Source: Candidatus Heimdallarchaeota archaeon
GTDB taxonomy: Archaea > Asgardarchaeota > Heimdallarchaeia > Heimdallarchaeales > Heimdallarchaeaceae
Direction: 5' to 3'
NCBI GenBank assembly: GCA_030668875.1
Contig: DAOVER010000014.1
Span: 1 to 64,000, forward strand
Length of the DNA stretch: 64,000 nucleotides
The notes below the pieces were generated by a model. The model was not told where the DNA came from and did not search any database. It saw only the letters and a list, made by a program, of their open reading frames with translations. This document shows positions 1 through 64,000 of the stretch, piece by piece; positions within the stretch are counted from its first letter, which is position 1, and each line of letters starts with the position of its first letter. A program made the translations under genes and the position numbers.

Positions 1-1445
1 GGTGATTGAAACCTGGGTTCAACCAGGCTAAGACCCAGTAAACGCCGGAGCTAACTATGAGCTTCTTAAGGTAGGCAAATGCCTTGTCTGCTAATTACAG
101 ACGTCCATGAAGGGACCAACGAGGTGCCCACTGTCTCCACCTAAAGCCTACTGAACCCACAGTCCAGCGAACAGTCTGGAACGCACCATCGGGAAGAGAA
201 GACCCTGTGGAGCTTTACTGCTGTCAGGGGCTGTTGTATTGGTGTGCATACATAGCATAGTCAGGAAACGTTATATCCTACATTCTCCGGGATGTAGGGG
301 AGTTGATCTTGAAATACTGACTTTGTGCATTGGTACGACTTACCTCTCGCGAGGGGGACACCCCCTGCCTGGCAGTTTCACTGGGGCGGTAGCCTCTTGA
401 AAAGATATCAAGAGGGCCCAAAGCCAAGCTCAACCGGGACAGAAATCCGGTGTAGAGTGCAAGGGCAAAAGCTTGGTTGACTGTGAACTCACCAACACGG
501 TTCGCAGATGTTAACGCAGGGCCTAGCGATCCTTCGCAATGCCCTTAGTAGGCGGCGGAGGTGGCAGAAAAGTTACCCCAGGGGTAACTGCATTTCTTTA
601 TTACTTACGTATTAGAGTTGTGCTCTCATCTGGGTAACATTTATCTGTTGCACATTTTTTCAATTGGCAGAGCTAAAATAAATTATTAGAAAATTGCTCC
701 TGTCTTCAATTTCCGGTGAGGAAATTAAATAGGTTTTCGCCAAATTGGCATAATAAAATCTTGAACAGAATGGGTCCATTATCTGTCTGATATCCCAACA
801 AATTGATAAGGAATTCCCGAAAAAGATTAACAACACAACAGATGAAGAGCTACAACAATAAGCGTGAGTGACGATAGGTGACAGGATTTGTAACTACCCT
901 TTACCGGGTTGACAATTGATCCTCGAACCAATGTGCTATGTATTTTGCATAAGTGCAGCCCTGAACGGAGTTGTCGTGGGTAAGAGTTCACATCGACCTC
1001 ACGGCTTGCTACCTCGATGTCGGCTCTTCCTAGCTTGGTCCTGATTCAGGGGCCAAGAGTGGGGTTGTTCGCCCATTAAAAGGGAACGTGAGCTGGGTTT
1101 AGACCGTTGTGAGACAGGTTGGATTCTATCTGATGGTGCTGGCGGGCGATTGAGAGTAAAGTCTCCACAGTACGAGAGGAACAGGCGGCTGGGGCCGCTG
1201 GTGTATCGGTTGTTCTAAAGAGCATTGCCGAGTAGCTAAGCCCTTGTAGATAAGAGCGGAATGCATCTACGCTCGAAGCTACTCTCGAAACGAGTCGTCC
1301 ACTCTGCAACACTATAGAGGGACTGGTGACAGTAACTTTCGTTGTAGACGAGAACGCGGAAAGAAGATCCGTTTGATAGAGCAGGGGTGTACGCGTCGAG
1401 CTTAGGCGAGATGTTTAGCCCACTGCCACTAACTGTTCAAGCGTA
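1..1445 (+). rRNA. 23S rRNA, 3' part (partial, interrupted)
   Basis: The window opens inside a large-subunit rRNA gene. Universally conserved blocks are visible: the domain IV segment near 50-100 (ctaactatgagcttcttaag), the domain V peptidyl-transferase region near 570-590 and 968-1060 (acctcgatgtcggctc, gagctgggtttagacc), and the sarcin-ricin loop near 1170-1180 (agtacgagagga). The gene is split at 590-967 by an insertion annotated separately. The 3' end is placed near 1445 by comparison with the usual terminal helix; the exact end is uncertain by roughly 10-20 nt. The start lies outside the window. No 5S rRNA or tRNA follows in the ~170 bases before the next gene, which is convergent. Confidence 0.95.
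590..967 (+). other. Intron-like insertion in the peptidyl-transferase centre of 23S rRNA
   Basis: The conserved string ggggtaact stops at 589 and its expected continuation gagttgtcgtggg resumes at 968, so about 378 nt interrupt the rRNA at E. coli position ~2453. Joining the flanks restores a normal archaeal sequence with no length change. The insertion is AT-richer than the rRNA and carries no ORF of useful length. The upstream exon ends in U and the insertion ends in G, as expected for a group I intron, and a hairpin (aatttcc/ggaaatt, about 707-725) is visible. I could not identify the conserved P7/P3 core with certainty, nor draw a convincing archaeal bulge-helix-bulge motif. The junction is ambiguous by one base. 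That it is an intron is inferred; its class is open. Confidence 0.75.
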
Positions 1446-1614
1446 GTTAGGCCAAATAGGAATCGGTTCGTCAGATTCTTGGAGAGTTCTTGTCAGCTGA
1501 TTTTAGTTTACATGAAATTTTTTCTTGACAAAAAAATCAGAGATGTGAAAAACATTTTAGTTTACTATTTTTCAACTTAGTAAATCAGCTTTAGAATCAC
1601 TTAGAAAATATTTG

Positions 1615-3216
1615 TCACATTTTTGCTTTTAGTGCATCTTTCTGTTGTAAGTTCATATAGTTTAATAGAGTATTTTCCAATCTAGAGAACCCATAATTTC
1701 TACACTTCTTTATCGCCATATACTGTAAAGCTGGCCCAAGGGGGTCTCCATTCTTATATGCCCCTACCTGAATGAAAGCTTCCATGAAGATACGCATTTC
1801 CAGAACTTCTATTCTATGGAGTCTGTTATTGTATTTCTTTAACAGAGGAGAAATTTTAGTATAGTGCTTGAGTGAAAACAATTGTTGGGCAATAAGGAGA
1901 TCTGCATAAGCATGTTCTATGAATGTAGTTTTACTTGTTGTTATGCGCTTTTCTAAAGTAGCAATACAACTCAGTGCTATCTGTTCCTGATTAATCCATG
2001 TTAACTTTCGTTTTCCAAGCATAAACTCTATTAGATGCTTAACACGATTAATGCTGAAATTATTGATTTCTAATAACTTTTGAAGTTTATCAGAATCGAG
2101 GTCAGAATTAAGGATGAATTCACTCAAAGACATGAAATCACTGTATTGACTTTTACAATTCTCAAAAATCTCATCGATCAGCTCTTGATGCTCCTGAGGA
2201 TCATAATTTCCTAAACGTGAAATATTGTAGAAATTTACAAGATTGAGATTATGAATAATTTGTTTCTCTGTATTCTTATCTAAATGTTTTTTCATAAAAT
2301 CTGATTGGAGAAGAATGTATGCTTCTTTAATTAAAACACAAGCCTGTTCTGTTTTGCCCTGCAATCCTTTAACAATCGCAAAATAAGAGTGAAGAACAAG
2401 AAAATTGCTGAAGTAGATACTGTTATTGTAAATTGGTTTAAGGATATTATAAGCCTCATTGAAATAAGATTCAGCCATTATTAAATTAGCGTTTAGAATA
2501 TAAATCCAACCTGTGAAATAGTAAATTATACCTCTTATATCAAGTGGTAAGTTTTCAAAGAGATATCTATTAGCGAGAATTTGATTGCTCAGGTTTAATG
2601 CTTTCATGTTTTCATGCATTCTGGAATAGATTATCCCTAAAAGTCCAATAGTTTGAGCTAAACTCCTATAGAACCCTCCCTTGAAGAAATAATGCGCACA
2701 ATCTTCTAGAATTTTTACACTTTCAGAATCATGTTCTTCTAACCATTTTTCAATTGCATATGAATAATGTACAAAATGAACAATATACGGGTCTTCTTTT
2801 TTTGACTTATCAATAAGTAAGAAGGCCTTTTCTATGAAAGATTTTCCTTTAACTTTATTTACCTTTATCTTTTCTATAAACCACCAGTATGAATAAGTTA
2901 ATGCTAATCCTTCTTGATTGGAATTTTCTTTAGAAAGATTTTCCATATCATTTGCTATTTTGATGATTTTTTCCAAATTCTCTCTACGATTTTCCAGTAA
3001 CAATATTTTGAGTCCGTACAGATTTACAATTGATTTATAATCATAGAAATTCTTGGCTTTTTCTATTGTTTTCTCAATTAGTTGGATTAAATTTACATTT
3101 GATTTATTATTTAATGTAAAAACCCGAAGTTGTTCTACAATTTGTTTAAATCTATCCAACGTCATATTTTCTTGGATTTGTTGTTCAAAATAATCCTCAT
3201 TCACTCTATAACTCAT
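1615..3216 (-). CDS. TPR-like helical repeat protein, copy 1
   Basis: This 533-residue, predicted all-helical cytoplasmic protein has no signal peptide or membrane segment. Repeats with TPR-like spacing are visible in the middle (around RSLAQTIGLLGIIYSR, IIYYFTGWIYILNA, LVLHSYFAIVKGLQGKTEQA). It is a paralogue of the 4066-5652 gene and of the broken gene at 47826-49414. The C-terminal ~70 residues, including VGAYKNGDPLGPALQYMAIK, are nearly invariant in all three, while the first ~100 residues diverge. No N-terminal HTH is seen. Three intact tiny peptide genes and one decayed one lie directly upstream on the same strand. A TATA-like element (tttataaat) sits about 30 nt before the ATG. TPR proteins commonly bind peptides, so a peptide-receptor role is possible, but that is inference. 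Confidence 0.8.
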   Translation of the reverse strand: MSYRVNEDYFEQQIQENMTLDRFKQIVEQLRVFTLNNKSNVNLIQLIEKTIEKAKNFYDYKSIVNLYGLKILLLENRRENLEKIIKIANDMENLSKENSNQEGLALTYSYWWFIEKIKVNKVKGKSFIEKAFLLIDKSKKEDPYIVHFVHYSYAIEKWLEEHDSESVKILEDCAHYFFKGGFYRSLAQTIGLLGIIYSRMHENMKALNLSNQILANRYLFENLPLDIRGIIYYFTGWIYILNANLIMAESYFNEAYNILKPIYNNSIYFSNFLVLHSYFAIVKGLQGKTEQACVLIKEAYILLQSDFMKKHLDKNTEKQIIHNLNLVNFYNISRLGNYDPQEHQELIDEIFENCKSQYSDFMSLSEFILNSDLDSDKLQKLLEINNFSINRVKHLIEFMLGKRKLTWINQEQIALSCIATLEKRITTSKTTFIEHAYADLLIAQQLFSLKHYTKISPLLKKYNNRLHRIEVLEMRIFMEAFIQVGAYKNGDPLGPALQYMAIKKCRNYGFSRLENTLLNYMNLQQKDALKAKM

Positions 3217-3235
3217 TACTTTCGAACTATTATCC

Positions 3236-3267
3236 GCAAATTGATTTATAAAGGTGGATAATTATCC
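3236..3267 (-). promoter_or_regulatory. Promoter with palindrome upstream of TPR copy 1
   Basis: On the minus strand a TATA-like box (tttataaat, about 3243-3251) precedes the start codon by ~30 nt and is followed by caatttgcggat. The same arrangement, TATA then caattt(a/g)cggat, occurs before TPR copy 2, and a related tttatatat...tcggatta occurs before copy 3. Immediately upstream at 3256-3267 is a perfect 12-nt palindrome, ggataattatcc, placed where an archaeal regulator could act. Confidence 0.55.
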
Positions 3268-3331
3268 TCAACGAATAGTTGTGAAAAAATGAAATAAATA
3301 AAGAAACATTTGAAAAATGAAGAAATTTGAA

Positions 3332-3385
3332 ATGGAGACCATAATAATGGTAATTATATTCATTTCCATCTTCTAGATTGTATGC
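3332..3385 (-). pseudogene. Decayed copy of the short-peptide ORF
   Basis: On the minus strand this stretch aligns with the peptide gene at 3820-3885: tac-aat-cta-gaagatgga matches tac-gac-cct-gaagatgga, and the following attacca..ttatgg..ccat also matches after a one-base deletion. It lacks a start codon and the reading frame is broken. It is the member closest to TPR copy 1, which suggests that members of the array are gained and lost. Confidence 0.6.
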
Positions 3386-3409
3386 TTTTTTCAATAAGTC
3401 TCTCTTTTC

Positions 3410-3478
3410 TTACGGATGCCACAAAGGAGGGGTTATTGCATCGTCTCCATCTTCCGGATCATATTTGTTTTTCATCAT
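3410..3478 (-). CDS. Short acidic peptide, 22 aa (peptide A)
   Basis: ATG-ATG start, TAA stop, encoding a 22-residue peptide (MMKNKYDPEDGDD, then AITPPLWHP). It is too short for the ORF track. It belongs to a six-member family in this window sharing Y-D-P/S, G-D and P-P-x-W-x-P. A Shine-Dalgarno-like gagtgatg lies just upstream, as in the other copies. The ~150-nt leader before it (including tttcttgttgtcttttagta) is also shared. It is strongly acidic in the middle and has no hydrophobic export signal. Function is unknown; see the finding on the peptide/TPR loci. Confidence 0.7.
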   Translation of the reverse strand: MMKNKYDPEDGDDAITPPLWHP

Positions 3479-3620
3479 TTTTTCATCACTCTTTTATGTT
3501 ATACTTAGAAGAGACAAAAGATACTAAAAGACAACAAGAAAGAAACTGACAATAAAACAGTTTTACTAGTAGCTATATACAACAAAACAAGAGTTTGAAA
3601 AAGAAAAATGGGAAATGAGA

Positions 3621-3692
3621 TTAATTAGGTGTCCACGCAGGGGGTAAAATGTCTTCGTCTCCTTCACCAGGATCATATTTTTGTTTCATCAT
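3621..3692 (-). CDS. Short acidic peptide, 23 aa (peptide B)
   Basis: ATG-ATG start and TAA stop encode MMKQKYDPGEGDED followed by ILPPAWTPN. It differs from peptide E (5935-6006) at only one residue (P/S at position 8), although eight other codons differ by silent third-position changes. That pattern indicates selection on the amino-acid sequence, so this is very probably a real gene and not a chance ORF. Shine-Dalgarno-like gagtgatg lies just upstream. No signal peptide. Function unknown. Confidence 0.78.
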   Translation of the reverse strand: MMKQKYDPGEGDEDILPPAWTPN

Positions 3693-3819
3693 TGTTCATC
3701 ACTCGTTAAGTCATACTTAGAAATGTAAAAACCTACAAAAAGACAACAAGAAAAAAACTGACAATCAACAGTTCTTACTAGTCATATTATCAACAAAATA
3801 AGCCTTTTATAAAAAATCT

Positions 3820-3885
3820 CTATGGTCTCCATAAGGGTGGTAATATGCTTTCGTCTCCATCTTCAGGGTCGTATTTTGTCGTCAT
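3820..3885 (-). CDS. Short acidic peptide, 21 aa (peptide C)
   Basis: ATG start (followed by ACG where the other copies have a second ATG) and TAG stop encode MTTKYDPEDGDES followed by ILPPLWRP. The family core Y-D-P-E-D-G-D-E and PPLWxP is kept; the terminal Asn is absent, as in peptide A. Shine-Dalgarno-like gagtgatg lies just upstream and the leader is shared with the other units. It is the first unit downstream of TPR copy 2 and probably starts a separate transcript. Confidence 0.7.
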   Translation of the reverse strand: MTTKYDPEDGDESILPPLWRP

Positions 3886-4065
3886 TTTTGCATCACTCGA
3901 TTTAGTTATACTTGAAATAGCAAAACCATACTAAAAGACATCAAGAAAGAAACTGACAATAAGGTTGTTTTACTAGTAAACATATCAATAAAACAGGCAT
4001 TTTCAATAAGCAGGAGAAATTTAGTAACAAATAATAAACTTCCCAAAGAACCCTCAATTTATTCT

Positions 4066-5652
4066 CTAGATTTTTCTTGTTATTTCCTTCCGTTGCAATT
4101 GTAAGTAATCTAGTAATTTATTTTCCAATCGGGAGAAACCATAATCTCTACATTTTTTTATTGCCATATACTGTAAAGCTGGTCCTAGTGGATCTCCGTT
4201 CTTATATGCGCCTACTTGGATAAAAGCTTCCATGAAAATCCGCATCTCTAGAACCTCAATTCGCTTGAGTCTACTCTCATATTGTTTAAGAAGAGGAGAA
4301 ATTTCCGCGTACCGCTTAAGAGAGAACAGTTGCTGAGCAATAAGGAGATTCGCATTGGCATGTTCTATGAATGTAGTCTTGCTTGTTATTACGCGCTTTT
4401 CTAAAATAGTAATACAGTTCAGAGATTTCTGCTCCTGACTAATTTCCGCTTCTAACTTTTGCTTTTCTAGCATGAATTCAATTAGATGTTTTACTCGATT
4501 AATGCTGAAATTATCTATAGTTAATAACTGTTGAAGTTTATCAAAATCAAAATTGGAGTTAAGGATGAACTCGCTGAAGGTCATAAAATCACTATAATGA
4601 ACCTTACAACCTTCATAGATTTCCTCCATTAATTCCTGATTTTCTTGAGGATTATAGTTGCTTAAACGTGATATATTATAGAATTTTGTTAAATTGTAAG
4701 TATGAGTAATTTGCTTTTTTGTGTTTTCATCCAAGTTTTCCTTGATAAATTCTGTTTGGAGAAGTTTCCCCGCTTCTTTGCACATATCTGCAGCTTGCTT
4801 GGTTTTTCCTTGTAAACCTTTAACAGTAGCAAGATAAGAGTGTAAGACAAGAAAATTGCTGAAGTAAATACTGCTTTTGTAAATCGGTTTTAGGATATTG
4901 TAAGCTTCATTGAAATACGATTCAGCCATTACTAAATCAGCAACTAACATATGACCTAAACCTGTAAAATAATACATTATCCCTTTAACATCAAGAGGTA
5001 AATTCTCAAAGAGAGCTCTGTTAGCAAGAATTTTATTACCCATATCTAATGCTCTCTTACCTTGCTGTCTTCTTGAGTAGATGACACTTAGAAAACTGAA
5101 AGTTTGAGCTAGGCTTCTATAAAACCCCTCTTTATAAAAAAATTTACTACAGTCTTCAAAATCATTTGCTGTTTCAAAATTATGATTCAATACCCAATCT
5201 TCAAAGGCAAGTGAATATTTACAAATATAATAAACATAATTATCCTTTTGTTCATTTTTTGATAAAAGTAATTTTACTTTTCTTAGAGAATTAGTACTTT
5301 CTTTAATTCTCCCTTCTAACTTTAGAATACCCCATTCAATTGAATATGCCAATATTAAACCATCAATATAATTGATTTCTTTTGATATTCTAAACATTTC
5401 AGACAGAAGAAAATTAATTCTCTTTATTGAGCTTCTTTTATGAAATAATTGCTTTATTTCAAGCTCATACAGATTAACAATGGATTTTTTATGATTTAAC
5501 TTTTTACTCCATTTAATTGCTCTTCTTATTATTTCTAAAACAATTTCGGATTTTTCGTTTGCTGAAACTAAACGTAAATTCTTAATTATTCCTGGCAGTT
5601 CTTCATGATTTCTAATATTTTTAATCTGTTTTATTAATCTCTCCTTCTGCAT
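4066..5652 (-). CDS. TPR-like helical repeat protein, copy 2
   Basis: This 528-residue protein is a paralogue of copy 1. Identity is low over the first ~100 residues, moderate through the TPR-like centre (RSLAQTFSFLSVIYSRRQQG, GIMYYFTGLGHMLVADLVMA) and near-complete at the C-terminus from IEVLEMRIFMEAFIQ onward. No HTH, signal peptide or membrane segment is seen. The start is supported by aggtgtga seven bases upstream and a TATA-like tttatatat ~35 nt upstream. Two peptide genes (D, E) lie directly upstream in the same orientation and three more follow. The 3' ends of copies 2 and 3 differ mostly by silent changes, so the conserved C-terminus is maintained by selection and not simply by recent conversion. 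Confidence 0.8.
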   Translation of the reverse strand: MQKERLIKQIKNIRNHEELPGIIKNLRLVSANEKSEIVLEIIRRAIKWSKKLNHKKSIVNLYELEIKQLFHKRSSIKRINFLLSEMFRISKEINYIDGLILAYSIEWGILKLEGRIKESTNSLRKVKLLLSKNEQKDNYVYYICKYSLAFEDWVLNHNFETANDFEDCSKFFYKEGFYRSLAQTFSFLSVIYSRRQQGKRALDMGNKILANRALFENLPLDVKGIMYYFTGLGHMLVADLVMAESYFNEAYNILKPIYKSSIYFSNFLVLHSYLATVKGLQGKTKQAADMCKEAGKLLQTEFIKENLDENTKKQITHTYNLTKFYNISRLSNYNPQENQELMEEIYEGCKVHYSDFMTFSEFILNSNFDFDKLQQLLTIDNFSINRVKHLIEFMLEKQKLEAEISQEQKSLNCITILEKRVITSKTTFIEHANANLLIAQQLFSLKRYAEISPLLKQYESRLKRIEVLEMRIFMEAFIQVGAYKNGDPLGPALQYMAIKKCRDYGFSRLENKLLDYLQLQRKEITRKI

Positions 5653-5668
5653 TCACACCTACTCGGAA

Positions 5669-5693
5669 TCTAATCCGTAAATTGATATATAAA
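5669..5693 (-). promoter_or_regulatory. TATA-type promoter of TPR copy 2
   Basis: On the minus strand tttatatat is followed by caatttacggatta, matching the element before TPR copy 1. It lies about 35 nt before the ATG at 5652, so the transcript would have a short leader containing the ribosome-binding site aggtgtga. This implies the TPR gene can be transcribed separately from the peptide genes upstream. Confidence 0.5.
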
Positions 5694-5720
5694 GAAGAAG
5701 AAAAACAAAATAAAAAGTGG

Positions 5721-5792
5721 TTAATTGGGAAACCACAATGGAGGAGTAAAGGATTCGTCACCGTCTTCAGGATCATATCTTTGTTTCATCAT
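5721..5792 (-). CDS. Short acidic peptide, 23 aa (peptide D)
   Basis: ATG-ATG start and TAA stop encode MMKQRYDPEDGDES followed by FTPPLWFPN. It ends 68 nt before the TPR copy 2 start. The C-terminal PPLWFPN is identical to that of peptide F next to the third TPR copy, with a silent change at the penultimate Pro codon. Leader and Shine-Dalgarno-like gagtgatg are shared with the family. Confidence 0.75.
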   Translation of the reverse strand: MMKQRYDPEDGDESFTPPLWFPN

Positions 5793-5934
5793 TTTTGCAT
5801 CACTCAATTTAGTCATACTTAGAAGAGCAAAAACATACTAAAAGACAACAAGAAAGAAACTGACAAAGAAATAGTTTTGCTAGTAGAAATATCAACAAAA
5901 TAAGAGTTTGAAAAAGATAAAAGGAAAAAGGACA

Positions 5935-6006
5935 TTAGTTAGGTGTCCACGCTGGTGGCAAAATATCCTCATCTCCTTCTCCAGAATCATATTTTTGTTT
6001 CATCAT
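5935..6006 (-). CDS. Short acidic peptide, 23 aa (peptide E)
   Basis: ATG-ATG start and TAA stop encode MMKQKYDSGEGDED followed by ILPPAWTPN, nearly identical to peptide B. Eight silent differences against one replacement argue for purifying selection. Unlike the other copies, its leader diverges from the family consensus about 25 nt upstream of the start, so it may use a different promoter. It is divergent from the HerA-like gene at 6196. Confidence 0.78.
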   Translation of the reverse strand: MMKQKYDSGEGDEDILPPAWTPN

Positions 6007-6195
6007 TGTTCATCACTTGTTTATGTTATTATAAAAATAAATTTTAACTTTTAAAACCCATAAAAAAAGAAATGCCAGTTTCTAACCTATGTCTTCCATT
6101 TTTCATAGAAGTAACAATTTTGCTGTGCTTTTATAGTTCGAAGTAGTACAACTTTTGAATAAATTCAGTCTTCTATCCCCCTAAGAGGAGAGTTC

Positions 6196-9036
6196 ATGAA
6201 CAAAAAGAATAATCTCCATTACGAAAAAAAATACAATTATAAATCAAAAAAACACTCTAACAGAGTACTGAAGAGTTTACTTTCCTTCATTTCTGTTGTA
6301 ACCGTAGGTATTTTTTCTCTATTTTTCCTCTTCCCTGAGATTACAGTATTAGTTCCTTCGACCTTTATTCAATCATTTTCTCATTTCTGTGAGAGTGTAG
6401 GAGCTGCCATAGTTGTATTCTTTACATCCGTATTAACAAACACATATTTTCTCATTTCACTTTTCTGTGTATTATTTTGTTTAACAATCATCATCTTTCT
6501 CCCGTATAAATCAGTTGAAAATAAGAAACAATATACGTTGAAAAAATTAGGTTTACCTTTCTATCGGACGGTAAACATGATGGTAGTTTATTCCTCTTCT
6601 CACAATAATTCCAAGAATTTCAGATTCAATGCATATGCAAATAAGACTCATTCTGCTTTTCTAAGTAGTTTATTAATGAAGTTCAATCTTCTTTCTTTGG
6701 TCTTTTACAAAAACGATGAAAACCTTAACATGCTCTTTCCTATTGTTTCAAAAGGCCTTAGTTTAAAAAACATTCAAAGTAAAATAAGAAGACAAATTGA
6801 TTTTATTTCTAATTCCATTGATACTCATTATGGTAGCAAAATAAAAGAGTTATCAGTTGAACAAGTCAATAAACTTCTAACTTCTTTAGAAAAAATGGAA
6901 TCAAGAACAAAAGTGGATCTTGCTTCTGATCTAATTAATAACTTCAATCTTACAGACCAATTATACAATACTCTCCTGAGGAATGGTACAGGTTCTACAT
7001 GCCTATTGATAAAAGCAGAGAAAAAATCCAATTATGAGTGTCATTTGGCTTCAGATTTGAGCATATTTTCTGAGAACAAACAAATAGAATCTCAGGTTTT
7101 GAACTCATGTGGATTAAAAAAGAAGAAAGCATTGAATTTGTTTCGTAGGAGATTGAAATTCACCCATTTATTATTCTCTTCTCTTTGGAAAAGAAACCTT
7201 TCAAATATTGAGAAGTTATCAACATTATTTCATATTCCTTTCAATTATCAAGGGGGACCAATTTCAATAAAATCTTCTCCCACATCTGCAAATCTCTCTC
7301 CCGAACTTAAGGATCAGAATTTAATGGTAGTGGGTCAAACTGTGGAGGGTGATGAAATAGGACAAGATATCACTATAAACGTTAAAGACCTTCTTCTAAA
7401 TTTAGAAATATTTGGGATGATTGGAAGGGGGAAGACAAAATTGGTCTCTTCATTATTAAAACAGGTTCTAGATTATAATATTAGTGCTCTTGTTTTTGAT
7501 ATTAAAGGAGAATATTCGCGGGCTTTTATAGACGATTCTCGCGTGGAAATTTTTACAATAGGAAAACCTAGGCCATTATGTCTGAATTTATTTGAAACAA
7601 TCGATAGTGAAGATGTACATAATACATTGTTAATAATTGAAGAGATGATGATGTCATCAAATTTAGAATTTACTCCATCAATGAAAAACTTGTTCGAAAC
7701 TGCCTTATTTCAAACACATCGTTCTTCAAAAAGGAATCTACAAACCTTTGTTGAAAATGTGTATAAAGTAGCAGAGGATATTAGATCTAACTCCAATAAC
7801 TCTTATATTCAGCAAACTATTGACGCTGTTTTAAATAGACTAAATTTCATCTTCAATCCGATTAATTATGAGATATTAGGTGCGATACGAACAACTCTGG
7901 ATTTATCTCTTCTGGATAATAACAAAAGCATAATCTTAGATTTGAGCCAGTTTCAAAAACGAGCGGCTAGACCTTCAGACATTTTTTTAATTTGTAATCT
8001 TATTTTGAAAAAACTTTATCGCCACGCTTCTGCAAAAGAAATTACAAACAAACTAAGATATGTTGTTGTTTTAGAAGAAGCTATTAATATTATACCTAAT
8101 TTTTATCGTCCGGAGAGTTCTGCCTCCCTAATTACATCAGAGAACAATTTCTTGTTGGGACGAAGTTTGGGTATCGGACATATAACCGTCTCACAGTTGT
8201 GGTCCAGTGTCAGCAATATTGTTCACGGCAATTCCGCTACAAAAATTATCTTCCGCTCAAGTGAAAAAGCAGATATTATAGGTAAATCTATCAATTTATC
8301 TGAAGATGAGATAAGCAAAGTTCAAAGATTGCCGACCCAGCATTGCTTTATTTTCTTTGAAGGATCAGAAAAGCCTCTTAAGATTAGAACAATTGACTTA
8401 CTAAGTGAACCTATTAGCTTTGCTGAATACCGCTCTAAAATTATAAAACGATATGGACGAAATGTTCTTCCCTTACTTTACAATAATTTTATAGAAATGA
8501 GAACCTCACTTTACCAGAAATACACTCTGAGCACTAAGAAGAAATTTGGCTCAACCAACCAAGGACGTAATCCAAGTAGTGTTCAACCAAGATTAGAGAA
8601 TGTTTCATTCCAAGCAAAGACTGAGGACATAGAGAGAAAGAATATTGATGATTCTATAGCTGAAAAAGAAACAATGGATTTTGTAAATTCAGCTGAGTTC
8701 TTACCTGAAAACTTGTTATGTGAACAATTATGTCCAGAGAAAAATCACTGGAGAGATTGTATTAAGTATAATATTGGAGCAAAAATAATCAAGACCATTA
8801 TTACTAAAAACAGTTCTTCAAAAGAGTTAGCTTTCCTGTTAGATAATCCTACTCAATTGCTATCTATAGTCAAAGATTATGCAGAAAAAAGAAATCTAGA
8901 ATATGATCCGTTTTTAGCATTTTGCACTGTAAAGAGTCTTACTTTGGATTTAGTTTCAGGTGGGATACTAACCTTTCAAGAAGCCTATACTTTTCTTAAG
9001 AAATTTTCTCCCCAAACACAGACAACCTTAACCTGA
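6196..9036 (+). CDS. Membrane-anchored HerA/VirD4-like ATPase
   Basis: 946 residues. The basic N-terminus is followed by two hydrophobic segments (about residues 26-48 and 65-102), then a soluble region. A HerA/FtsK-type P-loop domain carries Walker A GMIGRGKT (residues 407-414), a downstream DIKGEYS motif typical of HerA-like and DUF87 proteins, and a Walker B-like VVVLEEA with Glu627-Glu628. The last ~150 residues form a hydrophilic tail with a small Cys/His cluster (CEQLCPEKNHWRDC). Family knowledge suggests a ring-forming translocase acting on DNA or protein at the membrane, as in conjugation coupling proteins. No relaxase or transfer genes lie nearby, so the substrate is unknown. It starts at ATG after gaggag and is divergent from the peptide/TPR block. 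Confidence 0.75.
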   Translation: MNKKNNLHYEKKYNYKSKKHSNRVLKSLLSFISVVTVGIFSLFFLFPEITVLVPSTFIQSFSHFCESVGAAIVVFFTSVLTNTYFLISLFCVLFCLTIIIFLPYKSVENKKQYTLKKLGLPFYRTVNMMVVYSSSHNNSKNFRFNAYANKTHSAFLSSLLMKFNLLSLVFYKNDENLNMLFPIVSKGLSLKNIQSKIRRQIDFISNSIDTHYGSKIKELSVEQVNKLLTSLEKMESRTKVDLASDLINNFNLTDQLYNTLLRNGTGSTCLLIKAEKKSNYECHLASDLSIFSENKQIESQVLNSCGLKKKKALNLFRRRLKFTHLLFSSLWKRNLSNIEKLSTLFHIPFNYQGGPISIKSSPTSANLSPELKDQNLMVVGQTVEGDEIGQDITINVKDLLLNLEIFGMIGRGKTKLVSSLLKQVLDYNISALVFDIKGEYSRAFIDDSRVEIFTIGKPRPLCLNLFETIDSEDVHNTLLIIEEMMMSSNLEFTPSMKNLFETALFQTHRSSKRNLQTFVENVYKVAEDIRSNSNNSYIQQTIDAVLNRLNFIFNPINYEILGAIRTTLDLSLLDNNKSIILDLSQFQKRAARPSDIFLICNLILKKLYRHASAKEITNKLRYVVVLEEAINIIPNFYRPESSASLITSENNFLLGRSLGIGHITVSQLWSSVSNIVHGNSATKIIFRSSEKADIIGKSINLSEDEISKVQRLPTQHCFIFFEGSEKPLKIRTIDLLSEPISFAEYRSKIIKRYGRNVLPLLYNNFIEMRTSLYQKYTLSTKKKFGSTNQGRNPSSVQPRLENVSFQAKTEDIERKNIDDSIAEKETMDFVNSAEFLPENLLCEQLCPEKNHWRDCIKYNIGAKIIKTIITKNSSSKELAFLLDNPTQLLSIVKDYAEKRNLEYDPFLAFCTVKSLTLDLVSGGILTFQEAYTFLKKFSPQTQTTLT

Positions 9037-9149
9037 CCTTTTTCCTCTCAATTAATAAAACTTAAAAGCGACCAAATTTTGCTTGTATCAAGTTCTGATC
9101 ACGTCGACCGTTGATTAGCTTAACAACGGAAGTGGTAGAGGATGATATT

Positions 9150-9791
9150 ATGGTAGATAAAGAACTTAATACCGCTATTGAGAAGATGAAAGAGCAATCA
9201 CCGTCTCGTAAATTCGTTGAATCTGTAGACATAGCTATAAATCTTAAAGAAATTAATCTTCAAGATCCAGCAAAAAGATTTCAAATGGAAGTGCAACTTC
9301 CACACCCATTACCAAAGGATGTAAAGGTGTGCGTAGTAGCTGAAGGTACTCAACTTGTTGAGGCAGAATCAGCTGGAGTTGCAAGAGTGATTGCTAAGGA
9401 AGAATTAGAGAATATAAGTAGAGATCCAAAACTAGCTAAGAAACTATCTAAACAGTATGATTTCTTTCTAGCAAGCGCTCCATTAATGCCTCTAATTGGA
9501 CGAAATCTAGGTAAGTTTCTCGGACCACGAGGAAAAATGCCTAAACCTGTTCCTCCAAACGCTCCTATTGGGCCTTTAATCGAAAACTATCAATCTACTA
9601 TTCAAATTCGTTTGCGACAATCCCCAGTAATTCACGCAAGGATTGGAACAGCTGAAATGAGTAGTGATGCTATTGCTGAAAATGTTCTTTCAGTTCTAAG
9701 AAACATAGAGGGCAAACTGGAAAAAGGCGAGAATAACATTAAGTCGATTTATATCAAGACTACAATGGGTCCTGCCATAAAAGTAAAGTAG
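9150..9791 (+). CDS. rpl1: Ribosomal protein uL1
   Basis: Large-subunit protein of the L1 stalk. Conserved GRNLGKFLGPRGKMPKPVPP and the family ending are clear. The ORF track starts at a TTG (9111), but ATG at 9150 is preferred: it gives 213 residues, the usual archaeal length, and has gaggatgat just upstream. It begins the uL1-uL10-P1 operon; uL10 follows after a 5-nt gap. In some archaea L1 represses its own operon by binding the mRNA; I did not identify such a site here. Confidence 0.95.
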   Translation: MVDKELNTAIEKMKEQSPSRKFVESVDIAINLKEINLQDPAKRFQMEVQLPHPLPKDVKVCVVAEGTQLVEAESAGVARVIAKEELENISRDPKLAKKLSKQYDFFLASAPLMPLIGRNLGKFLGPRGKMPKPVPPNAPIGPLIENYQSTIQIRLRQSPVIHARIGTAEMSSDAIAENVLSVLRNIEGKLEKGENNIKSIYIKTTMGPAIKVK

Positions 9792-9796
9792 GTGAC

Positions 9797-10810
9797 ATGA
9801 TGTCAACAGTAATTTCAGATAAGAAAAAGGAGATTGTTAATAATCTCAAAAAAGAATTGCTATCCTACCCTATTATTGGCTTAGTTAAAATTGACAATAT
9901 CAACGCAAAAGTTGTACAGAACATTCGTAAAGACCTCTATAAAGAAGCTAGGATTGTTATGGCTAAGAACAGTTTAATGAAACTAGCCTTAGCTGAAGTT
10001 AAGAAAGATATCAAAGGAATTGAAAAATTAACAGAACATATAGTTGGTTCCTGTGCTTTCTTATTAACTAATACTAATCCCTATAAACTAGCCTCTTACA
10101 TGGATGATAATAAAGTTCAAGCACCTGCAAAAGCAGGACAAGTAGCACCGAATGATGTTATAATTAGACCAATGAATACTGGTATTCCTCCGGGGCCTGT
10201 TATAGCTGAACTCCAATCTCTGGGTTTGAAAACTAGAATTGAAGGTGGTCAAATCAGAATCTCTGAAGAAGCTGTAGTGACCAAAGAAGGTGAGCGAGTT
10301 AATAGAACAGTTGCTCTCCTTCTAAGAAGACTAAACATTGAACCCTTTCAAGCAGGATTGAGTTTTGTTGTAGCTTTTGAGGACGGAGCTCTAATTGCAG
10401 GTAAAGAATTAATCATTGACTATAATATGTATGAACAGAATCTCAAATGGGCTTACTCTTCAGCGTTAAATCTTGCAATTAATGCTGGAATTATTACAAA
10501 ACAAAGCGTTGCACTAATTATGGGCAATGCTAATAGGTTTGCCCTTAATCTTTCTGTAAATGCAAGTATAATTAATAGAAAATCATTACCTCTTATTTTA
10601 TCAAAAGCTGTTCAAGAATCTTTGTCTGTTGCATCCAAAGTAGCAGAACAAGATTCAAATGCAATATCTGATAAAATACAAGAAAAACTAACCTCTGCAC
10701 CAAAAGCTCAGTCTGTTGAAACAGTTAAAACTGTATCAAAAGAAGAAGTTAAGGAGGAAGTTGAAGAAGAACCTGAGGAAGACTTAGGGTTAGGATCACT
10801 ATTTGGATAG
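9797..10810 (+). CDS. rpl10: Ribosomal protein uL10 (P0)
   Basis: 337-residue stalk base protein that binds 23S rRNA and anchors P1 dimers. The N-terminal uL10 domain and the archaeal/eukaryotic extension with helices for P1 binding are present, ending in the acidic tail EEEPEEDLGLGSLFG shared with P1. The start ATG follows aggtgac. P1 follows immediately. Confidence 0.95.
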   Translation: MMSTVISDKKKEIVNNLKKELLSYPIIGLVKIDNINAKVVQNIRKDLYKEARIVMAKNSLMKLALAEVKKDIKGIEKLTEHIVGSCAFLLTNTNPYKLASYMDDNKVQAPAKAGQVAPNDVIIRPMNTGIPPGPVIAELQSLGLKTRIEGGQIRISEEAVVTKEGERVNRTVALLLRRLNIEPFQAGLSFVVAFEDGALIAGKELIIDYNMYEQNLKWAYSSALNLAINAGIITKQSVALIMGNANRFALNLSVNASIINRKSLPLILSKAVQESLSVASKVAEQDSNAISDKIQEKLTSAPKAQSVETVKTVSKEEVKEEVEEEPEEDLGLGSLFG

Positions 10811-10819
10811 GTGAAAAAT

Positions 10820-11128
10820 ATGGAATATGTATATGCCGCACTAGTACTACATGAATTAGGAGAAAAAATAACACAAGCAAAAGTAAAAGGAATTCTTGAA
10901 GCTGCTGGCACAACAGCAGATGATTCTCGTATCAAAGCTTTAGTAGCTGCTTTGAAAGAAGTTGATATTGAAGAAGCATTGAAAACAGCTGTTATGTCCG
11001 CTACAGCCGCACCAGCCGCAGCTCCTAAAGGAGCAGCGAAGGAATCAGACGCACCAGCTAAAAAAGAGAAAGTTGAAGAAGAACCTGAAGAAGATACCGA
11101 CTTAGGTTTAAGCGCTCTATTCGGATAA
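10820..11128 (+). CDS. rpl12: Ribosomal protein P1 (archaeal L12)
   Basis: 102-residue acidic stalk protein that recruits translation GTPases. The typical start MEYVYAALVLHELGEKI identifies the true start at 10820; the ORF-track GTG at 10811 is within the ribosome-binding region (aggtga). An Ala-rich hinge precedes the charged C-terminal tail ending DLGLSALFG, matching the tail of uL10. Last gene of the operon; T-rich sequence follows. Confidence 0.95.
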   Translation: MEYVYAALVLHELGEKITQAKVKGILEAAGTTADDSRIKALVAALKEVDIEEALKTAVMSATAAPAAAPKGAAKESDAPAKKEKVEEEPEEDTDLGLSALFG

Positions 11129-11200
11129 TTCTTTCTTTTCTTTTCTTATTTTTCAAAAATTTCTATTTAAAATTTTTAATTTTTTAATTTATTATTCTTT

Positions 11201-11518
11201 CTAAGTTTTCTTTATAAAATCATTAAACGCTTCCACTATGTCATTATATTCTTCTAATATCTGATAATCCCCCAAAGATTCAATGTCCCTTTCTATAGTT
11301 AAATTAGAACTAAGAGATGCAATCCTTGATCTCCTTACTTGCCCTCTACCGTCGATTGATATGATTAATGTATGATCCTCTGCATGCATCAGAACGAAAT
11401 TAAATAGTTGACCATCTCTTAATTCCTCAAGTTGCTTTTTATCAATTCTACATTCCAGCATTCTACCGCATTTTTCACAGTTAAATGCCTTTATTATGAA
11501 TTGGTTCTCCATTTCCAT
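11201..11518 (-). CDS. Small CxxC protein at the end of the GTPase operon
   Basis: 105 residues, function not recognised. A CEKCGRMLEC motif near residues 14-23 could bind a metal together with nearby His (HAEDH) or could be redox active. The central HTLIISIDGRGQVRRSR reads as a beta-rich segment and the C-terminus is helical and acidic. It follows the small GTPase gene by 22 nt on the same strand and is probably co-transcribed with the KaiC-roadblock-FIST-GTPase set, so a regulatory or partner role for the GTPase is a reasonable guess only. Confidence 0.6.
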   Translation of the reverse strand: MEMENQFIIKAFNCEKCGRMLECRIDKKQLEELRDGQLFNFVLMHAEDHTLIISIDGRGQVRRSRIASLSSNLTIERDIESLGDYQILEEYNDIVEAFNDFIKKT

Positions 11519-11540
11519 TCTAAATCACTTTTAGGTATTT

Positions 11541-12137
11541 CTAAACATTAGAATATTTTGAAAGTAGTTCTTTCGCTAAATTATCCTCTTTATTCACAAT
11601 TTGATTAACCATATATTCAAATGGCTCAGAAACGTTAGCTGAAAAGAGGCCACTAACTAAGAAATGTTTTCGTATGTCATGAGTTTTCATAAAATCATGA
11701 ATGTCTTCAACAGTTACTTCAACATTATCGAGGTCTAATTTATTTCCAACTAAAATTTCAGGAACTTTAGGATAATAATGGTTTTTAAGATAATTTCTGG
11801 TAAGTTCAACAAATTCACTGAGGTCGAGTAGAGTTTCAATGTCAGTTACATCATAAACATACATCACACCTTTGACTCCCCGTAGAAACACATCTATCAT
11901 AAATCTAAATTGCCTTTGACCAGCAAAGTCCCATATCTGCAGAGTTACCGCTTTATCAAATTGTGCTATTCTCTTTATAGTAATGTCGACTCCTTTAGTC
12001 ATCGAAATTTCATTAGGATCAGTCATTTCTCCTGTGTAGCCTTTGGATATTGTTGTTTTACCAACAGATCCTAAACCAAGCACTGCAACTTTTAAGATGT
12101 TTCCTTGGTTAGTGTTATGTGGTTGTCTTGCTATCAT
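11541..12137 (-). CDS. Ras-superfamily small GTPase
   Basis: 198 residues with all GTPase boxes: G1 GLGSVGKTT (21-29), G3 WDFAGQ (69-74), G4 NKLD (132-135) and a G5-like SGLFSANV near 161. The DFAGQ form with Gln is Ras/Rab/Arf-like. There is no C-terminal cysteine for prenylation. It is the fourth gene of a five-gene operon containing a roadblock protein, which in MglA/MglB and Rag/Ragulator systems is the usual GTPase partner. Asgard genomes encode many such GTPases. Specific role unknown. Confidence 0.9.
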   Translation of the reverse strand: MIARQPHNTNQGNILKVAVLGLGSVGKTTISKGYTGEMTDPNEISMTKGVDITIKRIAQFDKAVTLQIWDFAGQRQFRFMIDVFLRGVKGVMYVYDVTDIETLLDLSEFVELTRNYLKNHYYPKVPEILVGNKLDLDNVEVTVEDIHDFMKTHDIRKHFLVSGLFSANVSEPFEYMVNQIVNKEDNLAKELLSKYSNV

Positions 12138-12161
12138 TATATATCATATCCTAAAAAATAT

Positions 12162-13496
12162 TTAAAACACCACATTTTTTGTGGTATTTTCTCCCGCAAT
12201 CATTCCATGAAGAGAAACAGCTGCAAATACAGGTTTATTCCTAATTACAGAAAACTCTCCTCCTGAATAAAACGTTATGAAGGGAACATCATTACCAATT
12301 GCCTCTTTAATCATATTGGTTTCCTTTTCAATCTTATCTCCAGCAATTAACAGCCTATTACTACAGTTTATGAACACACCAAAACACGGATTCTCTATGT
12401 TTTGAGATGCTTTTATTGCACACTCAAATGCTGATTCTTGGATACCTGTTCCAGATTGTGTGAAGAAATCTGCACTAACATTGTCTTTTTTCAAGATTCT
12501 CTCTGGTATTGTAGTTACGACTCCATTCAGAATTGATTGGATTATTGAAACATAAGGTACATGCTCTCCTTCATCTGAACTGAGTGCTGATAAGTATAAC
12601 AAAGATGCATTAGCATATCGTGCAAATTCTTCATTATACATTTCCTCCGAAATCCCAATAAGATCAAGAAAGGCTTTACGTGCAGGTTTTTTGTTGATTT
12701 TTTGAACGTATCCACTTGTAAGATAATCTGAAACATTGAAATCATCTGATCTTTGTGATTTATCAAAGGTCCAATCCATATCAAACTCTAGCTTATCTGA
12801 TGAAAAGAACGTTCCAACCATTGCATCTTTTAGTACATTTATTCCTTCAAATTGAAAATTTGTCACCATATCAATATCAATGGTGGCACCCCCAATCATA
12901 TTGTAGATATTTTTCTTTGCGAGAATAGAGAGAATTTCATCAGCATAATTTGCTGTTCCATATCCGTTTTTCCCCATATTTTTGTTTATGAGTTTTCCAA
13001 TTGCATTGAACATTCCTTTGAACTTCTGTGCAAAGTATGTATCCAAAATCTTCATTTGTTCATATGCATCTGGTTCAAAAAAAGGACCAGCTGTTAGGAA
13101 AAATCCCATTTTGTTTTTTTGTTCTATTTTGTTATAACAATCAAGAATAATTTTAGCTCCTTTTTTTGGATTTGTTCTGATATTAGAATAAGAGTAGGGC
13201 TTATGAAATGTGATATCATCTGATTTAATTGCCATAACTGAGCATCCTTGAGTAGTTGGGTATCCGTCTGACGTTGCTACTCCTGGAAAAACACCTCCAA
13301 CTATGTTGGTTGTTCCACTTTCATCACTTAATTTTACAAGAGCTTCTTCGTAAGCTTGTTTACTTCGATAATTTGGTGTAAAACCTACCATTAGAAAATC
13401 AGAAGTACCGTTTATATCCCCAATTACATCTTTTACAATGTTTTTTGTTACTTGATGTATGGATCTATGACTTGCGGTTCCTGTTGCTATTTTCAT
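12162..13496 (-). CDS. FIST-domain sensory protein
   Basis: 444 residues. The N-terminal block (LMVGFTPNYRSKQAYEEAL, then GGVFPGVATSDGYPTTQGCS) and the C-terminal FITFYSGGEFSVI segment match the FIST_N/FIST_C layout, a sensory domain thought to bind small ligands, often near signalling genes. No membrane segment or fused kinase domain is present, so it must signal through partners. It lies between roadblock and small GTPase genes with gaps of 9 and 24 nt, supporting one functional unit. Confidence 0.8.
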   Translation of the reverse strand: MKIATGTASHRSIHQVTKNIVKDVIGDINGTSDFLMVGFTPNYRSKQAYEEALVKLSDESGTTNIVGGVFPGVATSDGYPTTQGCSVMAIKSDDITFHKPYSYSNIRTNPKKGAKIILDCYNKIEQKNKMGFFLTAGPFFEPDAYEQMKILDTYFAQKFKGMFNAIGKLINKNMGKNGYGTANYADEILSILAKKNIYNMIGGATIDIDMVTNFQFEGINVLKDAMVGTFFSSDKLEFDMDWTFDKSQRSDDFNVSDYLTSGYVQKINKKPARKAFLDLIGISEEMYNEEFARYANASLLYLSALSSDEGEHVPYVSIIQSILNGVVTTIPERILKKDNVSADFFTQSGTGIQESAFECAIKASQNIENPCFGVFINCSNRLLIAGDKIEKETNMIKEAIGNDVPFITFYSGGEFSVIRNKPVFAAVSLHGMIAGENTTKNVVF

Positions 13497-13505
13497 GTAA
13501 ATTCC

Positions 13506-13865
13506 TCACAAACTCGCTGATATCAACATAGCTTTTCTTTTTGTTTCAATAGATAGAAGACTCATGTTTGCAGTTCTAATTGCTAAAGTAGTAAGAATTG
13601 TTACGTTATTGACAACTGAAAATATAACATTGAAGTTATTCAGCTCATAGGTAACCTTAGCTAAGTTATTTGTCTTCATCTCAAGCGATACTTTTTCCAC
13701 GTTTGCCTTGCACCATTGTATTGTTCTAAGAATCTCGTTGGAATGCTCTTCTTTAAACGCAGATTTGATAACGTTACCATCTATCCGAAAAAGTATTGCA
13801 GCCTCAACATCATCTAGATGTATTAAATCAGATAATTCTGAGGTTAATCCAGTGTTATAGTTCAT
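13506..13865 (-). CDS. Roadblock/LC7-like protein
   Basis: 119 residues. The layout of an N-terminal helix, then VEAAILFRIDGNVIKSAF, a long helix and beta strands (FNVIFSVVNNVTILTTLAI) is that of the roadblock/longin-type alpha-beta fold. Such proteins dimerise and bind small GTPases as scaffolds or GAPs (MglB, Ragulator). Its start codon overlaps the stop of the KaiC-like gene by 4 nt (ATGA), so the two are translationally coupled. Confidence 0.75.
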   Translation of the reverse strand: MNYNTGLTSELSDLIHLDDVEAAILFRIDGNVIKSAFKEEHSNEILRTIQWCKANVEKVSLEMKTNNLAKVTYELNNFNVIFSVVNNVTILTTLAIRTANMSLLSIETKRKAMLISASL

Positions 13866-14788
13866 TTTTTAACCTCTTGAAGCATTTGAGGACTGGTTAT
13901 TGCATCTACAAGATCTATTTTGTCTCCTTTTTCATGTCTATCATTGAGTAGATTTTTAGCTATCTGGGCAATTATTCTCTTTTTTGGATCCTTATCTTTC
14001 GACATTTGTTTGACCTTTTTCATTAATTCATTATACCTAGTATCATAAATTGAAGGCTCGTCGCATTCTGTCTGGATTGAACTTGTATCAATAGCTATAC
14101 CTGCACCATGAGCAAAATGCATTGGGAAAATGCCTTCATGATGAGCTGTTCTTCTAGATTTTACAATTTTACAAGTTCTGTTGTACTTACCACCTAATCC
14201 GAGATTTTGAATGTGGACTACTGTATCTGATAGATAGATCGGAACTCTTGTTTCTATGGCTCCAATGTCTGTTTGTCCAAACGCATTAGGTTCTTCAACA
14301 GTTTGTAGAACAGTACCTAATGAGCTTAGGTGCTGGTAAATTTTAGTTAATACTTTTCTTTGTTCCCTTTCAGATGGGAACTCCCATAGAATTGGTGTAA
14401 GAGGATCTAAAATGATTCTTGTATGTCTAACGTTTTTATGCTTAAGTTTTTGGGCTAAAGCCGGAAGTATATTAGTCATAAATTCAACAATTTTTTCGCT
14501 TTCCACAAGGTGTATGAGGTCTGTAAAATTCTGTGAAACGTCTTTAATTCTTATTCCCAAAGATTCTGCTCCTGCTATAAGTTTAGAAGGTGTCTCTTCA
14601 AATGACAAGTAAAGTGTATGGTCTCCTTCGAGTAACCCTTGGTAAATATAAGCTAGTGCGAAAGTTGTTTTTCCTGTACCGCTGCTTCCTACAATGGAAT
14701 TGATTGAATTTTTAATCATTCCACCTTGAAGCAATACATCCAAGCCTTCAATGCCTGAAGAAATTCTTTCAGTAATTGACATATTCAT
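13862..14788 (-). CDS. KaiC-like RecA-superfamily ATPase
   Basis: 308 residues with a single KaiC-type domain. The family opening GIEGLDVLLQGGM is followed by Walker A GSSGTGKT (34-41), a LSFEETP motif, and a hydrophobic Walker B strand ending RIILDPLTPIL. KaiC-like ATPases in archaea are often signalling modules. It is the first gene of the operon and is divergent from 14905, with an AT-rich promoter region between them. Its position with roadblock, FIST and small GTPase suggests a nucleotide-state switch; the output is not evident. Confidence 0.85.
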   Translation of the reverse strand: MNMSITERISSGIEGLDVLLQGGMIKNSINSIVGSSGTGKTTFALAYIYQGLLEGDHTLYLSFEETPSKLIAGAESLGIRIKDVSQNFTDLIHLVESEKIVEFMTNILPALAQKLKHKNVRHTRIILDPLTPILWEFPSEREQRKVLTKIYQHLSSLGTVLQTVEEPNAFGQTDIGAIETRVPIYLSDTVVHIQNLGLGGKYNRTCKIVKSRRTAHHEGIFPMHFAHGAGIAIDTSSIQTECDEPSIYDTRYNELMKKVKQMSKDKDPKKRIIAQIAKNLLNDRHEKGDKIDLVDAITSPQMLQEVKK

Positions 14789-14880
14789 CTATATTTTTAC
14801 ATGAACAAGCTAAATAAACTCCACAATTTCTTTCTAAAATCAAATTTGACCTTTTATCTAGTTAATTGAATTAAACGCAA

Positions 14881-14891
14881 TATTTTATAAA
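14881..14891 (+). promoter_or_regulatory. TATA box for the winged-helix gene
   Basis: tattttataaa lies about 35 nt before the internal ATG at 14920 and only ~20 nt before the ORF-track ATG at 14905. Archaeal TATA-to-start-site spacing therefore favours initiation at or near 14920 with little or no leader. Confidence 0.4.
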
Positions 14892-14904
14892 GAAATAGAA
14901 ATAG

Positions 14905-15678
14905 ATGTTCTCGAGTATCATGACATCTCTCTTAGCCAAAATTAAAGAGCTATTCATCTCCAAAGAGAAAAAATTTGTTATTGCCCTTCATGAGGAGCTA
15001 GAAAATAAGAACTTTGTTAATCTAAAAAAAATCTCTTCCAAATTATCATTACAACAAAGATACAAAGTTGTCAGTAAACTCCAATCATCCAAAGAGCTAC
15101 GTGGTGTATTGCTTAGTGAAAGAATGTTGTTTATGTCTATTGATGAGAACAAATTAGATGATTTGAAGGACAAAATAAAGAATATTGGAACAATTAAATT
15201 ACTTGAACTAAAAAATCGGTGGAAATTAAAAGATAACATTTTGGATAACCTCCTACAGCACATTGAGAAGGGCATAATGGGCGAAAAAGCCTTTTATACT
15301 CACAGATATCTTCAACATCATTTTATTACTAATCTCACAAAAAGTGATGAACACGATCTCGAGAAGATGAGCTCAAAACTTGGTTTAGAATCGTCTGTAA
15401 TACTTCCTTTTGTTCAAAAAATGATAACTGAAGGAACAGTTTCTGGTGTAATAAAGCAACAACAGTTTTTTGTAGATTCTGAATCCTTTGAAGCTTCATT
15501 TTCTGAGTATCTTGAGGAAATAAGTGAGGATACATTAGAAAAAGAGTTCAGTGAGGTGGCTCTAGAATTAGGGGTTTCATCTTCTGTAGTTGAAAAATAT
15601 TTAGTGAAACACGTTGAGAGATCACCTGGTCGCTTTGTTATATATCCTCTTGAGAAGAAAGTAAGAATAAAAAGATGA
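14905..15678 (+). CDS. Helical protein with likely tandem winged-helix domains
   Basis: 257 residues, charged and helical, cytoplasmic. Segments such as KKISSKLSLQQRYKVVSKL, KMSSKLGLESSVILPFVQKM and VALELGVSSSVVEKYLVKHV each have helix-turn-helix spacing followed by a possible wing, giving up to three winged-helix units. The architecture resembles the N-terminal part of UFL1/DDRGK-type or PCI-like proteins, but this is only a visual impression and no assignment is made. ATG at 14920 is an alternative start favoured by the TATA position. Confidence 0.55.
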   Translation: MFSSIMTSLLAKIKELFISKEKKFVIALHEELENKNFVNLKKISSKLSLQQRYKVVSKLQSSKELRGVLLSERMLFMSIDENKLDDLKDKIKNIGTIKLLELKNRWKLKDNILDNLLQHIEKGIMGEKAFYTHRYLQHHFITNLTKSDEHDLEKMSSKLGLESSVILPFVQKMITEGTVSGVIKQQQFFVDSESFEASFSEYLEEISEDTLEKEFSEVALELGVSSSVVEKYLVKHVERSPGRFVIYPLEKKVRIKR

Positions 15679-15822
15679 AGCGTTATTAGTACTATCTTTT
15701 AGTCCTTTTTCATTCACATTAGAAATTATATGCTTACATGTCACTTTTTACAGCATATTTTATGAGTGTATTATCTGTCGAAATCTTTAAAATAGTATGT
15801 TGTTTTCGAACGATAGATAAAA

Positions 15823-16248
15823 ATGGCAAAGAAGCTACCATGGATTTTTCCCGGAATTAGACGACCAAATTTTAGTTTACATCAAATTTCAATTCGAATG
15901 CCAACACGAATCCCTCGTAGTGTTCTCTATATATTGATTTATGCAATTGTTTTCTATATTTTTGCTGGTGGTGCATATGATATTGTAAACAGTGAGAATC
16001 TTATTAGTATAGGCTCAGACGGAAACTCACCGATATTTATTGCCCCCAATCAACATGCACAGTATCTAATAGAGGGGATTGTAGCAGGATTCGTTTTCTC
16101 ATTTGCTGCAGCAAGTTTATACCTTTTTGAACATGCAACAAAATATGCTTTTGATGTTAATACAGCTCAAAAAGTTGAATTAATTGCAACAGTATTAGTA
16201 ATTGTATGGTTTGTTGTTATTCTTCTGCTATTTAATGCAAAAAGTTAG
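15823..16248 (+). CDS. OSTC-like oligosaccharyltransferase subunit
   Basis: 141 residues with three membrane segments (about 33-53, 85-105, 117-137) and a short N-terminal cytoplasmic part. The order GGAYDIVNSE, a short polar loop, then HAQYLIEGIVAGFVFSFAAASLYLFE corresponds to eukaryotic OSTC/DC2 (GGIIYDVI..., GQYIMEGLASSFLF). In eukaryotes this small protein, related to the C-terminal half of OST3/OST6, links oligosaccharyltransferase to the Sec61 translocon. Asgard archaea are known to encode additional OST subunits. It is a single-gene unit with a TATA-like tctttaaaata upstream. No STT3 or Sec gene is in the window. Confidence 0.7.
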   Translation: MAKKLPWIFPGIRRPNFSLHQISIRMPTRIPRSVLYILIYAIVFYIFAGGAYDIVNSENLISIGSDGNSPIFIAPNQHAQYLIEGIVAGFVFSFAAASLYLFEHATKYAFDVNTAQKVELIATVLVIVWFVVILLLFNAKS

Positions 16249-16338
16249 AATCTCTTTTCATCTTTTTTATATTTTATAATTGGAATTTATGCTATCCTTG
16301 GTGCTATTTATTCCACTATATAATTCATCAACAGTAAT

Positions 16339-16983
16339 TCATGTCATAAGTTCAATACCTTGAGATGATAGAGTATAAAACATCTCTTGATTACCATACT
16401 TTGCTTTCCATAGTTTCTTGTTAACATGTTCAAGTATGATGTTGTTGTCTGCGTATTTTGTTACAATTGAATTAGCGATAGGACGCAATATTTTGAGATT
16501 ATTTTCTCTGAACACACTAACTTGATTAGTTAGTACTACTGGTATGTTTAGTTTTCTACTAATCATTTGTAAATAAGCCATTTGGAGAGATAATGATTTG
16601 TTCCATTTTGTTTCATTTATATTTAATGAGCTGAACCTAAAATGATTTGTAAACCCATTTATTCCAACAAAAAGGGGCTTCTCATTTTTGAAGAAACTAT
16701 GTAATTTCATTAAAATTCCTATTTGATTCGCTTCATCTATCACTCTTAAAAGTACTATATTATTAAAATCAATCTTCTTTCCAAGAGTTATTTCACGAAG
16801 TCTTCTGGCACTGAAATTTATTTCACAATCAAGTATTAGTGCTTTTTTCCCTTTTTTCAAACCTTTACAAAGATGATAAAGAATCGTTGTTTTTCCAGAA
16901 TTTGGAGGACCAGCTATGTGTGTAATGCCATTTGGTACTATTGATTTTTCAAGAAATTTTGAAAGCATAGCTTGATCACACAT
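16339..16983 (-). CDS. radB: RadB-like RecA-family ATPase
   Basis: 214 residues. Walker A GPPNSGKTT near residues 25-33, followed by LILDCEINFSARRL and a Walker B-like strand PLFVGINGF; the region PVVLTNQVSVF matches the L2-side strand of RadA/RadB. It lacks the N-terminal HhH domain of RadA, as expected for RadB, a recombination paralogue. A short KaiC-like protein is the alternative. Confidence 0.6.
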   Translation of the reverse strand: MCDQAMLSKFLEKSIVPNGITHIAGPPNSGKTTILYHLCKGLKKGKKALILDCEINFSARRLREITLGKKIDFNNIVLLRVIDEANQIGILMKLHSFFKNEKPLFVGINGFTNHFRFSSLNINETKWNKSLSLQMAYLQMISRKLNIPVVLTNQVSVFRENNLKILRPIANSIVTKYADNNIILEHVNKKLWKAKYGNQEMFYTLSSQGIELMT

Positions 16984-17101
16984 TTTTCTGTTTATACAAG
17001 ATTAGTGCTATTCTATCTATATTTAACTTTTTATTAAAATTTCTCATTTAATAAACATATATTTTTTGTTTTATAGTAAATGAAAACGTGCAAAAATTGA
17101 T

Positions 17102-17404
17102 TTATACAATTAAAACGTACAGAACCAATGAGAAAAATATAAGGCCCACACCCTTGCTAATGCCAACCCCGTTCCATTTTCTTTCCTTGAAGAGAATAAC
17201 TTTACTAGCTTTATCAGTTGAAATCATAACACCTATCCACATTCCTAGTTTTGCTATATAGACTAATGCAATGTTAAGAATTGAAAGAAGGTTTTGGATA
17301 ATCTCGTTGCTAATGTCAGTAACCATTAAGATCAATATGATATTTACATGAAATATTATATACTCATCAAAAATCATATTATTACATAACTTCAAATTTT
17401 CCAC
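17102..17404 (-). CDS. Small membrane protein
   Basis: Not recognised. The C-terminal 74 residues from the internal MVTDISNEI (ATG at 17326) contain two hydrophobic segments (ILNIALVYIAKLGMWIGVMI and GVGLIFFSLVLYVLIV) separated by a basic loop. The ORF-track start adds a further hydrophobic stretch that may be untranslated; TATA-like sequence just upstream of 17326 favours the shorter form. It is 10 nt downstream of nadE on the same strand. Confidence 0.45.
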   Translation of the reverse strand: MENLKLCNNMIFDEYIIFHVNIILILMVTDISNEIIQNLLSILNIALVYIAKLGMWIGVMISTDKASKVILFKERKWNGVGISKGVGLIFFSLVLYVLIV

Positions 17405-17414
17405 TTAGTTGTGG

Positions 17415-18200
17415 TTACTTTCTGGTTATTGAGAGTGTTTTTGGCATTCTTCTCTTATGATGACTACTTGAGATGAGTTGTTTAATACGGGCAATTTGTT
17501 CTTCTTTTAACTGTAATTCCTCGGTAAGAAATTCTTCTTCCCTATTGTTTTCTAACCCAATTAGAAACTTGTCAAGTTTTTCATAAGAAACTCCGATTTC
17601 CTTTTCATCAGTTTGCCCTTTCCATAAACCTGCTGTTGGTGTTTTTGTAATGACTTTTTGGTTTACACCCAGTTTTTCAGCAATTTTATACAGTTCTGTT
17701 TTATATAACCCGCCTATTGGCCACATATCAGCTGCTAAATCACCAAATTTCGTTCCATAACCAATTGATACCTCTGATTTATTTGATGTCCCAGCTACCA
17801 GTCTGCTATCAATATTTGCTATAGAATATAGTATTACTGCTCTAATTCTTGCTTTTAAATTCCCCTTAGCTAAGGAATTATTCTCAACGTTTGGTAGCAA
17901 TTTAAATACACTTTCAAGTATTGGTGAAATTTTTATGATTCTTAGGGGAATGTTCAAATCGTGAGCAACAGCTTGCGCATCTTCTGTATGGATGTTATCT
18001 AACTCTTCCTCAGGTAAGTGAACTAAATCTACTCTCTCTTTCCCAAGTGCGACAGCTGATAAATGTGCAATAATTGCAGAATCAATACCACCACTTAATC
18101 CTATAACTACTCCACTTGTTTGTGAAATACTTACTTCATCTTTAATGAATTGTACTGCTAAATCTATTATTTCATCATAATTCTGGATAAATTGAAACAT
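17415..18200 (-). CDS. nadE: NAD+ synthetase, NH3-dependent
   Basis: 261 residues, the normal size for the ammonia-dependent enzyme without a glutaminase domain. The ATP-pyrophosphatase loop SGGIDSAI and the conserved GTSNKSE and GDLAADMWPIGGLYKTELY segments are present. It amidates nicotinic acid adenine dinucleotide in the last step of NAD+ synthesis. Confidence 0.95.
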   Translation of the reverse strand: MFQFIQNYDEIIDLAVQFIKDEVSISQTSGVVIGLSGGIDSAIIAHLSAVALGKERVDLVHLPEEELDNIHTEDAQAVAHDLNIPLRIIKISPILESVFKLLPNVENNSLAKGNLKARIRAVILYSIANIDSRLVAGTSNKSEVSIGYGTKFGDLAADMWPIGGLYKTELYKIAEKLGVNQKVITKTPTAGLWKGQTDEKEIGVSYEKLDKFLIGLENNREEEFLTEELQLKEEQIARIKQLISSSHHKRRMPKTLSITRK

Positions 18201-18278
18201 GTTTTTACGTTCCTTAAAATTTATTATGAATTTATTACTTTTAAATTTTGAGAAATGAAAAGTCTCCGGAATAACTTT

Positions 18279-18354
18279 TGGAGCCTCGAAGGGGGATTGA
18301 ACCCCTGGCCTTTACCTTACCAAGGTAACGCTCTACCAACTGAGCTATCGAGGC
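18279..18354 (-). tRNA. tRNA-Thr (GGT)
   Basis: Full cloverleaf on the minus strand: acceptor gcctcga/tcgaggc, D arm, anticodon stem ttacc/ggtaa with loop ttggtaa (anticodon GGT), and T arm aggggttcaatcccc. Discriminator T followed by an encoded CCA (18279-18281). No intron. Confidence 0.95.
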
Positions 18355-18497
18355 TTGTTCAATAGAGTGCGACGACTGAAATTTTTAAAAGTTGTGTTTT
18401 ATGTAGAAGATTCATCCCAATGATAAAATCCACAAAGGGCGAAAAGTCTAAATATACTATCTTTTAATTCCTAACAAATTAACTGATTCGGGATATT

Positions 18498-19562
18498 ATG
18501 AAAAAGCGTTCATTTGTGTTACTATTTATCTATCTTTTCGCAATAACAAATTTATTTTCGTCTATACCTCTCACTGCTGATATTACCATTGAATACATTA
18601 TAATGTATGATGAGTATCATGGACAATTCTTTGATCGGGAGCTATTGAGCACTGCTCTTAGCTCACTTGATGAATTAGTAATATACAACAATGAAACTGA
18701 AGAAAGAGTTAATATCAAAATTAAGTTGATATTTAATAACGAAACAGAGTTCAACTCTACTAATCTTCAAGGTGTAGATTTACTCATAATGACGAATCCC
18801 GGGTTTGAGGAAGAAGACAATCTGTTACCTTCTGAAAGATTAGCAATTCTCGATTTCATGGAACTTGGAGGTTCTCTTTTTGCTTTATGCAACCCCTTAT
18901 CCTATAATGAAAACGTTACAGGAAATCCTGTAGCGATTAATGCTTTGCTTAATGAGAGAGATTCATCATTAACCACTGCTCGAATACGAACAAGCGCTAT
19001 CGCTAATTCTACTGTATTGGTAGATGATTTCTCCCACGTTTATGAAAATAACACTTTCCTTTCACTAAAAAACTATGAAAGTGAACATACAATCTTTGAA
19101 CAAGAAGTCGAAATCTCAAATTTAACAGTCTACTCTGCTTCAATTGAATTAGGAAACGAACTTCGAGAGGAAGCCATAGGTAGAACTCTTGAAACAACAT
19201 ACTCTATAGATGAATCTTATCATATCTTCAGAGACCCAGCAACAGGTTTTCTAACTTGGTTATTGGCCCAAACCATGGGTAATTCACGGTTTGTCATATC
19301 TGGTTCGACAATTATGTTTAGTGATTTTGAAATTGTTAAAGATGAGAAATGGATAGATCAGGAACAAAATTTGGACTTATGGAAGAATACAATTTTATGG
19401 CTTCTAAAATACACTCCTCATCCTGAATTACCTGCTTTACCATTGTTGCCCTTCTGGAGCTACGCTTTAATTGTGGTTGGTGTTTCAATAGCAATTTTTG
19501 GGCTTTCAGTTTTACTATACAGATATCGTATTAGCAAGAAAACTGAATTTAAAGCAAAGTAA
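18498..19562 (+). CDS. Secreted, membrane-anchored protein with GATase-like fold
   Basis: 354 residues. N-terminal signal peptide (MKKRSFVLLFIYLFAITNLF), an extracellular body rich in N-x-S/T sequons, and one C-terminal membrane helix (YALIVVGVSIAIFGLSVLLY) followed by a basic tail. The segment DLLIMTNPGF ... AILDFMELGGSLFALCNP resembles the glutamine-amidotransferase-like fold of DUF4350/IFT52-type surface proteins, without an obvious catalytic Cys. Role unknown; likely a cell-surface component. TATA-like ctaaatata lies ~45 nt upstream. Confidence 0.65.
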   Translation: MKKRSFVLLFIYLFAITNLFSSIPLTADITIEYIIMYDEYHGQFFDRELLSTALSSLDELVIYNNETEERVNIKIKLIFNNETEFNSTNLQGVDLLIMTNPGFEEEDNLLPSERLAILDFMELGGSLFALCNPLSYNENVTGNPVAINALLNERDSSLTTARIRTSAIANSTVLVDDFSHVYENNTFLSLKNYESEHTIFEQEVEISNLTVYSASIELGNELREEAIGRTLETTYSIDESYHIFRDPATGFLTWLLAQTMGNSRFVISGSTIMFSDFEIVKDEKWIDQEQNLDLWKNTILWLLKYTPHPELPALPLLPFWSYALIVVGVSIAIFGLSVLLYRYRISKKTEFKAK

Positions 19563-19618
19563 GTGGATTATCTTAACAATAAAAAGTGGAGTATAAATAT
19601 TCAATTTTACTTAGTTTA

Positions 19619-20908
19619 ATGATGGAAAATAAAAAAACTGTCATGCTCGATACTAAAGAATCAATACTAATTTCCTCTTTGCTTGACGGAGCTGTTGAAG
19701 TCAGTGATTTTCGCTTATCAATTGGTCATTTCTCTAAAACAAAAGTTATTAATCTCTTCCGTGACAGTTTTCCCAAGTTTTCTTCTGGAGTAAAATCAAA
19801 AATTACAGATGTTTTTAATAGATATTTTTTCAACAATAATAAGATTGACGAAAATGAATTTTGGCGATTTGTAGATTTTAGAGATTTTTGGGCTGAATTG
19901 AGGATTTTTCATGATGTAGTCTATTCTCGAGACATGACCTTAAGTGATGTTATCAAGTTTTTTGAACAAACACTCTTTCGAACTAAATCTCGTTTGAACT
20001 TTAATTTTCTACAAAAGAAGATAATAGAAAAACTTGGAAAAAATCCTTCTTCCCTTTATAACCAACTAGCTAAAGATTTGGGCATCTCCGAGAAAAAAGT
20101 GAGTGTAACGTTGAAACATTTGAATTCTCGTGGTATTTATCTCAGCAGTTTAATTTCATATAAATCACTTAATTTACATGAATTTTTCTCTTTTAATCGT
20201 TCTGATGGTTTTGGAGATAATGCTGTGCTCATTGCTAGATATCTGCTCTTTCCAGATTTGAACATTACTCATGGGATAATGTCACGAAAAAAACATGGGC
20301 CTTCTTTCTATTATGTTAAGGAAAAGAAAATGTACTTCAATCCAGACATTTTGAATAAAGGGTTATCGATTCAAGATTGGAAGAAACATCCCCTTATCAA
20401 GCAAAAGAATTTCTCTGGTTCTCCTCCTAGTACTGAACCGAAAAAAGTTTCATCAGAAAAACAGCCTTATCTCTCTCATCTCCTACGAAATTGTGAGCTT
20501 GATTTTAAACGACCTGACATTAAAACCATTGCAGAAACGCACGATATTTCTGCTAGAACAATGTTTAGAGTAAAATCTAGATTAATTGAAGACAAAATAA
20601 TTCAACCCTGCATGGTAGTAGAAAATCCGGATTTACTTCAAGTATTGCTAGTATCTAAATCTGAATTAGTGGAACTATACGATAAAGTTCCTTTTATTCG
20701 TACTTATCAGATTCATGATGATTTTGGAGACACTAGTTGGCTTTCAAATTTATCGATCTTTGTGTCTGATTTCAAATACCTTTATTCACGTCTAAGTAGT
20801 CATGCTGAGGTATTTCAAGTGATTAAACGACAAATAAAGAATTTAAACAAAGGTTTTAGCTTGGTCACACTTTCGCATGCCAATCGTAAAACTTATACAA
20901 ACAAATAG
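19619..20908 (+). CDS. Winged-helix DNA-binding protein
   Basis: About 429 residues from ATG-ATG at 19619/19622. The ORF-track GTG at 19586 lies upstream of the TATA-like tataaatat (about 19593), which points to leaderless initiation at 19619. Two helix-turn-helix regions are visible: SLYNQLAKDLGISEKKVSVT with a wing, and IKTIAETHDISARTMFRVKS near residue 315. The C-terminal domain could bind a ligand. Probably a transcription regulator. It ends 14 nt before RPA, so it may be co-transcribed with it. Confidence 0.6.
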   Translation: MMENKKTVMLDTKESILISSLLDGAVEVSDFRLSIGHFSKTKVINLFRDSFPKFSSGVKSKITDVFNRYFFNNNKIDENEFWRFVDFRDFWAELRIFHDVVYSRDMTLSDVIKFFEQTLFRTKSRLNFNFLQKKIIEKLGKNPSSLYNQLAKDLGISEKKVSVTLKHLNSRGIYLSSLISYKSLNLHEFFSFNRSDGFGDNAVLIARYLLFPDLNITHGIMSRKKHGPSFYYVKEKKMYFNPDILNKGLSIQDWKKHPLIKQKNFSGSPPSTEPKKVSSEKQPYLSHLLRNCELDFKRPDIKTIAETHDISARTMFRVKSRLIEDKIIQPCMVVENPDLLQVLLVSKSELVELYDKVPFIRTYQIHDDFGDTSWLSNLSIFVSDFKYLYSRLSSHAEVFQVIKRQIKNLNKGFSLVTLSHANRKTYTNK

Positions 20909-20921
20909 GTGTTGTCATCAT

Positions 20922-23042
20922 ATGTCAAATCAACGCTCATTAAAAGAAATTGTTGATATAATATCATCAGAAGCTGGTTTAGGAAAAGAAGAAATCAATC
21001 AATTAATCAACAATAAAATGGATGAACTAGGAGAGTTTGTAACTGCTTTGGGAGCTGCTCATATTGTCGCACGAGAAATGGGCGTTGATCTTTCTTCTGA
21101 ACCCAAGGTCACAGTTCCTTCCATGATAACTGTAGATCAACTTGTACCGGAAATAATCAATGTTAATTTACTTGGAAGAATAACAAGAATTTATGATCAT
21201 TTTGTATTTAAGAAGAAAGATGGTTCAGATGGAGTGCTCCAATCCATACTATTGGAAGATAAAACTGGTACCATCCGCGTTGTATTCTGGGATCAAAAAG
21301 CAGGTGAATTTCAGAAAGGAAATTGTAGTTTAGGTGATCCACTACGCATACTAAGTGCGTATACTCGAAAAGGAAAGGATGATTCAACAGAAGTACATCT
21401 AGGTCTCAGAAGCCATATTCAGATTAGGCCTTCAGGAATTAAGGATGAAGATTTACCTGAGTCTAAAGATTCTTTCTTTAAAATTAATGAAATAAAGGGT
21501 AGTGAAGTTGATGTTTCAATTAAAGGACAGATTACACAAATTGATAACATACTTGAGTTTGAGCGTTCAGATGGTTCAAAAGGAACAAAACGGGGGTTGA
21601 TAATTGGAGATGAAACTGGGGAAGTCCTTGTGAATTTTTGGAATGAAAAATCTTCTCAAGTAAAAGATTTGAAACTAGGAGACATTATTAGAGTTGTTGG
21701 TTTATCATCAAAAATAGGTTTGAAAGGTTTAATTGAACTTCATTCAAGTAGGTTTACAAATTTCACAAAAGAAGATACAACAGCTGATTTTGTCGTGAAA
21801 AAAGGTCTTGTAGGAACCATTTCTAAGGAAAGCATTCAAATTTCGAAACTTCAAGAAATATCAGATATTAATCAACTCATCTCAGTTAAAGGTTTAATAA
21901 TACAAGTAAATCCAATTCATGAATTTTCGCGTGAAAGTGGAAGCAAAGGAAAAGTACAAAACATAGTTATTTCAGATGATTCCAGTCTAATGAGAATTGT
22001 TTTGTGGGATGACAAAACAGCTTTGATTGATTCTAAAGATACTGACAAAATGTTAAGTATCATTGATGGAAACACTCGGAAAGGTCGGTTTACAGACATT
22101 GAAATTCATTGTGGAAACCAAACACAAGTTGATCTTGAAGAAGTTGAGATTAATGTTATTAAACAATATCAAGTAAAATTCACCAACCTTAATGACATCA
22201 CTCCAACTGAAACAGATGTAAATGTAAGAGGGGTTATAAAAGATTTTAACCTTGTGCAAGAAATTACAACAAAAGAGAATGAAACTATCAAATTACAAAG
22301 TTTTAAGCTCAAAGATCAAACAGCGGAAATCAAAATTACTTGCTGGAGAGATAATGTGCAAAAACTAGCAAATCTAAGTGGTGACGAGAAAATTGAAATA
22401 TACCAGACAAAGGTAAAGGAGGATTCAGGATATGGACACGAACTCATTATTACAGGAAATTCTTTTTTAAAAAAAGCTATTCACAATGACATGACACCTC
22501 AAGGTTTTGTACCTAGTTCAGTAATATCAAACATTGGATCCCAAATTCAATCAGTTAATGATATTGAAGATATTAAAGAAGGTGAAACTGTCACAATTCA
22601 AGGTACAGTTGTGAAACTTAATGAAACACAGTTTGTTTATTCCTCATGCCCAGAGTGTAAAAAGAAAGTTAATAAACAAGAGAAACTTTACATCTGTAAA
22701 GAACATGGGGAGGTTGAGAAACCTATAAACAGAATTCTATTTTCATTTATTGTGAATGATGGAACAGGAAATATCAACATTTTGTGTGCAGGTAAACTAG
22801 CAGAAATGATACTTGGTATGTCAGCTGATGCTGTTTCAAGAATGGTAGATGAGCAAGAATCAGAGAAGGTTCCTTACTCCATTTTGAGAAATAAAGGGTT
22901 TGAGAACTCAGAATTGAAGATTAGCGGTAAAGTCAACAAAAATCAATATCTAAATAGCTTGGAGATCATAGCCAGATCTATTGCGGAAGTAAGATATAAG
23001 GAAGCCTCTAAAAACATGGTAAAACAGATATTCACAGAATAA
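20922..23042 (+). CDS. rpa: Replication protein A (multi-OB ssDNA-binding protein)
   Basis: 706 residues from ATG at 20922, preceded by aggtg; the earlier ORF-track ATG lies inside the upstream gene. Five OB-fold units are readable, each with a G-x-I...DxTG/V...FW or CW pattern (LLGRITRIYDHF, VSIKGQITQIDN, ISVKGLIIQVNP, VNVRGVIKDFNL, VTIQGTVVKLNE). The last contains a zinc-finger motif C-P-E-C ... Y-I-C-K-E-H-G. This matches long euryarchaeal or Asgard RPA. It coats single-stranded DNA in replication and repair. Confidence 0.9.
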   Translation: MSNQRSLKEIVDIISSEAGLGKEEINQLINNKMDELGEFVTALGAAHIVAREMGVDLSSEPKVTVPSMITVDQLVPEIINVNLLGRITRIYDHFVFKKKDGSDGVLQSILLEDKTGTIRVVFWDQKAGEFQKGNCSLGDPLRILSAYTRKGKDDSTEVHLGLRSHIQIRPSGIKDEDLPESKDSFFKINEIKGSEVDVSIKGQITQIDNILEFERSDGSKGTKRGLIIGDETGEVLVNFWNEKSSQVKDLKLGDIIRVVGLSSKIGLKGLIELHSSRFTNFTKEDTTADFVVKKGLVGTISKESIQISKLQEISDINQLISVKGLIIQVNPIHEFSRESGSKGKVQNIVISDDSSLMRIVLWDDKTALIDSKDTDKMLSIIDGNTRKGRFTDIEIHCGNQTQVDLEEVEINVIKQYQVKFTNLNDITPTETDVNVRGVIKDFNLVQEITTKENETIKLQSFKLKDQTAEIKITCWRDNVQKLANLSGDEKIEIYQTKVKEDSGYGHELIITGNSFLKKAIHNDMTPQGFVPSSVISNIGSQIQSVNDIEDIKEGETVTIQGTVVKLNETQFVYSSCPECKKKVNKQEKLYICKEHGEVEKPINRILFSFIVNDGTGNINILCAGKLAEMILGMSADAVSRMVDEQESEKVPYSILRNKGFENSELKISGKVNKNQYLNSLEIIARSIAEVRYKEASKNMVKQIFTE

Positions 23043-23150
23043 TACGTTATTATCCTCCCCTCTGAATATTTTGAGTGTTTATTCATTTTTATATTTGGCT
23101 TAATGTCGAAAAGCTTATTAATAGTTACTTGACTGCTTCAACGGGTTACG

Positions 23151-23261
23151 ATGGATTTCACTATATTACTGACCGTATCTATTATATTAATTGTTGTAGC
23201 AATTATATTTGCATTATTCTATCATGCCTTTAGTATTGGAAAAGAAGATGAAATGGAATAA
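23151..23261 (+). CDS. Small single-pass membrane protein (36 aa)
   Basis: A 37-codon ORF too short for the track: MDFTILLTVSIILIVVAIIF is one long membrane helix followed by a short charged tail GKEDEME. A TATA-like ttaatag lies about 30 nt upstream. No family recognised. It could be a small subunit of a membrane complex; coding status rests only on composition and its clean membrane topology. Confidence 0.45.
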   Translation: MDFTILLTVSIILIVVAIIFALFYHAFSIGKEDEME

Positions 23262-23266
23262 TTTTT

Positions 23267-26170
23267 CTATATTTCTAATATCATGCCCTTTTTCTTATTG
23301 TAAACTTTTACTATTGTTACTATTGCACCTAACAATACACTAGAAATTGAAATAATTGGTATTACTATACTTGTGATTGTGTTTGTATTTGTTTTTTTAA
23401 TACCAACTAAATCTAGCGTCAGATAACTTCCTTTTGCTATGTCAACGTTTGATAATAAAACAAAAAGATCATTTGTTTGTAGTGAATATAATTCTGTTAC
23501 ATCTTCTTCTCTGCTTGAGAAAACTTGCCATGTATATTTAGAAGTAACGTAACTCTCATTTAAATAATAAACGAGAGAAATATTTGTGTAACTTTTAGTT
23601 CTTGCATCAATAATGAAACGTATTCTTATTTCATTATTTTCTTCTTCAATACTAGTTGAAACCTCTGGACCTGTTGTCTCCACAATTAATCTGTGGTTTT
23701 CGTCGCTTTTTTCAGCTTCAGTTTCCCAATAAATAATGTTATCATCCCAATAAACAGGAATCTGTAAGGTATCCACTTCTATATAGGCATTTATGATTGG
23801 AGTCATTTTCCCTTCAATAATAACAAACCATCTGTCGTGATTTTCTGGATATTGTATCCTGTATCTTAAAGTTATATTATCGGAACTGGCCCTTATTTCT
23901 CCATCTTGGATTATGTCTGCCCGTAAATCGCTAAAGTGTATTTCGTAAGATTCAGATAAAATTGGAGTATATTTATTAATCACAGAACAATTTACATAGA
24001 TTTCTTTTTGGTTAAGCGGTAATTGTATTTCAAATGAATATTCTCCTAAACTATCTGTAATTCCTGTTACCACACCAATTGTTTCTACTTCTATCCTAAC
24101 CGGTGCATTACCAACCGGGAGATGATTTGCAGTAACACAAAAATCAAATTGATAGTGTAATAGTGGATCTATTTTTGTATATGTAAATGAAGCTGCTAAA
24201 GTACTTTCTATAACATGAATTTCAATTGTTTCTATTATTGTGGCATGTGTTTGAGATGCTGCAAATATGTCTAGCTTGACTTCTCCTACTTCCAGATAAA
24301 ATGCTGATAAATGGAGCCTAAACGTATTCCCATTATCTTCTACTGGAATTTCTTCATTATCTAAATATACAATAAGAGATGATTCCTCTATAGATTGTCC
24401 ACTCTCCAAATCTAGATACCCGATATCTAATATCTGAAGTGCGAATTGTGGTATTTCAATTTGGTCTAAGGCTATCAGTTGGGATGGTAATCTGATTAAA
24501 TTGATTGTTGTACTTGTAACTCCTATATTGTCTACATCTATTACGATGAACGTTATATCATATGTACCACTATGTACCCACGAAGGAAAATTTAGATTTA
24601 TTGAATCATTTGTAATATAACCTTTCATGGAGCCGTTCTCAATTCCTGACCAAAATGCGAAAACTGATATCTCATCTATTGAATGACTGAATTCAATTGT
24701 CGCATTTAACATCTCAAATATTGTTAGTTCAGAAAACATTGTGTTATTTATCAAATTTTGAATAGTAAATTGACAATTGAGATTAGTAGTGGGACTAGTC
24801 TTTAGTAAAGTTAAAACGGTTTGATTTTCATTTATATTTTCGACACTTTGAATCTGAAAATTCTCTATATTCCCATTTAGAACCCAATACTCCGGATAAG
24901 TGATGTTGACTTGGTTAATTTCTAAACTTATTTGATTTGTAATTATCGTATATGAAATCGTTGTATCGTTTTCAGTTTGTACATTTTTACTGAATAGTAT
25001 ATTAATCGTCCCAGTTATGTTCAAAGTATATTCTGATTTCATTTCGAAATTTGAATTATGATTCCATCTCAAATCAATCTCATTATTTAGATTTGTCTCA
25101 TCTACATACGCATCAATATCCACAGTTCCTGAATTTATGCTAGTTGAACTAACAGAAAAATCATTTACTTTAAGATTTATGTCTTCCGGTGATACAGATG
25201 AAGTTACTCTAAAATCATCAATAAGGAGAGAACATTCTGAATATTCCGGTGAAATAACATAAATGCCTATGGATTTAAGAACCGTGGGAATATAGGGGTC
25301 TCCTTGATCAAAAAGGTCTGATATCTCAAGGGAATAAAAGTTCCATTGATCATCCCAACTACTGTTTTCTAAAAGTCGATAAACCACAAATGGAGTGGTT
25401 GTATTCTCTCCAATTTCAGGTGGATCAATATCTGTATAGTGCCAATGTATTACCATGATTCTACAAGTATCGAAAACAATATCAAAAATCAGAGAAGAAT
25501 TTATGACATTTTGTAAAGATGAATTAGATTCTAATAGATAGTTGTAACTAATGCGCGTATCTGTTTGGTACAATTCAATGTTTTCTTGATATAATGAATA
25601 GGTCATTGTTTCTGTATTACTTGAATAAAATTTCCAAACATTATCTCCTTCTATACTCCTTGGATCCACAGTTCTTTCTATGCTCAGACCTGCTTGTATA
25701 ACATTCTCTGAATAGAATGATTCTTGTACTTCAGCGCCAGGATTCTGTATATACTGTACCTCCATATTTACAATTTCTCCCTCAAGACTATACATTCCTT
25801 GACCTGGAATTGAAATAATTGAATCTCCATCTTCAATTTTACCTACTATTTGTTGCCCTGTGTAATCTGCTTCAAGACTTACATTTGGATTAAAACTATC
25901 AATGGTTTCAGTAAGCGAAATATTATTTTCCTCCCAGATGTCCTCCGAGCTACTAGCACCTAGCTCAAAATTAGAAACTGTATTTTCTCTATAACTATTT
26001 CCATGAACAGAATCTTCTATACTATCATTTACTGTGATTTTTTCCACTTTATCATTGTTTTGATAATTATCGCAATCACCTACTCCATCATCCACTAACA
26101 AGGAACCTTGATTAATCGTAGATAAACTAACAAAGACCAGTATAACAAACAACAATTTTCTGTATTTCAT
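23267..26170 (-). CDS. Large cell-surface protein with Ig-like repeats
   Basis: 967 residues. Signal peptide at the N-terminus (LLFVILVFVSLSTIN), many N-x-S/T sequons, and a single C-terminal membrane helix (SIVIPIISISSVLLGAIVTI) before a short KKK tail. The body is beta-rich; segments such as PVGNAPVRIEVETIGVVTGITDSLGEYSFEI resemble carboxypeptidase-regulatory or Ig-like domains. Residues ~120-340 resemble a carbohydrate-binding or LamG-like region. Probably an adhesin or envelope protein. It is in the same orientation as the pilus-motor operon, separated by TFB on the other strand. Confidence 0.65.
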   Translation of the reverse strand: MKYRKLLFVILVFVSLSTINQGSLLVDDGVGDCDNYQNNDKVEKITVNDSIEDSVHGNSYRENTVSNFELGASSSEDIWEENNISLTETIDSFNPNVSLEADYTGQQIVGKIEDGDSIISIPGQGMYSLEGEIVNMEVQYIQNPGAEVQESFYSENVIQAGLSIERTVDPRSIEGDNVWKFYSSNTETMTYSLYQENIELYQTDTRISYNYLLESNSSLQNVINSSLIFDIVFDTCRIMVIHWHYTDIDPPEIGENTTTPFVVYRLLENSSWDDQWNFYSLEISDLFDQGDPYIPTVLKSIGIYVISPEYSECSLLIDDFRVTSSVSPEDINLKVNDFSVSSTSINSGTVDIDAYVDETNLNNEIDLRWNHNSNFEMKSEYTLNITGTINILFSKNVQTENDTTISYTIITNQISLEINQVNITYPEYWVLNGNIENFQIQSVENINENQTVLTLLKTSPTTNLNCQFTIQNLINNTMFSELTIFEMLNATIEFSHSIDEISVFAFWSGIENGSMKGYITNDSINLNFPSWVHSGTYDITFIVIDVDNIGVTSTTINLIRLPSQLIALDQIEIPQFALQILDIGYLDLESGQSIEESSLIVYLDNEEIPVEDNGNTFRLHLSAFYLEVGEVKLDIFAASQTHATIIETIEIHVIESTLAASFTYTKIDPLLHYQFDFCVTANHLPVGNAPVRIEVETIGVVTGITDSLGEYSFEIQLPLNQKEIYVNCSVINKYTPILSESYEIHFSDLRADIIQDGEIRASSDNITLRYRIQYPENHDRWFVIIEGKMTPIINAYIEVDTLQIPVYWDDNIIYWETEAEKSDENHRLIVETTGPEVSTSIEEENNEIRIRFIIDARTKSYTNISLVYYLNESYVTSKYTWQVFSSREEDVTELYSLQTNDLFVLLSNVDIAKGSYLTLDLVGIKKTNTNTITSIVIPIISISSVLLGAIVTIVKVYNKKKGMILEI

Positions 26171-26456
26171 CTCATATGTTTATCTTAACTATATATTAAA
26201 AACCGCACATTTTTTACTCTCTCATCTTACTCTTACAACTTATCTTTGCTTATTGAACACCCTTCTGTTATGGGCATTTATCTATTTTTATCATATTTTA
26301 GTATGATTGAATACTTTCGGTTAACTGTCTCTTTTTGTTGAAATTATCAGTTATAATGAGTTTTAGATATATTGAATTTAACGTGACAGTTGCTCGAACT
26401 TCATTTCAATCTTAAAAATTTTGAATAGTTTTGTCGATATTGTTGTTCTGAGTCAG

Positions 26457-27488
26457 ATGGAAGATTATATGTGTGATGAGTGCAAGTCAAGAATAGTTAG
26501 AGAAAATGGGTTATATGTGTGCCAGAATTGTGGTTTAGTTCATGATGCGGTCCTAGATGCATCCTCTTTTCAATTAGGGTCCATATCCAAAAGTAATCAA
26601 TACAAGAGCCAACAGTATACTTCTATAAACAACAGATTAGCTGTTGTGAGTTCACTCGGCTCCTCTATTGGAACAGTGGAAGGATACATGTTTAGAGACG
26701 TTAATGGATCACTATTGGATCAAAGCACTCAATCTAAGTTTAGAAAATTTAAGAATTATTATCATATCCCAGGCGCGATTAAAGGGAAGGAAACCGACTA
26801 CAGGACAATAAAAATAATGAATGAAGTATTCGCGCGTCTTCATGTTCCTGAAAAAATACGCAATCGTTCTTTGTTCCTATATTACAAATACAAGGAGGAA
26901 CATAAAGGTAAAATAACAAATCATGTCCTATTATCTGCTTTGTCTCTTCTCCTTAGTGTCCGTGAATTTAAACATAACTGTCCTTTAACTCTCAAAGAGA
27001 TAGTTGGAACATACAGAGAATTGGGTCACCGGGTGTTAGGTAAAAACTTACTTAGTTTGATGCAAGATCTAAATATTAAATCCTCCTCTTCAAGCATTAG
27101 AAGGAGTGAAGAATATGTTTTCCGGATATGCTCTCTTATATGCCGCCATTCTCCAATAAAAGAACGGATAGAAAAAAAATACTCTATTGATGTTTATGTA
27201 TATGAAAAAATGCTTCAACTACTTTGTTTACGTATTCTAGAAAGCATCCCCCACGTTGAACGTGGAGGAAAGCGCCCCTATCCTTTTTCTGCAGCTTCTG
27301 CTTATGTGGCAGATAAGCTTCTGTCAAAGAAACTTAACAGTTCTTCAGCTCTAACTCAAAAACTAGTTGCTCAATCAACTAATGTTGCTGAATTTACTAT
27401 TAGAGATCATGCAGAATTCATGTTTAGTTATGACTATGATGAAATAATCACTGAAATTAGCAAAAGACTTTCTTCAAGTTTCGAATGA
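26457..27488 (+). CDS. tfb: Transcription factor B (TFIIB family)
   Basis: About 343 residues from ATG at 26457; the ORF-track TTG at 26421 sits too close to the TATA-like cttaaaaattt to be the likely start. An N-terminal zinc ribbon (CDECKSRIVRENGLYVCQNC) is followed by two cyclin-like repeats, the second ending in KRPYPFSAASAYVADKLL and a helix-turn-helix. TFB bridges TBP and RNA polymerase. Sequence between ribbon and cyclin domains is divergent, so this may be one of several TFBs with specialised promoters. Confidence 0.85.
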   Translation: MEDYMCDECKSRIVRENGLYVCQNCGLVHDAVLDASSFQLGSISKSNQYKSQQYTSINNRLAVVSSLGSSIGTVEGYMFRDVNGSLLDQSTQSKFRKFKNYYHIPGAIKGKETDYRTIKIMNEVFARLHVPEKIRNRSLFLYYKYKEEHKGKITNHVLLSALSLLLSVREFKHNCPLTLKEIVGTYRELGHRVLGKNLLSLMQDLNIKSSSSSIRRSEEYVFRICSLICRHSPIKERIEKKYSIDVYVYEKMLQLLCLRILESIPHVERGGKRPYPFSAASAYVADKLLSKKLNSSSALTQKLVAQSTNVAEFTIRDHAEFMFSYDYDEIITEISKRLSSSFE

Positions 27489-27523
27489 TGCTCAACAGAG
27501 AGAAAAAATGAAATTTCTCTACT

Positions 27524-28147
27524 TTAGAATCGAATTAGACTCGAGAAAATATTTTGCACCGCTAATACAATTGCTATATGAAGAATAAACACAATTACTA
27601 CTTTAAAGATTATACGTTTTTCATTACTCATTTTCAGTAAATAATAGTTATTTAGACAATTGATTACTAAAAAGGAAAATGACAAAAATGACCATATAGT
27701 AAATGAAAAAGAAAATGAGAAATCCCCCGTGCTAATTAATGAATAGAAATTAGAAAACAATGGAGAGAAACCTGCTATCATGGCTATTGTTATTAAAGTA
27801 ACATAACGTATTATCCGCATCCTTCTTATATGAACCTTTAACAAATCATTTCTCTCTTCAAGCGCTTCTTCACGCATTTTAATGAGTTCTGCCGTTGATT
27901 TAAATCGTTCTATCATTTCTTGAGTATCAGCTTGTGATGCTGATGCAAACAGATTACCTATCTCAGGATAATCCAATTTCAGCGATGAAAAAATATCGGT
28001 GATTTCCTCTCCAAGTTGAATTCTTAGAAGTAATTCTCTAGGAAAATCTTCAATAAAGAACATGGCCCTCTCAAGATTTTCTCCTTTTTCCATTTGGTTT
28101 GCTATTTCGCGGAGTAAGATGTGGTCTGAAAATGGCAGTTTATACAT
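27524..28147 (-). CDS. Tad/T2SS-type membrane platform protein, C-terminal-half-like
   Basis: 207 residues. A soluble N-terminal helical part (LPFSDHILLREIANQMEKGENL, ERFKSTAELIKMREEALEERN) is followed by three membrane segments. This is the pattern of GspF/TadC/ArlJ platform proteins: a cytoplasmic helical bundle, then membrane helices. Its start overlaps the end of the neighbouring platform gene by 8 nt, and together with the ATPase it makes a three-gene pilus motor. Confidence 0.65.
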   Translation of the reverse strand: MYKLPFSDHILLREIANQMEKGENLERAMFFIEDFPRELLLRIQLGEEITDIFSSLKLDYPEIGNLFASASQADTQEMIERFKSTAELIKMREEALEERNDLLKVHIRRMRIIRYVTLITIAMIAGFSPLFSNFYSLISTGDFSFSFSFTIWSFLSFSFLVINCLNNYYLLKMSNEKRIIFKVVIVFILHIAIVLAVQNIFSSLIRF

Positions 28148-28949
28148 TCTTTTCCCCCATGCTATTGTTTTGAATTAATCTAAGTGTTACAGTTCCAAAA
28201 ACCGCATAAAGTAATGGAAAAAGCAGTAGTGTCGGTGATGTTGGTGATACTATTAGTGATAAAACCAAACTAAGAGCTAAAGGTAATAGGCATGAAATAG
28301 CAACAAAGATAACCATATTATCCTCAATCAACTTAATTTCTCTTTTTAATCTGATCAAGAAATCAGGATCGGTTTCTATGAAAGAATCAGGGTTTTTTAG
28401 GTTCTGAAAAGCATATCTGTGCTTCTTGTTTTGAAACATTATTGATTTTTCGTCAATTGTTTGATTTTCATCGGCTCCAATATTTAGATTGAAGATCATA
28501 TCTTCAAAGTATTTTTTGTAGAAATTATCAACTGTTCCTTTCTTCAGAAGTAGTTCAATGGAGTGGGGGAAAGATTGTGTTGATTTCATATTAATTGAGA
28601 GAGAATTTATAATTAGAAATGCTACCTCGTCAAACAATCTGTGTTTTTTTATTATATTTGACCTAACATAATCACTAAAAACAAAGAAAAGAGAAAGTGA
28701 AATTGCAATTGAGACAATAAACATAAAAATCAGATTCAATTGAATTAGGAAGTAACAAAGTATCATCGAAACAAAAAAACTAAGAATTGCAAGATTACAC
28801 AACACCACTAATTTTACCAGATCATTTTCTGATATGAACTCTTCTGAGTGTTTTCTAATCTTGCCTAATGTGATTCTGTAAAGAAATTCTTTTGGTATTA
28901 AGCTGAATTGCATTGTTCTTCGTATAAATGAAAAATACCTCGCCCCCAC
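28140..28949 (-). CDS. Tad/T2SS-type membrane platform protein, N-terminal-half-like
   Basis: 269 residues with two pairs of membrane helices (around 50-95 and 215-255) enclosing a cytoplasmic helical domain with the LFDEVAFLIINSLSINMKST segment typical of TadB/GspF. It abuts the ATPase stop codon directly. With the 207-residue partner it resembles the TadB-TadC split platform that sits above the secretion ATPase. Confidence 0.7.
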   Translation of the reverse strand: MGARYFSFIRRTMQFSLIPKEFLYRITLGKIRKHSEEFISENDLVKLVVLCNLAILSFFVSMILCYFLIQLNLIFMFIVSIAISLSLFFVFSDYVRSNIIKKHRLFDEVAFLIINSLSINMKSTQSFPHSIELLLKKGTVDNFYKKYFEDMIFNLNIGADENQTIDEKSIMFQNKKHRYAFQNLKNPDSFIETDPDFLIRLKREIKLIEDNMVIFVAISCLLPLALSLVLSLIVSPTSPTLLLFPLLYAVFGTVTLRLIQNNSMGEKNV

Positions 28950-30326
28950 TCATTTCACCATTAACAATTGCTCCTTTTTCTTCTCAACATGACGTTGAAA
29001 ATCTATCTCTCTTTCTATAATTAAACTAATTTTTTCTTTAATGAACGATTCTTCTTTTATGGTACCGAGTATTCTTTTCTTATCCCAAGAAGAGTCGTAA
29101 ACTTTTGTTAAAAATCCATACCTTTTATCTGTTTGTGGATTATTAACATTAACTTCATAGACTTCAGCAATAGTTCTGATGAAACTATTTTTCAGTATCT
29201 CGCGTTTCATGATTATAATAGTTTCTAGAGACAGAAAGTCTGTAACTGAAATTTTGTGCAAATTCTCCCATCTTCTTAATATTTTTTCAACAGAATCGGC
29301 GTGAGCTGTTTGTATACCTTTTAAACCGGCATTTAATGCTTCAAACATGGCTTTTGTGTGCTCACTCGACTGGATTTCTCCCAAGTATATCCAATCAGGA
29401 GATCGATGAAGAAGTTTCAAAATTTCTGATGTTTTAGTGTATAAAGATCTATTAGATTCAAAAGAATCTACTTGAATTGATAATTGTTTATAGCCTAACT
29501 CCGTTTGGTTTATAGATTCAATTGCATCTTCTATTGCAATTTTTCTCCAGTGCTTTGGCGTATACAAATCTATGGCATTCGCTAATGTTGTTTTTCCTGA
29601 GTTTGGTTCTCCAATGACCGTGATGTTTTTCCTATGGTTGACAACTTCAACTAAGTAAGCTGCAAGGAGTGCAGGTAAAGTTTTCAATTCTATCAAATCA
29701 ACCATTTTTAATGGATTCTTATGGAATTTTCTAATATTAAATGTAGGACCGTTTGGAGATAATGGGGGAAAATCCATTGAAATTCTCATGTGAAAGTCAT
29801 TAGTTTTAAACTCGACTTTGAGTGATGGTTTCTTTGTAGTAACGGTAATAGGGTGTTCTAATTTTAATCTGGTTAGTAGACTTTTTACTTCTTCTTCTTC
29901 TAAAACTATCTCTGTATTGCACCTACCAAATATCCTATGATCAACATAGATTGGAGCATTCATTTGATCCATATATATTTCATTTACCCCATCATCTAGG
30001 AAAAGTGGAATAATCCTTTCTAGTTTTATTAATTTATGAATAAATAGTTCCGCAAATAAATCGGGTTCAATTGGCAAATTATTAACTTCTAATACTTTCC
30101 ACATAAACATTGTCTTTAAAACACTCACTAACTCATCAAACCTAAGTATTTTTTTTCCTAACATTTTCTTATTTTTGAAAACTATTGACGATAATTCTGT
30201 GAATACAAGTGGATCCTGATCAAAATCATACTTGGGTTCTGAACTATAGAACAAGTAATTATCATCATTTGTAATTTTAATTTTGTATCCTTTGACTTCG
30301 TATTCACATATTCCATCTATTTTCAA
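28950..30326 (-). CDS. Type II/IV secretion-pilus ATPase (TadA/GspE/VirB11 family)
   Basis: 458 residues. Walker A GEPNSGKTT, an Asp-box-like segment IAIEDAIESI, a Walker B region DWIYLGEIQSSEH and the His-box GIQTAHADS are in the expected order after an N-terminal domain with IYVDHRIFGRCNT. Such hexameric ATPases drive pilin assembly or archaellum rotation. It is the first gene of the operon with two platform proteins. The window holds a candidate pilin (34474-34659), but not adjacent. Confidence 0.9.
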   Translation of the reverse strand: MKIDGICEYEVKGYKIKITNDDNYLFYSSEPKYDFDQDPLVFTELSSIVFKNKKMLGKKILRFDELVSVLKTMFMWKVLEVNNLPIEPDLFAELFIHKLIKLERIIPLFLDDGVNEIYMDQMNAPIYVDHRIFGRCNTEIVLEEEEVKSLLTRLKLEHPITVTTKKPSLKVEFKTNDFHMRISMDFPPLSPNGPTFNIRKFHKNPLKMVDLIELKTLPALLAAYLVEVVNHRKNITVIGEPNSGKTTLANAIDLYTPKHWRKIAIEDAIESINQTELGYKQLSIQVDSFESNRSLYTKTSEILKLLHRSPDWIYLGEIQSSEHTKAMFEALNAGLKGIQTAHADSVEKILRRWENLHKISVTDFLSLETIIIMKREILKNSFIRTIAEVYEVNVNNPQTDKRYGFLTKVYDSSWDKKRILGTIKEESFIKEKISLIIEREIDFQRHVEKKKEQLLMVK

Positions 30327-30521
30327 TTTGAAACTGTCCTTTCAGTTTTTACACTATCCCAATTACTAATTAGTATATCAACACCACTCTTTTTGAATAA
30401 ATCAGCAATTTTAAGATGAAATATGGCAACATTTAGAAAAAGGGCTTATTCGTTGATAATTTTTGATATACATATGTAATAACTTTAAATAGAAAAAACT
30501 TACCTTTGATGATGTGAGAAT

Positions 30522-31493
30522 ATGACCAATAAGTATGATGTAATGTGGACAGAAAAATATAGGCCTAAAACTCTTGATGATCTGAAGGGTCACAAAGACA
30601 TTATAATACGTCTAAAAGGATTTGTCGAAAGAAGGAATCTACCACATCTATTATTTGCTGGACCTCCTGGCACAGGTAAAACAACAGCTCTTTTAGCTCT
30701 TGCCAGTGATTTATATGGTCACAACAATGTTTCTCGTAATCTTCTGGAAATGAATGCTTCAGACGATCGTGGAATTGATGCTATAAGAACCAAAGTAAAG
30801 GAATTTGCGCGTACAGCTTCTTATGGCGACACACCGTTTAAGATAATATGTTTAGATGAAGCAGATAGTTTAACTTCCGCAGCTCAACACGCCCTGAGGA
30901 GAACAATGGAAAGATATGTAAAAACAAGTAGATTCGCACTAATTTGTAATTATTCAAGTAAAATAATAGAACCTATCCAATCAAGATGTGCTATATTTAG
31001 ATTTAAACCACTTGACGAAGACAGCATTCGAGAATTTCTCAAATACATATGTGATAATGAAAAACTAGTGTATGATAAAGAAGGGCTGGGTACGGTTCTT
31101 TACATATCAGAAGGAGATTTAAGAAAAGCTGTCAACATTCTGCAATCTACTGCTGCCTCAGGTAAATCAGTGGAACAAATAACTGTATTACAAACCGTAG
31201 GACATGCAGATCCTGAGAGAATTAAGGAAATGCTTAATCTTGCATTAAACAAGAAATTTGAAAAATCTAGAGAGGTTTTGCAGAACCTCATTCTACAATA
31301 TGGATTATCTGGAACAGATGTAACACACCAAATTTATCGCGAAATATCCTCTCTCTCTATTCCTGATAGCAAAAAACTGGAGATTACTGAATTTTTAGCT
31401 GAAATCGATTTTCGTATTTCAGAAGGCGCTTCTAGCAATATCCAATTAACCTCTTTCCTGGCGAAGTTAGTAAAAGAAGCTACTAAAGAATAA
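30522..31493 (+). CDS. rfcS: Replication factor C small subunit
   Basis: 323 residues, the usual size. N-terminal WTEKYRPKTLDDLKGH, Walker A GPPGTGKTT, Walker B CLDEADSLT and the SRC motif (IQSRCAIFRF) are all present. It forms the clamp loader that loads PCNA at primer-template junctions. TATA-like ctttaaata lies about 40 nt upstream. No large subunit is in the window. Confidence 0.97.
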   Translation: MTNKYDVMWTEKYRPKTLDDLKGHKDIIIRLKGFVERRNLPHLLFAGPPGTGKTTALLALASDLYGHNNVSRNLLEMNASDDRGIDAIRTKVKEFARTASYGDTPFKIICLDEADSLTSAAQHALRRTMERYVKTSRFALICNYSSKIIEPIQSRCAIFRFKPLDEDSIREFLKYICDNEKLVYDKEGLGTVLYISEGDLRKAVNILQSTAASGKSVEQITVLQTVGHADPERIKEMLNLALNKKFEKSREVLQNLILQYGLSGTDVTHQIYREISSLSIPDSKKLEITEFLAEIDFRISEGASSNIQLTSFLAKLVKEATKE

Positions 31494-31511
31494 TAGGAAT
31501 TAACAACATTC

Positions 31512-32354
31512 CTATTTTTTTAAATCTCTAATATATCCCAGAATCAATCTTTTTTGTACCTCTTCTTTCTTCATTTTTCTTAAAATACCATTGATTTTTT
31601 CTCTAATAATTTTCAATGCTTTATCATTAATAACCCATTTTATATCTTCATAATAATGCTCTACCAAAATCAGATTATTGGGGTCAGCAGGTTGTATATT
31701 CAAGCTATCAATGTCGGTTCTTGTGTGAAGGAGTGCTTTTGTATCTTTTAATTCATCAGAGAGCCCCCAATAATTCATAACATATCCTACAATTCTTCTA
31801 ACTTGTTCCCATAGAAAAGATTGAGCAACAAATTCAAATAGCATATAATTTTGTTCTTCCCTAATATTGATCTGTTCAATTTCCCTAATTGTATTGCGAT
31901 GGTCATTTTTACAGAAGAGTCTATAGTCGTTTATTCCTTCAAAAAGCAAACAAATTTCTTGCATTTTACTTGTTAATGTTCCTACTTCGTCCTCTAAGTT
32001 TCCTTTTTCTGATAAATACCAATATTTCTTCTTCAAACTGTATTTAGGGGAAAAATCTTCTTTGACTTTGGCATAAGACCAACATACAATTGAGTTATCT
32101 TTGGGAAGTTGCGCATTTATTTGCTCTAAAATAATCTCCTTTTCTGCATTAAAACCAAATATATTACCTATAGCGTTTACATTTTTATCCGTTCTACTTG
32201 CGCTAATAAATCGATTCTCTTGCGCTGAAACAATATGATTTGTTTCTATGAGTGCTTGTAGTAATGTCTCTTCCACTGTGGATACACTTGGTTGCCTTTG
32301 ATAGCCAAAGTAATTTTTGCCCTCATAATAAACTCGTACTATGTACCTTATCAT
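31512..32354 (-). CDS. truA: tRNA pseudouridine synthase A
   Basis: 280 residues. Opening YYEGKNYFGYQRQPSVSTVEE and the catalytic motif SRTDKNVNA (canonical GRTDxGVHA) place the catalytic Asp. It converts uridines 38-40 in the anticodon arm to pseudouridine. The motif deviates in flanking residues but keeps the key Arg-Thr-Asp. Confidence 0.88.
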   Translation of the reverse strand: MIRYIVRVYYEGKNYFGYQRQPSVSTVEETLLQALIETNHIVSAQENRFISASRTDKNVNAIGNIFGFNAEKEIILEQINAQLPKDNSIVCWSYAKVKEDFSPKYSLKKKYWYLSEKGNLEDEVGTLTSKMQEICLLFEGINDYRLFCKNDHRNTIREIEQINIREEQNYMLFEFVAQSFLWEQVRRIVGYVMNYWGLSDELKDTKALLHTRTDIDSLNIQPADPNNLILVEHYYEDIKWVINDKALKIIREKINGILRKMKKEEVQKRLILGYIRDLKK

Positions 32355-32442
32355 CTTCTACATTTTATTCTCTACAAGATTAAAAATATAATGTAACACA
32401 AAGAAAAAAATTAAAAAACCCAGCAGCTCTTATCATCTTATT

Positions 32443-32520
32443 GCCTCGATGGTGTAGTTCGGCCAATCATTGCGGACTCTCACTCCGCAGACCCGGGTTC
32501 AAATCCCGGTCGAGGCACCA
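32443..32520 (+). tRNA. tRNA-Glu (CTC)
   Basis: Cloverleaf with acceptor gcctcga/tcgaggc, anticodon stem gcgga/tccgc and loop ctctcac (anticodon CTC), T arm ccgggttcaaatcccgg, discriminator A and encoded CCA. No intron. Confidence 0.95.
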
Positions 32521-32544
32521 TCATTATTTTTTCTTACCATTTTG

Positions 32545-32847
32545 CTATTGCTTCTCTTCCCATATTGCAAACAGTTGTTTCAAAGATGATGCTAGAATAT
32601 TTTCACTGTCATATTGATATATCAAAATCCGCCCAAATTTCTTTTCTCTGATAAGTCCAGCCTTGCATAAAAATTTCAAATGTTCTTTTACCGCCGAATG
32701 ATTAAGATTTATATTTTTTGAGATTGCAGAGATGTTTAATTCATCAAGTTCTGCTAGTAATTTTAGGATCCTAACTCTGCCTCTTGATGACAAAACATCT
32801 TCAATAGCAAGCTTTTTTGTATCTTTCATTTTGCTAATATTTGTCAT
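32545..32847 (-). CDS. ArsR-like winged-helix regulator
   Basis: 100 residues with a single winged helix: SRGRVRILKLLAELDELNIS, the recognition-helix region NLNHSAVKEHLKFLCKAGLI, then a wing REKKFGRILIYQY. This is the archaeal ArsR/DUF4364-type layout, without metal-binding cysteines in the usual places. It lies 12 nt downstream of Orc1/Cdc6 on the same strand and is probably co-transcribed. Confidence 0.75.
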   Translation of the reverse strand: MTNISKMKDTKKLAIEDVLSSRGRVRILKLLAELDELNISAISKNINLNHSAVKEHLKFLCKAGLIREKKFGRILIYQYDSENILASSLKQLFAIWEEKQ

Positions 32848-32859
32848 TTCTTTCCCCTT

Positions 32860-34098
32860 TTATCGATGTTCTATTGTTTTCTTCTGATTTTCAATTGTTT
32901 TAACCAAGAAATCTTCAATAGCTTCAACAGAAATGTCTGGAATACTTATTAACGTGGTTTTACCTCGCATTCCTTCACCTGAAATTTTCGTGCTTATAAT
33001 GTCTTGTTTTGACAGTTCTTTCAAATAAGTCCAAATTTGCGTGTGTTTTCGTGGGTCTTCGTTATATTCCTCACATAGTAGCTTGTATGAACTAATTGCA
33101 TCATTTGTTGAAATATACGCATTCTTTGTATGTTTCAATTTTCGTATTACTGCTAACAAAACTAGTTTTTGGTGCAATGTTAGAGTAAGAATAACTTCCC
33201 TTCTAACTTCCGGATGAATTAAGGCTTTGGCCTTTCTTACATGGTCGGGGTATACAATTGGAGAACTTTCATCATCTGCGCATTGACCCGCACCCCATAA
33301 TAATTCTATTGCATAGCGAGCATCTCCTAATTTACTCGCGATATCAGCTATCAATTCTGTTGCATCTTCTGTTATTATTCCATCATAAAATGCTAATTCA
33401 GATCGAGATTTTATTATGTCCCTTAGATCTTTTTCGGAATATCTATCTAATGATATGTGACTTGCTTGAAAACTACTTTGTGTGCTTGCATCAAGCTTAT
33501 GAATGAAGTTTAGATTTCTAGCAATAAAAATGTAAGATATCCATTGTTTTGTTGTCATTTCGCTTATTCTTAATAAAGTATAGAGAAAATCTGTTCCTGC
33601 GCGTGAGATAAGATAATCAACTTCATCCAAAATCAGCAATATCTTTTGTGAGTAGAAGTCCAGTAAACGAATCAAGAGGTCTTGTAGTTCCTCAAAAGAA
33701 TATCCTCGTGGTGGAATGGCTTTGTTCAATTGACGTGCTAATGTACTAATAATGAGATAAGGACTCTTATAAATTCGACAATTAATGTAAACTAAACGGA
33801 AATTCTTTTGTTTGTCTATATTTTCCAATAATTGACCAAATCGCTTAGCTAAGGTGGTTTTACCAGAACCTGTTGGTCCTGTTATACTTATTTTTCTTAA
33901 AGGCTCATCTTTCTCTTCAAAAATTGTTTTAAAGCATTTCGCTAAAGTTCTGAGCTCTTCCTCCCTGTGAGGTAAGTGTGGTGGAATATATGTAACAGAT
34001 AAACAACTTATATTCTTAAACACAGTAGGTTTTTTCAGTAAGGAATTAAAAAATTCCTCATCGGATGTAGGTATCATTCTCTCTCTGATTATACCCAA
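32860..34098 (-). CDS. cdc6: Origin recognition protein Orc1/Cdc6
   Basis: 412 residues. AAA+ domain with Walker A GPTGSGKTT and Walker B LLILDEVDYLI, sensor region YIFIARNLNFI, and a C-terminal winged-helix domain (KLVLLAVIRKL, then KHTQIWTYLKELSKQDIIST). It binds origins and loads MCM. Archaeal orc genes often sit near an origin, but I see no convincing origin recognition boxes in the 34099-34337 gap. Confidence 0.93.
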   Translation of the reverse strand: MGIIRERMIPTSDEEFFNSLLKKPTVFKNISCLSVTYIPPHLPHREEELRTLAKCFKTIFEEKDEPLRKISITGPTGSGKTTLAKRFGQLLENIDKQKNFRLVYINCRIYKSPYLIISTLARQLNKAIPPRGYSFEELQDLLIRLLDFYSQKILLILDEVDYLISRAGTDFLYTLLRISEMTTKQWISYIFIARNLNFIHKLDASTQSSFQASHISLDRYSEKDLRDIIKSRSELAFYDGIITEDATELIADIASKLGDARYAIELLWGAGQCADDESSPIVYPDHVRKAKALIHPEVRREVILTLTLHQKLVLLAVIRKLKHTKNAYISTNDAISSYKLLCEEYNEDPRKHTQIWTYLKELSKQDIISTKISGEGMRGKTTLISIPDISVEAIEDFLVKTIENQKKTIEHR

Positions 34099-34292
34099 GG
34101 GAAATTACTATTTATATTTAGCAGACAGACATCTCTGAAAGTGATAATCAAAAGCCATTCTAACACACGTCTGTACTTATACTTCCTTGTCCCTAGTTAC
34201 AAATTTCAGATTTGATAAAAATGAAACTTGAATTGTAAGTATTCATTTTTTAAATTGTATTCTCTCTCTCAACAGTGCTATATTGAACATGT

Positions 34293-34323
34293 GCCGATAA
34301 AGTTAAAAATCCATGCTATCGGC
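34293..34323. repeat. Inverted repeat upstream of tRNA-Leu
   Basis: gccgata and tatcggc form a 7-bp inverted repeat separated by 17 AT-rich bases, directly before the tRNA-Leu gene. It could be a transcript-end hairpin or a protein-binding site. No further support. Confidence 0.35.
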
Positions 34324-34337
34324 TTTATTCACGATAT

Positions 34338-34422
34338 GCGGAGATTGCCGAGTGGTCAAAGGCGCTAGAATGAGGATCTAGTCCTTAGTGGTCCGGGAGT
34401 TCGAATCTCCCTCTCCGCACCA
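34338..34422 (+). tRNA. tRNA-Leu (GAG)
   Basis: Type II tRNA with a long variable arm (ccttagtggtccggg region). Acceptor gcggaga/tctccgc, anticodon stem ctaga/tctag with loop atgagga (anticodon GAG), discriminator A and encoded CCA. Its body is nearly identical to the tRNA-Leu at 63099, apart from the anticodon loop and one acceptor pair. Confidence 0.96.
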
Positions 34423-34473
34423 ATTCAACAACATTTTTTTGCTATCTCCATAGTCTAATCATGAATCTCTTTT

Positions 34474-34659
34474 TTAGCCAAATAAGTCCTCTATAGAAGT
34501 AGTAGACCAGTCAATTAAATTTAAAATTACACCAAAAATAATGGCGAAAATGAAGATAGCTATACCAATGAGTAAGATTTCTTCAAGTATTGGAGACCCT
34601 CTCTTTTTATTAAATCTGAAACTCTTGAATAATTGAAATATTATCCACATAATTCTCAA
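34474..34659 (-). CDS. Short type IV pilin-like protein
   Basis: 61 residues: a basic leader FRFNKKRGSP, then ILEEILLIGIAIFIFAIIFGVIL, and a short acidic tail. A charged stretch ending in Gly followed by a Glu-containing hydrophobic helix is the class III signal-peptide layout recognised by archaeal prepilin peptidases. It could be a minor pilin for the 27.5-30.3 kb motor; that link is inference. Confidence 0.5.
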   Translation of the reverse strand: MRIMWIIFQLFKSFRFNKKRGSPILEEILLIGIAIFIFAIIFGVILNLIDWSTTSIEDLFG

Positions 34660-34875
34660 TATTTAACTCAAGTTTGTTATTTAAACTCCACAAAACAATT
34701 GTAGAACTCTTTTCCCACTATATTTTCTCTTTCATTTGCAGAACTGTTGTCGTAATAGCGACTTTAAGGATTGTAATTATCCAGCGAAATAACATTTAAA
34801 ATACTTGAGTATGGAAAACCTTTTTTATTATCATAAATCGGTGCGATATAGTATTAACCTTTCCTAGGTGCTACT

Positions 34876-35709
34876 ATGGATATAGAGCTTGTTGAAATAT
34901 TTCCAAATTCAGTCAAATTCATCCTGTCAGATGTTTCATTAGCTTTTGCTAATGCTCTTAGACGCTTAGCTTTAGCTGAAGTTCCATCATTAGTAATTGA
35001 GGATGTTTATGTATTACGAAACACTTCACCACTTTTTGATGAATTTATTGCACATAGACTAGGTTTAATCCCCCTACAATATGATGTTGATGAACTCGAT
35101 TTGAATTTCAGAGACAAATGTGATTGTGGAGGAATTGGTTGTAATTTATGTACAGTGACTTTAATGATCTCAAAGGAAACTGATGCTCAAACCACAGCTG
35201 TTGTTTACAGTGGAGATCTTGTGTCAGCCCAAGAAGGAGTAGAACCTATAACCTCAAAGATTCCAATAGTTAAATTAGGACCAAACCAGGCTCTTGAACT
35301 GGAATGTATGGCACAACTCGGAATTGGAAAAGAACATGCCAAATGGCAACCTGTTTCTGCAATGGGATATCAAGAATTTCCCATACCGGAAATAGAAAAA
35401 AGTAAGTGTACTAACTGTTTTGCTTGTATAGATGCTTGTTACAGAGGAGTATATCAGAAAGTAGGAGAAGAAGTTCAAGTCGCAAATCCTTTAAGTTGCA
35501 CCTTGTGTAATTACTGTCTTGATTTTTGCGAACCTGGTGCTATTGAAATTGGAAGCGACCCTTCAAAAGTAATTTTTTCATTTGAAACAAATAGTGGTAC
35601 TCCTCCTTCAAAAATACTTTCTAAAACAGGAGAAATACTTCTCACAAACATCGACGAATTCAAAAAGACATTAGAATCATCGTTATTAGAAAAAGAAGAA
35701 AAAGAATGA
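34876..35709 (+). CDS. rpoD: RNA polymerase subunit D (Rpb3-like)
   Basis: 277 residues. Alpha-like N-terminal domain (LSDVSLAFANALRRLALAEVPSLVIEDVYV) with a ferredoxin-like insertion carrying two four-cysteine motifs (CTNCFACIDAC, CTLCNYCLDFC), enough for two 4Fe-4S clusters. Subunit D pairs with L to seed polymerase assembly. It opens the rpoD-L18e-L13-S9 cluster; spacing to L18e is 11 nt. Confidence 0.97.
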   Translation: MDIELVEIFPNSVKFILSDVSLAFANALRRLALAEVPSLVIEDVYVLRNTSPLFDEFIAHRLGLIPLQYDVDELDLNFRDKCDCGGIGCNLCTVTLMISKETDAQTTAVVYSGDLVSAQEGVEPITSKIPIVKLGPNQALELECMAQLGIGKEHAKWQPVSAMGYQEFPIPEIEKSKCTNCFACIDACYRGVYQKVGEEVQVANPLSCTLCNYCLDFCEPGAIEIGSDPSKVIFSFETNSGTPPSKILSKTGEILLTNIDEFKKTLESSLLEKEEKE

Positions 35710-35720
35710 AGTGAGCTTAA

Positions 35721-36086
35721 ATGCCAAGAAGAACAGGACCAACAGATCCAAACATTATACAGTTAATTAATCAGCTTAAAAAGAAATCAGCTGAAACAAA
35801 TGTTTCCATTTGGAAAACAATTGCTGAAAGAATAGAGAAACCTAGAAGAAAAAGAGCTACTATTAATCTCAGTAAAATAAATAGACATTCAAAAGAAAAT
35901 GATATTATTATTGTTCCGGGTTCAGTTCTAAGTTCAGGAAAACTCGATCACTCTGTAACTATCGCAGCTCTTAAAACCACTGAACAAGCAAAGGAAAAAA
36001 TAAACGCAACAAACAGCAAATTCCTTACCATTCATGAACTCTTAGAATCTAATCATGAAGTTGGTAAAATGAAAATAATAATCTAA
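35721..36086 (+). CDS. rpl18e: Ribosomal protein eL18 (L18e)
   Basis: 121 residues with the family motifs ETNVSIWKTIAERIEKPRRKRA and IIVPGSVLSSGKLDHSVTIAAL. Large-subunit protein of archaea and eukaryotes. Sits in the usual place between RNA polymerase D and uL13, with agtgagc before its ATG. Confidence 0.96.
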   Translation: MPRRTGPTDPNIIQLINQLKKKSAETNVSIWKTIAERIEKPRRKRATINLSKINRHSKENDIIIVPGSVLSSGKLDHSVTIAALKTTEQAKEKINATNSKFLTIHELLESNHEVGKMKIII

Positions 36087-36100
36087 TCAAGGTGAATTAA

Positions 36101-36571
36101 ATGGCAAAAACTGGAAAAAACATTGAAACACAGTTAGTAAATCCCAAAATTATAATTGATGCAGATAACGCAATTTTAGGTCGTTTATGTTCTGAGGTTG
36201 CAAAACACCTACTAGATGGTTACGCAGTAAACATTGTAAACTGTGAAAATGCTATAATTTCTGGTAAAAAACACTCAGTTTTAAATGAATATAGAGCTAT
36301 GCATAAAATTCACACTCATACTAATCCCAGAAGAGGACCTTTTCATCCTAAACGACCTGACAGATTAGTACGACGTACTGTTCGAGGTATGCTTCCTTGG
36401 AAGAAGAGGAAAGGTAGAAGCGCATATCATAGACTATTAACATATATAGGAATTCCTGATGAGTTCTCTAGTTTAGAAATTATTAAGCCGAAGCATGCTG
36501 ATGCAAATAAACTGGACTGCAAAAAGATAACCGTTGGCAATCTGTGTAAAAAATTTGGCTGGCAAGGATAA
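36101..36571 (+). CDS. rpl13: Ribosomal protein uL13
   Basis: 156 residues. Motifs IDADNAILGRLCSEVAKHLL, the NCENAIISGK segment and the RTVRGMLPWKKRKGRSA region define uL13. ATG follows aaggtgaatta. The next gene, uS9, begins only 10 nt after its stop. Confidence 0.96.
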   Translation: MAKTGKNIETQLVNPKIIIDADNAILGRLCSEVAKHLLDGYAVNIVNCENAIISGKKHSVLNEYRAMHKIHTHTNPRRGPFHPKRPDRLVRRTVRGMLPWKKRKGRSAYHRLLTYIGIPDEFSSLEIIKPKHADANKLDCKKITVGNLCKKFGWQG

Positions 36572-36581
36572 GGTGATTAAT

Positions 36582-36986
36582 GTGGGTAAAGTTATTGTAT
36601 CGTCTGGAAAGAGAAAAACAGCAATCGCACGTGCAACTATTAAAGAAGGAAAAGGAAGAGTTAGAATAAATGGTGTCCCCTTAGAGGTTCTACCAAATGA
36701 GCTGAAACGAGTAAAGATAAATGAAGTATTCGTACTCGCGGGGAATGAAAAGAGAGATTCTGTTGATGTTAAAGTTAAGGTAAAGGGAGGAGGATTTATG
36801 GGTCAAGCTGAAGCTGTTCGTACAGCTATTGCAAGAGGCCTAATCGAGTTTTTTGATGATATGGGTCTAAAAGAAGTTTTTGTTGCTTATGATAAAACAA
36901 TTGTTTCTGGTGATCCAAGGAGAACTGAACCTAAACACTTTGGTGGAAAAAGTTCACGTTCCAGATTTCAAAAATCCTACCGATAA
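36582..36986 (+). CDS. rps9: Ribosomal protein uS9
   Basis: 134 residues from GTG at 36582 (MGKVIVSSGKRKTAIARAT). The ORF-track ATG at 36534 lies within uL13; aggtgat at 36571-36577 is a well-placed ribosome-binding site for 36582. The C-terminal SSRSRFQKSYR tail that reaches the P-site tRNA is intact. Confidence 0.96.
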   Translation: MGKVIVSSGKRKTAIARATIKEGKGRVRINGVPLEVLPNELKRVKINEVFVLAGNEKRDSVDVKVKVKGGGFMGQAEAVRTAIARGLIEFFDDMGLKEVFVAYDKTIVSGDPRRTEPKHFGGKSSRSRFQKSYR

Positions 36987-37015
36987 CTTTTTCCCTTCTA
37001 TTATTTTTATTGTTA

Positions 37016-38062
37016 ATGAAGAATATGTCGACCGTTTTAGATTGTTCTATGGGTGAAGGGGGCGGATCAGTTATTCGAATTTCTGTTGCATTGGCAGCAG
37101 CAAACAGCTCTCCCTTAAAATTGACTAATATACGATCTAATCGATCAAATCCTGGTTTACGAGCTCAACACCTTGAATCAATAGATGCCTTAAGGCAACT
37201 ATCTGGTTTTGAAATTTTTGGTGCTAAGATGGGGAGTAAGGAAGTATCTATTCGCCAGTATGGAAAAAGAAGAAATGAAGCAACTGTAAAAATAAATACA
37301 GCTGGAAGTATCTCTCTTGTTGCTCAAGCAGTCCAGTATTATGCATTGAATAAAGAAACGGAAATAAAATTAAACATACAAGGTGGCGCTACTCATGGCA
37401 AGTGGGCCCCTTCAATTGAATTCATTACAAATGTTACTTTTAAAATTCTTGAAAAAATGAACAAAATAATTGATGTTAAGATAGACAGACATGGTTTTTT
37501 TCCAAAAGGGGGAGCACAATCATATTTTATGTTTCACCCTCATGATAAGATATTACCCCTGAATTTAACAGAAAAAGGTGTTTTAGAAGAAATACATGTT
37601 TTTTCAACAGCTTCTTCCCATCTTAAGAAAAGGAATGTAGCTGAAAGGCAGATAGATTCTTTTGTTAAACTAGCAAAATCAACAGTAGACACTGTACATC
37701 ATATAAATTATGTTGATAGTGTGTCTCCTGGCACTGGTTTAACAGTTGTAAATAAATATTCAACAGGAACTTTAAAGGGATGTTTCGTTCAAGGAGAAAG
37801 GTCATTAACAGCAGAAAATATTGGTAAAATATGCTGGAAACAATGGGAAAACTTTGAGCAAAACTCAGCAGCTGTTGACATTCATACAGCTGATCAACTT
37901 ATAGTTCCCATGGCCTTAGCTGAAGGAAGCTCAGCAATCACAACAGCTAGATTAACCAATCACACCAAAACAAACATAGAACTAATTCAGAAATTTACTC
38001 AAGCAGTTTTTAATGTAAATAAAGAAAATGGGCGTTATCTCATTTCTGTTAAACAGCCCTAG
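37016..38062 (+). CDS. rtcA: RNA 3'-terminal phosphate cyclase
   Basis: About 348 residues; ATG at 37016 or 37025. The opening LDCSMGEGGGSVIRISVALA, the QGGATHGKWAPSIEF segment and HTADQLIVPMALAEG, which carries the adenylated His, define RtcA. It converts 3'-phosphates of RNA to 2',3'-cyclic phosphates. Its place between S9 and L3 replaces the rpoN/rpoK/S2 genes commonly found after S9 in archaea. Confidence 0.93.
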   Translation: MKNMSTVLDCSMGEGGGSVIRISVALAAANSSPLKLTNIRSNRSNPGLRAQHLESIDALRQLSGFEIFGAKMGSKEVSIRQYGKRRNEATVKINTAGSISLVAQAVQYYALNKETEIKLNIQGGATHGKWAPSIEFITNVTFKILEKMNKIIDVKIDRHGFFPKGGAQSYFMFHPHDKILPLNLTEKGVLEEIHVFSTASSHLKKRNVAERQIDSFVKLAKSTVDTVHHINYVDSVSPGTGLTVVNKYSTGTLKGCFVQGERSLTAENIGKICWKQWENFEQNSAAVDIHTADQLIVPMALAEGSSAITTARLTNHTKTNIELIQKFTQAVFNVNKENGRYLISVKQP

Positions 38063-38103
38063 ACTAGCTGAATGTTCATTTTTCTCTATTTCTTTCTTAA
38101 CGA

Positions 38104-38116
38104 CATATTTATATGA
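38104..38116 (+). promoter_or_regulatory. TATA-type promoter for the L3-L4-L23-L2 operon
   Basis: catatttatatga precedes the L3 start by about 130 nt, implying a leader of roughly 100 nt. A small perfect hairpin (gtcg gagta cgac) occurs inside that leader near 38129. Long leaders before ribosomal operons can carry autoregulatory structures, but nothing more specific is visible. Confidence 0.4.
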
Positions 38117-38238
38117 TACTATACAAGTCGGAGTACGACATAGGAGTATAGTTTCTGTAAAAATTTTACTCTATTGAATATGTTTAGTAAAATAAATCAA
38201 TCAAAGAAATTTAAATGAAACATTAAGACGTGAAAAAT

Positions 38239-39240
38239 ATGGGGCATAGAAGGGTAAGCGCACCCCATCGAGGATCTCTAGGATATCGAAGGGTAAGAGC
38301 GAGAAGAATAGTACCTGCACCTCGCGCATGGCAAACATACGAGGGTGTTCCTAAGTTACTTGGTTTTCTTGGTATTAAAGCTGGAATGACACATTGCGAA
38401 TATCTTGAAGACAAACCGAGAAGTCACTTAGTAAATAGGGAAGTTACTGTGGCGGTAACATGTATTGAAACACCACCAAACGTTGTGTTTGGTTTACGTG
38501 GTTATAAAAAATCACCTTATGGTCTCAAAATTGTTGCTGATTTGATTACAACTGAGACAAAAGAAGAGCTTAAGAGAAGGGTTAAACCTCCTAAACAATA
38601 CGATCTTGAGAAAGCAAAGAAAAAGTTTGAGAATCACCTTGAGGAAATAGTTGAACTAAGAGCAATTGTTCATACTCAACCTTACCTTACAGGAATTGGT
38701 ATGAAAACTCCTCAAATTGCAGAAATTAAAATTGGATGCTCAAAAATTGAGGAAGGATATCAGTATGGTCTTTCTCTTCTTGGAAAAGAAATGCTTATTC
38801 GAGATGTATTCAAAGCTGGTGAATTTGTAGATACTATTGGTGTAACAAAAGGAAAGGGTTTCCAAGGGCCTGTAAAACGACATGGAATAAAAATCCTCCA
38901 ACACAAATCTAAAGGAACTAAAAGGGGTGTTGGTTCAATTGGTCCATGGACTCCTTCAAGAACAATGTGGACTATTCCAAGATCTGGTCAGATGGGTTTC
39001 AATATCCGAACTGAGTATAACAAAAGGATAATGCAGATTGGTTCTGATGGATCACAAATCGTTCCTAAAGGAGGATTTGTAAGATACGGTGTTGTGAAAA
39101 ACAATTACGTTTTGCTTAAAGGGTCGGTTCCTGGTCCTAAAAAGCGTACAATTCTACTAAGAGAACCCGTTAGAAAAGCTCCTCAACATGAGAAAGAGCC
39201 ACAAATCCTCTATATCTCAACAAGGAGTCAACAAGGTTAG
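38239..39240 (+). CDS. rpl3: Ribosomal protein uL3
   Basis: 333 residues from ATG at 38239 (MGHRRVSAPHRGSLGYRRVR); the track GTG at 38230 overlaps the ribosome-binding region. Motifs LGFLGIKAGMTH and TKGKGFQGPVKRHGIKILQHKSKGT are typical. The long loop reaches the peptidyl-transferase centre. First gene of the L3-L4-L23-L2 operon. Confidence 0.97.
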   Translation: MGHRRVSAPHRGSLGYRRVRARRIVPAPRAWQTYEGVPKLLGFLGIKAGMTHCEYLEDKPRSHLVNREVTVAVTCIETPPNVVFGLRGYKKSPYGLKIVADLITTETKEELKRRVKPPKQYDLEKAKKKFENHLEEIVELRAIVHTQPYLTGIGMKTPQIAEIKIGCSKIEEGYQYGLSLLGKEMLIRDVFKAGEFVDTIGVTKGKGFQGPVKRHGIKILQHKSKGTKRGVGSIGPWTPSRTMWTIPRSGQMGFNIRTEYNKRIMQIGSDGSQIVPKGGFVRYGVVKNNYVLLKGSVPGPKKRTILLREPVRKAPQHEKEPQILYISTRSQQG

Positions 39241-39256
39241 GATTGAGGCGATAAAG

Positions 39257-40054
39257 ATGAAAACAAAAATATATTCCATCAAAGGAAAGAAACTTTCAGA
39301 AACAATAGAACTTCCAGAAGTATTCCAAACACAATTACGACCAGATATAATTAAACGAGCCGTACTTGCTGAACAAAGCTGGAAGAGGCAACCAAAAGGT
39401 GTTAGCACTCTAGCTGGAAGATTAGTTGCTGTTGAGAATTGGGGACCTGGTCGGGGTGCTGCAAGAGTTCCAAGAATAAAAGGTTCTAGAACCCACAGTG
39501 CTCAACGAACAGCTTTTATTCCACAAGCACGAGGTGGTCATAGAGCCCATCCCCCTAGAGCAGAAAAGAAGATAGTAGAAAAAATCAATCGAAAGGAACA
39601 TTTACTTGCTTTGAAATCTGCGATAGCATACACAGCACAAAAAGAATCTGTTGGTCAAAGAGGACATCGTTTTGATGACAAAACTGACTTCCCAATTGTT
39701 ATTGAATCAAAAGCAGAAGAACTGGTAAAAACTCAAGAAGTTGTCACTCTGTTAGATAATTTGGGTCTGTCTTTAGAATTGTTAAGAGTGAAATTTGGTA
39801 AAAATGTTCGTCCCGGCAAAGGTAAAGGAAGAGGTCGTAAATATAAAGTGCCAGTTGGTCCGTTGATAGTAGTAAGTAATAGTGAATGTTCTTTGGTTAA
39901 GGCAGGAAGAAATATTCTAGGTACCAATGTTGTTACTGTAAACAAACTTACAACTGAACTTTTAGCCCCAGGAACTCATCCTGGAAGACTAACAATCTGG
40001 ACAGAAGATGCAATAAAATCTTTGAATGAACGCTTTATTTCAGGTGATAAATAA
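39257..40054 (+). CDS. rpl4: Ribosomal protein uL4
   Basis: 265 residues from ATG at 39257; the track start at 39188 lies inside L3. Conserved GRGAARVPRIKGSRTHSAQR and PQARGGHRAHPPRAEKK form the loop lining the exit tunnel. ttgaggcgat lies upstream as a ribosome-binding site. Its stop overlaps the L23 start (TAATG). Confidence 0.97.
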   Translation: MKTKIYSIKGKKLSETIELPEVFQTQLRPDIIKRAVLAEQSWKRQPKGVSTLAGRLVAVENWGPGRGAARVPRIKGSRTHSAQRTAFIPQARGGHRAHPPRAEKKIVEKINRKEHLLALKSAIAYTAQKESVGQRGHRFDDKTDFPIVIESKAEELVKTQEVVTLLDNLGLSLELLRVKFGKNVRPGKGKGRGRKYKVPVGPLIVVSNSECSLVKAGRNILGTNVVTVNKLTTELLAPGTHPGRLTIWTEDAIKSLNERFISGDK

Positions 40055-40314
40055 TGGATCCGTACAAAATAATAATAAAACCTCTTATCTCTGAAAAAGA
40101 CTTCGAGCTAATTGAGAAAGAAAACAAATTAGTTATACAAGTTGCTTTGAATGCTACTAAACACCAAATTAAAGAGTCAATGGAAAAATTGTACGGGGTT
40201 CAAGTTCTCAAAGTAAACACCTTGATCACACCAAAAGGAACAAAGAAAGCTTATGTAAAATTAAGCGAATTCGATGATGCTGCAGATATAGCGTCACGAA
40301 TGGGATTATTCTAA
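40054..40314 (+). CDS. rpl23: Ribosomal protein uL23
   Basis: 86 residues, compact archaeal form. IIIKPLISEKDFELIEKENK and the VLKVNTLITPKGTKKAYVKL segment define the family. Located at the tunnel exit where SRP and translocon bind. Overlaps the L4 stop codon by one base. Confidence 0.96.
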   Translation: MDPYKIIIKPLISEKDFELIEKENKLVIQVALNATKHQIKESMEKLYGVQVLKVNTLITPKGTKKAYVKLSEFDDAADIASRMGLF

Positions 40315-40328
40315 AGGAAGTGAATTAG

Positions 40329-41066
40329 ATGGGTAAAAAAATATTAGTCCAAAGACGAGGTAGAGGAACATCGCAATTCCGAGCTGCTTCCCATAAGAGA
40401 AAAGGTAGTATCAAATATAGAAAAATCACCAAAATTGAGTATACTGACGAAATAATAATTGGCTCAGTAAAGGACATTGTACATGATCCTGGAAGAGGAG
40501 CACCTGTAGCAATAATTCTTTTCCAAGATGGATTGAAAAAAGTGATATTACCCTCTGAAGGATTAAGAGTGGGACAAACCATTGAATATGGTGCTGGTTC
40601 GTCAGTTGTCATTGGCAACACAATGCCCTTACAAGCTATACCTGATGGATCTCCCGTCTTCAATCTAGAATTAACTCCTGGAGATGGAGGCCGTTTAATC
40701 CGAGCTAGTGGTGGATACGCAACTATCTTAGGTCGTGACAAAGGAAAAGTAACTCTTCAATTACCAAGTGGTGAAATGAAGGAAGTTCCTCAAAGGTGCC
40801 GAGCAACAATTGGTATTGTTGCAGGTGGAGGAAGAACTGAAAAGCCATTTGTTAAAGCGGGAAATAAACATTATCTCAAAAAAGCAAAAGGTCATTATTA
40901 TCCAAGAGTGAGAGGTGTTGCAATGAATGCAGTTTCTCACCCACATGGTGGTGGTGCGCATCAAAGCCCTCCACGTGCAACAACAGTTTCAAGACATGCT
41001 CAACCTGGAAGAAAAGTTGGTCTTATTGCAGCAAGAAGAAGTGGAAGAAGAAGAGGCAAGAAATAG
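40329..41066 (+). CDS. rpl2: Ribosomal protein uL2
   Basis: 245 residues with the conserved GRDKGKVTLQLPSGE, VRGVAMNAVSHPHGGGAHQS and Arg/Lys-rich tail. uL2 is needed for subunit association and peptidyl-transferase integrity. It is the last gene of this run; the usual S19-L22-S3 continuation is missing and a T-rich tract (tttttattttttatttttta) follows. Confidence 0.97.
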   Translation: MGKKILVQRRGRGTSQFRAASHKRKGSIKYRKITKIEYTDEIIIGSVKDIVHDPGRGAPVAIILFQDGLKKVILPSEGLRVGQTIEYGAGSSVVIGNTMPLQAIPDGSPVFNLELTPGDGGRLIRASGGYATILGRDKGKVTLQLPSGEMKEVPQRCRATIGIVAGGGRTEKPFVKAGNKHYLKKAKGHYYPRVRGVAMNAVSHPHGGGAHQSPPRATTVSRHAQPGRKVGLIAARRSGRRRGKK

Positions 41067-41084
41067 TTTTGTCTTTTTATTTTT

Positions 41085-41115
41085 TATTTTTTATTTTTTT
41101 ACTTTTTTAAAACAT
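41085..41115 (+). terminator. T-rich termination tract after uL2
   Basis: Runs of T (tttttattttttattttttttac) follow directly after the uL2 stop codon. Archaeal RNA polymerase terminates on such U-rich tracts without needing a hairpin. This marks the end of the ribosomal operon. Confidence 0.5.
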
Positions 41116-41163
41116 AGTCATTAAAAACTCAAAGCTAAGATATACTGATAAGGAGTATTAAGA

Positions 41164-41907
41164 ATGCAAAGTAGGAAAACATATGGAGATGTCGAGTTTA
41201 TATTTGAAAAGCCTCAAAAATTTGAAGGTTGTGTTCTATTAAACGGCTGGCATGGAATTGGAGAGTGTGGTTTTATATCGATGAGTCATTTAGTTGAAAA
41301 CCTTGGACTAGAACGTATCGGTTTCATTATTACAAATAATTTACCTCAATTTATTTCTATCAAAAATGAACAAATTACTTTTCCTTTTGAAATTTATCGC
41401 AAAGACAATTTGGTCGTAATATTGCCTATTTTTGAACCAATAAAATCTGAACACTTGCTTTTTACTAAGACTATTGTTGAATGGTCTATTGAAGAGAAGT
41501 TCCAACAAGCTATTCTTATTGGTGGGTTGGATAAGCGTTTGCAAGGTGAACACGATGTCAAGGGGATTTATACTCGTTCTTTCAAGAGGGGTGATTCCAC
41601 TTCTGCGATTCCAGTTCTTGATGAAGGTCTATATGTAACTGGCCCCTTAGCTTACATGCTCATGTTTTACGAGCTCAATCAATTCCCTGCTTTAGCCCTC
41701 TTACCATATGCGGAAAGATCACGACCTGATCCTGTTGCCGCAAGTGTTGCAATAGAACAAATAAATCTCTTATTAGGAATAGAAATTGACACAGAAGGAT
41801 TGTTGAAAGAAGCAGAAAAGATAGAGAAGGAAATCGAGTCATTAATTCAAGCAAGTAAACCTCAAAGAGATAGAGATAAAGATTCTGATCAAGGAATGTT
41901 TGTGTAG
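41164..41907 (+). CDS. PAC2-family protein (proteasome assembly chaperone-like)
   Basis: 247 residues. The opening GCVLLNGWHGIGECGFISMSHLVENL and the later ILIGGLDKRLQ, YVTGPLAYML and DPVAASVAIEQINLLLGIEID segments match archaeal PAC2/PbaB-like proteins. These are related to the eukaryotic PAC1/PAC2 chaperones that help assemble the 20S core. No proteasome subunit lies in the window, though a possible PAC3/4-like gene is at 59807. Confidence 0.8.
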   Translation: MQSRKTYGDVEFIFEKPQKFEGCVLLNGWHGIGECGFISMSHLVENLGLERIGFIITNNLPQFISIKNEQITFPFEIYRKDNLVVILPIFEPIKSEHLLFTKTIVEWSIEEKFQQAILIGGLDKRLQGEHDVKGIYTRSFKRGDSTSAIPVLDEGLYVTGPLAYMLMFYELNQFPALALLPYAERSRPDPVAASVAIEQINLLLGIEIDTEGLLKEAEKIEKEIESLIQASKPQRDRDKDSDQGMFV

Positions 41908-41921
41908 AGAAATAAGAGAAG

Positions 41922-42014
41922 TGGCGGACCAGACAGGATTTGAACCTGCGAACCCCGGCTTTCTTCGATAGATCTCCGGAGGCCGGCGCCTTATCCAGAC
42001 TAGACTACTGATCC
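41922..42014 (-). tRNA. tRNA-Arg (CCG) with a ~15-nt intron
   Basis: Minus-strand cloverleaf: acceptor ggatcag/ctggtcc, D arm, T arm gcaggttcaaatcctgt, discriminator G and encoded CCA. The anticodon stem ccggc/gccgg encloses 22 bases instead of 7, which fits a canonical intron of about 15 nt (agatctatcgaagaa) after position 37, leaving loop ctccgga and anticodon CCG. The intron boundaries are inferred; a slightly shifted cut would not change the stems. Confidence 0.85.
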
Positions 42015-42070
42015 TTTTTCCTTTTCATATTATATAGAATTCATTAAACTTAATTCATCAGTATAAAAAG

Positions 42071-43186
42071 CTAAATGTCGTAAGAGAAGTCCTCCTCTTC
42101 TTGGGGAAGAAACTCTTCAGAAATTGACAATTTAGCAACATCTTTGAACTTATCTTTAGTTTTTAACACAGTTAACACTGTAGTCTTTAATGCTTCTACA
42201 AGCTCTTCTAACCCTTTACCTTCCATAGTAGAGACATGAAATTCAGTCTTGAGCTCAGTTTTAGCCTTTGTAATTTGCTCATCAGTGAGCAAGTCTACTT
42301 TATTGAGCACTCTAAGAGTAGGATTATCACTAAACTCGTTGGAAATATCCTCAAGCAAATGATTTTGTTCTTTTACTGGCAATTCAGCATCTTTCGAACA
42401 ATCGAACATGTAAACAATAACGTCTGAAATATACTTGATTGAAGCTATGCTTTGACGTTCAATTAAATTGCGTTCATCAAAAGGACGATCAAGTAAACCT
42501 GGGGTATCAACAATCTGAACGAGAGTCAAACCAAAATTTGCATGACCAAATACTATCTGTTTTGTAGTAAAAGGATACTCACCAACCTCTGGCGATCCTG
42601 AAGAAATACACCTAACAAGAGAAGATTTGCCAACGTTAGGGGCACCAGCAATGACTATCGTAGGAAGTGTAGTATTGAAATCCGGTACAGATTTCAATTT
42701 TTTAACAATTCGGATAAGATATTTCACATCTCCTTGAGCCTTTTTAACAAGAGATACATATCTACCTCCTGTTTCCTTTCTTACTGAAGCCATAACATTA
42801 GGGTGATTTGTGTCAGATATTTTCTGTAATTGTTCCCTCTCAATTTCACGTAGCTGATTAGATATACCTTTTAATCTACCAAGAACTTGCTTGATTTTAT
42901 CAACACTACCAACTAAATTGCATAATTCTTGATAAAATGGATGAATATCTTCAACCCAAGGAAACTGATCAAGGATACTATCAATCTTTCTGGTAAATTC
43001 ATGAGTTAAGATTGAAATTCTATCTTTTTCAAGAAAAGCTAGTTTTTGTTCTCTGCTTATTCTTTTTTTAATACGAGTACGTCTAACTGCTTGACTTTGT
43101 TGAAAAGCATTGTCTATGATTTCGCTTATGGGAGAAATATACGTAACTCTTCTAAACGGGTTACTTGTTTTAAGGTTCTTTTTCAA
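42071..43186 (-). CDS. NOG1-family GTPase
   Basis: 371 residues. An N-terminal helical domain (around LTHEFTRKIDSILDQFPWVEDIHPFYQEL) precedes a GTPase domain with G1 GAPNVGKSS, G3 DTPGLLDRPFDERN and G4 NKVD. This is the archaeal NOG1 layout, linked in eukaryotes to large-subunit assembly near the peptidyl-transferase centre. It follows trpS by 2 nt. Confidence 0.92.
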   Translation of the reverse strand: MKKNLKTSNPFRRVTYISPISEIIDNAFQQSQAVRRTRIKKRISREQKLAFLEKDRISILTHEFTRKIDSILDQFPWVEDIHPFYQELCNLVGSVDKIKQVLGRLKGISNQLREIEREQLQKISDTNHPNVMASVRKETGGRYVSLVKKAQGDVKYLIRIVKKLKSVPDFNTTLPTIVIAGAPNVGKSSLVRCISSGSPEVGEYPFTTKQIVFGHANFGLTLVQIVDTPGLLDRPFDERNLIERQSIASIKYISDVIVYMFDCSKDAELPVKEQNHLLEDISNEFSDNPTLRVLNKVDLLTDEQITKAKTELKTEFHVSTMEGKGLEELVEALKTTVLTVLKTKDKFKDVAKLSISEEFLPQEEEDFSYDI

Positions 43187-43188
43187 TG

Positions 43189-44319
43189 TTAATCACTTTC
43201 TAAATCTAGCACTGTCATGTCAATTTCGTGATCAAAATACTTGGGAAGGTTTTTTATTACTTCTTTTCGTCGAGCTTTGTGTTCTTCTTGATATTTTAGT
43301 ACCATCTCAAGTAAACGGGGTTTGCAATCGAGGCCACAAATAAGTTTACCACCTAAACAACCTTGACGAGTTTCTTCCAAATCATCATCATCTTGAATGA
43401 AGTATTTTTCAAACCAATCAAAAATTGTACAAATGTAAGGATTTGCTCCAAGTTCTCTTTGTTCTTTAACTGTAGTTCTTCCACCAGTGAAAGCACTCAT
43501 TATCTTTTTCTTCACAGTTTTAGGGTTATCTCTTAGGAATACACATGTTTCAGGGGAAGATGAAGACATAGGTCCTCCTGTAAGACCCTTCATATATCTG
43601 ATGTATAAAGATGCAGGTAAAGTAATTTTACGCTTTCGTGCAATGTCTCGAGTTAAACGCATGTATACATCCTGATCAAGGCCAATAGGAACAACGACTG
43701 GGAATTTATCATCTACCGTGGGCTGAAGAATATGAGCAGCTTGAATGCAGGTATAATAAATGGTACCAGCATTTTCCTCACCAGTTAGCCCTAAGGCAGC
43801 TTTAATAGCATTATATGTTTGGTTAATAGAAAAAGTTAAAGCTAGATACTGGATCTTCGGTGTAACACTAGAAATGTAAGCATGAACATTGTTAGGTTTA
43901 AAACCTAAAGCAAAAATGTCAATAGCATTCTCTAAAGCAAGTTTGGCTGTGCCTTCTAGATTTTCAACTTTACGAAAAACATATTTTTCATCATCAGATA
44001 AGGGCATATAATACTTGCAATCATATTTCTTTTGCAAGTAACGTATTAACTCAAAAAGAATCAAATGACCAAAATGTAAATCATTTGATGGACCGCGACC
44101 ACTGATAATAGCAAATCCTTTGTTTTGCTCAATTCTGTCAAGGATTTTATCAAAGTCTCTATGTGCAAAGACTACTCCTCTTCTAAATAATAGGTGATCC
44201 TCTCCTATTCGAGGTAGAACATTATCTATTTTAGCAATGCCAAACTCCTTGAGAATAGTTTCATAATCAGTTCTTTTCTCTATATCTCGATTTCCTGCAT
44301 TCTTGCTCATTCTAAACAC
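43189..44319 (-). CDS. trpS: Tryptophanyl-tRNA synthetase
   Basis: 376 residues, archaeal/eukaryotic type. The class I HIGH-like motif GPSNDLHFGHL and the KMSKS counterpart GGPMSSSSPETCVFL are present, with DQDVYMRLTRDIA in between. The KMSKS Lys is replaced by Ser, as is seen in several archaeal and eukaryotic TrpRS. Upstream region is divergent from 44485. Confidence 0.95.
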   Translation of the reverse strand: MFRMSKNAGNRDIEKRTDYETILKEFGIAKIDNVLPRIGEDHLLFRRGVVFAHRDFDKILDRIEQNKGFAIISGRGPSNDLHFGHLILFELIRYLQKKYDCKYYMPLSDDEKYVFRKVENLEGTAKLALENAIDIFALGFKPNNVHAYISSVTPKIQYLALTFSINQTYNAIKAALGLTGEENAGTIYYTCIQAAHILQPTVDDKFPVVVPIGLDQDVYMRLTRDIARKRKITLPASLYIRYMKGLTGGPMSSSSPETCVFLRDNPKTVKKKIMSAFTGGRTTVKEQRELGANPYICTIFDWFEKYFIQDDDDLEETRQGCLGGKLICGLDCKPRLLEMVLKYQEEHKARRKEVIKNLPKYFDHEIDMTVLDLESD

Positions 44320-44484
44320 CTTATGAAAAATGAGAATAAAATTCTTTTCAAAGAATAGCGATTTGGTCTGGTCACTATGTGTATTCTGTAATTAATGAAA
44401 CAGGAGAAAGTCATTGCCAGTCCAAGTTACCACTCTCAATATCTTTTTACAAAAAAGTCTTTATAAGATTGTCGAACAAATAAA

Positions 44485-45912
44485 ATGATGATGAAACATT
44501 GGAAAAATAGCTATCTAGAAGCGTTGCAACTTATTGATAATGATAGTATTCTTTCCAAAGGTGTCATATTAGGTTTTAATGTCAATATTGACAAAATTAT
44601 CAAAATAACACCTGAAATTCTCTCAAATATCCTCCAAACGGCTGGAGTAGAAGATAGATTGTCAGACAATTGTCGTCCAAAAAAGATTACGAATATTGAA
44701 GAATTGCTTATTTGTCTACTTCAATCAATTAATGATGGCAAAGCAGATGAGGTACTTATAAACTCAGATCAGGTTGCTATCTGGATTGAGGAGAACTTTG
44801 TAATCTCTAGAACAATGATGGGGGGCCAAGCAGGAATAATGGCAAATCTTTTGAGAAAAATTAAAGTAAATCCTGTATTATTAAGTACTCCACTTTCAAG
44901 CCCAGATTTAATTAAATTACTTAATCCATCAATTATAGACCCAACAACAAACTATGATACATTTCGATCAGAATCAGAAGAAGCAACAGAAAAAATCGAA
45001 CCAATAACACACTATGTCTTTGAATTCTCTGCAGGAAAGTATATGGTAGCTAACAAGATAATTAATTGTGAAAGATCAAACCGTTTTATTGGTTCATATG
45101 ATGAAGTGAACTCCCTACTTATGTTTTCGGAAGAATTTAGAAAATATAGTGTCGATAATATATCTAATTATGCCTTGTGTGTTATAGCCGGATTTCATCT
45201 TATTGATTTGGAAATCCACACTTCAAAATCATATACAGAGGTTTTTGAACCTGTATTAAGTTTAATAAGAAAATGGAAAGAGAGAAATCCTTTCCTAGTT
45301 GTCCATCTAGAACTTGCTGCAGTAAGAAATAGAGATTTGAAACAAGCGATAATCGATAATCTATTCTCAGTTGTTGATTCTATTGGATTAAATGAACAAG
45401 AACTTGTATCTTTTCTGCATTGTATTGATAAATCGCTTTCAGTATCTATACATTCAACCATTTCTTCAATTAATTTATTCAAAGGAATGCTTGCTATTTT
45501 TTCCAAATACCCTCATCTCCGTTTACATCTCCACTATCTTGATTATTTCTTGCTTCTATCCCCGTTAATCTCAGAACAATTTGCTCTTATACGAAAAAAT
45601 TCATTGATCGTTTCTTCACTTTTTGCAGCAGTCAAAGCAATAAATGGAACTATAGATAGACGAATAGACACTAAATTGCTCGATTATAATATATCGAAAA
45701 AAGGTTTAGAAGAGTTGCAGAATCTAGAAAATTATCTAAAAAGTGAATGGAATGGTGATAATAGCCTCATAAATGATGGTTACATACAGACAAAATCATT
45801 TGCTATGTTTGGAATACCAACCATAGTTATACCCTCTCCAAGGTATTTAGTGGGTCTCGGAGACACCATCTCTCTGATATCAATTTTGTATGAATTCAAT
45901 AAACTTGAGTAA
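44485..45912 (+). CDS. ADP-dependent sugar kinase (glucokinase/phosphofructokinase family)
   Basis: 475 residues, close to the family size of ~450-460. The ribokinase-like fold is indicated by GVILGFNVNIDKIIKI, MMGGQAGIMANLLRKI, SIGLNEQELVSFL (the NxxE metal motif) and the C-terminal GLGDTIS, whose Asp is the catalytic base. The family phosphorylates glucose or fructose-6-phosphate with ADP in modified glycolysis. Sugar specificity cannot be read here. TATA-like ctttataag lies ~25 nt upstream, so it is nearly leaderless. Confidence 0.88.
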   Translation: MMMKHWKNSYLEALQLIDNDSILSKGVILGFNVNIDKIIKITPEILSNILQTAGVEDRLSDNCRPKKITNIEELLICLLQSINDGKADEVLINSDQVAIWIEENFVISRTMMGGQAGIMANLLRKIKVNPVLLSTPLSSPDLIKLLNPSIIDPTTNYDTFRSESEEATEKIEPITHYVFEFSAGKYMVANKIINCERSNRFIGSYDEVNSLLMFSEEFRKYSVDNISNYALCVIAGFHLIDLEIHTSKSYTEVFEPVLSLIRKWKERNPFLVVHLELAAVRNRDLKQAIIDNLFSVVDSIGLNEQELVSFLHCIDKSLSVSIHSTISSINLFKGMLAIFSKYPHLRLHLHYLDYFLLLSPLISEQFALIRKNSLIVSSLFAAVKAINGTIDRRIDTKLLDYNISKKGLEELQNLENYLKSEWNGDNSLINDGYIQTKSFAMFGIPTIVIPSPRYLVGLGDTISLISILYEFNKLE

Positions 45913-46029
45913 TCAGAGAGAGTTTTATTATGTTCTGTCTTAGGAAATATGTATTGATTTCTCGGTGTTTAAATAACTTCTTCTAATAAGGATAATGAGT
46001 TTCAATTCAAACTAACTGATTCTAAGTTG

Positions 46030-47436
46030 ATGACGATGATGGTTGTAGAACACCTTTCAAAAGAAAAACATAATTCTTTAGATTGGAAGCAGAATACTGA
46101 CATTGTTACAATACAAGTATTTGAGATTAGTTTGAATGGAAACCAAGATCAACTCACAAATCTGTTAACAGAATTGAAGTCAAAAAACGTCATGTTCACT
46201 CTGAAAATAACAAAAAGCAACCTCTTTCTTTTGATTTATTCTTTGAACAATTCAAGAAACACCAACAAAGAAACTGGCTTGATAAACTATTTTGTGCAAA
46301 CTTATTCTCTCAAGGATACAGTTAATGCAGAGGAATTTTTCATTCAAAATGTGAAGAAAGTAGTTCAAAAGGATAATATTCTACAATTCTTTCAGGAAAA
46401 TGGAAAACAGTCTTATACACTAGCTTTTTTGCTTTCCTCAATAGATTCAGACTCAAATAGTTTTTCTAAGCGTTTTACTAATTTTACAACTAACCTTGTG
46501 AAAGCTGATATATTCTCAATAATTATTTCTTCTATCCCTTCTATTGACAGAACGGCATCAAAAAACTCAAAGTGGGCGTTAATGCTTCTTGCTCAAGATG
46601 ACAACCGTATTCAGATAGAAAAAAAGGAAGAAACATTTCATCGCTTCCTTAATGCGAATTCATCGAAACTAAATTGTAAATTGTCATATATAACAAAGAA
46701 AGAATTCGTGAGGCATAAAACAAATTTTAGATATCTTGTTCCTTGGCATTATCTTAAAGGTGAATTTACAGATAATGTTGAGATAAACAAATTGCTAAAA
46801 ATTGATCACCCCTCTCTTAATCCAGCAACAGGACATTGCACAAAAACACTTAGTAAAAACCAATCTCCTCCAGTTCAAGAAAAGCTAAAAACCAAGGAAG
46901 ATCAAGTGGTTAAACAACCCTTTCCTTCTGTCAAAGCTTCAAAATCTAACAAACACATTTCTAATCCAGTTTTTGCTAAAGTAGAGAAAAAATCATACAC
47001 AAAAAGAATAAAGAGGGACAACTACATGGTAAGTAATTTAGATGATATTTCAATTCCAATGCCAAAAACAGTGAATGTTGTTTTTGATCTAGAGTATTTA
47101 AAGGTAAGAATTAGTAAGATGTTTAAAGATTTCGAATTTAAAGAAACAGTGATTTTTGAGGATAATTTTGATCTGGTTCTTAGAAAAGGATCCTTTTACA
47201 TATTTACTAAATTCTATAAGGAGATTCTAAATCAAGCTGAAGCCTACAAAATTATTGAACATTTAGGTAGCATAGCTGGGTTAAGGAACCAATTTTTATG
47301 CATAATAGTAGCTGATAATATAGAAGAGAAATCTATGAAGATTCTAAATGAGTTCAATGTGCTTCATTTAACTTTAAGCGATGTTTTGCTTGAGGATACG
47401 CTTAAAAGCAAGATTTATAATACTATCTTAGCCTAG
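46030..47436 (+). CDS. Uncharacterised two-domain protein
   Basis: About 468 residues from ATG at 46030; not recognised. The N-terminal ~240 residues form an alpha/beta region (VFEISLNGNQDQLTNLLTEL, FTLKITKSNLFLLIYSLNNS). A charged, Pro/Lys-rich linker follows (residues ~265-335). The last ~110 residues form a second alpha/beta domain (NVVFDLEYLKVRISKMF, FLCIIVADNIEEKS). The first part loosely recalls N-terminal domains of archaeal conjugation/HerA partners, but I make no assignment. It lies upstream of peptide F and TPR copy 3 on the same strand, ~160 nt away. Confidence 0.55.
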   Translation: MTMMVVEHLSKEKHNSLDWKQNTDIVTIQVFEISLNGNQDQLTNLLTELKSKNVMFTLKITKSNLFLLIYSLNNSRNTNKETGLINYFVQTYSLKDTVNAEEFFIQNVKKVVQKDNILQFFQENGKQSYTLAFLLSSIDSDSNSFSKRFTNFTTNLVKADIFSIIISSIPSIDRTASKNSKWALMLLAQDDNRIQIEKKEETFHRFLNANSSKLNCKLSYITKKEFVRHKTNFRYLVPWHYLKGEFTDNVEINKLLKIDHPSLNPATGHCTKTLSKNQSPPVQEKLKTKEDQVVKQPFPSVKASKSNKHISNPVFAKVEKKSYTKRIKRDNYMVSNLDDISIPMPKTVNVVFDLEYLKVRISKMFKDFEFKETVIFEDNFDLVLRKGSFYIFTKFYKEILNQAEAYKIIEHLGSIAGLRNQFLCIIVADNIEEKSMKILNEFNVLHLTLSDVLLEDTLKSKIYNTILA

Positions 47437-47524
47437 AAAATAGACTGCTTTTCTACCCCCATTTGTTTATGATGCTGTATATAGTTTCTGTGGATAACAC
47501 AACTAGAAAAACTGGGGGAATGGC

Positions 47525-47664
47525 GGTTTCTTTCTTGTTGTCTTTTAGTATGTTCTTACTCTTCTAAGTATGACTTAATCGAGTGATGAACAATGATGAA
47601 ACAAGTATATGACCCCGAACCTGGCGACGATGATATAGGACCACCATTGTGGTTTCCTAATTAA
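47525..47664 (+). repeat. Single peptide-gene cassette with conserved leader
   Basis: ggtttctttcttgttgtcttttagtatgttc..., ctcttctaagtatgactta and gagtgatgaac match, almost base for base, the leaders of the minus-strand peptide cassettes 40 kb away. Conservation over ~70 nt outside the ORF indicates either a recent transposition-like duplication or a selected leader. Confidence 0.7.
47593..47664 (+). CDS. Short acidic peptide, 23 aa (peptide F)
   Basis: ATG-ATG start and TAA stop encode MMKQVYDPEPGDDD followed by IGPPLWFPN. It ends 161 nt before the broken TPR copy 3. Its C-terminal PPLWFPN equals that of peptide D, with silent codon changes elsewhere in conserved positions (GAT/GAC, CCT/CCC, GGT/GGC). 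Shine-Dalgarno-like gagtgatg lies just upstream. Confidence 0.75.
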   Translation: MMKQVYDPEPGDDDIGPPLWFPN

Positions 47665-47731
47665 TTTTTTTTCTTAATCTATTTTTGATAGATAGTTTAT
47701 ATCAAAGATTCCTAATTATTTATTACCCTAG

Positions 47732-47760
47732 TTTATATATGAAATGTCGGATTAATTTAT
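47732..47760 (+). promoter_or_regulatory. Promoter-like element before TPR copy 3
   Basis: tttatatat followed by gaaatgtcggatta repeats the TATA plus (t)cggat(t)a pattern seen before TPR copies 1 and 2. Here it is ~95 nt from the assigned start codon, further than in the intact copies. Confidence 0.4.
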
Positions 47761-47825
47761 AGATAACTGTAGCACATGTGCATTGAAACAAAATAATTGT
47801 GTAATAAATCAGTTTTCAAGGAAGT

Positions 47826-49414
47826 TTGGTGAGTGTTGTGTTGGATCCTAATCTATGGAATAAAGTCAAATTAGTTAAAACAAAGGAAGATTTAAGATGT
47901 TTTATTGATGTCTTGAGAATTATTGCAGCTAATGAAAAATCAGAAGAAGTAAGAGAGCTCATTAATGAAACGATTAAGAAATCTCTAGAAATTGAGGATG
48001 GTATTTCTCGTATTCATCTGTACAAATTGGAAATAAAGCAGGTTTTTCATCAAATTACAGAATTACCTAAAGCTGAGAAAAAACTAAAAGAAATGAAAAA
48101 CAGTCAATTGAGCGAAATTACAAAGATGGTTTAATTCTTAGCCTTTCAATTGAATGGGGAATTGAAAAACTAAAGGGAAACAAGGAGGATAGTAAAAGAG
48201 CCATTACTCAATGCATGACTCTGTTAGAAAACAATAATGCACGCGATGAATATATCTATCATATTTGCAGATACATTTATGCAACTGAACAGTGGATAGA
48301 AGAACACAACTACCAATGTTCAAGCATCCTTGAGGAGCTTATTCCTTATTTTCATCGAAAAGGTTTCCACAGAAGCATTGCACAAATTCTAGGAATATTG
48401 TCAATTATATATCAACACACTCAAAATGAAGCAAAAGCAAGTTATATAAGCGAACAGTTATTTAGCAATAAATATCAAATTAATCAACAGTCTGATGATT
48501 TCCAAGTAATATCTTATTATTTGGCTGGTGTAGGGAAATTATTAGGTCACAATTTGAAACAAGCAGAGAATCTGTTTAATGAATCTTATGTCTTGTTAAA
48601 TAAACAACTACAGCAGAGTAGTTACTACTCTTATTATTACATTAGATTGTTATCGCATATGGCGACTGTTCAAGCTCTGCAAGGTAAAATTGCTCTTTCA
48701 TATGGAAATATTGGGAAAATTGAAAAATTACTTGAAGATGATTTCTTTTCAAAAAATATGGAACCATATAGCAAGAAACAAGTTCCACACTCTTTGAATT
48801 TAGTCAAATTCTATGTAAAATCGCGGTTTTATGGCTTTAAAACAGAGAACATTCAACAACTTATAGGACAGATATGTAGAGGAATTGAAGGTAATTATAG
48901 TGATTCAATCCTTCTCAGTGAATTCATTCTGAATGCAGAATTAAATAAAAAACTGCTAGAAAAACTAATTGAATCAAATAATGCAAGCTTACTACGAATT
49001 AAACACATCATAGAATATATGTTACTAAAATCACAGAACAATAATGAAGATGTTGTCGATTCTTATACAAATGCTCTGAATAGAAAATTGAAGACTAAAA
49101 GGATTACATTTATTGAACGAGCATTTGCTAAACTTCTACTTGCTCAAGAACTCTTTAATAGGTAAAAATATTCAGAAATCACCCCTCTATTGAAGAAATA
49201 CGAGAGCAGGCTACAGCGAATTGAAGTCTTGGAAATGCGGGTTTTTATGGAAGCTTTCATCCAAGTAGGAGCGTATAAGAACGGAGATCCTCTTGGTCCA
49301 GCTTTACAGTATATGGCAATAAAGAAATGTAGAGATTATGGGTTCTCTAGATTGGAAAACAAACTGCTAGATTACTTACAACTACAGCGAAAGGAGATTA
49401 CAAGAACAATATAG
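47826..49414 (+). pseudogene. TPR-like protein, copy 3, broken
   Basis: Three ORF-track pieces (47826-48134, 48215-49165, 49190-49414) together align end to end with TPR copies 1 and 2. A one-base-deletion-type frameshift lies near 48095-48105: the frame after it reads SIERNYKDGLILSLSIEWG, matching NYIDGLILAYSIEWG of copy 2. An in-frame TAA at 49163-49165 replaces a Lys in LFSLKRYAEISPLL. The last 71 codons match copy 2 with only about three replacements but many silent differences, so the gene was under selection until recently. A sequencing error could explain one lesion but less easily both. Confidence 0.8.
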
Positions 49415-49690
49415 AACTCAGGTGAGGGGTTCTTATGCTATTTGGAGGTTTTTTGTTTGTCAAAACTCTTCAAGTTACACTGAAATTTTTCTTGAATTGG
49501 TTAGACCTTAGCAGAGTGAGTATAGACACCTTGCGATGATCTCTAAGAAATACTCTCAACTAGCTCTTGTCTAAGGCGACAGGGGAACAACAACTCATCA
49601 TAAATCCTATAAATATAGCATTTAAATTTTCTTTGAGAATCGTCTAATAAATTCACTACAAGGTTATTGTATTACAGAAGATTATCAGTC

Positions 49691-50104
49691 ATGAAGAAAA
49701 GAGTTGTTATTATGGAGGCAAAATCTAAGCTAATAACATCGTATATTGCTAGTATTGTTAAGAAATACTTGCCGAAAAACGAGGAAATTATCCACAGCGG
49801 CTTATTCCTGTTGTCTACGAGAGAAGAACAATTAAAAATTCCAGATTGGTATTATAACGGATATTCAGTAATTTCAGAAACTGTATCCAGTTATCTCCAA
49901 ACTCTTTGCATTGATAAGGCTCTTACATTCACAAATGATGGAATGTACTTGTTTAGAGATGATCAAAATACAATTTCAAGTGAAGACATAGAAAAGGCTG
50001 TTTCTACTGTCAATAATATGCTACCTGATTATGAATCAGGAATAAAAATAGTAAAAGAAGCAAATAGAGAGTTTCAATTGAAACATATTGGCGCTGTAAG
50101 ATAA
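49691..50104 (+). CDS. Hypothetical protein
   Basis: About 137 residues from ATG at 49691; the internal ATG at 49712 (MEAKSKLITSYIASIVKKYL) is an alternative. Soluble, mixed alpha/beta, with YYNGYSVISETVSSYLQTLC and ISSEDIEKAVSTVNNMLPDY. Family not recognised. A TATA-like ctataaatatag lies upstream near 49608. Convergent with the HD-domain gene, 4 nt apart. Confidence 0.5.
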   Translation: MKKRVVIMEAKSKLITSYIASIVKKYLPKNEEIIHSGLFLLSTREEQLKIPDWYYNGYSVISETVSSYLQTLCIDKALTFTNDGMYLFRDDQNTISSEDIEKAVSTVNNMLPDYESGIKIVKEANREFQLKHIGAVR

Positions 50105-50108
50105 TCTC

Positions 50109-51485
50109 CTAGTATGATGTTAAGGAAACATCTCTTTCTTTATCTTCTTCGCTTGGTCGAATTTTTTTCCATATATCAGAGATGATTTTTGATTCATCTG
50201 GATGGGCATAGACTCTCACCAGCGTGAACAATGAACGATATGCTCTTGGGCCTGAGAACGTTGTAATGTATGTTGTTGTATTAAGGGCCTCATTTAATGT
50301 AAAAGAACTACTTCCTGAACGTATACGATCGTGAGGGTCATATATATAAATATTTGAAGCCTGAAATTCTTGTTCGTTTATAGTTGAGAGTTTGTATGTG
50401 GAATCTATCTTCATTTTGTTTTCAAGAGTGATGTTATTATCCTTACAGTGTTGGTTGATTCTCTTAATAAATGACTCTTGAGCGGTTAGATTACACAACC
50501 CTTCCACATTAATTCCTAGATTTTCAGCTGTAGATTCATCAATTATTTTTTCCCAAACCGATTTATAGAGCCGTCTATCGAACAAATCCTTGGCTAGTGA
50601 CTTTGCTTTCTTGAGTTCATCTGAATCCTTTGAAAAGAGTTCTCCAAGTAGTGTATATTCATTTAGATAAGTATATTCTGCTAAATCATTAGTTCTCTCT
50701 ATAAGATTCAGTGGATCACAGGCTTCTCCTAGCATCTCATGAATTGTAATATCAGCTGCTCTTGCTGTTTTATGAAAATAGACATTTTTGTATTCGAAAA
50801 ACCTACCAATCAGTGATGAGTAAATATCATCTAGACATTTCCAATTATAATGAATTGCATCTTTATCAAGATGTTTTCTGATTGTAGTGTTATTAATAAT
50901 CCTATTTACTGCAATTATTCCAAAATGCAATGTTCCTGCAAAAAATGAATCTCTTAACATAAAATCTAATCGATCAGCACCTAAAGCTCCTTGAAGTAAG
51001 GGATGTAAAAGATAGTTTTCACCATTCCAAACCTCCATTAGCTCTTTTGGATTCATGAATTCTTCAATAATCGGAAGAAGAAATTCTGACATGACCATTT
51101 TGTCACGGTGAACGTCGTGACCATGAGGTGCTTTTGGATATACTCTCTTAAAAACTACATCATCGTAAGTGTGGCTAAATGGACCATGACCTATATCGTG
51201 AAGTAATCCAGCTAAACGTGCTAACTGAACTTTTTCAACAACGTCATCGTCCTCTCTAAAAACTTCCTCCGCATAACGGCCAGCTAAGTGCATAACACCA
51301 ACACTGTGAGTAAATCTAGTATGAACGGCAGAAGGGTATACTTGACGAACTCCTGATAATTGGCTAATCCATCTTAATCTTTGAAAAATAGGTGTGTCAA
51401 CAATTTTATTTTCTAAGACGGTCATTCGTATTTCATCATAAATTGGGTCTCTAATTGTGCGAACGAAGTTTAGAACGTCCTTCAT
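50109..51485 (-). CDS. HD-superfamily phosphohydrolase (SAMHD1/dGTPase-like)
   Basis: 458 residues. The metal-binding HD signature is complete: H in RFTHSVGVMHLAGR, HD in LAGLLHDIGHGPFSH, and the later D in LQGALGADRLDFMLRDS. The layout matches archaeal homologues of SAMHD1/YdhJ, which remove triphosphate from dNTPs. Substrate not determined by sequence. Confidence 0.88.
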   Translation of the reverse strand: MKDVLNFVRTIRDPIYDEIRMTVLENKIVDTPIFQRLRWISQLSGVRQVYPSAVHTRFTHSVGVMHLAGRYAEEVFREDDDVVEKVQLARLAGLLHDIGHGPFSHTYDDVVFKRVYPKAPHGHDVHRDKMVMSEFLLPIIEEFMNPKELMEVWNGENYLLHPLLQGALGADRLDFMLRDSFFAGTLHFGIIAVNRIINNTTIRKHLDKDAIHYNWKCLDDIYSSLIGRFFEYKNVYFHKTARAADITIHEMLGEACDPLNLIERTNDLAEYTYLNEYTLLGELFSKDSDELKKAKSLAKDLFDRRLYKSVWEKIIDESTAENLGINVEGLCNLTAQESFIKRINQHCKDNNITLENKMKIDSTYKLSTINEQEFQASNIYIYDPHDRIRSGSSSFTLNEALNTTTYITTFSGPRAYRSLFTLVRVYAHPDESKIISDIWKKIRPSEEDKERDVSLTSY

Positions 51486-51628
51486 ATCAATTCCTCTTTG
51501 TTTATCTATTTGATATTACAACCTTTTAATCTTTTTCCTCTTAACTAAATTCACGACAAAAAACATTTTAGGGCTTCTAATGGGAGAAAAGGCGTATAAT
51601 TTGTCCTTTTTTATTTGTAAAAAAACAG

Positions 51629-51705
51629 TGGTGGACCGACCGGGATTTGAACCCGGGGCCTCTTCGTTGCGAACGAAGCGATCTTCCAGACTGATCTACC
51701 GACCC
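51629..51705 (-). tRNA. tRNA-Ala (CGC)
   Basis: Cloverleaf with acceptor gggtcgg/tcggtcc, anticodon stem cttcg/cgaag and loop ttcgcaa (anticodon CGC), T arm ccgggttcaaatcccgg, discriminator A and encoded CCA. The third acceptor pair is G-U, the alanine identity element, which supports the assignment. Confidence 0.95.
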
Positions 51706-51821
51706 AATCTTTTACATATTTTTTCTGTGATTGAACCTGAAACTTCAAGGTGTCTAACTATGGATTCTACTGTGGATCACTGTTTATCCTATAAGAAAAA
51801 GAAAAGATAAGGTAAGTAAAA

Positions 51822-52235
51822 CTAAGAAGCCGGTTTGACTCTCATGATTTTTCTTTTACCGATGGCATTCCAGTATTCAACTTCCGCCCCTTCTGTGAGT
51901 AATTTTTTCAGTTCCTCTTCACTTGGAAATGCAGCTTCGAATGTATCGTATGTTTCAAGATCCATTAATTGAACGCTATCATCCCCCATAGAGATAACTT
52001 GTGCGTTTCTTTTGTCAATAATTGGGGATTGTAATTTCGTATCGCCCGGAATAGAAATTTCAGTTTTACTACCAGTAAAAATGTTCTCAATCTTCATTCT
52101 GCACTTAGCATGTCCGTGTTTTCCTGTTTTTGATTTTTCGATTCCACGAACTAAATAAACCTCGTTGTTTTGAATTATATAGTTGCCTTCTTTAACCTGA
52201 CCAGCTTTAACTGGAGTAATATCTTGTTCTGACAT
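51822..52235 (-). CDS. eif5A: Translation factor aIF5A
   Basis: 137 residues. The hypusination loop KTGKHGHAK and the surrounding SH3-like and OB domains are present. aIF5A rescues ribosomes stalled on Pro-rich sequences. gaggag before the ATG is a strong ribosome-binding site. Confidence 0.96.
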   Translation of the reverse strand: MSEQDITPVKAGQVKEGNYIIQNNEVYLVRGIEKSKTGKHGHAKCRMKIENIFTGSKTEISIPGDTKLQSPIIDKRNAQVISMGDDSVQLMDLETYDTFEAAFPSEEELKKLLTEGAEVEYWNAIGKRKIMRVKPAS

Positions 52236-52283
52236 GTTATTCTCCTCTTCTTTATTTAATTTTGGTAGCTGTTCGAAATATTG

Positions 52284-52295
52284 ATTTTATACACT
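52284..52295 (-). promoter_or_regulatory. TATA box for aIF5A
   Basis: On the minus strand gtgtataaaatc lies about 50 nt before the aIF5A start. Transcription would begin about 25 nt downstream, leaving a short leader with the gaggag ribosome-binding site. Confidence 0.5.
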
Positions 52296-52461
52296 ACACA
52301 TTAGGGAGTACCACATATAAGTGGTTGTTAATCATGTTTATTTCAATATTTTTAAAGGATTTTGGTTTTCTTCTATGAATAATATTGATTTATAAGGATT
52401 TTTTTAATTTAAATGGAACTAGCACATTAAGAAAAATTAAATTGAATAAAAAAAGATGTAG

Positions 52462-52905
52462 TCATCTTTGAGGTTTAGCTTTACGACCAGTTACTAACTG
52501 ACTAACCGCAATTCCATTAATATGTGTAACTTGCCATTTAACACCTGGAATGTCTCCCATAGCTCCCTTTTGAGCACCTCCAATACTGCATACAAGAACT
52601 TCATCATGTTCATCTATGTATAGAAGCCCTCCGTCATGAGGAACAAAAGCTCCAACCTGTTTGCCATTTTTAGTTAATCTTACTCTGACACATTTTCGTA
52701 ATGCAGAGTTTGGTTGCTTACTTTCTACACCGTATTTCTCTACAACGATTCCTCTTGCAGCGGGACTACCTTCGAGGGGATCTGTCTTCTTATCTAATCT
52801 TAACATTCTTCGTTTGTAATGAATATCTTTCCAGCGAAAATGCTTTCTCTTATTTGATAGTTTTCGAGCAGCAAATTCTCCTTTTGGACTCTTTGATCCA
52901 GTCAT
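52462..52905 (-). CDS. rps12: Ribosomal protein uS12
   Basis: 147 residues. [20 protein letters not shown] and GAFVPHDGG with the decoding-centre loop are conserved. It follows the A'' gene on the same strand after 169 nt; the L30e and NusA genes that usually lie between A'' and S12 in archaea are absent, and S7 does not follow. Confidence 0.97.
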
Positions 52906-53074
52906 TTTAAATCACGTATTTTATAGATTCTATTACCCTTAAATTATCTTAAAGCTATTAGTCAGTCATTCCTCATATGCTTTTAATAAAAACCTTCTGT
53001 TCTTTTACTACTACGTGACAAGAAAGAACATTGAGGAAAAAATAAGAAAGAAAAAATATGTGCAAAAAGACTTT

Positions 53075-55861
53075 CTAATCCTTTTTCTCTTTGCTAAATT
53101 CTCTGTAATTCGAGCTCATGGTTAAATCAACAATACCTGTTCCCAGAGCAATGGTTTGACCAACGATAACATTTTCTGTGATGCCTTCTAGAGGATCATA
53201 CTCACCTCGAATTGCAGCATCCAAAAGATGTTTTACAGTTACTTCAAAAGCAGCTCTTGCAAAAACCGAACTTTTCTTTCCAGAAACACCATGACGACCA
53301 ATTTGTAATATTTCACCAGTGTGAGTCATTAAATCAGCAACTAGCATTACGTGACGTTTATCGACATCCAATCCTTGTTCTTTCATAACAGATAGTGATT
53401 CTTTAACTAATGCATTTCTTGAAGCTTCAATACCAAGTGTTTCTGCAATTTGATTTATATCTGTTGTATAACATCTTGTAGGATCTACACCAGGAATACG
53501 AAGCAGTTCGCTGAAATTACTTCCTTCACTTTGCAAGAAATATTTTCCTTTTCTGTCTTTCATCACAACAACACGAGAGACGTTTTTTATCCCCTTTATT
53601 GGTATTTCACGAACTTTTTCAGCAAGCTTAGGTAAATCAGAAAATTTCAACTCTTTAAGGGGCGAGATAATAATTGTATTCGTTTCTTCTGGGTCAATTT
53701 CAACTTTACATTCTTTTCGTCGCAATTGTATTTTCTTAACAACTGTTTGAGGTTCAATTCCTTTATCTTTTAAGAGTATTTCATCTAATCTGATTCTTAT
53801 TGTTCCTTCTGAAAAACTATGAATGATACTTTGAGCAATTTTGTTGACAGTTGTAAGTTCGATTCTTCTAGAAACCTGTTTTGCTAATTCTTCCTCTTTC
53901 TCAGTGTGTTGGTCAAGATAGATTAACATTGTTGGAGTGCTTGGATTTTTTCTGGCATCGAGAATTTCAATAAGACGTGGTAATCCTCGTAAAACAGACA
54001 TCTCTGCAACACCCGAATAATGGAATGTTTGAAGAGTATTATGAGTGATTAATCCTTCTGCAGTCATAAATGTCTCTAACTCTGATACAGCGAAATCGTA
54101 AACATAATCTGTTGGAGAGTTAATAGCCTCAAGTTTTACTATTTCATCCCAGATAACATCACTATTATACACACGTTCTAAGATTTTGATTTTATCAGAG
54201 ATATCAATTTTCATTTCATTAGCTTTTTGCTTGAACATACCAATATATCTACCGCAGGTACGACGACCAATAAGCTGTTTCGTAGTAAATTTCTTTGTCA
54301 AGCGAGAGGGGATCTTAAGCAGTACTTGTAATTCATCAAATAGAGTGCCAATACCAGGAATCATATCTAATAAATCATATGTTATACCACCATTCGTTAT
54401 TCGTTCCTCTTCAATCTCTGCTAGTTTATAGAGTGCTTCTTTTTTATAGGGTATTTCAGCACCAATTAAATCTCTGAATTCTGGAGCATATCTTGCTGGA
54501 ATAGCAAGTGTATATTCTACATTCTTCTCTGATTTTGTTGTAAAAATCCCTAACCGGGATAAAAGAAGGCATATTCCATCCCTCAATCTTTTTGATTTTG
54601 AGCTAGCTCTAATCATTCCACGTTCAACACTAATGTTACCATCGCCATCAAAATATCCTCTAAGAATGCTACCAATAAAGTTAGGATTAGTGTTGAGTAT
54701 CCAAGTAGGAGCAAATTTTGTTTCAGAAGTCCTTCCACACATCCTTTCAAAGAGTTTTGAAAGAAGGGTTGAATGTAGGTGTGTTGTTATACTTGCTCCA
54801 TATTCACCTTCTTTTTCTGTAGTATGATGGTTTATTCCCAAGGATTCTGCATATTCAATAGCATGCTCTCTATATTCTTCAAATTTATTCGTAATAGCAA
54901 TAGTTGTACCTGTATTATTCCCTTCAGCCAAATATGCGCCAATAAACCAACCAAAAGTCTCATTAAGTTCAAATTTTTCTGGAATCTTTGTATGAGCACT
55001 GTGATGAACTTTGGGGTAAACATATCCAGACTCCAATGTTTCATCTTTATTAGTTTTTAAAGCTACCCTCAAACCATCTTCTTTCACTGGTACAGTATAC
55101 GATTTACCATATCCTTTATGACAATTAGTACCTAAAGAAGCTGCTATCGCAATTTCAGTGCCATACCAAACTTCGTTTTTAGGTAGATATTGTTCTAAAG
55201 ATAGAAAGGTCATTGGATTATGTGCTGGTAAAGATGCAACTACCGGAATTCTATCACCAATTCTCAAATCCCGTCCTTGAATAGGAACAATTTCATTACT
55301 TTTACGTATAACAAAGGAGTGTGCAAAAGTCGCGACTATTTTTCTCCCGCTTCGTGTTGCTATTTGAAGCAATTCACCATTAGGTAAGTGTCTGCTGACT
55401 TGTAATAATTTTTGCCAGTTAATTGTTTCATTTTTCCCTAATCCGGGAACATAAACTTCTATGTTAGGCGGAATATCACACACTATACTTTCGATATAGT
55501 CATCAAGCTCGTAAGCATCATGTTGTTCAATTAATTCATCAACAAACTCACCAATTTTAACAACATCTGTTTTATCACCAATTTTAACAACTACTAATTC
55601 GTTACCTGTTAAACTCATCTGTGTTCCCGGTTCTCCAATAGATTGGGCAGCGACTGTTCCTACCGCACTGCCCGGGTCTATTTGAGCAAACTCATAACTG
55701 TTAATAATTTCTGTAATTATCTCTTCAAGTTGATTTTTCCTTACTCTCTTACCCTTTAACTCCTTTCTTAACACTTCAACAATTGAATCTGGAACAAGTT
55801 TCTTCTTCAAAAATATATTCAAACGATTTTCAATTTGGTCTTTATCAAGTATTTGTGCCAT
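53075..55861 (-). CDS. rpoA2: RNA polymerase subunit A'' with intein
   Basis: 928 residues, of which residues 83-608 are an intein; the spliced subunit is about 402 residues, a normal A'' length. The N-terminal extein ends EPGTQM, and the C-terminal extein resumes TLQTFHYSGVAEMSVLRG, restoring the bridge-helix/trigger-loop region GTQMTLQTFH. The C-terminal part carries the usual GVSGKKSSVFARAAFEVTVK. It follows A' directly: the A'' ATG begins immediately before the A' TAA. Confidence 0.96.
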   Translation of the reverse strand: MAQILDKDQIENRLNIFLKKKLVPDSIVEVLRKELKGKRVRKNQLEEIITEIINSYEFAQIDPGSAVGTVAAQSIGEPGTQMSLTGNELVVVKIGDKTDVVKIGEFVDELIEQHDAYELDDYIESIVCDIPPNIEVYVPGLGKNETINWQKLLQVSRHLPNGELLQIATRSGRKIVATFAHSFVIRKSNEIVPIQGRDLRIGDRIPVVASLPAHNPMTFLSLEQYLPKNEVWYGTEIAIAASLGTNCHKGYGKSYTVPVKEDGLRVALKTNKDETLESGYVYPKVHHSAHTKIPEKFELNETFGWFIGAYLAEGNNTGTTIAITNKFEEYREHAIEYAESLGINHHTTEKEGEYGASITTHLHSTLLSKLFERMCGRTSETKFAPTWILNTNPNFIGSILRGYFDGDGNISVERGMIRASSKSKRLRDGICLLLSRLGIFTTKSEKNVEYTLAIPARYAPEFRDLIGAEIPYKKEALYKLAEIEEERITNGGITYDLLDMIPGIGTLFDELQVLLKIPSRLTKKFTTKQLIGRRTCGRYIGMFKQKANEMKIDISDKIKILERVYNSDVIWDEIVKLEAINSPTDYVYDFAVSELETFMTAEGLITHNTLQTFHYSGVAEMSVLRGLPRLIEILDARKNPSTPTMLIYLDQHTEKEEELAKQVSRRIELTTVNKIAQSIIHSFSEGTIRIRLDEILLKDKGIEPQTVVKKIQLRRKECKVEIDPEETNTIIISPLKELKFSDLPKLAEKVREIPIKGIKNVSRVVVMKDRKGKYFLQSEGSNFSELLRIPGVDPTRCYTTDINQIAETLGIEASRNALVKESLSVMKEQGLDVDKRHVMLVADLMTHTGEILQIGRHGVSGKKSSVFARAAFEVTVKHLLDAAIRGEYDPLEGITENVIVGQTIALGTGIVDLTMSSNYREFSKEKKD
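54038..55615 (-). mobile_element. LAGLIDADG-containing intein in RNA polymerase A''
   Basis: 526 codons from Ser (AGT, residue 83) to the terminal His-Asn, followed by Thr as the +1 nucleophile. The N-terminal splicing block is SLTGNELVVVKIG (Ser in place of the common Cys1); block B appears as ATFAHSFVI with the T-x-x-H signature; block F/G ends ETFMTAEGLITHN. Between them lie two LAGLIDADG-type motifs, FIGAYLAEG and LRGYFDGDG, indicating a homing endonuclease. The latter keeps both acidic residues, so the enzyme may be active. Inserted at an invariant catalytic segment, as usual for inteins. Confidence 0.95.
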
Positions 55862-58555
55862 TTAATCTTCCCCCCCTTCAGCTTCATCTGGATGCGTTTC
55901 TAAGATTTTGTTTACGATAATAGAAACATTTACAGCTTTACCGTGATCGCTTTTAGCTGGATCAACATTATCCTCTCCGTACAAGAATTGTACAATCTCA
56001 CCTGTAGCGTTTCGAACAGTTTTATCATAACTTGATGATATGTCTTGTAGAGCATTTACCAATCTTCTTTGCATATATCCGCTCTGGGATGTACGAACAG
56101 CTGTATCAACTAACCCTTCTCTTCCACCTGCAGCGTGCATAAAGAATTCAATTGGATTCAAACCACTTCTGAAACTACTATCAACAAAACCATGCGCCTC
56201 AGCAGAAAGATCTCCTCGCTTAAAGAAAGGAAGAACTCTATCTCTATAACCACGTTGGATTCTTTGACCTCGGACAGCTTGTTGTCCAACACAAGAACTC
56301 ATTTGTCCAAGATTTAACATATTCCCTCTAGCTCCAGTTTTTGCCATGATTAAGGCCTCATTTTCGGGATTAAGATAGTTTGCTCCTATGTCCGAAGCAT
56401 CAGTTCTCGCTTTTGCTAAAATTTCCATTATTCTTGCTTCTAATGTTTCTTCTTCAGTACGACCTGCTTGTCGTTCAAGAGTCCCATCATCATATTTTTT
56501 GATAATATTTTGAACATCCTTCTTTGCCTTTCCTAGAATTTCATCAATCTTCTTTTCAGCTTCTCTTGGAAGGTTAATGTCACTACCACTCAAACTGAAC
56601 CCTCTAAGTGTAATATTTGTGATTAACATTCGAGTAACACTGTCAAGAAAACCTCTAGTAACGTCCGCACCATACTCTTTCAGTATTCTATGAAGAACAC
56701 TATCTGGTACTTCTGCTCCGAAGGCTTTTTTATCAATAATACCGGAAACTAAAACTCCATCTCTAATAAGAATATAGCCCTCTATTTCACATTTTGTCTT
56801 CTTACATGTTTCACGCTTTTCACAGAGATTATTGTACATTGTGAAGTTAAACGTATCTGGAAGAAGAGCACTGAACAGAGTTTTTCCACTCCATAATTGT
56901 TCACCATTTTTACCCTTTAAGTCCGGTTTAGGAAGTTCTTCTAGTCCTGCAGCAGTAAGCAACTGTGCTGCTTCACTCTTAGAATATTTAGCATCTTTTC
57001 GGGTTAGGTAGTATCCACTTGTGATAAAATCTTGAATGGCTCCAATAATTGGCCCTCCATATCTTGGGGTGCTAATTTGTTCTTGAACCCTCATCAAGAT
57101 ACGCGCCTCAGCTTGAGCTTCTTCACTTTGTGGAACATGAAGATTCATCTCATCTCCGTCAAAATCTGCATTATATGGTCTGCATACTGGAAGAGTTAAT
57201 CTGAAGGTTTTATATGGAACAACCTTCACTTCATGAGCCATAATACTCATTCTATGCAGACTTGGTTGTCTATTAAAAAGAACAACGTCTCCATTTCGTA
57301 AATGTCTTTCAATTATGAATTCAGGTTGAAGAGAATCGGCAACAGCTTGTAAGTTTCTTGCATATCGTAAGTCAACTCTTCGTCCATCGGGACGAATTAT
57401 GTAATTTACGCCGGGGAATGTACGAGGCCCCTTCATTACAAGTTCTTTCATTTCTTCAATATTCCATTCTGTTACTCTTTCAGGAACAGTTAATATTTCT
57501 GCTATGTCTCTAGGGACCCCTACTTCATTAATGCTAAGCAAAGGATCGGGGCTGATAACCGTTCTCGCACTGAAATCTACTCTTTTTCCGCTAAGGTTAG
57601 CTCTAAACCTCCCTTCTTTACCTTTCAATCTCTGTGTGATTGTTCTCAATGCTCTACCACTTCTATGTCTTGCAGGAGGAATACCGCTAATTTCATTATC
57701 AAAATAAGTACTTACGTGATATTGCAATAATTCCCATAAATCTTCTACAATAAGTTGTGGAGCACCGGCTTCACGGTTCTCTAATAATCGTTGGTTAATT
57801 CTAATAATATCCACAAGTTTGTGAGTTAAATCGTCTTCAGATCTAATACCATTCTCGAGGGTAATGCTTGGCCTGACACTTACTGGAGGCACTGGTAAAA
57901 CCCAGAGTATTGTCCATTCTGGTCTTGCAACGCTTGGTTTAATACCCAACAGTCTGCAATCTTCGTTTGAAATATCCTTAAACCAACTATGAATGTCAAG
58001 TGGAGATAATTTATTTGTTTGTTTTTGACCTGTTTCCGTTTCGATTTCTTCGAAATAAGTTGTAGGTTTTTCAAGCCTAATTTTATTCTGAGGTTCACTG
58101 CAATAAGGACACTCAGCTTTCTTTGCTGCTTTTTTCAAGATTTCCTCTACTAAATCATAATCAGGTACTCCCCATTGTTCTTCGTATTCATTCATCTTTG
58201 CAGTAATTTCTTTAATTTCTTCTGGGTCAAGTAAAATTCTGTGACATGACCGACATGTTGCACGTAGAACTTTGTAAAGGAGTTTATTAAAACCAACATG
58301 AATAACAGGTCGAGATAACTCTATGTGACCAAAATGACCAGGACATCCTCCTACTCTAGCTCCACAAGTCTTACACCTCTGGCCAGGATCAATAGTACCT
58401 AAAAGACCATCCATTAAACCGGAGGTAACAGGAGTCCCATCTGCATCGTAAGTGTCAGGAGTAATAATACGTTCAACCGATAATTTTCTAATAGTATCTG
58501 GATCAAGAAGACCAAACCGGATTCCAGATATTGACTTATAGCTTTCTGAGCTCAT
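55862..58555 (-). CDS. rpoA1: RNA polymerase subunit A'
   Basis: 897 residues. The N-terminal zinc site CKTCGARVGGCPGHFGH, a second CxxC...CxxC region, and the catalytic magnesium motif NADFDGDEMN are intact, along with FNRQPSLHRMSIMAHEV. No intein. It starts the A'-A'' transcript; subunit B is not upstream, where a 217-nt gap and the divergent folD gene are found. Confidence 0.98.
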   Translation of the reverse strand: MSSESYKSISGIRFGLLDPDTIRKLSVERIITPDTYDADGTPVTSGLMDGLLGTIDPGQRCKTCGARVGGCPGHFGHIELSRPVIHVGFNKLLYKVLRATCRSCHRILLDPEEIKEITAKMNEYEEQWGVPDYDLVEEILKKAAKKAECPYCSEPQNKIRLEKPTTYFEEIETETGQKQTNKLSPLDIHSWFKDISNEDCRLLGIKPSVARPEWTILWVLPVPPVSVRPSITLENGIRSEDDLTHKLVDIIRINQRLLENREAGAPQLIVEDLWELLQYHVSTYFDNEISGIPPARHRSGRALRTITQRLKGKEGRFRANLSGKRVDFSARTVISPDPLLSINEVGVPRDIAEILTVPERVTEWNIEEMKELVMKGPRTFPGVNYIIRPDGRRVDLRYARNLQAVADSLQPEFIIERHLRNGDVVLFNRQPSLHRMSIMAHEVKVVPYKTFRLTLPVCRPYNADFDGDEMNLHVPQSEEAQAEARILMRVQEQISTPRYGGPIIGAIQDFITSGYYLTRKDAKYSKSEAAQLLTAAGLEELPKPDLKGKNGEQLWSGKTLFSALLPDTFNFTMYNNLCEKRETCKKTKCEIEGYILIRDGVLVSGIIDKKAFGAEVPDSVLHRILKEYGADVTRGFLDSVTRMLITNITLRGFSLSGSDINLPREAEKKIDEILGKAKKDVQNIIKKYDDGTLERQAGRTEEETLEARIMEILAKARTDASDIGANYLNPENEALIMAKTGARGNMLNLGQMSSCVGQQAVRGQRIQRGYRDRVLPFFKRGDLSAEAHGFVDSSFRSGLNPIEFFMHAAGGREGLVDTAVRTSQSGYMQRRLVNALQDISSSYDKTVRNATGEIVQFLYGEDNVDPAKSDHGKAVNVSIIVNKILETHPDEAEGGED

Positions 58556-58782
58556 TTTTAATCTCCAAAAACCTTTGAATCTCTACACTAATTTAACATA
58601 ATGTAGCTAACCTTATTTCTCTCCCTTAGCGATTTGATAAAAATCTTTTGATTCTCAACCAGTTGTGAAAATCTAACTCATTTTTGGTTATAATTGATTT
58701 TGTTCAATTAGCATAGAAAGATTCGGTAACTACTTAGAATTTATTAAGCGTTTTTAGAATCGTACGAATGTAAGTGGAAAAA

Positions 58783-59736
58783 ATGAGTTTGAATAAAGTA
58801 AAATCAAAAAAAATCGATGGCAAATTATTTGCGCAAGAGTATTTGGATAAAGTGTTAAAACCACGTTGTGAAACATTTGCTGATACTTATAAAAAACTAC
58901 CAAAGTTATCAACTATACTAGTTGGAGAGAGTCTTGCTTCAGAATCGTATCTCAAACTTAAGGAAAAATTTTTTGCTAAACTATGTGTTGAATCAGAAGT
59001 ATTTCGTTTACCTGAAAAAACTACCGAAGAAGAACTCTTAGCATTTATCGATAAGCAAAATCATGATGATCAAATAGATGGGATATTAGTTCAAGTACCT
59101 TTTCCTTCACACATTGATGAAGATACAATCAGTGAAAGCATTGCACCAAGTAAGGATGTTGAAGGTCTATCTCCAGGTAATGTACATGCTTGGACTAAAG
59201 CTCTATCAAACTTAGTTCCACCCACAGCTTTAGGAGTTTTAGCCCTGTTAAAATTCTATAAAATTCAAATTGAAGGTAAGCACGTAGTAATTGTTGGCAG
59301 AAGCATGATTGTAGGCAAACCAGTTGCACATCTTTTACTTAAGGAAAATGCGACAGTTACATTGTGTCATTCAAGATCAAAACCTCTTGAGGAGTATACA
59401 AAGCAAGCAGATATACTTATTGCAGCAGTAGGGCGTCCTCATTTAATTAAGAAAGGCATGATAAAGGATGGGGCCATTGTAGTGGATGTAGGAATAAATT
59501 TTGAAAATTGTAAAATAATGGGTGATGTGGATTATGATGATCTTTCTGAGACAGCAAGTTATATTTCTCCAGTTCCTGGGGGTAGTGGTCCAGCAACTGT
59601 TTGTATGTTAGCTAGTAATCTATTGCTTGCTTTTGAGCTAAAACATATTAAGAAAAACGAAGAGAGACTAGACTGTTTAAGAGATTATTATACAAATTAT
59701 GATACCATAGGTGAGACAGGTTTCTGTCTAGAATAA
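58783..59736 (+). CDS. folD: Methylenetetrahydrofolate dehydrogenase/cyclohydrolase
   Basis: 317 residues from ATG at 58783; the track GTG at 58774 is less likely. ILVGESLASESYLKLK contains the catalytic Tyr/Lys pair; GILVQVPFPSHID, VVIVGRSMIVGKPVAHLLL (nucleotide-binding loop) and SPVPGGSGPATV complete the signature. It interconverts methylene-, methenyl- and formyl-tetrahydrofolate. With glyA 2 kb away it indicates folate-type one-carbon metabolism. Confidence 0.95.
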   Translation: MSLNKVKSKKIDGKLFAQEYLDKVLKPRCETFADTYKKLPKLSTILVGESLASESYLKLKEKFFAKLCVESEVFRLPEKTTEEELLAFIDKQNHDDQIDGILVQVPFPSHIDEDTISESIAPSKDVEGLSPGNVHAWTKALSNLVPPTALGVLALLKFYKIQIEGKHVVIVGRSMIVGKPVAHLLLKENATVTLCHSRSKPLEEYTKQADILIAAVGRPHLIKKGMIKDGAIVVDVGINFENCKIMGDVDYDDLSETASYISPVPGGSGPATVCMLASNLLLAFELKHIKKNEERLDCLRDYYTNYDTIGETGFCLE

Positions 59737-59806
59737 CTAGCAGATTCCATTGCTGCTTATCCTTTTTTCAGAGATAAAATTAATAGTTAAGATCATATAT
59801 GTAAAG

Positions 59807-60157
59807 ATGATGAGTGATATAACCGAATCAAAATCCTTTGAGATTGAAGAAAGGAAATTTGGATTAACTTTGACTTCTTTTGAAAATGCTATAGCTTTGT
59901 ACATCTACGAGGAGACTCCGCGGATAGGAACTTTTGGTGTTTCAGTCCCCGGTACTTCCATAATGCCTGCTTCAACACTTTACATTACTGGAGCAAAGAA
60001 TGAACATTATGCAAAAATGATGGGCGAAAGATTTGCTACAAAGCTTCAGAAATTAGTTCTAATCTCATTGAGCGTGAAAGATATTGATAATGAATTAATC
60101 ATAGAATTTATGCAGAAAATTGAAACAACTTTTTTCGATAAAAAAAATGAAAATTAA
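59807..60157 (+). CDS. Possible PAC3/PAC4-like proteasome chaperone
   Basis: 116 residues from ATG-ATG at 59807; the track start at 59750 adds a hydrophobic stretch likely to be leader. The pattern of beta strands, then TSIMPASTLYITGA, AKMMGERFATKLQKLVLISL and a final helix recalls eukaryotic PSMG4/PSMG3 (a TSLLG-like strand, then a helix and a VSYNL-like strand). This is a fold-level impression. It sits between folD and glyA with no proteasome gene nearby. Confidence 0.45.
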   Translation: MMSDITESKSFEIEERKFGLTLTSFENAIALYIYEETPRIGTFGVSVPGTSIMPASTLYITGAKNEHYAKMMGERFATKLQKLVLISLSVKDIDNELIIEFMQKIETTFFDKKNEN

Positions 60158-60205
60158 ATATTTGATTAAATTGAAAAAATGGAAGAGAGGGTAATATTTT
60201 GATGA

Positions 60206-61534
60206 TTATTTCAAAATTGATAACCCTGGATAGAGTGGAAACTGTTTTGTAAGTTCAAGAATATTCTCCCTAACTTTTTCGCTTACTTCTGCGTCACCCT
60301 TCGATTTAATGACCTTTTTTATGCCTTCTGCAATTACTTTCATTTCTGATTCTTTCATTCCTCTTGATGTTATTGCAGGTGTCCCTAGTCTAAGTCCTGA
60401 TGGATGGAAGGGACTTGAGGGCTCATATGGGACAGTGTTTTTGTTAACTGTTATACCTGCTTCATCCAAAGCATTTTGAATTGGTCCACCTTTACCAGTT
60501 AAATCTTCAGGACGCAAATCAATGAGGATCAGATGGTTGTCAGTTCCATTTGTAACTAGTTTTATATCAAGAGCCATTAATTCATCAGCCAAAGCCTTAG
60601 CATTCTTGACAATTTGTTTTGCGTAATCCTTAAACTCTGGTTTAAGTGCTTCAGCAAATGCAACAGCTCGTGCAGCAGTAGAATGGTCGTGTGGTCCTCC
60701 TTGTAGTCCAGGAAATACCGCAGAATCTATTAATCTTGCTAAACTAAATGGTTCTCCGGTTTTTGTTTTTTTCTCGGGATGGTGAATCTCATGTAATCTA
60801 TCTTCCATTTTGCTCATTATAATGGCACCACGGGGACCTCTAAGACTTTTATGAGTTGTAGTTGTTATAACATCAGCATAAGGAACAGGACTTGAATGAG
60901 CTCCACCTACAACCAGACCAGAAATGTGTGAAATGTCTGCAAGTTGATAAGCATCAACTTCTTCTGCAATTTCTTGAAATGCTTTGAAATCTATTTTTCT
61001 AGGATATGCGGTTAAACCCGATACGATCATTTCTGGCTTCTCCTTTTTAGCTAACTCGTGAATAACAGCCATATCTAACATTTCTGTCTTTTTATCAACA
61101 TCATAGCTAATGCAAACGTAATTTTTACCTGAGAAGTTTACCCGACTTCCGTGAGTAAGATGGCCTCCCGATGTAAGACTGAAACCTAGAAATTTATCTT
61201 TAAGGTTAAGCAAAGCAAAGAAAACTGCTTGATTCGCTGGGGAACCAGAATAGGGTTGAACATTAACATGCTCACAACCAAAAAGTTTCTTGGCGCGTTC
61301 TATAGCCAATATTTCAACTTCATCAACAATTTCATTTCCACCATAATATCTTTTCTTGGGGTAACCTTCAGAGTATTTATTTGTTAAAACACTACCCATG
61401 GTTTGAAGAACAGATCGATAGGTATAATTTTCAGAAGGAATAAGTTCAATGCCTTCTTCTTGACGTTTTAATTCTCTCAGAAGCATATCAGCAACTTCTG
61501 GGTCGGAATTAGCTAAATCATTCATTAAATTCAT
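60206..61534 (-). CDS. glyA: Serine hydroxymethyltransferase
   Basis: 442 residues. The PLP-lysine motif TTTTHKSLRGPRG, the PSENYTYRSVLQTMGS opening and YSEGYPKKRYYGGNE are typical. It interconverts serine and glycine with transfer of the one-carbon unit to a folate. Together with folD it provides methylene- and formyl-folates. Confidence 0.97.
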   Translation of the reverse strand: MNLMNDLANSDPEVADMLLRELKRQEEGIELIPSENYTYRSVLQTMGSVLTNKYSEGYPKKRYYGGNEIVDEVEILAIERAKKLFGCEHVNVQPYSGSPANQAVFFALLNLKDKFLGFSLTSGGHLTHGSRVNFSGKNYVCISYDVDKKTEMLDMAVIHELAKKEKPEMIVSGLTAYPRKIDFKAFQEIAEEVDAYQLADISHISGLVVGGAHSSPVPYADVITTTTHKSLRGPRGAIIMSKMEDRLHEIHHPEKKTKTGEPFSLARLIDSAVFPGLQGGPHDHSTAARAVAFAEALKPEFKDYAKQIVKNAKALADELMALDIKLVTNGTDNHLILIDLRPEDLTGKGGPIQNALDEAGITVNKNTVPYEPSSPFHPSGLRLGTPAITSRGMKESEMKVIAEGIKKVIKSKGDAEVSEKVRENILELTKQFPLYPGLSILK

Positions 61535-61617
61535 ATGTAATCCTCAGAAGAATACAAACTGTTTTCTTTAAATGTTTTTTCAATCGCACTATTGTACAAA
61601 AATGTAATTTGCAATGT

Positions 61618-61649
61618 CTTACCACGTACAAAATAATAAGTGTGGTAAG
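61618..61649. repeat. Inverted repeat between ubiD and glyA
   Basis: cttaccac and gtggtaag form a perfect 8-bp inverted repeat around a 16-nt AT-rich spacer, in the 190-nt gap upstream of glyA and downstream of ubiD. It could be an operator for glyA or an end-of-transcript hairpin of ubiD. Confidence 0.4.
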
Positions 61650-61725
61650 ATTTTATTATTTCCAACGCGGCTTCAAAAAAGAAGTTTCTTTAGAAACAAA
61701 AATAAGATTTAGAGAAAGTCACTAA

Positions 61726-63006
61726 TCAAAAAGGTATGACTCTTTCATATCCCGCTTTATCCTTCTTCTTTGTTGCATCAACTATTATCTTGATTGAAGT
61801 GTTATCCTCTCTATTTCGTGAAGGATCAAGAGAAGAACCTCTCACATTTTCAAGTATAGTGATGTCATTAGATCCAGCTCTAGTAATCCTTGCCCATTCA
61901 ACAGCTGAACTATTACTTGTGTCTATATCTTCATCTACAACTGTACACCATTTCAGTGAAGGATGTGCTTCAAAAGCTGTCAAACCTACTTTTTTAGCAT
62001 CCCCGTCATTCTCAATTGATACAGAAATAACGCAATTTAACCATCCACATCCACTTGGTGTTAAATAAACTCCGTGTACTTTGGGGACAACTTTGCTTAC
62101 TCGGTTATGAATTTCTGCTTCTCTTGGAAAACCCATAAGTATGAAATGTTCTTCATATGCAGGTAGAATGGTCTGAAAGATTGCTTCATCACGATACAAT
62201 ATCTCCTCAAATTGAATTATAGGCTGAGTTCGGACATCATCATAGGTGCCAGTAATGTCAACAAAAGGTCCTTCCTTTACCTCTTCGTCCGCTAGAATTT
62301 TCCCTTCCAAAATAAATTCAACATCGGAGGGAACAGTAATGTTATAGCGGGGTGTTTTAACAGTTGAAAGTTTACCTCTCATAAGCGTGTTAGCTATAGC
62401 CAATTCTGTTCGATTTAGAGGAGTAGGAGAAGATGCTGCTAAAGCTAGTATGGGATGATAACCATTTACGACAGCAATTGGTGTATCCAAACCATTATTC
62501 TTATTTTCTAGAAAGATTTTATGTAAATCTCTGGGAACAATTCGTATAGTTCCTCTCTGATCATCAAGGATCATAATCCGATGAATACTCATATTGGGAG
62601 TATCAGTTCCAGGAAATTCTGCGAAAACGATACCAGACGAGAGATATCTGCCTCCGTCAATAGGAAAGAATTTCGGGATAGGCAGATGTGAAAAATTTAC
62701 TTGTTTCTTGTTAGAAAAAGTAAGACTAGTCTCAGTCTTGGATGGTTCTTTTGGAGTGAGAAGCGCTTGTTGAAAGAAACCATAGTAGTTTTCCTGTTCA
62801 TTTAAAGCTAATTTAAGCTGTTCACGAGAAGAAAGACTATTTCCTAATAGAGGAAAATGAGAGCCTTCTACATTATAAAACAGAACAGCTTTATCTTTGT
62901 TTGTTTGTAGATGTTCGGTAACACCATATTCAAATTCAACTTTATCGTGAATCTCGATTATTAAATTAGATTGTTTGAGTGTCTCAATATAAGGTCTTAA
63001 ACTCAT
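61726..63006 (-). CDS. ubiD: UbiD-family decarboxylase
   Basis: 426 residues, the family size. SLRPYIETLKQSNLII, the GIVFAEFPGTDTPNMSIHRIMI region and EGPFVDITGTYDDVRTQPII with YEEHFILMGFPREAEI match UbiD. These enzymes use prenylated FMN to decarboxylate unsaturated acids. No ubiX-like prenyltransferase lies in the window. In archaea the family includes an enzyme of the modified mevalonate pathway, which is one possible role. Confidence 0.88.
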   Translation of the reverse strand: MSLRPYIETLKQSNLIIEIHDKVEFEYGVTEHLQTNKDKAVLFYNVEGSHFPLLGNSLSSREQLKLALNEQENYYGFFQQALLTPKEPSKTETSLTFSNKKQVNFSHLPIPKFFPIDGGRYLSSGIVFAEFPGTDTPNMSIHRIMILDDQRGTIRIVPRDLHKIFLENKNNGLDTPIAVVNGYHPILALAASSPTPLNRTELAIANTLMRGKLSTVKTPRYNITVPSDVEFILEGKILADEEVKEGPFVDITGTYDDVRTQPIIQFEEILYRDEAIFQTILPAYEEHFILMGFPREAEIHNRVSKVVPKVHGVYLTPSGCGWLNCVISVSIENDGDAKKVGLTAFEAHPSLKWCTVVDEDIDTSNSSAVEWARITRAGSNDITILENVRGSSLDPSRNREDNTSIKIIVDATKKKDKAGYERVIPF

Positions 63007-63098
63007 AACTTATAACATCCTTTGAATACAAAAGACATAAGATACAATGACTTAAATATCTTGTTGGAAAAAAAATGATTGAAAATTCAGATACTTTA

Positions 63099-63183
63099 GC
63101 GGGGATTGCCGAGTGGTCAAAGGCGCTAGATTCAGATTCTAGTCCTTAGTGGTCCGGGAGTTCGAATCTCCCTCCCCGCACCA
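63099..63183 (+). tRNA. tRNA-Leu (CAG)
   Basis: Type II tRNA: acceptor gcgggga/tccccgc, anticodon stem ctaga/tctag with loop ttcagat (anticodon CAG), long variable arm, discriminator A and encoded CCA. Apart from the anticodon loop and one acceptor pair it is the same as the tRNA-Leu(GAG) at 34338. Confidence 0.96.
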
Positions 63184-63234
63184 ACTTATGAAATCAAAAC
63201 AATTTTTAACTTGAAATTTATTTGAACATAAGAA

Positions 63235-63253
63235 TTGTGAGCGATTCTCACAA
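63235..63253. repeat. Inverted repeat before the methyltransferase gene
   Basis: ttgtgag and ctcacaa form a 7-bp inverted repeat around five bases, 25 nt upstream of the start codon at 63279. Its placement fits an operator or a hairpin near the tRNA 3' trailer. Confidence 0.35.
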
Positions 63254-63278
63254 CAATTTGGAACTGATTGATTAACTG

Positions 63279-64000
63279 ATGTCATCAATAATACCAATGG
63301 TCTCTGTGGAGTTAAAAAACTATCTAGCAATTCTTCTTGGAAGTGAAGTTTCTAAGAAATACCTTCAAAAAGTCGTAACACCAATGGAGGAATACAGTCT
63401 TCATGTATATAGGGATGTTTCTAGAGTAAGTGACATTATTGATAATCTTGAATTGAAAGGTTTTGATGCACACCAACATGAGATTTTTGATAATTTAATC
63501 ATCACTGCTCCAAAGGGACCATTTGAGTTAACACATTTAGAAGGTTCAAAAGAAATAATTGTTGATAATAGAGCAGCTGAGATGATATATCAAGGAGCCA
63601 ATGTATTTGTTCCAGGTGTAAAGAGGGCAAATCGAGTTAAGATGGGGGATGTTGTCAACATTCTCAATCAAAGAAACATATTAGTTGCTAGAGGCGAAGC
63701 AGCAATGAATCACAATCAGATGTTAAGGAAAGGTCAGGGGATAGCAGCAAAGAACATTCTTTCCCCTTATATCGTTCCCAGTCTTGAATTATTAGATGAT
63801 GAAACTCTCCCAATATACTTTCAAAGTGTTCCAGCGTATCTTGCAAGTATAAATCTTGATCCTAAGCCAGAGGATAAGATTCTTGATTGTTGTGCTGCCC
63901 CTGGGAACAAAACTTTTCACTTGAACGAGCTTACAAAGGATCAAGCTCAGATTATAGCGGTGGATAGATCTAAGAGAAGAATTGAAAAAATCAAGAGTAA
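63279..64000 (+). CDS. PUA-containing RNA m5C methyltransferase (NSUN6-like), truncated by the window end
   Basis: At least 240 residues, open at the window end and therefore absent from the ORF track. An N-terminal region leads into a PUA domain (SKEIIVDNRAAEMIYQGANV, VPGVKRANRVKMGDVV, ILVARGEAAM), followed by a Rossmann methyltransferase with motif I LDCCAAPGNKT and motif II IIAVDRS. This order, with the PUA inserted before the SAM domain, is that of NSUN6 and archaeal homologues, which make 5-methylcytosine in tRNA. The catalytic cysteines lie beyond the window. Confidence 0.85.
   Translation, partial: MSSIIPMVSVELKNYLAILLGSEVSKKYLQKVVTPMEEYSLHVYRDVSRVSDIIDNLELKGFDAHQHEIFDNLIITAPKGPFELTHLEGSKEIIVDNRAAEMIYQGANVFVPGVKRANRVKMGDVVNILNQRNILVARGEAAMNHNQMLRKGQGIAAKNILSPYIVPSLELLDDETLPIYFQSVPAYLASINLDPKPEDKILDCCAAPGNKTFHLNELTKDQAQIIAVDRSKRRIEKIKS

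Follow-up and report, generated by a model that had tools for sequence, protein, structure and literature searches.

A repeated peptide gene/TPR-type receptor gene unit in Heimdallarchaeota: a putative archaeal counterpart of Gram-positive peptide signalling, with one recently broken receptor

Results

The copy 3 locus and its genome

The stretch of DNA analysed here (the window, 64,000 nucleotides) corresponds to contig C9 in the genome of a Candidatus Heimdallarchaeota archaeon (3.23 Mb, 92% complete). Towards its right-hand part, a conserved promoter/leader and a Shine-Dalgarno-like site precede an intact gene for a very short peptide, peptide F, which is followed in the same orientation by a gene for a TPR-type putative receptor, copy 3 (Table 1). 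The receptor gene is broken: its first reading frame runs from 47826 to 48134, a second frame takes over from about 48095, and the last piece ends at 49414. The frameshift and the in-frame TAA described in the first-pass annotation are both present in the sequence (48095 and 49163-49165), and the order of peptide and then TPR gene is, as it stated, that of the loci in 1615-5652. The leader of peptide F had also been said to match those of the first loci, and indeed it shares 92% identity over 76 nt with that of the window peptide at 5721-5792 (-). The locus is therefore real, but it is not merely a third one, as the genome contains at least seven loci with a receptor of this short type, on contigs C9 and C95. 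More distant, long-form relatives of the receptor were found on contigs C19 and C20. After the copy 3 receptor gene, positions 49420-49455 (+) contain a stretch GGGGTTCTTATG...TTTGGAGGTTTTTT, also found in a subset of the other units, which is possibly a terminator or another 3' element. At the left end of the window, the first 1452 bases (+) matched the archaeal large-subunit rRNA family; this 23S rRNA fragment contains about 400 nt beyond the matched stretch of the model, an insertion or expansion segment. A Bacillus-like, bacterial source of the DNA was discarded in view of this archaeal rRNA and of the Heimdallarchaeota records of the relatives.

Table 1. Positions of the peptide/receptor features in the window and of receptor-less peptides in relatives
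Feature	Position	Strand	Basis or remark
TPR receptor copy 1, 533 aa	1615..3216	-	intact
Peptide MMKNKYDPEDGDDAITPPLWHP, upstream of copy 1	3410..3478	-	
Peptide MMKQKYDPGEGDEDILPPAWTPN	3621..3692	-	
Peptide MTTKYDPEDGDESILPPLWRP	3820..3885	-	
TPR receptor copy 2, 528 aa	4066..5652	-	intact; AF2 model all-helical, mean pLDDT 90
Peptide MMKQRYDPEDGDESFTPPLWFPN, upstream of copy 2	5721..5792	-	
Peptide MMKQKYDSGEGDEDILPPAWTPN	5935..6006	-	
Inserted unit, approximate borders	47470..49604	+	synteny and boundary alignments
Conserved promoter/leader of peptide F gene: box like TGTCAnnTTTCTTTCTTG, TATA-like TTTTAGTATG, then CTAAGTATGAC	47518..47580	+	
Shine-Dalgarno-like GTGATG, just 5' of peptide F start	47583..47588	+	sequence
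Peptide F, MMKQVYDPEPGDDDIGPPLWFPN, 23 aa	47593..47664	+	intact
TPR-type receptor copy 3, ~530 aa	47826..49414	+	broken
Frameshift in copy 3, A-run one base shorter than in L059 ortholog	48095	+	alignment to L059
In-frame TAA in copy 3	49163..49165	+	
3' part of copy 3, encoding near-invariant C-terminal module	49190..49414	+	
Receptor-less motif peptides, L218	3569-3969	+	
Receptor-less motif peptide, L219	4284-4395	-	
Receptor-less motif peptide, L222	3892-3955	+	

Peptides and their promoter

The peptides are 18-24 aa long, start with M(M)K or MM(Y/N) and share the core DPxxGDxxxxPPxWxP, after which there is as a rule no more than one further residue. Neither a signal sequence nor a hydrophobic stretch was seen in them. 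In front of their genes lie, in this order, a box resembling TGTCAnnTTTCTTTCTTG, a TATA-like element (TTTTAGTA or GTTTTAATAG) and CTAAGTATAAC or AGTAACC. The box was detected upstream of 72 of the 106 peptides, compared to 2 for the reversed control, and a Shine-Dalgarno-like site lies 5' of 100 of them. Searched with up to three mismatches, the promoter pattern occurs at seven places in the window's own genome, all of them unit loci, and the reversed pattern nowhere in it. The conserved stretch 'LSVSFLLSF...' was considered as a hydrophobic leader in frame with the peptide and fused to it, which was rejected; the stretch ends at a stop and its frame relative to the peptide varies between copies, so that it reads as promoter DNA. 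A systematic fusion of peptide and receptor was likewise discarded, as only about one third of the pairs are in frame.

Structure and constraint of the receptor

AF2 models copy 2 as one uninterrupted superhelix, entirely helical and without any extra domain (mean pLDDT 89.9), and its fold matches in the PDB are general TPR proteins (best 50 Foldseek matches). No confident family match was found for the receptor in Pfam, NCBIfam, PHROG or PADLOC, the Pfam TPR_12 match being weak and below the cut-off. No HTH family was matched either, and the model consists of uniform helical repeats.

The paralogues diverge freely up to residue ~450 (for copies 2 and 3, dN is ~0.5-0.6 over the parts readable in both), whereas the last ~70 residues are almost invariant among the paralogues of the genus; a second genus has a different stretch there. 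The 3' part of copy 3 had been described as differing from copy 2 mostly by silent changes, and this holds: over the last 73 codons pS is 0.68, which is near saturation, and pN is 0.03. So low a pN at near-saturated silent sites is indicative of purifying selection on a C-terminal module common to every paralogue, and because of the saturation gene conversion was also rejected as an explanation for why the 3' ends match. As the pattern is common to all paralogues, it is by itself no evidence that copy 3 was lost recently. The C-terminal module is inferred to contact a common partner, although no output partner has been shown.

Distribution of the unit

With copy 2 as the query, matches were found in 21 of 97 relatives, all from a single family, and some genomes gave as many as ten or more; the named relatives that carry receptors are mostly listed as 'Candidatus Heimdallarchaeota' and the remainder as 'Asgard group archaeon'. 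Of the 21 genomes that represent the genus, 19 contain the unit, as does a second genus; a single genome can have as many as ~10 such loci, ~16 peptides and ~10 receptors. Of the two exceptions in the genus, G006 has no short-type receptor and only a long-form match, and G012 has no match at all. A DNA pattern for GD[DE]xxxPPxW gave 108 matches. The genomes that contain them are precisely those with short-type receptors, 20 in number (19 of the genus and one of the second genus), and the reversed pattern gave none in the same 20 genomes. Two further matches, unexplained, lie in G070 (C115:14195 and C162:3569), the genome of a distant member of the phylum that lacks the receptor.

A motif peptide is encoded upstream of 65 of the 66 intact short-type receptors, usually at a distance of 60-240 bp, and some receptors have two or three upstream peptides. 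The proposal in the first-pass annotation that the pair is a repeated unit thus has strong support throughout the genus. Long-form receptors sometimes have related peptides as well, such as DPGDDDIIPPAWFP upstream of the one in L223. In that locus, GDDDIIPPAW-type peptides were seen on both sides of the long-form receptor, at 1864-1927 (+) and 3783-3852 (-).

Decay of the units is not restricted to copy 3. In the window's own genome, contig C95 contains a degenerate unit (L014, 5427-7320 (-)); its peptide, MMSNKKYDPDEGDEDFLPPA, terminates at the Trp codon, and its receptor is interrupted by several stops. Other genomes contain receptors with a single stop, frameshifted receptors and remnants of receptors, and peptides without a receptor within ~4 kb were found in L218 (two), L219 and L222.

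In several genomes of both genera, an FtsX-type permease and an ATPase adjoin the units. In L013 (12972-15651 (-)), for example, an FtsX-like permease and an ABC ATPase lie between two units, an arrangement that recurs in the second genus (L085). Within the genus, 18 of 21 genomes have this type of ABC pair. It is missing in G006 and G012, both of them without units, and in G009, where units occur. The pattern would fit an exporter, but it is circumstantial and may only mark the lineage; export has not been shown.

Insertion between two ordinary genes

The copy 3 unit is flanked by genes at 46027-47436 and 49667-50104. According to synteny and boundary alignments, the same two genes are only ~100-130 bp apart in 14 relatives, without any unit between them. 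An insert of ~2.1 kb with one unit is present in the window's own genome (G000) and in Heimdallarchaeota HM4_B41 (G004), at 91% nucleotide identity. In a further genome, G007, the same gap holds a unit of a different peptide type and in the opposite orientation, the receptor of which is interrupted by a TGA (L063 on G007:C203, 3076-4609 (+), peptide MMYKQKYDPEDGDEGLTPPMWHPS). In view of this second unit, the gap may be an insertion hot spot. Neither terminal repeats nor a recombinase nor a tRNA target was recognised at the borders of the insert, so that a tRNA gene as integration site was not retained, and a virus-borne origin is unsupported because no relative was found among viral contigs.

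Recent inactivation of copy 3

The first-pass annotation had suggested that this receptor was lost recently and its peptide left intact, and comparison with a relative supports this with better evidence than that annotation had. The ortholog in G004 (L059) has neither the frameshift nor the TAA of the G000 copy and carries instead an in-frame TAG elsewhere. Between the two genomes, the receptor shows a dS of 0.24, a dN of 0.051 and a dN/dS of 0.21, like an intact flanking gene (0.22), and peptide F is nearly unchanged relative to its L059 ortholog, with five synonymous changes and one residue changed. The different lesions together with the dN/dS of 0.21 argue that the loss is recent, and the divergence suggests that selection acted to retain the receptor during most of the period after the split. 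As far as such comparisons can tell, it is thus supported that the receptor was broken recently and separately in G000 and G004. The three flanking genes have a higher dS (0.38-0.43) than the receptor, and a later exchange of the unit between the lineages could account for this.

Co-variation of peptides and receptors

Peptide distance and receptor distance are correlated (rho 0.64), as compared to 0.11 +/- 0.05 for within-genome shuffles, none of 2000 of which reached 0.64. The front of the peptide (eight residues) shows a partial rho of 0.52 with receptor residues 257-441 and of 0.01 with residues 7-126, whereas the tail shows 0.41 with residues 7-126 and -0.08 with residues 257-441; shuffles gave about -0.05 to 0.07 for these crosswise partial correlations. 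The locus pairs are not independent, and the numbers are guides rather than probabilities. Physical linkage alone yields some correlation between a peptide and its receptor, but the crosswise pattern is harder to explain in this way than the overall one. It is the pattern to be expected if the peptide lies extended and antiparallel in the TPR groove. Binding of the upstream peptide by its receptor is accordingly an inference from sequence variation, without binding data. When one in-frame read-through of peptide, gap and receptor was modelled with AF2 as a single chain, the peptide was not confidently docked (pLDDT 56 over its residues 11-20, and 33-42 elsewhere in the peptide and the linker).

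Discussion

The reading that we prefer, with a probability of roughly 0.6, is that Heimdallarchaeota have a multi-copy peptide-receptor system and that the copy 3 locus is one of its units. In this system, a dedicated conserved promoter would drive expression of a leaderless peptide of 18-24 aa with the DPxxGDxxxxPPxWxP core, and the receptor encoded directly downstream would accommodate the peptide, extended and antiparallel, in the groove of its TPR superhelix. Recognition of the peptide type would fall to the divergent part of the receptor, and the near-invariant C-terminal ~70 residues would pass the state to a common partner. Units that are duplicated and inserted may diverge into parallel peptide 'codes', with receptors that decay and peptides that often stay; the copy 3 unit would have entered between two genes, and in each of the two species that have it the receptor would have been inactivated recently. 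The pair itself, its conservation, the insertion, the lesions, the purifying selection and the crosswise co-variation can be read from the sequences compared here; physical binding, the output function of the C-terminal module and signalling are inferred, and export and use between cells are speculative.

The pair might instead work only inside the cell, as an autoregulatory or adaptor pair in which the peptide serves the TPR protein as a ligand or clamp in the cytosol. The lack of a signal sequence or hydrophobic stretch and the ratio of one receptor to one to three peptides within a unit would suit this, but the recurrent parallel peptide types, the orphan peptides and the exporter-type ABC pair fit exchange better, and the LCP class of Firmicutes provides a case of secreted peptides without a leader (PMC10518010); we regard a purely intracellular role as unlikely, though by no means dismissed. 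A toxin-antidote pair, in which the TPR protein would harm its own cell unless neutralised by the peptide, would be addictive and able to spread, which agrees with the many copies, with insertion at sites empty in relatives and with receptors lost while peptides are kept, as expected if the peptide is the antidote. Since no toxin fold and no PADLOC defence family was matched, and a C-terminal module common to all paralogues of the genus would be unusual for diversified toxins, this appears distinctly improbable. The reverse assignment, a toxic peptide held by a protective TPR protein, is contradicted by the broken receptors that are tolerated beside intact peptides.

Two further alternatives concern the genes themselves. 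The lesions could be assembly or sequencing errors, copy 3 being intact in the living cell: the frameshift is a one-base change in an A-run, and the TAG-bearing contig of the relative has a stated coverage of only 1.7x. Against this, one gene contains two separate lesions while the three compared flanking genes are full length, broken or remnant receptors recur in other genomes, and one unit has a truncated peptide; we consider such errors improbable. It is hardly credible that the peptide ORFs go untranslated and that what is conserved is a regulatory leader of the receptor acting as RNA or DNA. The leader just 5' of each peptide is strongly conserved, as this would require, but orthologous copies vary by codon, as in the five synonymous changes and one changed residue of peptide F, the residue pattern is kept even where leaders differ, and the ORFs are generally preceded by the Shine-Dalgarno-like site.

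The closest parallels to the peptide-receptor system that we favour are the RRNPPA systems (Rap-Phr, NprR-NprX, PlcR-PapR, AimR-AimP) of Gram-positive bacteria and phages (PMC12700828). As in these, a short peptide gene adjoins a gene for a TPR-superhelix receptor, and peptides and receptors diversify in parallel. RRNPPA receptors have an N-terminal HTH DNA-binding domain, with the exception of Rap and a few others, and the Heimdall receptor resembles Rap in having no DNA-binding domain. It differs from RRNPPA members in the lack of an HTH, in its length of ~530 aa and in being archaeal, and its peptide is encoded upstream and has no secretion signal. RRNPPA peptides are exported, processed and re-imported; for the Heimdall peptides the only hint of such a route is the circumstantial FtsX-type ABC transporter. 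No RRNPPA entry was found in a profile search of PDB sequences or among the best 50 Foldseek matches, and no NCBIfam family scored above the cut-off. We therefore favour a system that works like RRNPPA yet, by the tests made, lies outside that family.

The AloR/aloneuron systems of Paenibacillus similarly comprise many paralogous peptide-receptor pairs per genome, but their propeptides are secreted and processed, the family is bacterial and no homology was found (PMC7425212). The leaderless communication peptides of RopB-type Rgg regulators are, like those described here, very short and encoded beside a TPR receptor; RopB, however, is a DNA-binding regulator and the peptide motif is different (PMC10518010). 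Of the features that define that class, a leaderless peptide and an Rgg-type TPR receptor with an HTH, the Heimdall pair has the leaderless peptide and not the HTH. Binding of a short linear peptide by a TPR superhelix, as proposed here, is also known from the C-degron reading receptor APPBP2 (PDB 8jal, 8jaq), but its fold match to the Heimdall receptor reflects the general TPR shape only (TM 0.4-0.5, 10-12% identity), and it is a subunit of a eukaryotic ubiquitin ligase.

The exchange of peptides between cells is plausible but not shown, and we rate it somewhat below even odds. A self-standing Asgard peptide pheromone system, unrelated by descent to RRNPPA, with secreted leaderless peptides each having its own TPR receptor and with mobile, decaying units that behave like mating or kin codes, is an equally tentative proposal. 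No report of a genetically encoded archaeal peptide-receptor pairing of such a kind was found in the open-access literature; subscription papers and preprints were outside the scope of the search, and a prior description is possible.

Asgard archaea are related to the host from which eukaryotes arose. The best reading of the unit is an archaeal counterpart of Gram-positive signalling by peptides and TPR receptors, without a detected relationship to RRNPPA, in which binding is inferred and secretion, output and use between cells are untested. If the pairs do signal, Asgard archaea would own a diversified peptide system with private codes that arose separately from those of bacteria.
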